A stretch of 40,387 nucleotides of DNA from Sulfurimonas sp. GTDB lineage: Bacteria; Campylobacterota; Campylobacteria; Campylobacterales; Sulfurimonadaceae. The notes under the pieces were generated by a model. It was not told the origin of the DNA. It searched no databases and was given only the letters and a program-made list of their open reading frames with translations. The stretch covers positions 170,786-211,172 of the forward strand of contig JAQTWZ010000001.1 of the NCBI GenBank assembly GCA_028689055.1, in the 5' to 3' direction. The number at the start of each line of letters is the position of its first letter. The first letter of the stretch is position 1. Position numbers and translations under genes: made by a program. Below are positions 1-40,387 of this stretch, piece by piece.

Positions 1-311
1 GCTCACACCGTGCTGCTTTACTTAAGAACCTAAGTATTTCGTTAATTGAACATGGTAAAATTGAAACTACTGCAATCAAAGCTAAAGAACTTCGTTCTTA
101 TGTTGAAAAACTTATTACTATAGCTGGTAAAGGTGATTCAAACGCACATAAAGCAGTATTCGCGGCGCTTCAAAGTAAAGAGGCTACTAAAACTTTAGTA
201 AATGAGATAGCTCCTAAGTATGTTGACCGTCCAGGTGGATATACAAGAATTATCAGAACTCGTATTCGTCGTGGTGATGCTACATCAATGGCGTTTGTTG
301 AATTAGTATAA
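1..311 (+). CDS. rplQ: 50S ribosomal protein bL17, C-terminal part (5' end outside window)
   Basis: Structural protein of the large ribosomal subunit. The frame is open from base 3 to the TAA at 309-311 and gives about 102 residues, so only the first dozen or so residues are missing. It starts [20 protein letters not shown] and ends [24 protein letters not shown]; these are the two most conserved blocks of bL17 (the RNA-contacting N-terminal helix and the C-terminal TRIxxxxxRRGDxxxMAxxEL block). It would be the last gene of the alpha-operon type ribosomal cluster, which fits the terminator-like hairpin that follows. One AAACGCA word lies in it at 140. Confidence 0.97.
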
Positions 312-324
312 TTTAACGCAATCT

Positions 325-357
325 GAGCAAAAGCCTTTTGGCTTCGCTCACTCTTTT
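325..357 (+). terminator. Putative rho-independent terminator after rplQ
   Basis: GAGC (325-328) pairs with GCTC (346-349), and AAGCC (331-335) pairs with GGCTT (340-344) around a TTTT loop. The outer and inner stems are separated by a small asymmetric bulge. ACTCTTTT follows. It lies 13 bases after the rplQ stop and before the next gene at 401. Confidence 0.6.
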
Positions 358-400
358 CCCCTTCACTTCCCAATTCTAAAATACTTTAAAGAGAGATAAG

Positions 401-1618
401 ATGAGTAATTTCGCATTTGGAACTTATAGAATAAGCGACTACAATCCCCAACATATTCAAGCACTCAAAGAAGCAATAGCTGGAGGAATCCGCATGATAG
501 ATACTTCTTCAAACTATATGGATGGCGGAGCTGAGCGCGCGATTGCACTTGCGTTTAGAGGCTTTGAAAAATATGAAGTTGATGCTGTTGAGATAGTGAG
601 TAAATTTGGTTATATCCAAAACACAAATATGCAACTCCATAAAGCAAAACCTTTTGAAGATGTTGTTGCATTTTCCCCTAACTGCTATCATTCTATTGCA
701 AAATCATTTTTAAAACATCAGTTGGAGCTTTCTTTACAAAGACTAGAGAGAAAATTCATTGATTGTTATCTTATTCATAATCCTGAGTATTATATCTATG
801 ATGCCATAAGTAAAGGCATTGATAAAGATGATATTCTTGATACGATGTACGAGCGCATTTATGAAGCTTTTGTCGGTCTAGAAGAAGAGATAAAAAACGG
901 TAGAATTTTGTCCTACGGGATTAGCTCAAACAGTTTTTCAAAAGCAAAAACAGAGGCTGATTTTTTACCATACGAAGATCTGATTACACTTGCACAAAAC
1001 GCAGCTGATTTTGTAGGTAATGTGCAGCACAGCTTTACAACAATAGAGCTCCCCATAAATATACTCGAACAAGAAGGATTGAAGTGTGCTTCTTGGGCAA
1101 AGAAAAATGGCTTGAGAGTTTTAGCAAATAGACCGCTCAATGCACATTATAATGGCAAAATGTACAGACTCGCCGAGTATGATGAGAGTTATCAATACTA
1201 TCATCATCTTAATGAACTTTTGGAAATATGTGATAATGATGTTTTGCGTACAATGTACAACATACTCGAAGAGCTTGACGCAAGCAAACATAAGTTTGGT
1301 TGGGTAGGTGACTTTGATCAGTTTTTATATGCAGAGATACTGCCGCATATCAAAAATACACTTGAAGTGCTTGATGAAGCAAATCAGGAAGTGATGCTAA
1401 ACTTTATAGATTTATTTTTTGTAGAATATAGAAAAATGGTAGCGTATGAATGCTCACTCAAAACCAAAAAAGAGTTGCAAAAACAATTTGACGGTTGTGC
1501 GTCAAGTTTACAAGAGTGTGCGCTGCGTTTTTTACTTCAGAAAGAAAATGTCGATTTTATCCTTGTGGGAATGCGTAAGCCTTCTTATGTGCATGAAGTA
1601 TTGTCCTATTTAGAATAA
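401..1618 (+). CDS. Aldo/keto reductase family protein
   Basis: Probable NAD(P)H-dependent cytosolic oxidoreductase with a TIM-barrel fold; the substrate cannot be read from the sequence. The four residues of the aldo/keto reductase active site are in the expected order: D34 and Y39 in MIDTSSNYMDGG, K68 in IVSKFGY, and H126 in YLIHNPEYY. YGISSNSF is the later conserved strand, and the C-terminal FILVGMRKPSYV resembles the cofactor-binding end of the family. At 405 aa it is longer than the usual 280-330 aa; the extra sequence lies mainly in the second half. The start is supported by AGAGAGA just upstream. It stands alone between the rplQ terminator and the Nfu gene. Confidence 0.85.
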   Translation: MSNFAFGTYRISDYNPQHIQALKEAIAGGIRMIDTSSNYMDGGAERAIALAFRGFEKYEVDAVEIVSKFGYIQNTNMQLHKAKPFEDVVAFSPNCYHSIAKSFLKHQLELSLQRLERKFIDCYLIHNPEYYIYDAISKGIDKDDILDTMYERIYEAFVGLEEEIKNGRILSYGISSNSFSKAKTEADFLPYEDLITLAQNAADFVGNVQHSFTTIELPINILEQEGLKCASWAKKNGLRVLANRPLNAHYNGKMYRLAEYDESYQYYHHLNELLEICDNDVLRTMYNILEELDASKHKFGWVGDFDQFLYAEILPHIKNTLEVLDEANQEVMLNFIDLFFVEYRKMVAYECSLKTKKELQKQFDGCASSLQECALRFLLQKENVDFILVGMRKPSYVHEVLSYLE

Positions 1619-1700
1619 AAGAAGAGAGCTAATTATATATTTTATGGCTCGTTAAGCCAGATTGTCATATTTTATGATAAATTAATTGTGAGGAAATTTT

Positions 1701-1976
1701 ATGATTCCATTTACGGACGAAGAGTTAATGCAGCCAGTTTCAAATGTTATAGATAAGGTACGTCCTTCTTTAGCGCTTGATGGCGGAGATATTGCTTTTA
1801 TAACAGTTAAAGGCGGTAATGTATATGTACAGCTTAAGGGTGCATGTGTAGGATGTGGAAGCAGTGGAAACACACTGAAATATGGAGTTGAGAGACAACT
1901 GAGAATGGATATTCATCCAGAGCTTTGTGTTGTAAATGTGCCTATTGGCATGGAAAATGATATAGAAAAATTATAA
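1701..1976 (+). CDS. NifU C-terminal domain (Nfu-type) Fe-S cluster scaffold/carrier
   Basis: Small cytosolic protein of 91 aa consisting of a single NifU C-terminal domain, which binds a bridging Fe-S cluster and passes it to client enzymes. The family core is LALDGGDIAFITVKGGNVYVQ followed by the CxxC pair C49 and C52 in GACVGCGSSGNTLK. It has no N-terminal IscU-like part, as in stand-alone Nfu proteins. GAGGAAA is a good ribosome site 7-8 bases before the ATG, and a -10-like TATGAT sits a little further upstream. It is 13 bases ahead of the TPR gene and probably cotranscribed with it and murE. Confidence 0.93.
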   Translation: MIPFTDEELMQPVSNVIDKVRPSLALDGGDIAFITVKGGNVYVQLKGACVGCGSSGNTLKYGVERQLRMDIHPELCVVNVPIGMENDIEKL

Positions 1977-1989
1977 TCAGGCGAAGATA

Positions 1990-2577
1990 ATGAGTATTAG
2001 TAAACATAAAACATTAACATTAGCAAAGAATAGCTTCACTAAAGCAGATTTTGAAAATGCATTAAAGCAGTTTGCTATAGTACTTCAAGACTATCCTAAT
2101 TCAAAAGAAGCCTATAACGGTGTCATACTTTCAGAGATGGCTATGAGTGGAGAAGGCGGTGCGGAAGCTCTTTTTGACTATTATGAAATATTAAAAGAAC
2201 AAGATAAAGAAGAAGCAGACAGCATCATGAGCGAAATACTCAAAAGTATGGATGGCTCACTTGAAAAACTCAGTGAAGTTTTTGCTCAGCCATTACGTGA
2301 AAGACTTGAGTTTGAAGACGGCATACTTTATGAAGATTTTAAAGCAATAATAGACAGTGGAGAAGATTTTAGAGAAACTTTTGAAAATATTATGTTCTCT
2401 ACAAAAGTCATTATCACACAAAAAGAAGATTTTATACATTTTTTGGATAATTTGATAGACCATGGTTTTGCTGAGATGGCACTTACTTATTTGGAAAGTG
2501 CACTAAGTGTTTATCCAGGTGATGACATACTTAGAAAATTACTCAAAAAACTATCTAAAAAGGGCAAAAATAAGTGA
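1990..2577 (+). CDS. TPR-like hypothetical protein
   Basis: 195-aa, mainly helical, acidic, cytosolic protein with no signal peptide. Residues about 1-45 (LAKNSFTKADFENALKQFAI then VLQDYPNSKEAYNGVILSEM) have the spacing of a tetratricopeptide repeat, and residues about 155-185 (GFAEMALTYLESALSVYPGD) form a second. The lysine-rich tail ends KLSKKGKNK. TPR modules normally hold protein partners; no partner can be named. Its stop overlaps the GTG start of murE by four bases (GTGA, 2574-2577), so the two are translationally coupled. I do not recognise a named family. Confidence 0.75.
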   Translation: MSISKHKTLTLAKNSFTKADFENALKQFAIVLQDYPNSKEAYNGVILSEMAMSGEGGAEALFDYYEILKEQDKEEADSIMSEILKSMDGSLEKLSEVFAQPLRERLEFEDGILYEDFKAIIDSGEDFRETFENIMFSTKVIITQKEDFIHFLDNLIDHGFAEMALTYLESALSVYPGDDILRKLLKKLSKKGKNK

Positions 2578-3872
2578 GAATCGAATTACCAAATCAAGAT
2601 TTTAGGTATGTAAGTGAAAATTCTGGAGAGTGCGACAAAGAGACCGCGTTTGTGCTAACGACGCAAAATGAAAAATATCTACAAAACGCAATGGACAATA
2701 ACGCGCACTCAATCATCAAAATAACGGACATAGCAAAACTATTTGGTATAGATAAAATAAAAATCATAGGTATTACAGGTACAAACGGTAAAACAACGAC
2801 CGCAAGTGCTATTTACTCCTTTTTGCTTGATTTAGGATATAAAGCTGCGATGCAAGGCACTCGCGGATTTTTTATGAATGACCATATAGCAGAGGGAAAA
2901 ACACTCACTACACCTTCTGTTTTAAATACTTTTAAGCATATTTATCAGGCGGTAGCAGATGGATGTGAGTACTTTATCATGGAAGTAAGCTCCCATGCTA
3001 TCGTGCAAAAAAGAGTTGAAGGTCTGAATTTTGAACTTAAAATCCTTACGAATATCACACAAGATCATCTTGATTTTCACAAAACGATAGAAGAATATAC
3101 AGCGGTCAAAAACAGTTTTTTCCAAGATGAGGGAAAAAAACTTATCAATAAAGATGAACCAAGAGCTGCGTTTAATATCAAAAATACTTTTACCTATGGG
3201 ATAGAACATCCAGCGACATATAAGCTCATGGCGTACTCACTTAATGATGCTTCAAGTGGTATTATCCAGCATTTTAAAGATATTGTCCCTTTTACGGCAT
3301 CGTTGCACGGTTTTTTCAATCTCTACAACCTTATGGCTGCGATAAGTGCAGTCGATATCGTGACAGATAAATCACTAGAAGAAATATGTGAAGTAGTGGA
3401 TAATTTCGCCGGCGTGAGCGGAAGAATGGAGCAAGTATGTGAAGCTCCAAATGTGATTGTGGATTTTGCACATACACCTGATGGAATGCAACAAGTTTTA
3501 AACGCGCTCAAAGAAAAAGAACTTCTTGTAGTCTTTGGAGCAGGCGGTGACAGAGATAGAACGAAACGTCCGCTCATGGGGAGAGTTGCTGCAAGTCTGG
3601 CAAAAAAGATATATATTACAAGTGATAATCCACGTCATGAAGATCCAGAACTTATTGTAGAAGATATTCTTGCAGGCATTGAAGATAAGAGTAATGTCAC
3701 TATAGAGCTTAACAGAAAAAAAGCTATCCAGATGGCACTTAATGATCAAGAAGGTGAAGAGGTTGTTGTCATACTTGGAAAAGGGGATGAAACGTATCAG
3801 ATTGTCTATGATGAAAAATTCCCTTTTGATGATAGGGAAGTGGTGCGTGAGCTTTTAAATATAAAACTGTAA
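2574..3872 (+). CDS. murE: UDP-N-acetylmuramoyl-L-alanyl-D-glutamate--2,6-diaminopimelate ligase
   Basis: Cytosolic Mur ligase that adds meso-diaminopimelate to UDP-MurNAc-L-Ala-D-Glu with ATP in peptidoglycan precursor synthesis. The ATP loop GTNGKTTT is at residues 69-76. EVSSHAIVQKRVEGLNF and NITQDHLDFH are central-domain blocks, GVSGRMEQV and VDFAHTPDGM follow, and the C-terminal domain has SDNPRHEDP (350-358). The DNPR box is the diaminopimelate-specific motif, which argues against a lysine-adding enzyme. The length of 432 aa is short compared with about 490 in Enterobacteria because the N-terminal domain is reduced, as in Campylobacter and Helicobacter. The start is GTG at 2574, coupled to the TPR gene. 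No further mur genes are next to it. Confidence 0.97.
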   Translation: MRIELPNQDFRYVSENSGECDKETAFVLTTQNEKYLQNAMDNNAHSIIKITDIAKLFGIDKIKIIGITGTNGKTTTASAIYSFLLDLGYKAAMQGTRGFFMNDHIAEGKTLTTPSVLNTFKHIYQAVADGCEYFIMEVSSHAIVQKRVEGLNFELKILTNITQDHLDFHKTIEEYTAVKNSFFQDEGKKLINKDEPRAAFNIKNTFTYGIEHPATYKLMAYSLNDASSGIIQHFKDIVPFTASLHGFFNLYNLMAAISAVDIVTDKSLEEICEVVDNFAGVSGRMEQVCEAPNVIVDFAHTPDGMQQVLNALKEKELLVVFGAGGDRDRTKRPLMGRVAASLAKKIYITSDNPRHEDPELIVEDILAGIEDKSNVTIELNRKKAIQMALNDQEGEEVVVILGKGDETYQIVYDEKFPFDDREVVRELLNIKL

Positions 3873-3879
3873 GGTTAGA

Positions 3880-4410
3880 TTAAAATCTAACGTTACAACC
3901 TAGATAAATAATATTGACATCTGAAAGCTCAGAGTCTCTATCTTCTTGGATTTTTTCATAAGAGAGATACTTCTGCTCATAACCTACTTCAAAATCAAAA
4001 TGCTCATTGACAGGTATAAATGCTCCGGCCCCTACTTTAAAAGATCCAAATGTTAGTTTGTTGTTTTGTGTCGTGTCAAGATATCCTGCACCGATACCCG
4101 CTTTAAAAAATGGGTTAAAATAGATGTCAAAATCAAATGCCTTGACAAGGTCGATATTCATCGCATATCTTTGAGCAACTTCAGTAGAGAGATAATCTGA
4201 ATCCGCCTCAGAGTAATTAAGGGAAAACTCAGCAGCATAGGCTGATCTATCGCCGTATCCTACTTTTATTGTAGCCACATCAACTTCGTTTGCTTTTGCG
4301 TTTTCATTCGCAAACTTTTCGTTGAGATATCCGTATGAAACACCTGTATAAAACTTTGCATCGCCATAAAGCGAAGAGAGTAAAAGTAAAAAAACTGCTA
4401 TTTTTTTCAA
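3880..4410 (-). CDS. Small outer-membrane beta-barrel protein
   Basis: Probable exported outer-membrane protein. I chose the TTG start at 4410 because a strong ribosome site, AAGGACG (reverse of 4417-4423), lies six bases before it and the product then begins MKKIAVFLLLLSSLYGDAKF, a clean signal peptide with cleavage near LYG/DA. The open frame continues nine codons upstream, but that extension contains the ribosome site. The mature part alternates polar and hydrophobic residues (FYTGVSYGYLNEKF, AAEFSLNYSE, FNPFFKAGIGAGYL, FDFEVGYEQKYLSY) and ends in NIIYLGCNVRF with the C-terminal Phe typical of barrels. It resembles OmpA/opacity-type eight-strand barrels. It converges on murE with 7 bp between the stops. 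Confidence 0.78.
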   Translation of the reverse strand: MKKIAVFLLLLSSLYGDAKFYTGVSYGYLNEKFANENAKANEVDVATIKVGYGDRSAYAAEFSLNYSEADSDYLSTEVAQRYAMNIDLVKAFDFDIYFNPFFKAGIGAGYLDTTQNNKLTFGSFKVGAGAFIPVNEHFDFEVGYEQKYLSYEKIQEDRDSELSDVNIIYLGCNVRF

Positions 4411-4494
4411 TTGAATCGTCCTTTTATTTTTTGACAATTATATCCAAAAAGATGCAAGCAAACTTAAAGAATAGAACTTACTTGTAACAATGCG

Positions 4495-4522
4495 TTTGCT
4501 TAGAGTTATATTTGGGTATAAT
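4495..4522 (+). promoter_or_regulatory. Sigma-70-type promoter for the ferredoxin gene
   Basis: TATAAT at 4517-4522 in the context GGGTATAATTG, with TTTGCT at 4495-4500 as a weak -35 after a 16-base spacer. The start codon is at 4550 with AAGG at 4537-4540. An AAACGCA-family word (TGCGTTT at 4491) overlaps the -35 position. Confidence 0.55.
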
Positions 4523-4549
4523 TGCACAAAAATTTTAAGGATTATATTT

Positions 4550-4924
4550 ATGGGAATCCCTCAACCAGCATTTTATATATTTAAATGTGAGCAATCGGCT
4601 CCTCCTGGAATGCCAAAACCATCATGTGTAACACCACAAACGCAGGACTTATTTCAGCATCTTGCACAATCTCTTATGAAAGAGGGTATTATGGGAACAG
4701 TGCAACCGATTCGTACTTCATGTATGAACCGTTGTTCGGCGGGTCCTATAATGTTGGTTGAGCCGGGTCATACGATGTATGCAGGTTTGACAAAAGAAAA
4801 AATTGATAGAATTATAGCTGAGCATATCATCGGTGGCAATGTAGTAGAAGAGTATGTAATCAGCTCTGAGTTATGGGATGCTCCAATTACGCCTGCTGAT
4901 ATGAAAAAGCAGATGGGAAGATAA
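4550..4924 (+). CDS. Thioredoxin-like [2Fe-2S] ferredoxin
   Basis: Small electron-transfer protein of 124 aa with a thioredoxin fold carrying a [2Fe-2S] cluster. Cysteines C13, C26, C58 and C62 ([20 protein letters not shown]) follow the C-x12-C-x31-C-x3-C pattern of the shethna/NuoE-like ferredoxin family. The frame is open back to 4490, but the ATG at 4550 has AAGG nine bases upstream and a promoter in front, so the upstream extension lies in the promoter and is not coding. It is 11 bases ahead of panD and is probably in one transcript with it and the PDZ gene. The donor and acceptor are unknown. Confidence 0.88.
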
Positions 4925-4935
4925 GGAAAAGTTTA

Positions 4936-5301
4936 ATGACGATTGAAATGTTGTACAGTAAAATTCATCGCGCTACGGTGACGGATGCTAACCTAAACTA
5001 TGTTGGCTCAATCACTATTGATGAAGAACTTTTAGAAGCTGCAAAGATGAGAATTGGACAAAAAGTTGAGATTTTAAATATCAACAACGGTGAAAGATTT
5101 TCAACATATATTATATTGGGTGAACGCGGGAAACGCGATATCTGCCTCAATGGTGCAGCAGCACGCAAAGTACATAAAGGCGATAAAGTTATCATCGTAG
5201 CCTATGCGACGTATGATGAAAAAGATTTAGAAACATATAAACCAAAAGTTGTCCTTCTCAATGAAGAGAATGACATAGACGAAATCTTAGACGAGATTTA
5301 A
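4936..5301 (+). CDS. panD: Aspartate 1-decarboxylase
   Basis: Pyruvoyl enzyme converting L-aspartate to beta-alanine for pantothenate and coenzyme A. The proenzyme cuts itself between G24 and S25 in [10 protein letters not shown]25 becomes the pyruvoyl group. The preceding [13 protein letters not shown], with a lysine and arginine near the active site, and the later [11 protein letters not shown] and [19 protein letters not shown] blocks are diagnostic. The length of 121 aa is normal. AAGGAAA is seven bases before the ATG. An internal ATG at codon 5 would also give a family-like start, but the first has the better ribosome site. No panB or panC is nearby. Confidence 0.97.
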
Positions 5302-5303
5302 TC

Positions 5304-5351
5304 ATGAATTTTGGCGAAAGAAGCGGCCTTAATTTATTTGGAGTTAAGTAG
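5304..5351 (+). CDS. Possible 15-residue mini-ORF between panD and the PDZ gene
   Basis: An ATG two bases after the panD stop opens a 16-codon frame (MNFGERSGLNLFGVK) whose TAG touches the GTG of the next gene. Translation is unproven. It could be a coupling leader or the stump of a lost gene (see findings). The GGAG at 5340-5343 inside it serves the next gene. Confidence 0.25.
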   Translation: MNFGERSGLNLFGVK

Positions 5352-6332
5352 GTGTTTCGCCTATTTACGCTCCTTGGACTTCTCTTTTTAAACCTCTACG
5401 CTTGCAAGGGCGGTTATGACTCATGCAAACAAAAAGTTCTTGACTCACAAACTATCCAAGCCTGTACTCTTGCTATTCCGGTTCAAAAACACCAAAGAGT
5501 CGTTTATAGTCAAACACCTCCAAAAGAAAAAATTCTCAAACATGACCCATTTTTATCTCTGTATCTTATAGAAGACAAAAAAGGATTTGCTTACCCGTTT
5601 CGTATCAATATGCAAGAGCAGTTGGGTATAGCTTCTGTTAGTACAAAAACTCCCGTCGAAGGCAAAATCATTAAAAAACAGATTGGTCTGAACACTCTTG
5701 CCATCTTTAGTGAGCCGATTTTATATCCTAGTATTATTACCAGTTCGTGCTGTTCACTTGAGGCAATCGTAACGCCTGGAGGCATTATCGAAAAAGAGTA
5801 TATCCAGCACTTTATCAATGCCAAGGAGAGTAGCTACGCCGATATAGGTATCCGCGTCAAAGAGGAAAAAGGTAAAGTAGTTGTAAACGCAGTTGATCCT
5901 TTTGTGCCTCATAACCCTTTTTCCAAAGGTGATATTATTCTGAGTATTAACGGTAAAAAAGTACAAAACGCAAGTATGCTTATGCGTGAGATACTTTTCT
6001 CAAAAATAGGTTCTTCACAAAAAATCCAAGTCAAACGCAATGCTAAAACAGTTGCGTTTACTGCGCTCAGCTATAAACGCTATGGCGGTGGTATCATTAG
6101 TGATACATTTTTAGAGCAAAAAGGTATTTATTTTGACAAAAATCTCTGCATCATCGACATTAAAAAGGATTTTGCAGCATATGGTCTTATAAAAGGCGAT
6201 AAGCTTGTAGAAGTCAACGGCGTAAAAGTCAAAACACAAGCACAGCTTCAAGAATATATCGCTGATTTTAAAGATTTCTCCTCCCTTCTTTTGGAACGCA
6301 ACGGCTTCCAGTTTTTTGTAAATTTGCAATAA
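5352..6332 (+). CDS. Exported protein with two PDZ domains
   Basis: 326-aa cell-envelope protein. The GTG start at 5352 has GGAG nine bases upstream. Residues 1-17 are a hydrophobic signal ending LYAC; C18 could be a lipobox cysteine, although C18 and C25 in CKGGYDSC might instead form a disulfide. A unique region of about 150 residues with another cysteine pair (SSCCSLE) precedes PDZ 1 (about 163-240, IGIRVKEEKGKVVVNAVDPF then SKGDIILSINGKKVQN) and PDZ 2 (about 245-326, GGIISDTFLEQKG then GLIKGDKLVEVNGVKVKTQ). There is no protease domain, so it is likely an adaptor or scaffold in the periplasm. The C-terminal LLLERNGFQFFVNLQ ends the gene before the debris region. Confidence 0.8.
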   Translation: MFRLFTLLGLLFLNLYACKGGYDSCKQKVLDSQTIQACTLAIPVQKHQRVVYSQTPPKEKILKHDPFLSLYLIEDKKGFAYPFRINMQEQLGIASVSTKTPVEGKIIKKQIGLNTLAIFSEPILYPSIITSSCCSLEAIVTPGGIIEKEYIQHFINAKESSYADIGIRVKEEKGKVVVNAVDPFVPHNPFSKGDIILSINGKKVQNASMLMREILFSKIGSSQKIQVKRNAKTVAFTALSYKRYGGGIISDTFLEQKGIYFDKNLCIIDIKKDFAAYGLIKGDKLVEVNGVKVKTQAQLQEYIADFKDFSSLLLERNGFQFFVNLQ

Positions 6333-6380
6333 TCACTGTTTCAGGTTTGTAAGGAAATGTAACAAAAAAATAAATAATAA

Positions 6381-6397
6381 CTCAACTTTCGCACATA
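6381..6397 (+). repeat. Left terminal inverted repeat (17 bp)
   Basis: CTCAACTTTCGCACATA, a perfect partner of 6724-6740. Confidence 0.85.
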
Positions 6398-6723
6398 GAT
6401 TATAGTAAGAAATAATCACTAAAATTCATCTACGAAAGCCCATAAATAGGCACTATACAGAAACGTTCCGATTACAGAGTACTCATTATTGATGACACCG
6501 TAGAAGCATTTATAGCAATAAAGAGCACCACTGTATCAGCGGGGTGAATATTGTTTCACTTCCGTAATCTTGAATGCAAACTTGAAGCGCTCGCCATCTC
6601 GATGCAGCTCTTTTTGCAAATCCTTACAAACATAGCAACTATCCATTAAAACCTTAAGACTTCAAAGGAATTACATCAAATCGTCGCTATCATAAGCCTT
6701 TACAGACGAGAACAACTCGGTTG

Positions 6724-6740
6724 TATGTGCGAAAGTTGAG
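6724..6740 (-). repeat. Right terminal inverted repeat (17 bp)
   Basis: TATGTGCGAAAGTTGAG, the exact reverse complement of 6381-6397. Confidence 0.85.
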
Positions 6741-6840
6741 CAATAAAACTGATGCCTAGAATGTACTCATAAACCCATCTTCTGAAATCTATCCTGATTT
6801 TAGAATAATTTCAGGCTTAGATTTGCGGGGGGGGCGCGAC

Positions 6841-7056
6841 AGAACTTGTAAAGTTTCGTAAGCGTATAGGTCAAGATGGAGTCGATACTTCTTTGGGAAT
6901 TGGAATGGGACAAGTAGAAATTCAAAATATAGGACTCTGCTTTACGCTTGAAATGAACTTGAAATCTTGTTTTTCAGGGGCGACTATTTATAAGTCAATG
7001 TTGTTAAGAGTGGAGTTAAGCCAAAATCACGAAATAGAATTTTATGAAAAAAACTG
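6841..7056 (+). pseudogene. Transposase-like fragment (N-terminal part)
   Basis: The + frame reads ELVKFRKRIGQDGVDTSLGI and runs on without a stop for about 70 codons to a TGA near 7056. FRKRIG followed by GxD/E resembles the N-terminal block of IS5/IS1182-type transposases, but the rest does not match the catalytic core. It begins just after an eight-G run (about 6826-6833). Codons 15-34 are encoded by the 59-bp repeat also found at 10640. No start codon or ribosome site supports expression. This is a broken fragment, with the family only tentatively assigned. Confidence 0.4.
6882..6940 (+). repeat. 59-bp direct repeat, copy 1
   Basis: 56 of 59 bases match 10640-10698 in the same orientation. 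The three differences are at repeat positions 6, 14 and 27. Confidence 0.85.
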
Positions 7057-7171
7057 AGTAGTTTTTTTTCATTTTTTTTGTTAACGCATTTTCTCTGATT
7101 TAATGATAAGCCAAAAAATATTAGCATTATTATAGGATTTTTTCTAATTTATCCTTTCAAATGTAAATCTA

Positions 7172-7198
7172 TCATGCATTTTTTCAAAAAATGCATGA
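7172..7198. repeat. Perfect 27-base palindrome (13-bp arms)
   Basis: TCATGCATTTTTT at 7172-7184, one central C, then its exact reverse complement at 7186-7198. It could be a bidirectional terminator or the end of a lost element. It lies seven bases past the stop of the reverse-strand fragment at 7205. Confidence 0.75.
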
Positions 7199-7204
7199 GT
7201 ACCT

Positions 7205-7456
7205 CTATGATAAAAAATTATTGGCACCCACCAACTCCATTGACATAATAAGCTCTTCATATCCAAAGAGATTGTAGGTAAAGTTTAACAATTCTATCGT
7301 TGATGCATTCCTCTCTTTACTAATTGCTTTGAGACTCAGTCCATTATTCATAGAGTTGGTCATAAATCTAAAGCACGCTGCTGAGCGACACAACATCGTA
7401 ATATTTGAGTTTAAACTTGGCAAAGGTGAAGTTATAAAGCTGGAGCGACTCCTCAA
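7205..7456 (-). pseudogene. Unrecognised reverse-strand ORF or gene remnant
   Basis: An 83-codon open frame without a supported start. The last 55 residues look like real protein (NGLSLKAISKERNASTIELL then YNLFGYEELIMSMELV), faintly reminiscent of the C-terminal helices of XRE-type antitoxins, but this is a weak impression. The opposite strand over the first third also reads plausibly (HNIVIFEFKLGKGEVIKLE), so it is unclear which strand was coding. There is no AAACGCA word within it. The stretch 7457-7540 has a further + strand scrap (FKHCNDKAPSFSEILKKYG) and nothing else that I can identify. Confidence 0.3.
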
Positions 7457-7540
7457 CTACAAGCGCTAACACCCTATAAGTTTAAACATTGTAATGATAA
7501 AGCTCCGTCATTTAGTGAAATTCTGAAAAAGTATGGCAAC

Positions 7541-8188
7541 CTAACAAAAAGTTATCAACCTCTTTTCTATCCTCAACTCTTTAAATCCGAACTCTTTTTG
7601 TATCCAAAGAAAACTCTCTTTTGTGTAGAAAAATACATGCGTTGCGTCATTTTTGTAGTACCACTTACCAAAATCAATACTATCATCATAGATATCGCTC
7701 ATGAGATAAAGTTTCCCGCCATCGCCCAAAAGCCTCTTCAAAAGTGCGAACTCTTTGTGTGGATTGTAAAAATGCTCTATCACTTCACACGCCGCGACAT
7801 AGTCGTATTTTTTTTCTAAAAGTGCTGCGTTTGGATGAAAAAAGGGATCGTATTGTTCTATCTTATAGCCGGCGTCTTGCATGAGTTTGGAGACTATAGG
7901 CGCTCTTCCTGCTCCAAAATCCAGACCTTTTGCACTGCATTTGTACTCTTTTTGTATCGCTTGCGTCATCGGTGAGACGAACTTTTGATACCCTTTATCT
8001 TCGACATTGTCATCATGCAGCTCATAACGCGCTTTTTCCTGACTTGCGTTTGGGAGTTTTGCACTATCGGCAAAAATGGAGTGGCAGGTTTCACATAAAA
8101 AATAATCACACTCAAAACTTTTCGTCTTATCTCGATAAAAAAGTTTTGCTTTTTGTGAACAAAGCGGACATTTTTGTTCTTGCGTCAT
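7541..8188 (-). CDS. Class I SAM-dependent methyltransferase with N-terminal zinc ribbon
   Basis: 215-aa cytosolic protein. C7/C10 (CPLC) and C32/C35 (CETC) form a zinc-ribbon knuckle. The SAM-binding motif I is LDFGAG at 89-94, the acidic loop is EQYDPF, and ACEVIEHFYNP is the region typical of methyltransferase type 11/23 proteins. GKLYLMSDIYDD and the TYTKESF-like HVFFYTKESFLWIQKEFGF follow. The methyl acceptor is unknown. The start ATG overlaps the stop of the upstream phosphodiesterase by four bases (8185-8188), so it is the third gene of a reverse-strand operon. It contains AAACGCA words at 7827 and 8045, like native genes here. Confidence 0.88.
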   Translation of the reverse strand: MTQEQKCPLCSQKAKLFYRDKTKSFECDYFLCETCHSIFADSAKLPNASQEKARYELHDDNVEDKGYQKFVSPMTQAIQKEYKCSAKGLDFGAGRAPIVSKLMQDAGYKIEQYDPFFHPNAALLEKKYDYVAACEVIEHFYNPHKEFALLKRLLGDGGKLYLMSDIYDDSIDFGKWYYKNDATHVFFYTKESFLWIQKEFGFKELRIEKRLITFC

Positions 8189-8940
8189 GATTTGTTTTCC
8201 TTGTAAAGTGTGTCTGTAAAGATGGCATTTACACCCATAGCAAAAAGCTCATCTCTGCGCCTAGCGCTGTTGATGGTATAAACACCAACAAAAAAACCCT
8301 TATCTCTGAGCATCTTTACCGTTTGTCGATCGACAAGCAGATCATCAAGATTATAAACCTCTACTTGCAGTTCTTGTAGATAAGTGAAGAGATTTTGCGG
8401 ATGTGCACCTTCTACAAGTGCCGCAGTAGGGATTTGCGGCATTTTTGCTTTTATCAAACGCAGATAATCATGCCGAAATGAAGAGAGTAACACCCTATCC
8501 TCGACTTCATATTTTTGTACAAGTTCAAGCACAAGAGAGACAAAGAGTTCATCGTCAAAATATGCGCTGATATCTTTAAGCTCGATATTGAGATAAAGCC
8601 TTTTTTCTTTGACAAAGACAAGTGTCGCCTCTAGTGTGGGTATTTTTTCTCCCTCTTCGCACTCAAGCTTCAAAAGCTCTTCGTAGGAAAAATCACAAAC
8701 ATTATATGGCTTGCGTTTTTTAAACGCAGCGATATTTGCGACATTTGTGGTCCTCTCAAGCGTATCGTCGTGCATGAGCACAACAACTCTATCACGACTC
8801 AGTTGCACATCTATCTCGATAAAATCCCCTCTTCCCTCGCCTAAACGCAGTGCCTTTAAAGTGTTTTCAGGAGCGAGGCTTCTGGCTCCGCGATGTGCGC
8901 CGATAAGTCCAGATTTTGCAAAAAGCGTCAAAAAATTCAT
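8185..8940 (-). CDS. Glycerophosphodiester phosphodiesterase
   Basis: Hydrolyses glycerophosphodiesters to glycerol-3-phosphate and an alcohol. The 251-aa GDPD TIM barrel has GAHRGARSLAPENTLKAL at the N-terminus with catalytic H16-R17 and E25-N26, then EIDVQLSRDRVVVLMHDD with metal ligands E42 and D44 and the second catalytic H57. YLNIELKD and VGVYTINSARRRDELFAMGV are the later blocks. No signal peptide is seen, so it is probably cytosolic like UgpQ rather than periplasmic GlpQ. It overlaps the neighbours on both sides by four bases, coupling it to an acyltransferase gene and a methyltransferase; a lipid-turnover role is plausible. An inverted AAACGCA pair sits at 8712-8728. Confidence 0.93.
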   Translation of the reverse strand: MNFLTLFAKSGLIGAHRGARSLAPENTLKALRLGEGRGDFIEIDVQLSRDRVVVLMHDDTLERTTNVANIAAFKKRKPYNVCDFSYEELLKLECEEGEKIPTLEATLVFVKEKRLYLNIELKDISAYFDDELFVSLVLELVQKYEVEDRVLLSSFRHDYLRLIKAKMPQIPTAALVEGAHPQNLFTYLQELQVEVYNLDDLLVDRQTVKMLRDKGFFVGVYTINSARRRDELFAMGVNAIFTDTLYKENKS

Positions 8941-10136
8941 TGTGCGAATACTCCTTTTGTACGCAGTTCATGAGCTACGGCTTCTTTGGTGTTTTCGACG
9001 ATTTCCTCTACTCTTAGCCCTTTGGGATAGATGGGCTGGAGATAATGCACTTTTATTTTTCTGGGCAATGGAAATATTTTGCCGCTTCCAAGCGCTTCAA
9101 AACTTCCATCTATCATCACGGGAACAACAGGCACATTATAAATCTTCGCTAGCATCGCAAAAAAAGGACGAAATTCAAGGAGTTTTCTATCGCGTGTTCT
9201 TGCCCCTTCGGGAAAAATCACAAGGTTTTTTTTCTCCTGCAACGGCAATGCCACATACTGCATCGTGTGTTTGAGGTTTTCATTTGCGTCGATAAGTATC
9301 GTCTGTCCATTGTCTGCAACAGGTTTTAAAAGCTTCGTTCCAAAGACATTTTTGTACGCCAAAAAAAAGGTATTTGTTACAATTTTCCAAGGCAAAGAAG
9401 ACTCCATCAAAAAACCGTCAAGCATACTCTGATGCGAAGGGGCGAAGATACATGAGCGCTTTGGGATATTCTCTACGCCGGTGATTTCGAGACGAAAATA
9501 GAGTTTAAAAAGTGGTAAAAGAGTGATTTTGTAGAGTGACATGATAAAAGGAGAAGAACGCAATTTTTCGGCGATAGGCTCTTGTAAGACTTCTACAAGG
9601 CTTTTTCCTGCGTTTTGCACTCGCTCATGATGGGTTTTGATATAAGCATATAGTTCGTTTAAGCGCATCATTGACGCAAAATTTTTCTCATCTACAACAA
9701 CTCCGAAACTCTCGGCAACAAAGATAAAAAGCTCCACATAATCTATAGAATCAAGCCCCAAATCAAGCTCCAAATGTGAGGTGAACTCTATAGTTGCATC
9801 ACTGCGCTCATGTAAAAAAGAGAGAAGTTTTTGGTATATCGCATCCTCTTGCACAAAAGCACAAGAGAGCTCAAAGGCAGGATGAATAATCTCAAAACCA
9901 CGGATTTTCGCCTCTTCTTTTGCTTCAAGATTGTAAAGCTCTATCGCATACCAGCGAAGTTCTTCTTTGATGTTGATGATATTTACCCTTTGAAGCGCCT
10001 CAAAATCAGGATACATTTTCGCAAAAATCACTCCATTTTGAAGAGAAATTTTTATATCTTTGAGATAAGGCGTAAGTGATAAAATTCTTTGTTCTATCGT
10101 CTTAAAATCTATTAGACTTCTTTCATAACTCATCAT
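8937..10136 (-). CDS. Acyl-ligase C-terminal remnant fused to ACP and 1-acylglycerol-3-phosphate acyltransferase
   Basis: 399 aa in three parts. Residues 1-88 resemble the small C-terminal domain of AMP-forming acyl-CoA/acyl-ACP synthetases (IDFKTIEQRI, FAKMYPDFEALQRVNI, EAKIRGFEIIH). Residues about 95-175 are an acyl carrier protein domain with the phosphopantetheine serine S130 in LGLDSIDYVEL. Residues about 190-399 are a PlsC domain with the HQSMLD box (HX4D), FPEGARTRD and PVVPVMIDGSFE. The large AMP-binding domain that should precede the first part is absent, and the gene starts right where a decayed IS5 transposase begins (10133). The ACP and acyltransferase modules look intact, so phospholipid acylation is still plausible. 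Whether the ATG at 10136 is used is unknown. Confidence 0.8.
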   Translation of the reverse strand: MMSYERSLIDFKTIEQRILSLTPYLKDIKISLQNGVIFAKMYPDFEALQRVNIINIKEELRWYAIELYNLEAKEEAKIRGFEIIHPAFELSCAFVQEDAIYQKLLSFLHERSDATIEFTSHLELDLGLDSIDYVELFIFVAESFGVVVDEKNFASMMRLNELYAYIKTHHERVQNAGKSLVEVLQEPIAEKLRSSPFIMSLYKITLLPLFKLYFRLEITGVENIPKRSCIFAPSHQSMLDGFLMESSLPWKIVTNTFFLAYKNVFGTKLLKPVADNGQTILIDANENLKHTMQYVALPLQEKKNLVIFPEGARTRDRKLLEFRPFFAMLAKIYNVPVVPVMIDGSFEALGSGKIFPLPRKIKVHYLQPIYPKGLRVEEIVENTKEAVAHELRTKGVFAQ

Positions 10137-10569
10137 AAAACACCAATTTTTCTATCATGGTTTACAAACGCACAGATTAGATTGAAACGTAATCCGAACC
10201 GTTTTCGGTTGTTGTGATACGTTCCACTTAGTATTTTAAAGGTCTTGAGTCTTGTATTGGTATGCTCAACAATAATATGGACAGATACTTTGGCTTTATT
10301 GACTAGTTTATTTTCTTTGGTCAGAGGATGCAATTTACTCTTCTTTTAGGAAGTTCACTATTCGTATGAAGTGAATGGAGACCAAGATAGCCGTTGTCTA
10401 CTCTAATTTTGGTCTCATTTTTGATGGGCTTGACCTTCTGTATTTTTTCGTATTTATCCATACTTGCCCAAAGCAATTTTTGAACCACTATTTTTTTTGG
10501 GGGGGAAGGTGAAACCCCATTGACTTGGCGATCAAGATCATTAACCGTTTTATGCGAGTGTTGCTTCAA
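10133..10569 (-). pseudogene. IS5-family transposase, frameshifted C-terminal half
   Basis: Two overlapping reverse-strand frames join into one transposase tail. The upstream frame (10569-10321) gives KIRVDNGYLGLHSLHTNSEL, matching the DxGYxG region of IS5-type DDE enzymes. After a frameshift near 10330 the second frame (10333-10133) gives HPLTKENKLVNKAKVSVHII, then VEHTNTRLKTFKILSGTYHN and RKRFGLRFNLICAFVN. These carry the catalytic glutamate block (VEH...RLK) and the usual C-terminus. The N-terminal half with the first two aspartates is missing or unrecognisable, and a T8/G7 homopolymer at about 10489-10505 disrupts the upstream part. It is not functional. Confidence 0.8.
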
Positions 10570-10639
10570 AAGAGAACTTCACACAATAAGGTCTATTCAC
10601 TTCATTAGTGTTTGATTATCAGAGTGTGGCAAAACTCAT

Positions 10640-10698
10640 TCGATGCTTCTTTAGGAATTGGAATGTGACAAGTAGAAATTCAAAATATAGGACTCTGC
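10640..10698 (+). repeat. 59-bp direct repeat, copy 2
   Basis: 56 of 59 bases match 6882-6940. This copy has an in-frame TGA where copy 1 reads through. The remaining gap on either side (10570-10639 and 10699-10810) shows no gene I can support. Confidence 0.85.
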
Positions 10699-10810
10699 AT
10701 GTGTTTCTTTAAACTTTCTCATAGAAATAAGATTTTTGATAGTTTGAGTATTTTTTTAAACCTTTTATATCTTTGGCTCTATTTTTTAAGTCAATGGGAT
10801 TGGGGGCTCT

Positions 10811-11836
10811 TTAAAGAAAGATTATCTTCGATCCAACATATAAAAACTCCAACTCATCCGAGCCTTCTTTGTATAAAAGCGGAGAGTCGAGATCTATATA
10901 AGCTATCACATCATCAAACGCCATCGCCAAATGCAAGGCTGCGTTTATGGAAAGCGGACCTTCCAACATAGAGCCCAACATACATCTGATACCGTGTGCT
11001 CTTGCATACTTTAGTATCTCCACCGCCTTACTTATGCCGCCGCACTTCATGAGCTTGATATTTATCATATCTGCGTATCTGCCCTCATGTACTTTGATAA
11101 CATCTTCAAGTGTAAAAACCGCTTCATCCGCAAGGATAGGGATAGGACTCTCCAGTGTGATTTTTTTCAGTCCAGCAAGGTCATGAGCTACGACTGGTTG
11201 TTCGATGAGTTCTATTTTTATCCCTTTTACCGCGTTTATAAAAAGCAGCGACTCTTCCAGACTCCACGCCTGATTTGCATCGACAAGTATCTTCACTTTT
11301 GGTAACTCAAACGCAAGCTCCGATATCACCGCGATAGCGTGTTTGACGTCACTGCCTACTTTGACTTTGAGGATGTTTATCCCCGCATCATACGCCTCTT
11401 TTGCATCACACAGCATTGTATCAAGCGTACCTAGACTGATAGTAATATCGGTTTGAAGTTCTCTAGCTCTTTCGCCTCCAAGAAACTTATAAAGCGGCTC
11501 ACCAAACTCTTGTGCCAAAAGCGAAACAAACGCCATATCAAGCGCAGCCTTTGCGGAACTGCCTATATTTTTCTGCTCATGAAGCAGTTGCAGGGCTTCT
11601 TTGGGATATTTTCCTTGAAGTGCTTCTTTGACACTTTCTATTGAAGTGAGGATATCTTCTATCCCTTCATTTGTTATAGCCTTCGTTGCGGGTGCTTCCC
11701 CATAAGCAAAACTTGCGTTTTGACACACGACTTTTACCCTGACAAACTCCACGGCTTCTACGCGACGAAGTGCCGTAACAAAAGGGGTTTTGAGTGCAAT
11801 ACTTTTGACCTCCGTATCTATAGATGTTATTTTCAT
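10811..11836 (-). CDS. Dipeptide epimerase (L-Ala-D/L-Glu epimerase-like), enolase superfamily
   Basis: 341-aa cytosolic enzyme of the MR/MLE group of the enolase superfamily, likely converting L-Ala-D-Glu from peptidoglycan recycling to L-Ala-L-Glu. The acid-base lysines are in KVK (K157, K159) and IKLMKCGG (K261 or K264). Metal ligands are D186 (VDANQAW), E212 (IEQP) and D237 (ADEAV). GSMLEGPLSINAALHLAMAF and YIDLDSP are the usual C-terminal substrate blocks. The start overlaps the upstream DUF819 gene by four bases. Substrate assignment rests on overall resemblance; related epimerases with other dipeptide preferences cannot be excluded. Confidence 0.88.
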   Translation of the reverse strand: MKITSIDTEVKSIALKTPFVTALRRVEAVEFVRVKVVCQNASFAYGEAPATKAITNEGIEDILTSIESVKEALQGKYPKEALQLLHEQKNIGSSAKAALDMAFVSLLAQEFGEPLYKFLGGERARELQTDITISLGTLDTMLCDAKEAYDAGINILKVKVGSDVKHAIAVISELAFELPKVKILVDANQAWSLEESLLFINAVKGIKIELIEQPVVAHDLAGLKKITLESPIPILADEAVFTLEDVIKVHEGRYADMINIKLMKCGGISKAVEILKYARAHGIRCMLGSMLEGPLSINAALHLAMAFDDVIAYIDLDSPLLYKEGSDELEFLYVGSKIIFL

Positions 11837-12963
11837 TGTGCTATCCCTATCAATATATTTCCTACTATCAAACCGCCGAATGTTCCTATAAGATAACCCA
11901 TAATCGCCATAATCACACCGATGCCTACAAGATTTTTGTCATACGCCGCAGCCAAGATGGGAGCTGAGGCAACACCTCCGATATTTGAAAGAGAAGCAAC
12001 TGCAATAGAGAAAAGATCAAGCCCAAAAAGTCTCGCCGCCACAACCATCAAAACTCCGTGTACAGCCAAGATACAAAAGCCGGCAAAAACATAAACTCCA
12101 AGCCCGCTAAAACTCTCAAAAACTGCCTGAGAACCTATCAGCGCCACCAAAAGATAGAGCATACTTGTCGCAACTTCATTGGCGCCGTTAAGGTTTTTGA
12201 GTCTTGTCAACGAGCCCCCGACTCCAAAGATCGTCGCAAGCAAAACGACGGTCGTAGTGCTGTTGAGAAACTCTATATAATTTGCAAGTATTTGCGAAAC
12301 AAGAGATATCAAAAGAGCCAAGAATATCAAAAGCCAGTAGCGTTTTGCCCCCATCTGACAAGCGCAGCCTATTGCACTCATAGAGGCAAGGTTCGCCTCA
12401 CTTTTGGTAAATCTGTTAAACGCAGCGGCAAAAGGAACCAAAAATAGAAGTAACATCACCCAGAGTGTATAGTTTACGCTATCAACTACAAGAGCAAATC
12501 CAAAAGCCTCTTGACTCACACCAAGAGCCGAACCGACCGCTATCATATTTGCCGTGCCACCCATCCAACTCCCAGCCAAAGCTCCAAACGCAGCCGCCAT
12601 ATCTCTATCAAAAGCAAACAGATAAGAGACCACGACAAAGGCGATAAACAAAGAAACTACTGCCATAATATAAGCAATAGTGAGTTTTTTGCCAAGTTTG
12701 AAAAAATGTTTGAGGTCGATTTGCAAAAGCATCAAAAAGAGCATTGCAGGCAAAAGATTTGTTTTTGCCAATGTGTATATCGCGCTTATCTCTTTATTGG
12801 AGTCAAAAAAACCAACACTTGCAAGAAACATAGTATAGGCATAAATCATCACAACCGCAGGAATATATTTGAAGATTTTCAGATGTGCCTTTTGCTCCAA
12901 AAGAGCAAACGCAGTGGCACTAAACGCAAGGGTAAAAAGATAAGTAAGCGGGGATGTTATCAA
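11833..12963 (-). CDS. DUF819 family integral membrane protein
   Basis: 376-aa inner-membrane protein with about ten hydrophobic segments. The glycine/alanine-rich block AAAFGALAGSWMGGTANMIAVGSALGV and the later ASLSNIGGVASAPILAAAYD are typical of the DUF819 (YjcL-like) family, which has a two-fold inverted-repeat, transporter-like arrangement. Substrate is unknown. Its stop overlaps the start of the dipeptide epimerase by four bases, so it is the first gene of a two-gene reverse-strand operon. That pairing suggests, as inference, transport of a peptide or peptidoglycan fragment. It shares a 66-bp gap with the divergent DUF4139 gene. Confidence 0.85.
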   Translation of the reverse strand: MITSPLTYLFTLAFSATAFALLEQKAHLKIFKYIPAVVMIYAYTMFLASVGFFDSNKEISAIYTLAKTNLLPAMLFLMLLQIDLKHFFKLGKKLTIAYIMAVVSLFIAFVVVSYLFAFDRDMAAAFGALAGSWMGGTANMIAVGSALGVSQEAFGFALVVDSVNYTLWVMLLLFLVPFAAAFNRFTKSEANLASMSAIGCACQMGAKRYWLLIFLALLISLVSQILANYIEFLNSTTTVVLLATIFGVGGSLTRLKNLNGANEVATSMLYLLVALIGSQAVFESFSGLGVYVFAGFCILAVHGVLMVVAARLFGLDLFSIAVASLSNIGGVASAPILAAAYDKNLVGIGVIMAIMGYLIGTFGGLIVGNILIGIAQ

Positions 12964-13029
12964 GATTTACCTTTTATTTTTTCTAGAAGTGTATCATATA
13001 TTTAAAGCACACTCGACCAAGGAGTCACT

Positions 13030-14385
13030 ATGAAAACTGCAATATCTCTCTTCCTCGCCTCAAGTCTATTTTACGGCACACTTTGGGCAGCTACTCTAAG
13101 CAAGCGTACGGCGGAGGATTCGCTTATTGTTTATAACAGCAACATAGGTCTTGTACATGAGCAACGAGATCTGAGTATCATCCAAGAAGAACAGAGTATA
13201 GTTTATGAGGGTGTCGCTAGCAGTATAGATGTCGATTCTATCAATGTAGCGCTTCCTCAGGAGTTAGAGCTAAAATCCCAACAATACCGCTTTGATAAAC
13301 TCACACAAAACAAACTTCTCGAAGCACATATAGATAAAAGTATCGAAGTACGCCTGCCGCGTGATGGACAAAGCTTTAAGATTATCAGCGCTACGCTTCT
13401 CTCAAGTGAAGGAGCAAAGTCGATCGTTCGCGCGATGGATGGCAATATCATCACGGTGAACTCTGATGATATTATCTTCCGTGACATTCCCAAAGAACTT
13501 ATCACAAAAGCCTCTCTGGTGTGGAATGTAGATGTCAAACAAGATACCAACGCCCCAATGGAGCTGGACTATCTCATCAAAAATATCTCATGGCAGAGTA
13601 ACTATATCCTCAATCTCTCACAAAACGATGCCTCACTTGATGGCTGGATCAGCATAGATAACCGCTCAGGCAAAGCGTATGATACTGTCGATTTGTATGT
13701 ACTTGCGGGAGATATCAACAGAGCTACACAAACACCGATTTACTATAAAGAAGCAAGAGCCATGACACTTGCCAATACTCCGCAAGTCACGCATGAGGCG
13801 CATGAAGGTTACCATTTTTACACCGTCCCTTTTAAAGTCTCACTAGCAAACAATGAAAAAACGCAGATAAAATTTATCAGCAAAACGCAGATTCCCCTGC
13901 AGAGAAAACTTCGGGTTTTACTCTCCGATCCAAGATATTTGAGTGCTCATGAAGAGCACAGTGTTCTCCAATATGTGCGTTTGTCCGCTCTTGATACCGC
14001 ACTGCCAAAAGGAGTTGTACGAAGTTATTCCAAACTGGGTGAGACAAATATTTTGCTAGGTGAGAGTTTGCTTGCACATACGCCTAAAGAATCAGCCATA
14101 GAACTTGAACTAGGAAAAAGTTTTGATCTCAAAGTCACGGAGAGTATAGAATCAAGAGATGATGATACTACCCATTTTCGCTCTACCATACGATACACAC
14201 TCAAAAATAGCGCAAATGAGGCAAAAACTATAGAGATGCTTGTACCTTTTATCAAAAGCCAAAACGCTACGGTAGAGACAGAATATCCCTTCAAGTTTGC
14301 TCATGGAGAGAGCGTAGCTTTTGAAGTGCCTCTTGAAGCAATGGGTACAAAAGAGATATTAGTTCATTTTAACTCTCTAAAATAG
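13030..14385 (+). CDS. DUF4139 domain-containing exported protein
   Basis: 451 aa with a signal peptide at 1-21 (MKTAISLFLASSLFYGTLWA). The mature region opens with an SLIVYNSNIGLVHEQRDLSI block followed by GVASSIDVDSINVALP, then SWQSNYILNLSQNDASLDGW; these are hallmarks of the DUF4139 family of envelope proteins. The C-terminal half is beta-rich and ends MGTKEILVHFNSLK. Function is unknown; it is probably periplasmic or surface-attached. AAGGAG sits close before the ATG. The gene is divergent from the DUF819 operon and convergent with the helicase. It carries three AAACGCA-family words. Confidence 0.82.
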   Translation: MKTAISLFLASSLFYGTLWAATLSKRTAEDSLIVYNSNIGLVHEQRDLSIIQEEQSIVYEGVASSIDVDSINVALPQELELKSQQYRFDKLTQNKLLEAHIDKSIEVRLPRDGQSFKIISATLLSSEGAKSIVRAMDGNIITVNSDDIIFRDIPKELITKASLVWNVDVKQDTNAPMELDYLIKNISWQSNYILNLSQNDASLDGWISIDNRSGKAYDTVDLYVLAGDINRATQTPIYYKEARAMTLANTPQVTHEAHEGYHFYTVPFKVSLANNEKTQIKFISKTQIPLQRKLRVLLSDPRYLSAHEEHSVLQYVRLSALDTALPKGVVRSYSKLGETNILLGESLLAHTPKESAIELELGKSFDLKVTESIESRDDDTTHFRSTIRYTLKNSANEAKTIEMLVPFIKSQNATVETEYPFKFAHGESVAFEVPLEAMGTKEILVHFNSLK

Positions 14386-14410
14386 TTTTTTTGTAGTTAG
14401 CCTCCTTTGA

Positions 14411-14517
14411 AGAATTAAATTATGAGTTAGGTACAAGCGTAAATCAGAATCTTGTTTCTTACTTTGCTTATAGAGCAACTAAAGTAGGGGTTGAGGGAAT
14501 TATTTCTGTTTTTTAGG
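14411..14517 (+). pseudogene. Unrecognised 35-codon gene tail
   Basis: A forward frame reads EELNYELGTSVNQNLVSYFA and YRATKVGVEGIISVF before TAG. The alternating pattern and final Phe resemble the last strands of an outer-membrane barrel. No start codon in a plausible place. It is followed by AGGGGCGA, also seen at 6976. The rest of 14386-14612 holds nothing else I can support. Confidence 0.25.
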
Positions 14518-14612
14518 GGCGATTCACTAGATGAATTTTAGTAGAGATAACTATAAGTGTAAAGAGAAGAAAAATGTGTTGTTTTATGAAGAAAAAAGAA
14601 TGTGAGCTTAAA

Positions 14613-14631
14613 GCAGAGAATTAATCTCTGC
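14613..14631 (-). terminator. Hairpin overlapping the helicase stop codon
   Basis: GCAGAGA (14613-14619) pairs with TCTCTGC (14625-14631) around a five-base loop that includes part of the TAA. On the minus strand it is followed by TTTAAGC and, further on, a T-rich stretch. A possible terminator; the stem is short. Confidence 0.45.
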
Positions 14632-16222
14632 CTCTGCTAGCGCCACCTGAACGGCTTCTTGAGCCTGAAGAAGCGCTGTTACCACGGTATCCACCGCCGC
14701 CTTCACGACTTCCACGCTCACGTGGAGCGCCACCGTCACGGCTTCCACCGCCACTGCTTTTGTTACCACGGTAACCACCACCATCGCGTGAGCTACTTCC
14801 GCCGCTTCTGTTACGACTGCGACCTCTACTATCTCTACTGCCGCCTCTGTTGTTTGCACGCTCAAGGATTGCTTCGATTCTATCAGCTGGAATACCGATG
14901 TTGTTTGGACCTTTGATATCTTGTTTGTCCAGAATCATAGAGATGAGTTTGAACATAATCGTCTCTTCATCTATATCTTCTTTGAGTTTATCAAGAACTT
15001 TGTGCGCCTCATCGTAGATGTGCTGATCTTCGATAACTTTTACCATGTTGTCGATAGTAGATGAGCGAAGGTCGTTTTTACTTGGAACATAGGCATGTGC
15101 CATAGAAGTTCCCACTTTTTGTTTGATACGTTGGAGTTCTTTGAACTCAAGTGGAGTTAAAAGTGTGATCGCTTTACCTTTTGTACCTGCACGTCCTGTT
15201 CTACCGATACGGTGTACATAAGACTCTGGATCAAACGGGATATGGTAGTTAAATACATGAGAGATGTTATCAACATGGATACCACGCGCCGCAACGTCTG
15301 TTGCAACAAGGACTTTTACCGAGTTGCTTTTGAAACCTTTGATAACTGTTTCACGTTGGCGTTGCTCCATATCTCCGTGAAGACCGTTTGCAAGATAGCC
15401 TGCGTTTGAGAGAACATTTGAGAGACGATCAACTTCGCTTTTTGTTCTACAAAATACGATTGATTTCTTAGTGATTTCAGAGTCCATGAGACGGATGATT
15501 GCATCATCTCTTTCAGATTCTTCGATAACATAATAAAGTTGTTCGATATCTGTATTTGTAGTTTCACCTTTTGTGATAGATACAAACTCAGGATTTTGTA
15601 AAATTCTGCTTGCCAAAGTTTTGATTGGCTGTGGCATCGTTGCTGAGAAAAGAAGTGTCTGACGGTTTGTTGGAAGATATGAGAAAATCTCGTTGATATC
15701 ATCCAAAAATCCCATATCAAGCATCTCATCCGCTTCATCAAGAACTACCATACTTGGAGCAAAGTTGTCTATCATGTTTTTCTTGAGGATGTCCAAAAGA
15801 CGACCCGGAGTTGCAACAATGATGTTTGCGCCTCTTTCTACTAAGTCGATTTGACGTTTGTATGAGCTACCGCCATAAATTGTAACTGTTTTGATGCCCA
15901 TATTTCTGCCGTACTTGAAAAGTTCATCAGAAACTTGCGTCGCTAGTTCGCGTGTTGGAGTAATAACTAAAACTTCAACACCGCCTTTGAGGTGCATGTT
16001 GTTGATAGCTGGAAGACCAAACGCAGCAGTTTTACCTGTACCCGTGTGTGCCTGACCGACCATGTCGCGTCCTGCTAAAACAAAAGGGATAGCCTGTGCC
16101 TGAATAGGGCTTGGTACTACAAACCCAGCGTCTTTGATACTACGTAGTATCTCTTTTTTTAGACCTAAGTCATCGAATGTGAGTTCTTCTATAGAAGTGT
16201 TTTGTTGTGCATTTTCTTGCAT
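14621..16222 (-). CDS. DEAD-box ATP-dependent RNA helicase with Arg/Gly-rich tail
   Basis: 533-aa cytosolic RNA helicase, probably for ribosome assembly or RNA decay at low temperature. The Q motif glutamine is in PSPIQAQ (Q41). Then come AHTGTGKT (58-65), PTRELA (89-94), TPGR (138-141), DEAD (162-165), SAT (193-195) and HRIGRTGRAG in the second RecA domain. Residues about 375-450 form a helical linker (QHIYDEAHKVLDKLKEDIDE). The last 75 residues are almost only G, R, S, D, N and Y, with repeated GGYRGN and SRDGG units, an RNA-binding low-complexity tail as in DeaD/CsdA-type proteins. AAAGG precedes the ATG. Confidence 0.95.
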   Translation of the reverse strand: MQENAQQNTSIEELTFDDLGLKKEILRSIKDAGFVVPSPIQAQAIPFVLAGRDMVGQAHTGTGKTAAFGLPAINNMHLKGGVEVLVITPTRELATQVSDELFKYGRNMGIKTVTIYGGSSYKRQIDLVERGANIIVATPGRLLDILKKNMIDNFAPSMVVLDEADEMLDMGFLDDINEIFSYLPTNRQTLLFSATMPQPIKTLASRILQNPEFVSITKGETTNTDIEQLYYVIEESERDDAIIRLMDSEITKKSIVFCRTKSEVDRLSNVLSNAGYLANGLHGDMEQRQRETVIKGFKSNSVKVLVATDVAARGIHVDNISHVFNYHIPFDPESYVHRIGRTGRAGTKGKAITLLTPLEFKELQRIKQKVGTSMAHAYVPSKNDLRSSTIDNMVKVIEDQHIYDEAHKVLDKLKEDIDEETIMFKLISMILDKQDIKGPNNIGIPADRIEAILERANNRGGSRDSRGRSRNRSGGSSSRDGGGYRGNKSSGGGSRDGGAPRERGSREGGGGYRGNSASSGSRSRSGGASRGRD

Positions 16223-16298
16223 CGTAATCCTTTTATTTAAGGAGATGATACAAGATCGCTTTACACACTAAGCATCTTCCCCTCAAAATATTTGCCGA

Positions 16299-16304
16299 AT
16301 TATA
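16299..16304 (-). promoter_or_regulatory. -10 element for the DEAD-box helicase gene
   Basis: On the minus strand GGGTATAATTCGG, the same GGGTATAATT context as the promoter at 4514-4523. It predicts an untranslated leader of about 70 bases before the ATG at 16222. The rest of 16223-16492 is AT-rich spacer with this and the rmuC promoter. Confidence 0.5.
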
Positions 16305-16460
16305 CCCATATTTTTCTAAGGAATAATTAAACTTATGTATATTTTGAATTACTTAAGTTTATAATGCGTCATTAAGACACTTTTGTAGGAGTTAATTATT
16401 TTGTTTATTTCTAAATAAATGTCATTTAGCAATATTTACTTAAGGTCTTTCTCAAAATAG

Positions 16461-16466
16461 TATAAT
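16461..16466 (+). promoter_or_regulatory. -10 element for rmuC
   Basis: TATAAT in AGTATAATC, about 27 bases before the TTG start at 16493. Only a weak -35 (TTTACT, 16435-16440) is visible; T-rich upstream DNA without a clear -35 is usual in this group. Confidence 0.5.
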
Positions 16467-16492
16467 CTACAAATATTATTCAAGGAATTTAT

Positions 16493-17755
16493 TTGCAATT
16501 TGATTTATATCTTTTAAGCACTATCGTTGCGTTTATCATTTTACTTTTTTTGTTTGCATTATTTTTAAAACAAAAAGAAAAAATATCCAATCTCAGTGGA
16601 GAGAATGAGTCGCTCATGAGGTCGATTCAAGAACTTTTAGAAGAAAAAAATGAACTGAAGCTGCGTTTTGCAGTTCTTAATACGCGTTATGAAGAAGAGA
16701 TAAAAAACTCCAGTGAGAAGTTGCAGGTGATGCAAAACGCGAAAGATGAACTCTCCAAAGAGTTCAAACTTCTGGCAAATCAAATATTTGAAGATAAAAC
16801 AAAACAATTTGACCATGCGCATAAAGAGCAGTTTGAGATGCTTCTCAAACCTTTTCGCGAACAAATCACGAACTTTGCTGTGCAATCCAAAGAACAGTTT
16901 ACGTATGAGAGTAAAGAACGCCATCTTCTCAAAGATGAACTTTCGCGTTTAAAAGAGATGAATGAACAACTTTCTCTTGACGCACTCAACCTTACGAAAG
17001 CACTCAAGGGCGAAAACAAAACGCAGGGGAACTGGGGCGAAATCGTTTTGGAGAGAATTTTAGAACAGTCAGGTTTGCGCAAAGGTATCGAATATATCAC
17101 ACAAAATACGCTTCAAAACGCAGAGGGCAAAGTTTATCGTCCTGATGTGATACTCAAAATGCCACATGAGCGCGATATTATCATAGACTCAAAAGTTTCT
17201 CTCAATGCGTATGAGAGATTTATGAGTGAGGAAAATGAAAGCTTAAAAACTATCGCACTCAAAGAACATCTTTTGAGTATTGCGACACACATCAAAGAAC
17301 TCAGCGCCAAAAAATATGAAAAGCTTGACGGGATAAATACTCTTGATTATGTATTACTTTTTATGCCTATAGAGGGTGCGTTTATGTTGGCTCTTCGTGA
17401 AGACGGAGAGTTTTTTAAGCGTGCTTATGAAAATAATATCTTAGTAGTTTCTCCCTCCACCTTACTGGTAACCCTGCGTACGATAGAACATATCTGGCGT
17501 ACACAAAGACAAGAAGAACATGCCCAAAAAATAGCTCAAGAAGCAGAAGCGATGTATGAAAAACTGGTGGGTTTTGTGCAAGAGATGCAAAATATCGGCT
17601 CCTATTTACAAAAAGCACAAGGTGCTCATGAGAGCGCAATGAAGCGCTTAAACTCTGGACGCGGCAATATCATAAAACGGGCAGAAAATATGAAAGAGCT
17701 AGGACTGAAACCAAAAAAAGAGCTGCCGATTACTTCCCAAGATGAGGAAAATTAA
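16493..17755 (+). CDS. rmuC: DNA recombination protein RmuC
   Basis: 420-aa protein thought to limit DNA inversion events between short inverted repeats. Residues 5-25 are a membrane anchor (LYLLSTIVAFIILLFLFALF). Residues about 28-165 form a long coiled coil (KEKISNLSGENESLMRSIQE onward). The RmuC nuclease-like core follows, with QGNWGEIVLERILEQSGLRK and RPDVILKMPHERDIIIDSKV, whose RPD and DSK residues resemble a PD-(D/E)xK site. SPSTLLVTLRTIEHIWRTQR is the conserved C-terminal block. The TTG start is supported by AAGGA six bases upstream. It runs into the sensor kinase gene without a gap. Confidence 0.93.
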   Translation: MQFDLYLLSTIVAFIILLFLFALFLKQKEKISNLSGENESLMRSIQELLEEKNELKLRFAVLNTRYEEEIKNSSEKLQVMQNAKDELSKEFKLLANQIFEDKTKQFDHAHKEQFEMLLKPFREQITNFAVQSKEQFTYESKERHLLKDELSRLKEMNEQLSLDALNLTKALKGENKTQGNWGEIVLERILEQSGLRKGIEYITQNTLQNAEGKVYRPDVILKMPHERDIIIDSKVSLNAYERFMSEENESLKTIALKEHLLSIATHIKELSAKKYEKLDGINTLDYVLLFMPIEGAFMLALREDGEFFKRAYENNILVVSPSTLLVTLRTIEHIWRTQRQEEHAQKIAQEAEAMYEKLVGFVQEMQNIGSYLQKAQGAHESAMKRLNSGRGNIIKRAENMKELGLKPKKELPITSQDEEN

Positions 17756-17756
17756 G

Positions 17757-19610
17757 ATGAAAGAGAACAGACTTATCCCTTATCTGATTGTTTTTATACC
17801 CCTTGCGCTTGTTTTGCTTGCGAGTTTTTTTATAGGTTCTTTTTATCTTGAAAAAGTGGCAAAACATTTTAATTTCACAAAAGAACAAGCTCTCAAAGAG
17901 CACCTTGATGCTAAAAGGGCAAAGAGTCTTATGTGGACAAAACAGCTGGATCTTTTATTTGATTATAGGTATAAAAGTATTGAGGAGGAGATAAACCAAG
18001 AACTTTTAGCGCGAGTGAATCTGGCATCAAGAAATATAAAACAGATTCACGAAAAGTATAAAAATAAAAAATCCTTTGCAGAGATACAAAGCAGAATCAT
18101 CGATACTTTGGGAAATATTACAGATAGTGAAGGGCGGGAATATATATTTGCAACAGACTATAACGGAAACTCTTTGTTGCTTGGAAGTCAAAAAAGAGAT
18201 AAAAAATATTTAGTTGATTATATGGATGCGGATGCGCGTTCTATTATTCTTGAAGAGTTGCATCTAGCACGTAAAAAAGGCGAGGCTATTTTGCACTCCC
18301 GGGATGCTCAGACGCTTGAGAGTGAGCTTATTTTGGTGAGAAATCTTGAAGCCTATCGACTTATCTATGGTACAAGCATACGACCTGTGGACAAACAGCG
18401 TGAGCTTAAGAGTTCTTTACTTGAGATGGTGCAAAGCATTCCGGTTGACAAAGGTGATTTTATCGCTATCTTTGATGCTAAGACAGATCTGTATGTCTCA
18501 TCCGTGGGTGACAAAAGATTAAGCAAAAGCGAAATCGCTACGATAAAAGAGAATCTCCAACAAGTGCCTCAGTGGCATGAGCGTGTGATTGAGGGGTATC
18601 AATATTATACGACTTATTCAAAAGATCTCGATTGGTATCTGGTGTATGGTTTTGATACCTTTGCCATGAGCTCACAAGAGTTACAAAAACAAAAAAAATT
18701 GGAAAAAGTTTTGGATGAAGAGTTTGACCTTATCATCAAAATATCTGCGTTAATCGTCATCTTTGTTATGACTCTTTCTCTTTTGCTTTCAAGAAAAATC
18801 AATAAGATTTTTAATCATTATCAAAATGAAGTCGAAAAAAGAAGAGCAGAGCTTCAAGAACTCAACAAATCCCTTGAAGAGAGGGTCGCAAATGAGATAC
18901 ACGCGCACAGGCAAAAAGACAAAATGCTGATACAGCAGTCGAAAATGGCGGAAATGGGAGATATGATGAGTATGATTGCCCATCAGTGGAGACAGCCGCT
19001 CAATCAAATATCCTATGTATTTATGAATATCGACTCAGCCTATGAATACAAAGAGTTAAGCAAAGAATATTTGGAACTCAAAATAAAAGAAGGGAATGAA
19101 CAGCTTGAATTTATGTCGGCTACGATTGATGATTTTAGAAATTATTTCAGACCTGATAAAGAAAAAGAAGCGATTTATGTTTCGGATGTCGTGAAAAAAA
19201 GTATCGCACTGATGCAAAACTCACTTGACATGAGCGGGATAGAGATAGAGCAGATATCCCAAGGAAACGAGGTAAGTACACTCTATAAAAATGAATTTAT
19301 GCAGGTGCTTCTTAATCTTATCAAAAACGCAAAAGATGCTCTTTTAGATAATAAAACGCAAAATCCAAAGATAGTGATACAATCAAAAATGACAAAAGAG
19401 AGTTTTGAAGTTCTAGTATGCGACAACGGCGGCGGCATTAATGAGGCTATTTTAGAAAAGATTTTCGATCCTTATTTTTCTACAAAAGATAAAAAACAAG
19501 GTACAGGCTTGGGTCTTTATATGTCTAAGATGATTATTGATGAACATTTGGGAGGTAAGCTCAGTGTTTACAACACAAAACATGGTGCTTGCTTTAAGAT
19601 AGAAATCTAA
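17757..19610 (+). CDS. Membrane sensor histidine kinase with periplasmic cache-like domain
   Basis: 617 aa from the ATG at 17757, preferred because GAGGAAA (17744-17750) is well spaced; an ATG at 17742 inside rmuC is in frame but lacks a site. Transmembrane helix 1 is about 7-30 and helix 2 about 322-345. The 290-residue periplasmic part between them has cache-like blocks (GDFIAIFDAKTDLYVSSVGD, WHERVIEGYQYYTTYSKDLD). A coiled linker leads to the H-box MAEMGDMMSMIAHQWRQPLN with phospho-accepting H409, then N-box NLIKNAKDAL, DNGGGI and GTGLGLYMSK. The likely partner is the regulator at 25363-26049 across the efflux operon. The cache pattern suggests a small soluble ligand or metal. Confidence 0.92.
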   Translation: MKENRLIPYLIVFIPLALVLLASFFIGSFYLEKVAKHFNFTKEQALKEHLDAKRAKSLMWTKQLDLLFDYRYKSIEEEINQELLARVNLASRNIKQIHEKYKNKKSFAEIQSRIIDTLGNITDSEGREYIFATDYNGNSLLLGSQKRDKKYLVDYMDADARSIILEELHLARKKGEAILHSRDAQTLESELILVRNLEAYRLIYGTSIRPVDKQRELKSSLLEMVQSIPVDKGDFIAIFDAKTDLYVSSVGDKRLSKSEIATIKENLQQVPQWHERVIEGYQYYTTYSKDLDWYLVYGFDTFAMSSQELQKQKKLEKVLDEEFDLIIKISALIVIFVMTLSLLLSRKINKIFNHYQNEVEKRRAELQELNKSLEERVANEIHAHRQKDKMLIQQSKMAEMGDMMSMIAHQWRQPLNQISYVFMNIDSAYEYKELSKEYLELKIKEGNEQLEFMSATIDDFRNYFRPDKEKEAIYVSDVVKKSIALMQNSLDMSGIEIEQISQGNEVSTLYKNEFMQVLLNLIKNAKDALLDNKTQNPKIVIQSKMTKESFEVLVCDNGGGINEAILEKIFDPYFSTKDKKQGTGLGLYMSKMIIDEHLGGKLSVYNTKHGACFKIEI

Positions 19611-19628
19611 TTTTTTATTTTTATCTTT

Positions 19629-19643
19629 GGATAATCATTATTT
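19629..19643. promoter_or_regulatory. Fur-box-like dyad upstream of the efflux gene cluster
   Basis: GGATAATCATTATTT matches TGATAATnATTATCA at 11 of 14 defined positions, with a perfect ATAAT-C-ATTAT core. It ends four bases before the -10 element of the next gene, where a repressor would block polymerase. Base composition is AT-rich, so chance is possible. Confidence 0.4.
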
Positions 19644-19646
19644 TAT

Positions 19647-19652
19647 TATAAT
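19647..19652 (+). promoter_or_regulatory. -10 element placed for a nearly leaderless transcript
   Basis: TATAAT ends eight bases before the ATG at 19661, and there is no ribosome site in TTCGCCAC between them. Transcription should begin within a base or two of the start codon. Confidence 0.55.
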
Positions 19653-19660
19653 TTCGCCAC

Positions 19661-19966
19661 ATGAAAAAATATAGGACACTTATCATATCGGCGCTATTGT
19701 TTGCGTTTACTTTTTTTACATTTCATGATTATGTTTTGGAGTCGATTGATAATGACACACAATATGAGTTGTGTTATCTTGAAAATGATAAAACATCTCT
19801 GGATACGGCTTCAAAAGTTCATGACACGCTGCATACAGCCTTAGAGATTCCTCTCCAAACTCTTCCTAGCATCATGCTGAGTGTTGCAACTTCCAAACCT
19901 TTACTTCTAAAAACACGATTTTTATCTCATATAAGTATCGTTCCACAAAGACCACCGCTAGTCTAA
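19661..19966 (+). CDS. Small membrane-anchored/exported hypothetical protein ahead of the efflux operon
   Basis: 101 aa with an N-terminal hydrophobic segment (MKKYRTLIISALLFAFTFFT) that could be a signal peptide or anchor. The rest is polar, with a single cysteine in YELCYLENDK and a C-terminal IVPQRPPLV. It sits 97 bp upstream of the TolC-type gene and is likely the first gene of the efflux transcript. Short exported ORFs ahead of heavy-metal RND operons are common, but I do not recognise a named family. The start has a promoter immediately upstream and no ribosome site. Confidence 0.6.
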   Translation: MKKYRTLIISALLFAFTFFTFHDYVLESIDNDTQYELCYLENDKTSLDTASKVHDTLHTALEIPLQTLPSIMLSVATSKPLLLKTRFLSHISIVPQRPPLV

Positions 19967-20063
19967 CTTTTTACTGAATAATTTTCTTGCGTAACCTAGA
20001 TCCTGAATCGATTTATATGGTTTCACAAGAGCTCTTATACAAAAAATTATAAAAAGGCTGATT

Positions 20064-21263
20064 ATGATACAAAAAATATCTTTATTTCTTTTCGTTGCAC
20101 TCTCTGCTCATGCGTACAATCTCTCAGAGATTTTAGACGCGACAAAACGCAGTCATAGTGCCAATACTATCAAAGAACTCGCATCTTCAAAGATCGCGGA
20201 TGAAGCACTGACAAACAGTTACGAAGCGCCAAAACTTGGTCTCAGTAGTGCTCATGCAAGAAATCCTGTAGAAAATGGCATGGAATACGGCGTTTCATTT
20301 TCACAAAATATTGCCAAACCTTTTGCCTCAGAGTACAAAGAAAACGCAAGTAAATATGCCATCAAAGCGATAGAACAAAAAACGCAACATGAGCTGCATA
20401 TCTTGGGTCTTGAAGTAACATCTCGCTACCACAATGCCTGTGTTGCCAAAGAGATGAGTTCCCTTGCACAGGTGTTGTTTGATGAACAAAACAAACGTGT
20501 CGGGCAACTTCAAAGTGCGTATGAACTAGGTGAAATATCAAAACAAAACCTCCTTTTTCATAAGCTTGATCTCTCCAAACTCACTCAAAAACTCAACTTT
20601 TATAAACGCAGTGAAATAGCAAAACGCTCTTATCTCAATGAAAGTGTTGATAATCTTACAATAGAAACCCTCGCGTGTGATGATCTCGTGGGTATAAAAA
20701 AAGATGTCAAACTTGGAAATATAGATGAACACGGTGAGATGCAGGAGATGGCATCTATGCAAAACGCAACAGATGCGCTTTTGTCTGCGCAGCAAACTCC
20801 GCTGAGTTCACTTGGATATGATCTGATGTATCACAAAGAGCTTGACACTACGCGTTATACTTTTGGGGTAAATATTCCTTTGGATTTTATGACTTCAGAA
20901 CAAGAACTTCATAGAACAAAATATCTCTCACTCTCAAGTGCATTGCAGGAACAAAAAGCGGCAATGTATCAGCAGATTCAGCAAAAATCGTATTCAAAAC
21001 AACTCAAAATAGAGACGCTTTTTGATGAATATATGCTTTACAAAGAGGAGATAGTGCCGATGAGTCTGGAACTCAAAGAACTCTCAAAACTTGCACAAAA
21101 ATCAGGTGAGGGCACGCTTATGGAACATCTTGACAGTTCTCGTTCCTATACGCAAAATGTCCTTGAAATGTTAGAGATCAAACAAAAATATTATGGCGAG
21201 CTATTTGAGCTTTATAAAACAGCAGATTTAAGTATAGGAGAAAATTGTGCGACTATTGATTAA
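20064..21263 (+). CDS. TolC/CusC-type outer-membrane efflux channel
   Basis: 399 aa. Signal peptide 1-17 (MIQKISLFLFVALSAHA). The rest is long helices with the outer membrane efflux protein repeat pattern (EVTSRYHNACVAKEMSSLAQ, QLQSAYELGEISKQNLLFHK; LKELSKLAQKSGEGTLMEHL in the second half). It would form the trimeric channel of a tripartite pump. It is compact compared with about 460 aa for CusC. AAAAAGG precedes the ATG. It overlaps the adaptor gene by 17 bp, and the three pump genes form a tight operon. Confidence 0.88.
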   Translation: MIQKISLFLFVALSAHAYNLSEILDATKRSHSANTIKELASSKIADEALTNSYEAPKLGLSSAHARNPVENGMEYGVSFSQNIAKPFASEYKENASKYAIKAIEQKTQHELHILGLEVTSRYHNACVAKEMSSLAQVLFDEQNKRVGQLQSAYELGEISKQNLLFHKLDLSKLTQKLNFYKRSEIAKRSYLNESVDNLTIETLACDDLVGIKKDVKLGNIDEHGEMQEMASMQNATDALLSAQQTPLSSLGYDLMYHKELDTTRYTFGVNIPLDFMTSEQELHRTKYLSLSSALQEQKAAMYQQIQQKSYSKQLKIETLFDEYMLYKEEIVPMSLELKELSKLAQKSGEGTLMEHLDSSRSYTQNVLEMLEIKQKYYGELFELYKTADLSIGENCATID

Positions 21264-22311
21264 TTTATTATTGGCGGGTGCGACTGCGTTTGCCTCACAA
21301 AACATAGAAATTTCACCAAAACAGCAGAGTGACCTTGGTATCAAAGTACAGGAGATTACGGTTGTAGATAAGGTTGAATATGGACCATTTAACGCATTGG
21401 CGGTTTTGGATAGAAAAGATATCCTCTCTCTTGGCGCAAATGTGGATGCCGTAGTCAAAGAGATCCATGTGGGTAAATTTGCTTCTGTTAAAAAGGGCGA
21501 AAAACTTATCACTCTCAAAAGTAATGCCTTGTTGGAAATACAACGAGAGTATATAGATGCGCTTATCCAAAACCAAAATAGCGTGAAAGATGATGAGAGA
21601 AATACCAAACTTGAAAAAGAAGGTATCATCTCCAAAAAAATATTTTTAGTCTCCCAGCAGTTGCGTCGCAGCTCAGATCTGAGAGTAGAACTGAGCGCAT
21701 CGCAGCTGCTTGCAAACGGTTTTACTAAATCTATGTTGCAAAAACTCTCCCAAACGCATAAACCGATCGAAGAAGTGACACTATACAGCACTATGAATGC
21801 AACGGTTTCTGAGATCAATGTCAATAGCGGCGAATATGTTCAAGCAGATAAAAACCTGATGCTTCTTTATGGCGATGGAGCAAGATATCTTGAACTGGAT
21901 GTCCCTGTAGATGTAGCGCAAAACCTTGTTTTGGGTGATACTGTAGTCTTTGCGTCCAAAGAGGCAACTATCGTTGCTATCTCAAATATAGCCGATCCAA
22001 AAAATCAAAGCGTAAAAGTCCGTGCGCGTATAGAAGATAAAAATGGTGTTTTTATAAACAAAGTCTATAGTGCAGATATCTTCAAAAATGTACCTGCTGC
22101 GTTTAAAGTCAAAAAAAGTTCTCTGGTTTTGAGTGAAAACAAACCGTATATATTTAAACAAACGCCGAGTGGGTTTGAGGTGCTTCCTGTCACTATCATC
22201 AGCGAAAGAGAACAGTGTTATATCATAAACGCAGACCTTCATGCAGGTGAGAGTGTCGCTGCGACTTCTACGGCGGCACTTTTGAGTGCTATGGAGGCTT
22301 TAGATGAGTGA
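21247..22311 (+). CDS. CusB-type periplasmic adaptor (membrane fusion protein)
   Basis: 354 aa. Starts GTG at 21247 with AGGAG six to ten bases upstream, inside the end of the channel gene. Signal peptide 1-16 (MRLLINLLLAGATAFA). LGANVDAVVKEIHVGKFASV and VKKGEKLITLKS form the first lipoyl half, a helical hairpin follows (about 95-155), and ATVSEINVNSGEYVQADKNL is the second lipoyl half. The beta-barrel and membrane-proximal parts complete the family layout. No methionine- or histidine-rich N-terminal metal-binding tail is visible, so the metal cannot be read from this subunit. It overlaps the pump gene by eight bases. Confidence 0.9.
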   Translation: MRLLINLLLAGATAFASQNIEISPKQQSDLGIKVQEITVVDKVEYGPFNALAVLDRKDILSLGANVDAVVKEIHVGKFASVKKGEKLITLKSNALLEIQREYIDALIQNQNSVKDDERNTKLEKEGIISKKIFLVSQQLRRSSDLRVELSASQLLANGFTKSMLQKLSQTHKPIEEVTLYSTMNATVSEINVNSGEYVQADKNLMLLYGDGARYLELDVPVDVAQNLVLGDTVVFASKEATIVAISNIADPKNQSVKVRARIEDKNGVFINKVYSADIFKNVPAAFKVKKSSLVLSENKPYIFKQTPSGFEVLPVTIISEREQCYIINADLHAGESVAATSTAALLSAMEALDE

Positions 22312-25300
22312 GAAACTTGTCGCGTATGCACTTTCTCAGCGTTTTTTGATTCTTTTGCTTGCGTTTGGAGTTCTTCTTTATGGTCTTTATTCTATGACGA
22401 AACTCCCTATAGATGCTTATCCTGATGTGGCTCCCGTTCAGGTAAAAATCATTCTCAAAGCTTCAGGTATGACACCTGCCGAGATGGAGTCGCGGGTCAC
22501 CATCCCAGTGGAGCAAAACCTTCAAAGTATTCCTTATCAAAAGATAGTGCGTTCTATTTCCAAATATGGTTTGTGCGATATCACGGTTGATTTTAATGAT
22601 GGCGTAGATATCTATTGGGCGAGAGCGCAGGTAGCGCAAAGACTCAGTGAGGTAAAAGATGAGCTTCCTGCAAATCTCTCGGGCGGTTTAGCGCCAATCA
22701 CGACACCGCTGGGTGAAGTGCTCATGTTTACTATCGAGTCTGATACTTTGGATTTGATGCAAAAAAGAACTTTGCTTGACTGGGTTATCAACAAACGCAT
22801 ACGCTCAGTCGCAGGTGTCGCTGATACAAATGCTTTGGGCGGTTATGTCAAAACCTATGAGATAGTACCGGATTATGCAAAAATGAAACTCTATGGTATC
22901 TCTCTTGGAATGATTCAAGAGACCCTTGCCAAAAATAGTCAAAATGACGGAATAGGGCGTTTGTCTCTGGGTGAGCAGAGTCTTTATGTGCGTTCAGAAG
23001 GAAGACTCAAAGATATCGAAGATATCAAAAAACTCATCCTCAAATACGACGGACTCAATATCACTATAGCCGATGTTTCTGAGGTGCGTATCGGATCACT
23101 GACGCGTGCGGGTTTTGTCACAAAAGATGGCAAAGAAGAAGCTGTGGAAGGACTTGTCCTCTCCAGAAAAGGTGAAAACACCTCTGCAGTGGTCCAAAAA
23201 GTCAAAGAGGAACTCAAAAAAATAGAAAAAGATTTGCCAAAAGGGACAAGTATCAATGTTTTTTATGACAGAAGCGAACTCGTCTCAAAGGCTATCAACA
23301 CCGTTACAAAAGCTTTGATTGAAGCGAGTATTTTGATTGTTATTATTCTTTTTGTATTTCTTGGCAATTTTGCTTCTGCGTTTAGTGTCGCTATTATCCT
23401 GCCTTTTGCCGCAATGATGACTTTTATCGCGATGAACTACTTTGGAGTGACAGCCAATCTCATGAGCTTGGGCGGACTTGCTATAGCCGTGGGGATGCTC
23501 GTGGACGCAGGTGTTGTTATGGTAGAGAATATCGCCTCGTATCTGCATGATGAAAAATACAAAGCAGAGCCGAAACTTCACCTTGTTTTGCGTTCGGCAA
23601 AAGAGGTTGCAACACCTGTATTTACAGGTATTTTGATTATTATCATCGTATTTTTACCACTTTTGACGCTTGAAGGTTTGGAGGGCAAACTTTTTGTTCC
23701 CGTAGCTCTGAGTATCGTTTTTGCTTTAACATCTTCATTGATACTTGCACTTACTTTTATCCCTGTGGTGAGTTTTTATATCTTAAAGCAGGAGACGCAT
23801 ACAACACCTGCCCTGATGCTTTTTTTGGAAAAACGCTACAAAACTCTTTTAGATTTTGTACTTGTTCGCCAAAAGATGGTTTTTGTTTTGGCTGGACTTT
23901 TATGGCTTTTGGCTTTGGGTGCTTTTATGCAGGTCGGAAAGACTTTTATGCCCGAACTTGATGAGGGAAATATCATCATCGGGATAGAAAAAAATCCTTC
24001 TATCTCACTTGATGCAAGCCGTGATCTTGACCTCAAAATCCAGCAAGCGCTCATGAGGGAAGTCCCTGAAATACTCTCTATAGTTGCGCGCGGCGGCAGT
24101 GATGAGATAGGACTCGACCCGATGGGACTCAATGACACGGATACTTTTTTGGTACTCAAACCAAAAAGTGAGTGGAGAGTTCCTTCCAATGAATGGATAC
24201 AAGATGAATTTAGAAAAGTGTTGGATGGATTTGTCGGTGTCGAATATGGCTTCACGCAGCCTATCGCTATGCGTATATCTGAGATGATAAGCGGTTCTCG
24301 CGGGGATATCGTCGTCAATATCTACGGAGAAGATTCCAAAAAACTTGATGAGATTGCCAAAGAGGTATTTAAAATCACGCAAGGCATAAAAGGCAGCAGC
24401 GATGTTTACAAAAAAGCAAACGAAGGTGTCGCCTATTGGGAAATCAGCTTTAAAGACGATGTGATGGCGCGTTACGGCGTAAGCAGAGAGGCTCTTTCTC
24501 TCTATATGCAAACGGCTGTCAATGGCTCACAAGAGGGTGTTATCCAAGAAGAGTTGCGTCGCATACCGCTCATGATAAAGGGTGATGAAGCGTTTCAAGG
24601 CTCCATGAGCCGAATCAAAAATCTGCATTATGTATTAGATAACGGAGTGAGTATTGCACTTGATGAACTCGTTAGTTTTGAGATGAGTCAAGGTCCTGTG
24701 CAGATAGACCATGAAAACGGCATGAGAAAATCACTCGTTCAAACCAATGTGCAAGGTCGTGACCTTGTCGGCTTTGTGGATGAACTCTCGGCAAAACTTG
24801 CGCAAGAGATACAACTCCCTCAGGGCTATTTTCTTGATTATGCAGGTGAATACCAAAACCAGCAACGCGCATCTAAGCGTTTATCTTTTATCGTGCCTTT
24901 GAGTATTGTCCTTATTTTTATCCTTTTGGTTGCGACATTTAAGTCAACACTACAAGCCTCTTTAGTCCTTATAAATATCCCTTTTGCCCTTATTGGAGGT
25001 GTATTTGGTTTGTATATTACGGGAGAGTATATGAGCGTCCCTGCAACTGTTGGTTTTATCGCGCTCATGGGGATTGCGGTGCTCAACGGAGTTGTGATGA
25101 TCAATTATTTTAATGACCTCAAACATGAGATTTTTGATGCAAAAGAGCTTGTGATTACGGGTGCACTTAGAAGATTACGCCCTGTGCTCATGACTGCGTT
25201 TATTGCGGCTTTGGGACTTATTCCTATGCTTTTTGCAACAGGTCCCGGTTCAGAGATACAAAGACCGCTTGCGATAGTTATCATCAACGGGCTTGTTTCA

Positions 25301-25366
25301 TCGACTTTTCTGACTTTGGTCCTTCTGCCTATTTTGTACTCAAAATTTGTACTCAAACGAACTTAA
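22304..25366 (+). CDS. CusA/CzcA-type heavy-metal RND efflux pump
   Basis: 1020-aa inner-membrane proton-driven metal exporter with the 12-helix RND layout: helix 1 near the N-terminus, a large periplasmic loop, helices 2-6 at about 335-490, a second loop and helices 8-12 near the end. VDFNDGVDIYWARAQVAQRL is characteristic of the heavy-metal (HME) subgroup. The helix-4 segment LAIAVGMLVDAGVVMVEN (392-409) has the proton-relay D401 but lacks the upstream Asp of divalent CzcA pumps (DFGxxxDG). That is closer to Cu(I)/Ag(I) pumps of the CusA type; specificity is still an inference. Its end overlaps the convergent regulator by four bases. Confidence 0.93.
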   Translation: MSEKLVAYALSQRFLILLLAFGVLLYGLYSMTKLPIDAYPDVAPVQVKIILKASGMTPAEMESRVTIPVEQNLQSIPYQKIVRSISKYGLCDITVDFNDGVDIYWARAQVAQRLSEVKDELPANLSGGLAPITTPLGEVLMFTIESDTLDLMQKRTLLDWVINKRIRSVAGVADTNALGGYVKTYEIVPDYAKMKLYGISLGMIQETLAKNSQNDGIGRLSLGEQSLYVRSEGRLKDIEDIKKLILKYDGLNITIADVSEVRIGSLTRAGFVTKDGKEEAVEGLVLSRKGENTSAVVQKVKEELKKIEKDLPKGTSINVFYDRSELVSKAINTVTKALIEASILIVIILFVFLGNFASAFSVAIILPFAAMMTFIAMNYFGVTANLMSLGGLAIAVGMLVDAGVVMVENIASYLHDEKYKAEPKLHLVLRSAKEVATPVFTGILIIIIVFLPLLTLEGLEGKLFVPVALSIVFALTSSLILALTFIPVVSFYILKQETHTTPALMLFLEKRYKTLLDFVLVRQKMVFVLAGLLWLLALGAFMQVGKTFMPELDEGNIIIGIEKNPSISLDASRDLDLKIQQALMREVPEILSIVARGGSDEIGLDPMGLNDTDTFLVLKPKSEWRVPSNEWIQDEFRKVLDGFVGVEYGFTQPIAMRISEMISGSRGDIVVNIYGEDSKKLDEIAKEVFKITQGIKGSSDVYKKANEGVAYWEISFKDDVMARYGVSREALSLYMQTAVNGSQEGVIQEELRRIPLMIKGDEAFQGSMSRIKNLHYVLDNGVSIALDELVSFEMSQGPVQIDHENGMRKSLVQTNVQGRDLVGFVDELSAKLAQEIQLPQGYFLDYAGEYQNQQRASKRLSFIVPLSIVLIFILLVATFKSTLQASLVLINIPFALIGGVFGLYITGEYMSVPATVGFIALMGIAVLNGVVMINYFNDLKHEIFDAKELVITGALRRLRPVLMTAFIAALGLIPMLFATGPGSEIQRPLAIVIINGLVSSTFLTLVLLPILYSKFVLKRT

Positions 25367-26049
25367 CCTTTAAAAATATGGAGCTTATATCCGACTCCTG
25401 AAATATTTTCGATTGCGTTTTGCGGTATCTTTTTCCGCAAACCGCGAACAAGGGAGCGTATCGCATCTTGGCTCATCCCATCATCAGGCCATATTGCGTT
25501 TTCTATCTCCGCATAGGTGATAACTCTGTTGTGATGGTGTGCCAAAAGATCCAAAAACAGTATTTCGTTTTTAGTAAGTTTTATCTCTTCTGTATCACAG
25601 ATGATACTTTTTTCAAAAGCATTGTAGCTACACTCTTGTGAGAGATGAAGATTAAACTTGCTTTTGTCTTCTATCAAATCCATAGATTTTTTCAAAGCAT
25701 CCATGAGTTTTTCTTTTGTAATGGGTTTGATAATATAGGTGACAAGCTGCAGTTCGATAGCACGAAGGAGATGTTGTGTATCGGAGTAGGCGGTTGCGAT
25801 GATGATTTGCACCTCTTTATCCTGACTTCGGATATATGCAGCCATGTCCAGACCGTTTAAATGAGGCATATTGATATCGGTGATGATGATATCGGGTTTA
25901 TGCTCTTTCCACAAATTTATCGCCTCTTTTCCATCGCCTGCTTCATAAACTTCTTTGGCGACTCTTTTGAGATATTCGAGAGCGTTTTTGCGGACTATCG
26001 TATCATCCTCCACATATAAAAGAGTGAAGTTTCGCAACATATCTCTCAT
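25363..26049 (-). CDS. OmpR-type response regulator
   Basis: 228 aa. Receiver domain 1-125 with the acidic pair in YVEDDT (D15, D16), phospho-acceptor D58 (IIITDINMP) and the switch lysine in YIIKPITKEK. A winged-helix DNA-binding domain occupies about 145-225 (LTKNEILFLDLLAHHHNRVI, SLVRGLRKKI, ISGVGYKLH). AGAGGAG precedes the first ATG; an ATG at codon 4 is an alternative. It converges on the efflux pump gene with a 4-bp overlap and is divergent from the small gene at 26129. It is the natural partner of the orphan kinase at 17757 and probably controls the efflux genes. Confidence 0.93.
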   Translation of the reverse strand: MRDMLRNFTLLYVEDDTIVRKNALEYLKRVAKEVYEAGDGKEAINLWKEHKPDIIITDINMPHLNGLDMAAYIRSQDKEVQIIIATAYSDTQHLLRAIELQLVTYIIKPITKEKLMDALKKSMDLIEDKSKFNLHLSQECSYNAFEKSIICDTEEIKLTKNEILFLDLLAHHHNRVITYAEIENAIWPDDGMSQDAIRSLVRGLRKKIPQNAIENISGVGYKLHIFKG

Positions 26050-26128
26050 AAGCTTTGACTCCTCTATTTTTGGATATTATACAAAATAAATATAAAAGAG
26101 CCATGATGGTTTTGACTTGGATAAAAGA

Positions 26129-26326
26129 ATGAATATACAAACGCAGTACTCGTATGAAAAAGTTTGGAGTGATACAAAAGAGGATGATCTTCTGCGTATA
26201 ATCGCTGAGGAAGTGGGAGATGCAGACCCAAAAGGAACTCTGCTTTATATACAAGAAGCTATCAAAGGCGGCAAGGTGATTACGGTGGGTACTTGCAAAT
26301 TTAGACTCAAAAAAGCGGGAGCGTAG
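26129..26326 (+). CDS. Small hypothetical protein
   Basis: 65 aa from the ATG at 26129; a TTG at 26117 is in frame. It is cytosolic with a predicted mixed helix/strand fold (SDTKEDDLLRIIAEEVGDAD, GTLLYIQEAIKGGKVITVGT) and a basic end (CKFRLKKAGA). No family recognised. It lies three bases ahead of the DoxX gene and is likely cotranscribed with it. The shared 79-bp gap to the divergent regulator must hold both promoters. Confidence 0.6.
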   Translation: MNIQTQYSYEKVWSDTKEDDLLRIIAEEVGDADPKGTLLYIQEAIKGGKVITVGTCKFRLKKAGA

Positions 26327-26329
26327 AAG

Positions 26330-26719
26330 ATGTTTTATCATGTAGATTTAGCGAAACTGCTTTTGCGTTTGAGTGTAGGTGTGATGATGCTTTTTCACGG
26401 GATACATAAGATTGTCCACGGGATTGACGGTATCAAAACGATGGCACTTAGCGCAGGTTTGCCTGAAGTTGTCGCTTATGGCGTGTATGTCGGTGAGGTC
26501 ATTATGCCTCTGCTTATTATTTTGGGATTTTATGCAAGAGTCGCGTCTTTGGTTCTTGCGTTTAATATGTTTGTAGCTATCTATCTGGCGTATGGCGACT
26601 CTTTTTTCACACTCTCAAAACATGGCGGACCAAATGCAGAACTCGCACTTTTTTATCTTGTTGTTTCCATCGCCATATTTTTGCTAGGTAGCGGAAAATA
26701 TGGAGTCAATAGTAAATAA
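26330..26719 (+). CDS. DoxX family membrane protein
   Basis: 129 aa with four transmembrane helices. LLRLSVGVMMLFHGIHKIVH is the first helix with the conserved polar face, followed by GLPEVVAYGVYVGEVIMPLL, then VLAFNMFVAIYLAYGD and a final helix ALFYLVVSIAIFLL. DoxX-like proteins are inner-membrane redox-associated proteins; this one is of the stand-alone YphA/DoxX type and its partner is unknown. Tightly spaced after the small gene at 26129; its stop is four bases from the convergent phosphatidyltransferase stop. Confidence 0.88.
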   Translation: MFYHVDLAKLLLRLSVGVMMLFHGIHKIVHGIDGIKTMALSAGLPEVVAYGVYVGEVIMPLLIILGFYARVASLVLAFNMFVAIYLAYGDSFFTLSKHGGPNAELALFYLVVSIAIFLLGSGKYGVNSK

Positions 26720-26723
26720 ATCC

Positions 26724-27281
26724 CTAAGGATGCGGGACTTTGAGTGTGGAGTTGAGACTCCAACCGATACCAATCATCAAAATTACAACACCAAACGCAG
26801 GTAAAAACTCGTAGGTGCTTGCAAGATACACAAGCCACAAAAGTATCGCACCAAGCGGTGTCGGTACACCTGTAAAATATTTTGAAACTTCTCCAACCTC
26901 TGCGTTTATGTTGAACTGGATAAGTCTGCGTAAACCTGAAATAACATAATAGATACTCACAGCACCAGCGATAAGCAGAAAAGTCTGATCGAAATTTTTT
27001 GCATAAACAGCTTGAAATATCAAAAAAACCGGTACAACAACAAAACTCAAAAAATCTGCAAAACTGTCAAGTTGTACGCCAAACTCATTGGAGAGTTTGT
27101 ATTTTCTTGCAATTTTCCCATCAAATATATCAAATGCACCGCCAATCCAAGCCAAAATAATTGCTATAAAAAAGTTGTTTTGCGTGATGAAATACATAGC
27201 ACTTAAGCCTGCCGTGATATTGACAAAAGTAAAAAGATTTGCGAGGTTGAAGTGCGAAGCAGGTGCAAAAAGAAATTTCAT
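26724..27281 (-). CDS. CDP-alcohol phosphatidyltransferase (PssA-like)
   Basis: Integral membrane enzyme transferring a phosphatidyl group from CDP-diacylglycerol to an alcohol, most likely serine. The catalytic motif DIFDGKIAR followed by GVQLDSFAD fits D-x2-DG-x2-AR-x8-G-x3-D-x3-D exactly. About 185 aa and five or six hydrophobic segments. I chose the ATG at 27281, which gives MKFLFAPASHFNLANLFTFV and has AAGG six bases upstream. The frame stays open to an ATG at 27365 and would add a 28-residue hydrophobic segment, but that start has no ribosome site. It is convergent with doxX, and the porin gene is divergent. Confidence 0.88.
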   Translation of the reverse strand: MKFLFAPASHFNLANLFTFVNITAGLSAMYFITQNNFFIAIILAWIGGAFDIFDGKIARKYKLSNEFGVQLDSFADFLSFVVVPVFLIFQAVYAKNFDQTFLLIAGAVSIYYVISGLRRLIQFNINAEVGEVSKYFTGVPTPLGAILLWLVYLASTYEFLPAFGVVILMIGIGWSLNSTLKVPHP

Positions 27282-27393
27282 AGGTGACCTTTTTTTTATG
27301 AAATTGTATCTAATAGCAAATGCAATTAAGCTTAGTAGCGTAAAGAAAAAGAGTGTGTTTAGCATATGATATGCATACTAATTACAATAAAAA

Positions 27394-27408
27394 TGATAAG
27401 CATTATCA
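27394..27408. promoter_or_regulatory. Fur-box-like operator upstream of the porin gene
   Basis: TGATAAGCATTATCA matches the 7-1-7 Fur pattern TGATAATnATTATCA at 13 of 14 defined positions. It lies between the divergent pssA-like gene and the porin gene, just downstream of TACAAT (27383-27388), a possible -10. Confidence 0.65.
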
Positions 27409-27433
27409 CTTTTAAGAATTACATAAGTTGAAA

Positions 27434-27447
27434 CTGATTATCATTAC
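27434..27447. promoter_or_regulatory. Second Fur-box-like site upstream of the porin gene
   Basis: CTGATTATCATTAC; its reverse strand contains AATGATAATCA, the overlapping-hexamer form of the Fur site. It is 22 bases before the porin start codon and close to its ribosome site. Confidence 0.45.
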
Positions 27448-27469
27448 GAATAAAATAAAAGGAATGAAG

Positions 27470-28774
27470 ATGTTAGATGCATTGTATTTGGCACAAATAG
27501 ATTCGCAAGCAGACGCAGCAGTACAAGTACCTTTGCAAGAGATACATCAGCCGGGGCTTATCCATACAAAAGTTTCTGGAAAATATGAAATAGTGGCAGA
27601 ACTTCCAAAAGAGGCAGACAATTTTGACAACATTTTTACGTATGCCGATGCCTATGGAAAAATCCGTCTTGCGTATCTCAATGATGTACACAAAGCTTCC
27701 GCCTCAGCTCTCAAAGAAGAGAAACACGCAAGTGCTCTAGGCGGTATAATGGGCATCAAAACAGCAGCGTACGAAGGTTTTAGTTTTAATATCGCTGCAT
27801 ATATATCACAAAGTATAGATTTTTTGAATCCAAAAAAAGAAAATCTCAACCCAGATTTTGTCAACCTCAATCAAGACTCTTTTGCTTATCTCGGTGAAGC
27901 AAATTTTAATTATGAAAATGAGATTTTTCAAGCCAAAATCGGGCGCTTTCAAGTTGAAACTCCCTATGCGAACAGTGATGATATCAGGATGGCGCCAAAT
28001 AGTTTTGAAGGCGCATTCGCCACTTTTGACTACGCTGAAGGGTTCAGCTCCCAAGTGATGTATCTCACAAGATGGGCAGGATATGATTCGCAGGATGCAG
28101 AGTCACAGGATGTGTTCAAAAATCTCACGCAAGAATCCAAAGGTATGGCGATTGCCTCTTTGAGTTATGAATATGCAAGAAATTCTGAACTCTCTTTTTG
28201 GTACAGCCAAATAGATGCATTGAGCCAAATCGCTTATACAGAACTTGTCGGTATCCATTTTATCGACGGTGATGCTTTTCATATTGATTATGGTGTGCAA
28301 TACAGTTCTCTTCATGAGCTACAAAACTCTAATGTAGCAGGCGATGTTTTGGGTCTGATGTCGATACTCCATTATAATGGCATTTTTGTAGGTGCTGCGT
28401 TTAACAAAGCTTTTGTCAAAGAGGGGAAATTTATCACAGACGGTTTTGGCGGCGGGCCGTATTATACTTCACTTGATGAAGCGACGATAGCAGCGATGTC
28501 AGAGTCTTCTGTAGGGCAAAATATCGAAGCCTTCAGATTTGGCGGAGGATATGAACTCAAACAAATCGGCTCGGGAGTATTGGATGGTTTTATGCTTGAA
28601 CTAGCTTATGGGAAACTCCAAAGCCAAGAGAAAAGTGTGATTGAAAAAGATATCATATTGAGTTATGAAATGGGTGAGAGATGGTATCTTGAAGGTATTT
28701 ACACGCATTTTAATGCCGGTTATGAAGATCAGATGTTTGATAGAACGCTATTAAGAGCGAATTATGCATTTTGA
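27470..28774 (+). CDS. OprD-like outer-membrane porin, apparently without a signal peptide
   Basis: About 434 aa from the ATG at 27470, chosen because AAAAGG (27457-27462) is seven bases upstream; ATGs or TTGs at 27464 and 27428 are in frame but poorly placed. From about residue 55 it reads as a barrel: YADAYGKIRLAYLNDVH, ALGGIMGIKTAAYEGFSFNI, EANFNYENEIFQAKIGRFQV, ARNSELSFWYSQIDAL, ending DRTLLRANYAF with the terminal Phe. The residue pattern AKIGRFQVETPYANSDDIRM is typical of Campylobacterota OprD/OprB-like porins. The N-terminus (MLDALYLAQIDSQADAAVQV) has no hydrophobic export signal. Fur-like sites lie before it and before feoA downstream, suggesting a role in iron-limited growth. Confidence 0.78.
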   Translation: MLDALYLAQIDSQADAAVQVPLQEIHQPGLIHTKVSGKYEIVAELPKEADNFDNIFTYADAYGKIRLAYLNDVHKASASALKEEKHASALGGIMGIKTAAYEGFSFNIAAYISQSIDFLNPKKENLNPDFVNLNQDSFAYLGEANFNYENEIFQAKIGRFQVETPYANSDDIRMAPNSFEGAFATFDYAEGFSSQVMYLTRWAGYDSQDAESQDVFKNLTQESKGMAIASLSYEYARNSELSFWYSQIDALSQIAYTELVGIHFIDGDAFHIDYGVQYSSLHELQNSNVAGDVLGLMSILHYNGIFVGAAFNKAFVKEGKFITDGFGGGPYYTSLDEATIAAMSESSVGQNIEAFRFGGGYELKQIGSGVLDGFMLELAYGKLQSQEKSVIEKDIILSYEMGERWYLEGIYTHFNAGYEDQMFDRTLLRANYAF

Positions 28775-28791
28775 TTAATGCCTTATTAATA

Positions 28792-28806
28792 TGATATTTA
28801 TTATCA
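28792..28806. promoter_or_regulatory. Fur-box-like operator upstream of feoA
   Basis: TGATATTTATTATCA matches the 7-1-7 Fur pattern at 12 of 14 defined positions and is followed by ATAATGA, extending the right half. It lies 30 bases before the feoA start. Confidence 0.6.
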
Positions 28807-28836
28807 TAATGAAAATTAAAGATAAAAGAAAAAATT

Positions 28837-29064
28837 ATGAATAAACTTTCAATGAGCAAGATAGGCGAAAAAGTAAAAATAGTGAAGCTTCATGCGGATT
28901 ATGATTTGAAGCAGAGACTTATATCTTTTGGTATTATGAAAAACGCAGAGGTTGAGGTGTTAGAGCACTCTGCTTCAAAAAGTACGATTGAGATAAAGGT
29001 CGGTAAGATGAAGATAGCGCTGCGATCTAAAGAAGCGGATTTGATAGAAGTGGAGAAAATATGA
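28837..29064 (+). CDS. feoA: Ferrous iron transport protein A
   Basis: 75-aa cytosolic SH3-like protein that assists FeoB. MSKIGEKVKIVKLHADYDLK starts the fold, QRLISFGIMKNAEVEVLEHS is the conserved L-G-x-x-x-G region (with SFGI in place of the commoner ALGL), and VGKMKIALRSKEADLIEVEK is the C-terminal strand pair with the usual ALR. The length is normal. Its stop overlaps the feoB start by four bases (29061-29064). Preceded by a Fur-like site. Confidence 0.94.
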   Translation: MNKLSMSKIGEKVKIVKLHADYDLKQRLISFGIMKNAEVEVLEHSASKSTIEIKVGKMKIALRSKEADLIEVEKI

Positions 29065-31202
29065 ATAATATGACAGGCAAGGCGTGCCCCGTAATCGCAC
29101 AACACATCAAAATAGCACTTGTCGGACAGCCCAATGTAGGCAAAAGTATGCTTATCAACTCTATTTCCAACGCGCATCTGCATGTAGGCAATTTTACGGG
29201 TGTAACGGTGGAAAAGTCAGAAGTTCTTTTTGATTATAAGGATTATCATTTTACGGTGGTAGATCTGCCGGGGACCTATGCATTTACGGATTACACGATA
29301 GAAGAGAGAGTGACACACAACTATCTTTGTGCGGAGAGTTACGATCTTATCATCAATGTCGTGGACTCTACAAATCTGGAAAAAAACCTTCAGTTAACAG
29401 CTGAGCTCATGAGTATGAGTAAAAAAATGGTTATCGCACTCAACATGAGCGACGAGGCAAAAAAAGAGGGTATTGAAATCGATGCGACGTACATGAGCGA
29501 GCTTTTGGGCATCGCTTGTGTCAAAGTCTCTGCCCATACAAAAGAGGGTATTTCAGATTTACTTGAGGCACTGATAGCCACACAAGAAAATGAGATACAA
29601 GAAGCAAAACTCATCTTCAGCGAACCGGTGGAAGAGGAGATAAAAGTTATCAGCGAATACTTGAAAAAACATAAGTATCAAGCCATAAACTCTTACAGAA
29701 ATATCGCCATCAACCTTTTGAAAAATAATCAAAGAACGTATATGAAACTCCATGACAATCCTTTGTGGACAGAGCTGCAACCTCTGCTGATCGAAGCATC
29801 AAAACATATAGAACTCCATCATGACAGCGACGATATCAAAGAATCATTTGCCGAGGAATACGCTTCTTTTAACCGTGGTATAGTGACAGAAGTGCTCAAG
29901 CAGAAAAAACAAGAAGAGAAAAAAACACTCACAGAAAAGATAGACAGCGTTTTGATTCATCCGATTTTGGGCATACCTCTTTTTCTCTTTTTTATGTGGT
30001 CGCTTTTTCAGCTTACTTTTGAGATCGGTTCTATCCCGATGGAGTGGATTGATGCGTTTTTTGGTTGGTTTGGAGATACGATAGGTGCGACTATTGCCAA
30101 CGATGCGATTCGTTCTTTGGTTGTAGATGGGATTATCGCCGGCGTGGGCGCGGTGGTTTTATTTGTACCCAATATCATTATTCTTTTTATCGGTATCGCT
30201 CTTTTGGAGAGTACGGGTTATATGTCCAGAGTTGCGTTTTTGCTTGATGGATTTTTTCACAAATTTGGACTGCATGGGCAGTCGTTTATCCCGCTTGTCA
30301 CAGGTTTTGGATGCTCTATTCCTGCCTACATGAGCGCTAGAATCCTCAAAAATGATAGAGATAGACTACTCACGCTTTTTATCATCGGCTTCATGAGCTG
30401 CGGGGCTAGGCTTCCGGTATATGTACTTTTTGCAGGCGCATTTTTTTCTGAGGATATGGCGGGAAATATTCTTTTTATCATCTATATCTCAGGAGCAATT
30501 TTAGGTCTTATCGCCGCTAAAATACTTAAACTTACTGCGTTTAAGGGGGCGGATGAGCCTTTTGTTATGGAGATGCCAAAATATAGGCTTCCATCCGTAA
30601 AACTTATCTGGCATACAGTTTTGACAAAAACGATGATGTATCTCAAAAAAGCAGGTACTTTTATCGCTGCGGCTTCGATGTTGATATGGTTTTTAAGTAA
30701 TTATCCAAAAAACGCAGAGCTGGACATGAGCTATAGTGTACAGATACAAAACGCAAGCAGTGAAGAGGAAAAAAACTCTTTAAGCAATTTACTTGCAGTG
30801 GCACATCTTGAACAGAGTTATCTTGGAACGATAGGCAAATTTTCAGAGCCTTTTTTTGCTCCGCTTGGTTTTGACTGGAAGATGAGTGTGGCACTGCAAA
30901 CAGGACTTGCAGCCAAAGAAGTAGTCGTATCTACGCTTGGTGTTTTGTATGCACTTGGAGATGATGTGGATGAACAAAACAATTCGCTTATAAACGCAAT
31001 AAGCAAGAATATCTCTTTTGCTTCGGCTATGGCTTTTATCGTCGTTATCATGGTATATCTCCCGTGTCTTGCGGCTTCTATCGTTTTTACCCGTGAAGCA
31101 GGAGGTATCAAATACTTTTTTTATCTTCTGGCGTTAACTTCAATAGTAGCCTATGCACTTGCGTTTATCACTTATAATGTCGTGAGTTTTTTAGGGTATT
31201 AA
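29061..31202 (+). CDS. feoB: Ferrous iron transporter FeoB
   Basis: 713-aa inner-membrane Fe(II) transporter with a cytosolic GTPase domain. G1 is GQPNVGKS (22-29), G3 is DLPGTYAF (from 68), and G4 is NMSD (128-131) in the place of NKxD as usual in FeoB. The helical spacer domain spans about 180-270. The membrane region has the two gate repeats: SIPAYMSARILKNDRDRLLT with GFMSCGARLPVYVLFAGAFF, and the later LQTGLAAKEVVVSTLGVLYA. The C-terminal FAYALAFITYNVVSFL-like helix ends it. Overlaps feoA; followed at 31237 by a response regulator. Likely Fur-repressed with feoA. Confidence 0.96.
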   Translation: MNNMTGKACPVIAQHIKIALVGQPNVGKSMLINSISNAHLHVGNFTGVTVEKSEVLFDYKDYHFTVVDLPGTYAFTDYTIEERVTHNYLCAESYDLIINVVDSTNLEKNLQLTAELMSMSKKMVIALNMSDEAKKEGIEIDATYMSELLGIACVKVSAHTKEGISDLLEALIATQENEIQEAKLIFSEPVEEEIKVISEYLKKHKYQAINSYRNIAINLLKNNQRTYMKLHDNPLWTELQPLLIEASKHIELHHDSDDIKESFAEEYASFNRGIVTEVLKQKKQEEKKTLTEKIDSVLIHPILGIPLFLFFMWSLFQLTFEIGSIPMEWIDAFFGWFGDTIGATIANDAIRSLVVDGIIAGVGAVVLFVPNIIILFIGIALLESTGYMSRVAFLLDGFFHKFGLHGQSFIPLVTGFGCSIPAYMSARILKNDRDRLLTLFIIGFMSCGARLPVYVLFAGAFFSEDMAGNILFIIYISGAILGLIAAKILKLTAFKGADEPFVMEMPKYRLPSVKLIWHTVLTKTMMYLKKAGTFIAAASMLIWFLSNYPKNAELDMSYSVQIQNASSEEEKNSLSNLLAVAHLEQSYLGTIGKFSEPFFAPLGFDWKMSVALQTGLAAKEVVVSTLGVLYALGDDVDEQNNSLINAISKNISFASAMAFIVVIMVYLPCLAASIVFTREAGGIKYFFYLLALTSIVAYALAFITYNVVSFLGY

Positions 31203-31236
31203 CTACTTATTAGTCGATATTGGTTACACTTTGTGT

Positions 31237-31899
31237 ATGAAAAAAATATTAATGATTGAAGATGATTTGGAATTAGCGGAGATACTTACGGAGTATCTTC
31301 ATCAGTTTGAGTTTGAGGTCGTGACGGAAGATGACCCTTTTAAAGCAGTGAGTATCCTCAAGTTAGAGCCTTTTGATTTGGTGATACTTGACTTGACGCT
31401 TCCGGGTATGGACGGCTTAGAGGTGTGTGAAGCCATTCGTGAGCGTCAAGATATCCCTATTATTATCTCTTCGGCGAGAAGTGATGTGACGGATAAGATC
31501 AAAGCACTTGAACTTGGTGCAGATGATTATCTGCCAAAACCGTATGACCCTAGAGAACTTGAAGCGCGTATCCACTCTGTGCTTCGCAGGTATGCGGCGA
31601 AAAGCGAAGCAAAAGAGGAGTCTAAGAGCGACTTCAAATGTGATAAGTCAACGATGCAGATTACTTATAAAAGTAGAAATATCGACCTGACAAACGCAGA
31701 GTTCGGGATACTTTCCTATATGATATCCAAACAGGGACTTGTTGTCTCAAGAGAAGATTTGATCCACAATGTAAACGCAATCAATGAGGACTCTTCAAAC
31801 AAAAGTATCGATGTTATGGTCGGTCGTATCCGTAATAAACTCGGAGACAAAACCCTTATAGAATCTGTAAGAGGCGTCGGCTACAAGCTGCTCAAATAA
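31237..31899 (+). CDS. OmpR-type response regulator (ArsR-like)
   Basis: 220 aa from the ATG at 31237; a TTG two codons earlier is in frame but gives the atypical start MCMKK. Receiver domain with EDD at 8-10, phospho-acceptor D52 (VILDLTLPGMDG), S/T switch (IIISSARSD) and KPYDPREL. Winged-helix domain at about 130-220 (NAEFGILSYMISKQGLVVSR, DVMVGRIRNKLGD, SVRGVGYKLLK). Closely resembles the H. pylori acid-response regulator ArsR by overall look. It starts 34 bp after feoB and is 10 bp ahead of its kinase. The AAACGCA word at 31899 fills that short gap. Confidence 0.93.
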   Translation: MKKILMIEDDLELAEILTEYLHQFEFEVVTEDDPFKAVSILKLEPFDLVILDLTLPGMDGLEVCEAIRERQDIPIIISSARSDVTDKIKALELGADDYLPKPYDPRELEARIHSVLRRYAAKSEAKEESKSDFKCDKSTMQITYKSRNIDLTNAEFGILSYMISKQGLVVSREDLIHNVNAINEDSSNKSIDVMVGRIRNKLGDKTLIESVRGVGYKLLK

Positions 31900-31909
31900 A
31901 ACGCAGTCT

Positions 31910-33184
31910 ATGAAAAAACACGCAGTTTTACTCACGATACTTTTTTCTTTTGTAGTCACGGTCGTGAGTGTAAGTGCTGTTTTTTGGGAGTTTTATAAGC
32001 TAAACAAAGAGCAGTATATCGCGCATATTTTTACAAAATATTCTGTTATCACGCAGATATACAGAGCGCATAGTCTGAGTAAAAGTTCAGATATCATGCT
32101 TGAAGCAAACCTCGCTGTTTATAAACTTCTTATCACCAAAGACCCAAAACTACAAAAAAATGTCTTAGAATCGGGCACTGTTTTAAAACGAGAGGGTTTT
32201 AAAAACGTTGACTCTTCTATCATGCTCAATGAACAAGGTATGTACACGCAAAACAATATCAGTGATCTGCGTGTTACGATGTTGGAGCGTAAAAGAGATA
32301 TCTTTTTCTTTATGCAGACTCCATCAAGTTCGATTTTGATTCAAGATGAAGAGCTTGAGCCTTATAGCGACTGGAGCGTACTTTATACCTATACGACAAT
32401 TCTGGCTATCATCTCTATATCTTATTTTCTTATCCTGCATAAACTTCGTCCACTTATTAGACTCAGACGCAAGATTGCCTCTTTCGGTGATGGCAATATG
32501 CATGTTTCTTTTAAAACAAAATCTTGTGATGAGATAGGTTTGGTTTCAAATGAACTTGAATCGGCAAGGCGCAAAATCAATACAATTTTAGAATCACGAA
32601 CACTCTTTTTGAGAAATTTGATGCATGAGCTCAAAACACCTATAGCAAAAGGAACTATCGCTACACAGATGCTTGAATCCGTAAAACAAAAAGAGAGGTT
32701 TGTCTCTATTTTTGGAAGACTTGAGGCGCTTGTGACAGAGTTTGCTATGATAGAAGAGGTGACAAGCCTCAACTCCAAAGAGAGTTTTAAAGAGTATAGA
32801 CTTGTCGATATCATCGATGGAGCAATCGATATGGCAATGGTGGAGGCGGAAAATGTGAGTGTCGCAGTAAACGCAGATGTAAAGATAAAGGCAAACTACA
32901 GACTCTATACAACGGCTATAAAAAACATGATAGATAATGGTATCAAATATTCCCCTGACGCTCATGTAAGCATCCGAATCATCAATAATGAACTCTGTTT
33001 TGAGAGCAAGGGAGCATGTATTGCTCATCCTCTGCAGTACTATATTGAACCTTTTACAAAAGAAAATCCTTCAAAAAATAGTTTTGGGCTTGGGCTTTAT
33101 TTGGTTGATTCTATTTTAAAAGCCCATTCTAAGGTGCTAGCGCATGAGTATCACAACGGGGTTAACCGATTTATATTCGCATAA
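31910..33184 (+). CDS. Sensor histidine kinase (ArsS-like)
   Basis: 424 aa. Helix 1 is 6-26 (VLLTILFSFVVTVVSVSAVF) and helix 2 about 160-180 (TTILAIISISYFLILHKL), enclosing a periplasmic sensor of about 130 residues. A HAMP-like stretch (RPLIRLRRKIASFGDGNMHV) leads to the H-box RNLMHELKTPIAKGTIATQM with H239. The N-box is NMIDNGIKYSP and the final glycine box is SFGLGLYLV. The usual DxGxG box is not obvious (ELCFESKGACIAHP), as in the short ATPase domains of ArsS-type kinases. It pairs with the regulator directly upstream. The signal is unknown; pH and metals are candidates from the family and neighbours. Confidence 0.9.
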   Translation: MKKHAVLLTILFSFVVTVVSVSAVFWEFYKLNKEQYIAHIFTKYSVITQIYRAHSLSKSSDIMLEANLAVYKLLITKDPKLQKNVLESGTVLKREGFKNVDSSIMLNEQGMYTQNNISDLRVTMLERKRDIFFFMQTPSSSILIQDEELEPYSDWSVLYTYTTILAIISISYFLILHKLRPLIRLRRKIASFGDGNMHVSFKTKSCDEIGLVSNELESARRKINTILESRTLFLRNLMHELKTPIAKGTIATQMLESVKQKERFVSIFGRLEALVTEFAMIEEVTSLNSKESFKEYRLVDIIDGAIDMAMVEAENVSVAVNADVKIKANYRLYTTAIKNMIDNGIKYSPDAHVSIRIINNELCFESKGACIAHPLQYYIEPFTKENPSKNSFGLGLYLVDSILKAHSKVLAHEYHNGVNRFIFA

Positions 33185-33207
33185 GTTTATATAAGTAAAC
33201 TTTTAGG

Positions 33208-34650
33208 ATGAATAAAACTCCCAATAGCTTCTCTTTAGTATTATTTGCATTGTCTTTTTTTATCTTCGGATGGTTGGGACATTCTGTGTATGCACCCATC
33301 ATTGAAACGCAGTATCCGAGTATTCTTGAAAAGATAAAAAAAGAAAAGATGCTCAATGTCGTTCTTTTAAACTCTCCTTCGACATTTTATATCGGGACGG
33401 ATGGAGAGCAGGGGTTTGAGTACGATTTACTCAAGGCATATGCAGATTATTTGGGTGTCGGACTCAATATTACAGTTGCGCATACAACAAAAGAAGCGAT
33501 AGAACTCTCTAAAAATCCTGATATCCATATCACATCCGCAGCTCTGGCAAAAACTTTACTCAGAGAAGATAACTTCAATTTTGGTCCAACTTATCTTGAA
33601 GTACAGCAACAGGTTATCTGCTATCGCGGAATGCTCAATACTAAAAACTTTCCAAACGATGTTGAAGGTCTTGCAGGTCTTAGAATCATGATAGGCGAAG
33701 ATACAAGCTATAGCGAAACGGTGCAAGCTCTGCAAAACGAAGGTTTTGATCTCAATGTCACACTTACATCAGAATATTCCACCGAAGAGTTACTACAAAA
33801 AGTCTCACAAAATGAGATTGATTGTACTATCGCGGATTCAAATATTTATTCAATCAATCTACGCTATTTTCCTGAAATAGCGCAGGCATTTACTATCAGC
33901 GGAAGAGAACAGCTTGCATGGGTTTTAGCTCCAAATTCTAAAGGGCTTAAAGCAAGTATGTATGAGTGGCTCAACGGCTTTAATCAAAGTGGGGCGATGG
34001 CAGCACTCAAAGATCATCACAGCGGCTATATTATGTTCTTTGATTATTATAATACTAAGATGTTTTATAACCGCATCAAAGCAAGGTTACCTAAATTTCA
34101 AGATCTTTTTTTACAAGCGTCTAAAAATTATAATATTTCATGGACACTTTTAGCCGCTATAGCTTATCAAGAATCACACTGGAATCCAAGTGCAAAAAGT
34201 TACACTGGAGTTCGTGGGCTCATGATGCTTACAAACAATACGGCAGCAATGCTTGGAATACAAGACAGAGTTGACCCCTCTCAAAGTATTGATGGAGGAA
34301 CAAGGCATATTGTAGAGATGCTTAAACTTGTGCCGCCCGAAGTCGAAGGTGAAAATAGACTTAAGTTCGCACTAGCAGCTTATAATGTAGGTATGGCTCA
34401 TGTGGAAGATGCTATGAAACTTGCAAAAAAACTCAATCTTAATGAAACAATATGGAATGATTTGAAAAAAGTGCTTCCACTTTTGGCACAAAAGAAATAT
34501 TATAAAGATTTGAAGTATGGATATGCACGAGGTGAAGAACCTGTGAAATATGTGGAGTCAATCTATAACTATAAAGATATCTTAGAAAATGCTCTTGAAG
34601 AGTCCTCAAGAGTCACAATAGGTACAGATAATACTATCATCGTGAAGTAA
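33208..34650 (+). CDS. mltF: Membrane-bound lytic murein transglycosylase F
   Basis: 480-aa envelope enzyme that cleaves peptidoglycan glycan strands. N-terminal membrane/signal segment about 9-28 ([20 protein letters not shown]). Residues about 45-275 are a solute-binding-protein family 3 domain ([59 protein letters not shown]). The SLT domain is about 300-440 with catalytic E322 in [20 protein letters not shown], then [15 protein letters not shown] and [18 protein letters not shown]. This two-domain order defines MltF. It is convergent with rsfS with 12 bp between the stops. Confidence 0.94.
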
Positions 34651-34662
34651 GCAGCAGGAGCT

Positions 34663-34992
34663 TTATTCTCCTTCTCTGCCGTTTGCAAGTGATGTTAAAA
34701 AACTTTCCATATCGTATTTTACTCTGTATTCAGGAGTCATAATGTGGATCAGGATATCTCCCAAATCGATGACGATCCAATCGCCGCTTTCGTCAATGTT
34801 GTTGAACTTTTCAGCAGGTTTGAGATCTTTTCTGAGGTGATCTAACAAAGCAACAGTATGTTTTGTACCAAGAGACGATGCGATAATGGCATAATCTACA
34901 AAGTAGTTCTTTTCTCTTAAGTCAAATACTTCTATTGCTTCAGCCTTGTTGTTGTCGAGTACGGTTGTGATTCTCTCTATTCTATTTTGCAT
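34663..34992 (-). CDS. rsfS: Ribosomal silencing factor RsfS
   Basis: 109-aa cytosolic protein that binds ribosomal protein uL14 and keeps the subunits apart when nutrients are scarce. The sequence holds the family core: EAIEVFDLREKNYFVDYAII, ASSLGTKHTVALLDHLRKDL, and ESGDWIVIDLGDILIHIMTPEYRVKYDMESF. The length is normal. Its start overlaps the end of nadD by 11 bp, an arrangement widely conserved in bacteria. Confidence 0.96.
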   Translation of the reverse strand: MQNRIERITTVLDNNKAEAIEVFDLREKNYFVDYAIIASSLGTKHTVALLDHLRKDLKPAEKFNNIDESGDWIVIDLGDILIHIMTPEYRVKYDMESFLTSLANGREGE

Positions 34993-35524
34993 TTTTTTCC
35001 TTGTAATATTTTATAATCTCTTGCGCACTGCACGCAGGCAGCATTGTACTATCCATCTTTTTTCTAAGTTGTGAAGAGGATATTTTTTCATCAACTTCGA
35101 GTATAAAAAAGTTCTCAGGTATTTTAATGTCACCTCTAGGGGCCACAATAAAAGTCACCAATTGGGATAACTCTTCGTAATCTTTCCATTTTGAAAGATC
35201 TGCCAGATTGTCCGCACCGATAACGAGATAGACTTTTTTATACGTTTTAAGAAGGTGTTTTGCACTTTCTATAGAAGGTACTTTCCGCTTTTGCTTGATC
35301 TCAAAATCGTCAATAATTACATTTTCATAGGATAAAAAAATATCTCTCAGCCATCCTAATCTTTGCTCAGGTGAAGCATGAGAAAAAGTTTTAAATGGAT
35401 TTAAAAAAGTAGGCATGACAATAATTTTATCAATAAATTTTAGCTTTTGTAAAGAGTTTACAAGCGCTACATGTCCAATGTGTGGTGGATCAAAAGAACC
35501 ACCAAAAAGTGCAACAGATTCCAT
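34982..35524 (-). CDS. nadD: Nicotinate-nucleotide adenylyltransferase
   Basis: 180-aa cytosolic enzyme joining nicotinate mononucleotide and ATP to nicotinate adenine dinucleotide in NAD synthesis. The nucleotidyl-transferase signature is FGGSFDPPHIGHVALV with HIGH at residues 15-18. VYLVIGADNLADLSKWKDYE is the mid-domain block and ISSSQLRKK, near the C-terminus, is the ISSTxIR-type motif. No ribosome site precedes the ATG at 35524; a TATAAT on the minus strand ends 11 bases upstream. It is divergent from gap, with a 64-bp gap. Confidence 0.95.
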   Translation of the reverse strand: MESVALFGGSFDPPHIGHVALVNSLQKLKFIDKIIVMPTFLNPFKTFSHASPEQRLGWLRDIFLSYENVIIDDFEIKQKRKVPSIESAKHLLKTYKKVYLVIGADNLADLSKWKDYEELSQLVTFIVAPRGDIKIPENFFILEVDEKISSSQLRKKMDSTMLPACSAQEIIKYYKEKNAK

Positions 35525-35535
35525 ATTTAATGAGA

Positions 35536-35541
35536 ATTATA
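35536..35541 (-). promoter_or_regulatory. -10 element close to the nadD start
   Basis: On the minus strand TATAATTCTCATTAAAT then ATG: the element ends 11 bases before the start codon, leaving a leader of about five bases or fewer and no ribosome site. Confidence 0.45.
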
Positions 35542-35588
35542 ACTTATTTTAGATAAAATAATCGAATTAATTTTATATAGGATATATA

Positions 35589-36590
35589 ATGGCACTTAAA
35601 ATAGCAATTAACGGATTTGGTAGAATTGGTCGTTGTGTGGCTCGTATAGCTGCTACAAGAGACGATGTTGAGGTAGTAGCTATCAACGATATGGCGAGCA
35701 TGGAGATGATGTTGTATCTTCTCAAAAATGATTCTGTTCATGGAACCTTTAAGAGTGAAGTCGTTCAGCTTGATGAACATCATATCAGTATTGACGGTCA
35801 AAAAGTAAAAGTTTTTTCAGACCGTGACCCTAAAAACTTGAAGTTTGCTGATTGTGGTGCAGACATGGTCCTTGAATGTACGGGTGTTTTTTTGACGCAG
35901 GAAAGTGCGCAGGTGCATATTGACAATGGTGTTGAAAAAGTCCTTTTCTCTGCTCCTGCAAAAGATAAAGAGACGCCTACTTTTGTTATGGGTGTCAATG
36001 AAGAAACATACGATGGTCAAAAAATCGTATCAAACGCTTCTTGTACAACAAACTGTTTAGGACCTGTCGCAAGAGTTCTTGACGATGCGTTTGGTATAGA
36101 AAAAGGGCTCATGACGACTATCCACTCCTATACAAATGACCAAAATATCTTAGATGTAAAACACTCAAAAGATAAACGCCGTGCTCGTGCAGGTGCTATC
36201 AATATGATACCAACTACAACAGGTGCTGCAAAAGCAATCTCTTTGGTTATGCCGCAACTCCAAGGAAAACTTCATGGTCAAAGTGTCCGTGTTCCTACGC
36301 CTGATGTTTCTATGGTTGACTTAAATGTTCTTGTTTCAAGAGACACTACAAAAGAAGAGGTAACAGCGGTATTTAACGAGATGGCAAACACAAGACTCAA
36401 AGGTCTTTTGCTGATGGATAAAGAGATGCGCGTTTCTCAAGACTTCGTCGGTTGCGAGTATAGCTCAATCGTTGCAGAAGATTTGACACAGGTTATCGGC
36501 GGTAACATGGTGAAAATTATGGCATGGTATGATAATGAATGGGGTTACTCCATGAGACTTATCGACATGGCAATACATATTAGTAAATAG
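35589..36590 (+). CDS. gap: Glyceraldehyde-3-phosphate dehydrogenase, type I
   Basis: 333-aa cytosolic glycolytic/gluconeogenic enzyme. The N-terminal nucleotide-binding fold is [20 protein letters not shown]; the catalytic Cys is C152 in [32 protein letters not shown] supplies the catalytic His and the phosphate sites, and [12 protein letters not shown] is the C-terminal signature. First of four genes with short gaps (gap, pgk, tpiA, fabI). In a chemolithoautotroph this set would run mainly in the biosynthetic direction. AGG about eight bases upstream supports the ATG. Confidence 0.97.
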
Positions 36591-36598
36591 GACAAATC

Positions 36599-37801
36599 TT
36601 GGAATTATTAAATATTAAACATTTAAATTTAGCGGATAAAAAAGTATTTATTCGTTGCGACTTCAATGTCCCAATGGATGACTTTGGAAATATCTCGGAT
36701 GATAGACGTATCCGTTCAGCACTTGCTACGATTAATCACTGTATTGATCAAAATTGTGCTGTTATTTTGGCTTCACATTTAGGTCGTCCGGATGGCGAAA
36801 TTGATATGAAATATTCGCTAGCTCCAGTGGCACGAAGACTCAATCAGCTGCTTAAAAAAGATATTGTCATGGCAAATGATGTTATCGGTGAAGATGCAAA
36901 GCAAAAAGCCGCAGCACTCCAAGGTGGACAAATCCTACTTTTGGAAAATATCCGTTTTGAAGCCGGAGAGACAAAAAATAATAAAGAGTTTGCAGCACAA
37001 CTAGCTGAAATGGCAGAATTTTATATCAACGATGCATTTGGTGTTTCCCATCGTCCGCACGCATCAGTTGAAGGTATCACACACTTTTTTGATACGGAGC
37101 ATAAAGCCGCGGGATATTTACTCCAAAAAGAGATCCAGTTTTTTGGTAAACTTATCCAAAATCCTGTACGTCCTTTTGCGGCAATCGTCGGCGGTTCAAA
37201 AGTGTCTGGCAAACTAGAAGCACTTATCAATCTCCTTCCTCGTGTTGATAAAATTTTTATCGGTGGTGGTATGGCGTTTACATTTTTAAAACAGATGGGT
37301 TACCATATCGGTGCTTCACTTGTTGAAGATGATTTGCTTGAAGATGCGCAACATATCATGGATGAAGCGAAAAGACTTGGGGTGAGATTTTATCTTCCTG
37401 TAGATGTTATCGCGGCTGATAGATTTTCAGAAGATGCTGTAAGTAAAATAGTTACGGCACAAGAGATACCAAATGGATGGATGGGACTTGATATCGGGCC
37501 TGCAACTGTACGACTTTACCGAGAAGGTCTCAACGACGTACAGACGGTTCTTTGGAATGGCCCTATGGGTGTGTATGAAATGGACAAATTTGCACGCGGA
37601 TCATCAAAAATAGCACACTTTGTCGCAGATAGTTATGCGACTACAGTTGTCGGCGGTGGAGATACAGCAGACTTAGTACAGCGTATCGGCCTTGATGAAG
37701 AGATGACTTTTATCTCTACAGGCGGTGGAGCTTCACTGGAGCTTCTTGAGGGTAAAGTGCTTCCCGGCGTTTTACCGCTTATTAAAAAAGAAGAAGAGTA
37801 A
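36599..37801 (+). CDS. pgk: Phosphoglycerate kinase
   Basis: 400-aa cytosolic kinase interconverting 1,3-bisphosphoglycerate/ADP and 3-phosphoglycerate/ATP. The substrate-binding start is [29 protein letters not shown] and [11 protein letters not shown] follow. [20 protein letters not shown] and [10 protein letters not shown] are the hinge and nucleotide region, NGPMGVYE and [15 protein letters not shown] the C-terminal site, and [19 protein letters not shown] the end. The start is TTG at 36599, eight bases after the gap stop, with AGGA upstream. Normal length. Confidence 0.97.
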
Positions 37802-37804
37802 GCC

Positions 37805-38527
37805 ATGATATTAGCTGCAAATTTAAAAACAAATCTCACTCGTGAAAAGACAAATAAGTATGTTAAGGGGTTAGAGAAGTTTTTAAATGAGAGCAAGTCA
37901 GAGCAAGGAGTATTTGTTTTTCCGGCTACTTCAAGTTTGGATAACTTTTCTACATCGGCTATCATCGGTGCTCAAAATGCCTATCCGGTTCAAAGCGGTG
38001 CATTTACCGGGGAGATAGGACTTGAACATTTAGAAGAGTTTGGTATCAAAACTATTCTCATTGGACATAGTGAACGCCGTCATATTTTGGGTGAAACGCA
38101 AGACTCTTTGGTGAAAAAATTTGATTTTTACATGAGCCACGGATTTAAAATTATCTATTGTGTCGGAGAACCACTGAGTATAAGAGAAGCTGGACATGAT
38201 CAAATGATGGAGTATATATCTGCCCAGTATGAGGGGATAGATACAGAGTATAAAGATCTCATCATCGCTTATGAACCTGTTTGGGCTATAGGTACAGGGC
38301 TTACACCGACACTTGAAGAGATAGAAAACATCCACAAAGAGCTAAAGAAAAAATCACCTGCACCTATGCTTTATGGTGGCAGTGTCAAAGTTAGCAATGC
38401 CAAAGAAGTTTTAGAACTTCAAAATGTAGATGGCATCTTGGTAGGAAGTGCTGCGCTTTATCTTGAACATTTTTGTTCGATGATATCGTATGCAGATGAA
38501 ATAGAAAAAATAGCAGGAGAAAAGTAA
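37805..38527 (+). CDS. tpiA: Triosephosphate isomerase
   Basis: 240-aa cytosolic TIM-barrel enzyme interconverting dihydroxyacetone phosphate and glyceraldehyde-3-phosphate. Active-site residues are N6 and K8 (AANLKTN), H88 (LIGHSERR) and E157 (AYEPVWAIGTG). The phosphate loop is LYGGSVKVSNAKEVL and VDGILVGSAAL. It is slightly shorter than the 250-aa norm, as in other Campylobacterota. Starts four bases after pgk and ends four bases before fabI. Confidence 0.96.
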   Translation: MILAANLKTNLTREKTNKYVKGLEKFLNESKSEQGVFVFPATSSLDNFSTSAIIGAQNAYPVQSGAFTGEIGLEHLEEFGIKTILIGHSERRHILGETQDSLVKKFDFYMSHGFKIIYCVGEPLSIREAGHDQMMEYISAQYEGIDTEYKDLIIAYEPVWAIGTGLTPTLEEIENIHKELKKKSPAPMLYGGSVKVSNAKEVLELQNVDGILVGSAALYLEHFCSMISYADEIEKIAGEK

Positions 38528-39355
<828 letters not shown>

Positions 39356-39364
39356 TAAATCTTT

Positions 39365-39397
39365 AAAATAGCAAGAAGATATAAATCTTGCTATTTT
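39365..39397. terminator. Strong hairpin terminator after fabI
   Basis: AAAATAGCAAGA (39365-39376) and TCTTGCTATTTT (39386-39397) pair perfectly over 12 bp around a nine-base loop. The stem ends in A4/T4, so it can act in either direction. Confidence 0.8.
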
Positions 39398-39507
39398 CCT
39401 CTGTATAAAAACAATCACCTAAACTGATTAAAAATTAATCACTAATTTGTCTCCTCCACTTATATTCTATGTAATAATTACTCTATCAAAAATAAGAAGG
39501 ATACAAA

Positions 39508-40182
39508 ATGAAATTATTAAAACTTAGTGTAGCAGCCGCAGTTCTTGCAACGGGTATGATGGCAGCAGAGGAATCGGAAATCGGAGTAAGTGCAAATGTA
39601 GCAGCAACAAGTAACTATGTTTGGAGAGGTATGACTCAGTCGGCAGATAAACCTGCTATTCAAGGTGGTTTTGACTTGGAGTATAAAGGGGCTTATTTAG
39701 GAACTTGGGGATCAAATGTTGATTGGAATAATGATGCATCAATGGAAGCTGATTTTTATGCAGGTTATTCTAATAGTCTTTATGGTGTAACTTATGATAT
39801 TGGCGCAATTAAGTTTGTATATCCAGGTGCAATGACAGGTTCAAACTTTGCTGAAGCATATCTAGGACTTGGTTATGACTTTGAAATCTTTTCTGTTGGT
39901 GCTACATATTCAAAAGGAATCAAAACGGATGATTTTGATGCTCCTGACAACATAGAAGGAACTATATCAGTACCACTTCCAGTAGAAATCACACTTGATG
40001 GTGCATATGGCGCATACGGAAAAGATGGTGATGACAACGGTGTTGGTAAATATTACTCAGTAGGTTTATCAAAATCATTTGGTAAATTTGACTTCACAAT
40101 TGCGTACACGGCTATGGATTATTATGCAGTTGGAACAGACTCTGAAGATAACTTCGTTGGAACTGTTGGAACAAGCTTTTAA
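39508..40182 (+). CDS. TorF-family outer-membrane protein (putative porin)
   Basis: 224 aa. Signal peptide 1-20 (MKLLKLSVAAAVLATGMMAA). The mature start is VSANVAATSNYVWRGMTQSA, followed by DKPAIQGGFDLEYKGAYLGT and WGSNVDW; this is the signature opening of the TorF (gcw_chp) barrel family. Beta strands continue to VGTVGTSF with the terminal Phe. Function in this family is not established; a barrel of about 10-12 strands is likely. AAGGAT precedes the ATG. The gene is free-standing between two hairpins and contains no AAACGCA word. Confidence 0.88.
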   Translation: MKLLKLSVAAAVLATGMMAAEESEIGVSANVAATSNYVWRGMTQSADKPAIQGGFDLEYKGAYLGTWGSNVDWNNDASMEADFYAGYSNSLYGVTYDIGAIKFVYPGAMTGSNFAEAYLGLGYDFEIFSVGATYSKGIKTDDFDAPDNIEGTISVPLPVEITLDGAYGAYGKDGDDNGVGKYYSVGLSKSFGKFDFTIAYTAMDYYAVGTDSEDNFVGTVGTSF

Positions 40183-40212
40183 TCGAGAGATATCTGACAT
40201 TCCCTCTCCTTT

Positions 40213-40244
40213 TTATCCCCCTTTTTCCTGTTTTAGGGGGATAA
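40213..40244 (+). terminator. Hairpin after the TorF-family gene
   Basis: TTATCCCCC (40213-40221) pairs with GGGGGATAA (40236-40244) across a 14-base loop. Nine-bp stem but no T-run afterwards, so terminator activity is likely but not certain. Confidence 0.55.
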
Positions 40245-40259
40245 ATATTGCTAATTTGC

Positions 40260-40265
40260 TATAAT
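40260..40265 (+). promoter_or_regulatory. -10 element six bases before a start codon
   Basis: TATAATCCGCTC then ATG at 40272. Transcription would begin at about the A of the ATG, giving a leaderless message. No ribosome site is present. Confidence 0.5.
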
Positions 40266-40271
40266 CCGCTC

Positions 40272-40387
40272 ATGACACAAATATTCAAGAAAATTTTTTA
40301 CATACTTTTTATGTTGTTTCTCATATCACTTATCTCATTTTTGGCTATCCATGCTGCACCAAACAGTTTTTTTGGGGCGGGTGAGCT
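40272..40387 (+). CDS. ABC transporter permease, OppB/DppB-like (N-terminus only, runs off the window)
   Basis: 38 codons visible. MTQIFKKIFYILFMLFLISL and ISFLAIHAAPNSFFGAGE match the first transmembrane helix and following S/H-x-x-PN loop of peptide/nickel-type ABC permeases (compare the family pattern SxLxFxLIHLAPG). It is presumably the first or an early gene of a transporter operon continuing beyond the window. A -10 element lies directly before the start. Confidence 0.65.
   Translation, partial: MTQIFKKIFYILFMLFLISLISFLAIHAAPNSFFGAGE

Follow-up and report, generated by a model that had tools for sequence, protein, structure and literature searches.

The window, meaning the whole 40,387-nucleotide stretch of Sulfurimonas sp. 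DNA that was analyzed, carries on its minus strand a gene that joins a ligase remnant to an acyl carrier protein (ACP) and a PlsC-type acyltransferase, followed by a gene for a glycerophosphodiester phosphodiesterase (GDPD), with relics of mobile elements at the 5′ edge (Table 1). The ATG (10136–10134) is overlapped by the TGA stop codon of a transposase frame (10133–10135). An earlier note on this DNA had reported this open reading frame (ORF), its start, the overlapping stop, the ACP with Ser130 and the PlsC domain, and all of these were confirmed by the ORF table and by Pfam/NCBIfam searches. It was also correct that no AMP-binding domain lies beyond the insertion sequence (IS), where the next gene (10811–11836) encodes an Ala-Glu-epimerase-like enzyme of the enolase superfamily and not a ligase. 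On the other side, a methyltransferase-like gene (7541–8188, PF13489) overlaps the GDPD gene, and such a gene also adjoins GDPD at loci L005, L006, and L149. Positions 6882–6940 hold a shorter copy related to the 168-bp stretch of contig C63 listed in the table, part of a mosaic of mobile-element relics.

Table 1. Features at the ACP-acyltransferase locus, with positions in the window
Feature	Positions	Strand	Basis
Ligase-less (headless) ACP-acyltransferase, 399 aa	8937..10136	minus	ORF, Pfam/NCBIfam, orthologues, AlphaFold2 model (pLDDT 88.8)
Relic of ANL (AMP-forming ligase) C-terminal subdomain, residues 9–88, catalytic A10 segment deleted	9873..10112	minus	alignment to full-length G004 protein, domain-alone model, A10 Lys absent
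ACP domain, residues 97–170; phosphopantetheine Ser130 codon 9747–9749	9627..9848	minus	PF00550 (weak), NCBIfam ACP models (5e-7), ACP structures (Z up to 11.2)
PlsC-type acyltransferase domain, residues 206–390; HQSMLD (HX4D) and FPEGAR motifs	8967..9521	minus	PF01553 (5e-22); PlsC structure 5kym (Z 19.7)
GDPD	8185..8940	minus	PF03009 (9.8e-42); 4-bp overlap with ACP-acyltransferase gene
Decayed IS5-type element; right terminal repeat 10114–10129, left repeat absent, ~0.5 kb lost internally	10114..10494	minus	comparison with 896-bp copy in G549
IS-derived start region ATGATGAGTTATGAAAGAAGTCT, first 7–8 codons of the present ORF	10114..10136	minus	IS terminal repeat and 71% IS homology run through
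Second mobile-element relic	10531..10698		168 bp identical to G000 contig C63
Third repeat, sharp start at 10699	10699..10793		copies on contigs C77, C31, and C60

An AlphaFold2 model built on 38 sequences showed three folded parts. By structure comparison of this model, the last one has the PlsC fold (match to the Thermotoga enzyme over 193 residues), in agreement with the Pfam match of PF01553 at residues 215–342, and the middle one is a four-helix ACP, for which the PP-binding match (residues 106–166, E 0.0014) fell 1.5 bits below the gathering cut-off. Ser130 sits in the motif LDSIDYVEL. The phosphopantetheine serine (DS(L/I)) is kept in 39 of 41 ligase-less rows (one X and one gap in the others), as are the His and Asp of HX4D in 41/41 and the Glu of FPEG in 40/41 (one gap). 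That ACP helix II might distinguish full-length from ligase-less proteins was considered and rejected, as the helix is acidic and FAS-like in both. The adenylation domain PF00501 was absent by Pfam from the window protein and from the ligase-less protein of locus L024, and the window protein scored below the cut-offs of all three Aas-type models (69.1, 42.4, and 36 bits for PRK08633, PRK06814, and PRK08043 against 1221, 1349, and 886). The protein consists of an ANL-ligase C-subdomain, an ACP and a PlsC acyltransferase, and we regard it as probable (about 0.75) that it belongs to a conserved family of headless ACP-acyltransferases with the history outlined below.

The assignment of the N-terminal part, which the earlier note had also derived from the C-subdomain of AMP-forming acyl ligases, is best borne out by continuous homology (residues 14–391, ~35% identity) to an 808-aa protein of genome G004. 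When modeled alone, the first 90 residues gave a pLDDT of 89.7 and folded as an ANL C-terminal subdomain; the VIA rows listed for this model were ANL enzymes by title in 50/50 cases (Z 8.5–9.7), and ANL enzymes also ranked first in Foldseek, with a best E of only 5e-3. Sequence profiles are weak here: Pfam found no AMP-binding_C in the window protein, and across the 38-row alignment (G004 piece included) AMP-binding_C_3 was hit in two rows and AMP-binding_C in one, while the N-terminal profile found no ANL enzyme in a sequence search of the PDB. The protein had been thought to open in the middle of this domain. Instead, the ligase-less proteins begin directly past the ANL hinge, which ends ~10 residues upstream in the aligned full-length proteins, and the 90-residue model takes the fold of this subdomain. 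The catalytic lysine of motif A10 (LPKTRLGK in G004) was present in 5/5 full-length rows vs. 0/40 ligase-less rows, whose corresponding column holds a gap (24), E (8), D (2), or one each of G, Q, R, L, S, and V. As some ligase-less rows still show a remnant of the motif (e.g., LPKT..GEVD), the ligase was lost, not gained.

Matches to the protein were obtained from nine loci on named contigs and, among the sampled genomes, from 14/298 of the order, 18/397 of the phylum, and 32/100 of the genus, some of them being fragments at contig ends; G004 contributed the only long form in these sets. Numerous Sulfurimonas, together with a few Campylobacterales outside the genus, share the ligase-less architecture and its start, and 37 of the 41 ligase-less rows (window and fragments included) are 382–434 aa long. 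In the nearest relatives, at 86, 77, and 71% identity, the protein is just as short, pgsA is divergent upstream, and there is no IS. The G004 protein has AMP-binding, AMP-binding_C_3, PP-binding, and Acyltransferase domains (Pfam). Complete AMP-binding-ACP-PlsC proteins were found in this one Campylobacterales genome, in two fusobacteria (Ilyobacter and Fusobacterium vincentii) and in Rubrobacter, relatives outside the phylum having been sought in a plasmid collection only, and PF00501 was present in 4/4 full-length proteins scanned; longer forms, for which the earlier note had suggested looking, do therefore exist. Plasmid pILYOP01 of Ilyobacter polytropus (L141:3284-8451) carries two such full-length genes in tandem. 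In a tree of the 46-row alignment minus three partial rows (rows < 255 aa and one G004 copy cut by the locus end had already been removed), the ligase-less rows all fell on one side of a branch whose support (81/99) is not strong, with few and long outgroups. Judging from the remnant A10 motif and the same-start orthologues, the loss of the adenylation domain is old and shared.

What the mobile element did to the window gene is confined to its 5′ edge. The C-terminus of an IS5/DDE_Tnp_4 transposase is encoded within 10133–10333 (NF033581, 5.6e-11; PF13359, 4.9e-6) and, together with the right repeat, is all that remains of the element, the left repeat being missing. An 896-bp relative in G549 has the terminal repeats AGACTTCTTGCATAAC and GTTATGCAAGAAGTCT with a 3-bp ATT on both sides; its match to the window (321 bp, 71%) has the right repeat (10114–10129, 1 mismatch in 16) at its end. 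The boundary between IS and gene, previously set at 10136, thus has to be moved, since the terminal repeat lies inside the ORF. A decayed IS5 element is indeed present at the gene start, as proposed, although the DNA at 10531–10698 and 10699–10793 belongs to two other repeats. Gene-derived sequence resumes as AATAGATTTT, where L005 has ATGAAAAAAATAATAGATTTT, the exact junction being uncertain by a few bases. Relatives begin with MKK/MEK-IIDF at the native start, and the window lacks the promoter-like TTGACA that stands 35 bp ahead of the native ATG in L005, L083, and L006. (In these three loci a transcript from so close an element would have no leader or almost none.) As IS DNA reaches 10114 and is followed by AATAGATTTT, the gene has lost its native ATG, some four codons and the TTGACA; the present ORF begins with ATGATGAGTTATGAAAGAAGTCT from the IS, which gives an in-frame ATGATG. 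In the window genome pgsA-rseP is located on contig C39 and its intergenic homology to L005 stops midway, so a rearrangement also separated the neighbors. In G549, the related IS also abuts the 5′ end of an HsdM-like gene (L148:2454-2560), and its terminal repeat provides the ATG of an ORF that begins MQEVYY; PF12161 starts there at residue 20, and relatives align from residues 13–18. An IS end that supplies a start codon was therefore seen in two cases.

The headless family keeps a recurrent neighborhood. Among 26 ligase-less loci with wider flanks, 23 have GDPD downstream in the same orientation (the other three have < 2.2 kb of downstream sequence) and 14 have a divergent pgsA upstream, with other genes elsewhere; in 17, the immediate neighbor on the opposite strand encodes an Atg22-like MFS transporter. 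In the window the MFS gene is not beside the ACP-acyltransferase gene. Against the 86%-identical relative L005, omega was 0.20 for the N-terminal part, 0.16 for the ACP, 0.22 for the linker, and 0.10 for the PlsC domain. These are simple Nei-Gojobori counts, several pairs having high or saturated dS, and by them all parts of the protein are still under purifying selection.

Two readings of the damage at the gene start have to be weighed. According to the earlier note, an IS5-type insertion beheaded the gene in the window lineage. The 5′ edge (promoter, ATG, and ~four codons) was in fact cut, the IS sits exactly there and overlaps the start, and long relatives exist. The AMP-binding domain, however, was not what the insertion took: the 86, 77, and 71% identical relatives are equally short and have the divergent pgsA without any IS, homology to the window IS or the G549 IS was found upstream of 0/35 ligase-less loci of the same architecture and start (up to 1.5 kb examined; start positions set manually, L097 and L096 a few codons off the ATG and L018 without an ATG at the aligned place), and the A10 lysine has disappeared from 40/40 ligase-less rows. 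Removal of the front domain by the IS is accordingly extremely improbable, and as a cause of the domain loss the IS is ruled out by the IS-free orthologues of the same length and the loss of the A10 lysine. The order of events is the reverse of that proposed before, with a shared domain loss first and later IS damage to the edge only. A separate question is whether the window gene is a dying copy, deprived of promoter and native start, its in-frame ATG from the IS being mere luck without expression. IS DNA has replaced the native promoter-like element, and a promoter scan for the new start gave nothing above chance (1 site vs. 2.2 in shuffles), so this copy may be silent. Yet its ORF is intact over 1,200 bp beside an IS that has decayed by losing 0.5 kb and a terminal repeat and by breaks in its frame, and the low omega against L005 (0.10–0.22) points the same way, albeit without proving it, as the insertion may be younger than the split from L005. 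We therefore consider a dying copy unlikely.

The absence of an adenylation domain agrees with the earlier suggestion of an ACP-acyltransferase that needs to be charged from elsewhere. A separate ligase gene, another proposed check, was found in the window genome, where contig C57 encodes a 550-aa AMP-binding protein (PF00501). The enzyme could accordingly be split, with the 550-aa ligase loading the ACP in trans for fatty-acid recycling like that of Aas. This ligase is present in 18/32 genus genomes with the ACP-acyltransferase gene, but it is commoner in those without it (56/68; Fisher p 0.0076, kinship uncorrected). PF00501 was further searched in 13 chosen genomes. Nine came from the 14 that carry the gene and lack the 550-aa ligase, three were additional carriers of the gene, and the last was G004. 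Seven of those nine had one PF00501 match (G220 had three and G499 two), that is, a single AMP-binding match in 7/12 ligase-less genomes scanned, and in 7/7 this match was an acetate-CoA ligase above the TIGR02188 cut-off. With acetate-CoA ligase as the lone AMP-binding enzyme, a fatty-acyl ANL ligase is not likely to charge the ACP in these seven genomes. The 550-aa ligase as an obligate partner is weakened, and we regard the split enzyme as quite improbable. Our best inference is that type II fatty-acid synthesis would charge the ACP, or that it would be loaded by transfer from free acyl-ACP, at least in the seven genomes. The N-terminal part, in turn, might have gone from relic to active module, serving the ACP or the membrane in docking or gating: Trp62 and Asn69 are invariant in the 38-row alignment, the region A39–K77 is well conserved, and omega of the N-terminal part was 0.12–0.23 over six pairs. 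Against this stand its evolution at about twice the rate of PlsC in the comparison with L005 and the lack of a known partner, and we rate an active module as a serious possibility with the odds somewhat against it.

To our knowledge, Aas has no built-in ACP. The full-length AMP-binding-ACP-PlsC proteins (Ilyobacter WP_013388596.1 and WP_013388595.1, Fusobacterium, and Rubrobacter WP_084264133.1) show the same order of ANL C-subdomain, ACP, and PlsC as the window protein, to which the G004 and fusobacterial rows are 33–37% identical over the shared part; unlike it, they carry PF00501 and the A10 lysine, and no GDPD match lies nearby (0/4 loci). In E. coli Aas and LplT-Aas lysophospholipid remodeling (PMC11416262), a PlsC-like domain is likewise linked to a ligase-derived domain, but the acyl-ACP synthetase domain of Aas is functional, whereas the window protein reaches 36–69 bits against Aas-type cut-offs of 886–1349. 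By analogy, a lipid-remodeling role is proposed for the headless ACP-acyltransferase. Thermotoga PlsC (5kym) shares the fold and the HX4D/FPEG motifs and differs in having neither a fused ACP nor an ANL piece. The window genome also has two short PlsC-like open frames (233 and 242 aa). On contig C57 of G000, a 609-aa MFS + PlsC fusion (L050:7529-9358; PF07690, PF01553) resembles an LplT-acyltransferase fusion without the ligase domain and is a second ligase-less candidate for lipid remodeling in G000. The ANL C-subdomain is also followed by a carrier protein in fatty acyl-AMP ligases and CAR/NRPS A-PCP didomains (cf. PMC8460268 and PMC11837247). A-PCP structures match the window model across both parts, but the window protein differs from these didomains in that it has no adenylation domain and a lipid acyltransferase comes after. 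No description of the ligase-less ACP-acyltransferase architecture was found in the open-licence literature searched; PMC7242380 does not concern this protein, and no matching case was seen among papers on transposons.

From these comparisons, a history of the headless family can be outlined. The ancestor would have been a three-part enzyme composed of an AMP-forming fatty acid ligase, a built-in ACP and a PlsC acyltransferase, from which a single event presumably removed the adenylation domain, at the hinge preceding the ANL C-subdomain and prior to the divergence of the Sulfurimonas-type lineages. The C-subdomain would then persist as an N-terminal cap without catalytic function, the catalytic lysine being gone and the A10 segment mutated or deleted. 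Holo-ACP, made by AcpS, would receive its acyl chain from type II fatty-acid synthesis or, by transfer, from free acyl-ACP. The HX4D site would pass this chain in cis to lysophospholipid or lysophosphatidate, as an accessory route next to the glycerophosphodiester phosphodiesterase. In the window lineage, an IS5-type element would later have inserted between about codons 4 and 5, pgsA would have become separated from the gene and the native promoter and ATG lost, and the IS end would now keep the ORF open with its in-frame ATGATG. In a bolder version, a self-feeding fatty-acid-recycling enzyme would have shed its ligase and been rewired to being fed by fatty-acid synthesis, the C-subdomain staying on as a cap that docks or gates the enzyme's own tethered ACP. 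The enzyme would have spread through Sulfurimonas-type Campylobacterales in an accessory role in membrane repair. In the window species an IS end would then have taken the place of its promoter and start, with translation possibly coupled to the transposase relic via the ATGA overlap. This version is tentative and, taken as a whole, doubtful.

The start region of the window gene illustrates that an IS can remove a promoter and a start codon while the frame stays open. The greater interest, in our opinion, lies in the ligase-less ACP-acyltransferase family rather than in the IS. The graded decay of A10 represents a domain-loss event that retained half a ligase, and an ACP fused to a lipid acyltransferase in genomes without a candidate fatty-acyl ligase opens a testable question: whether type II fatty-acid synthesis can charge a tethered ACP in trans and the ACP then unload in cis into phospholipid.
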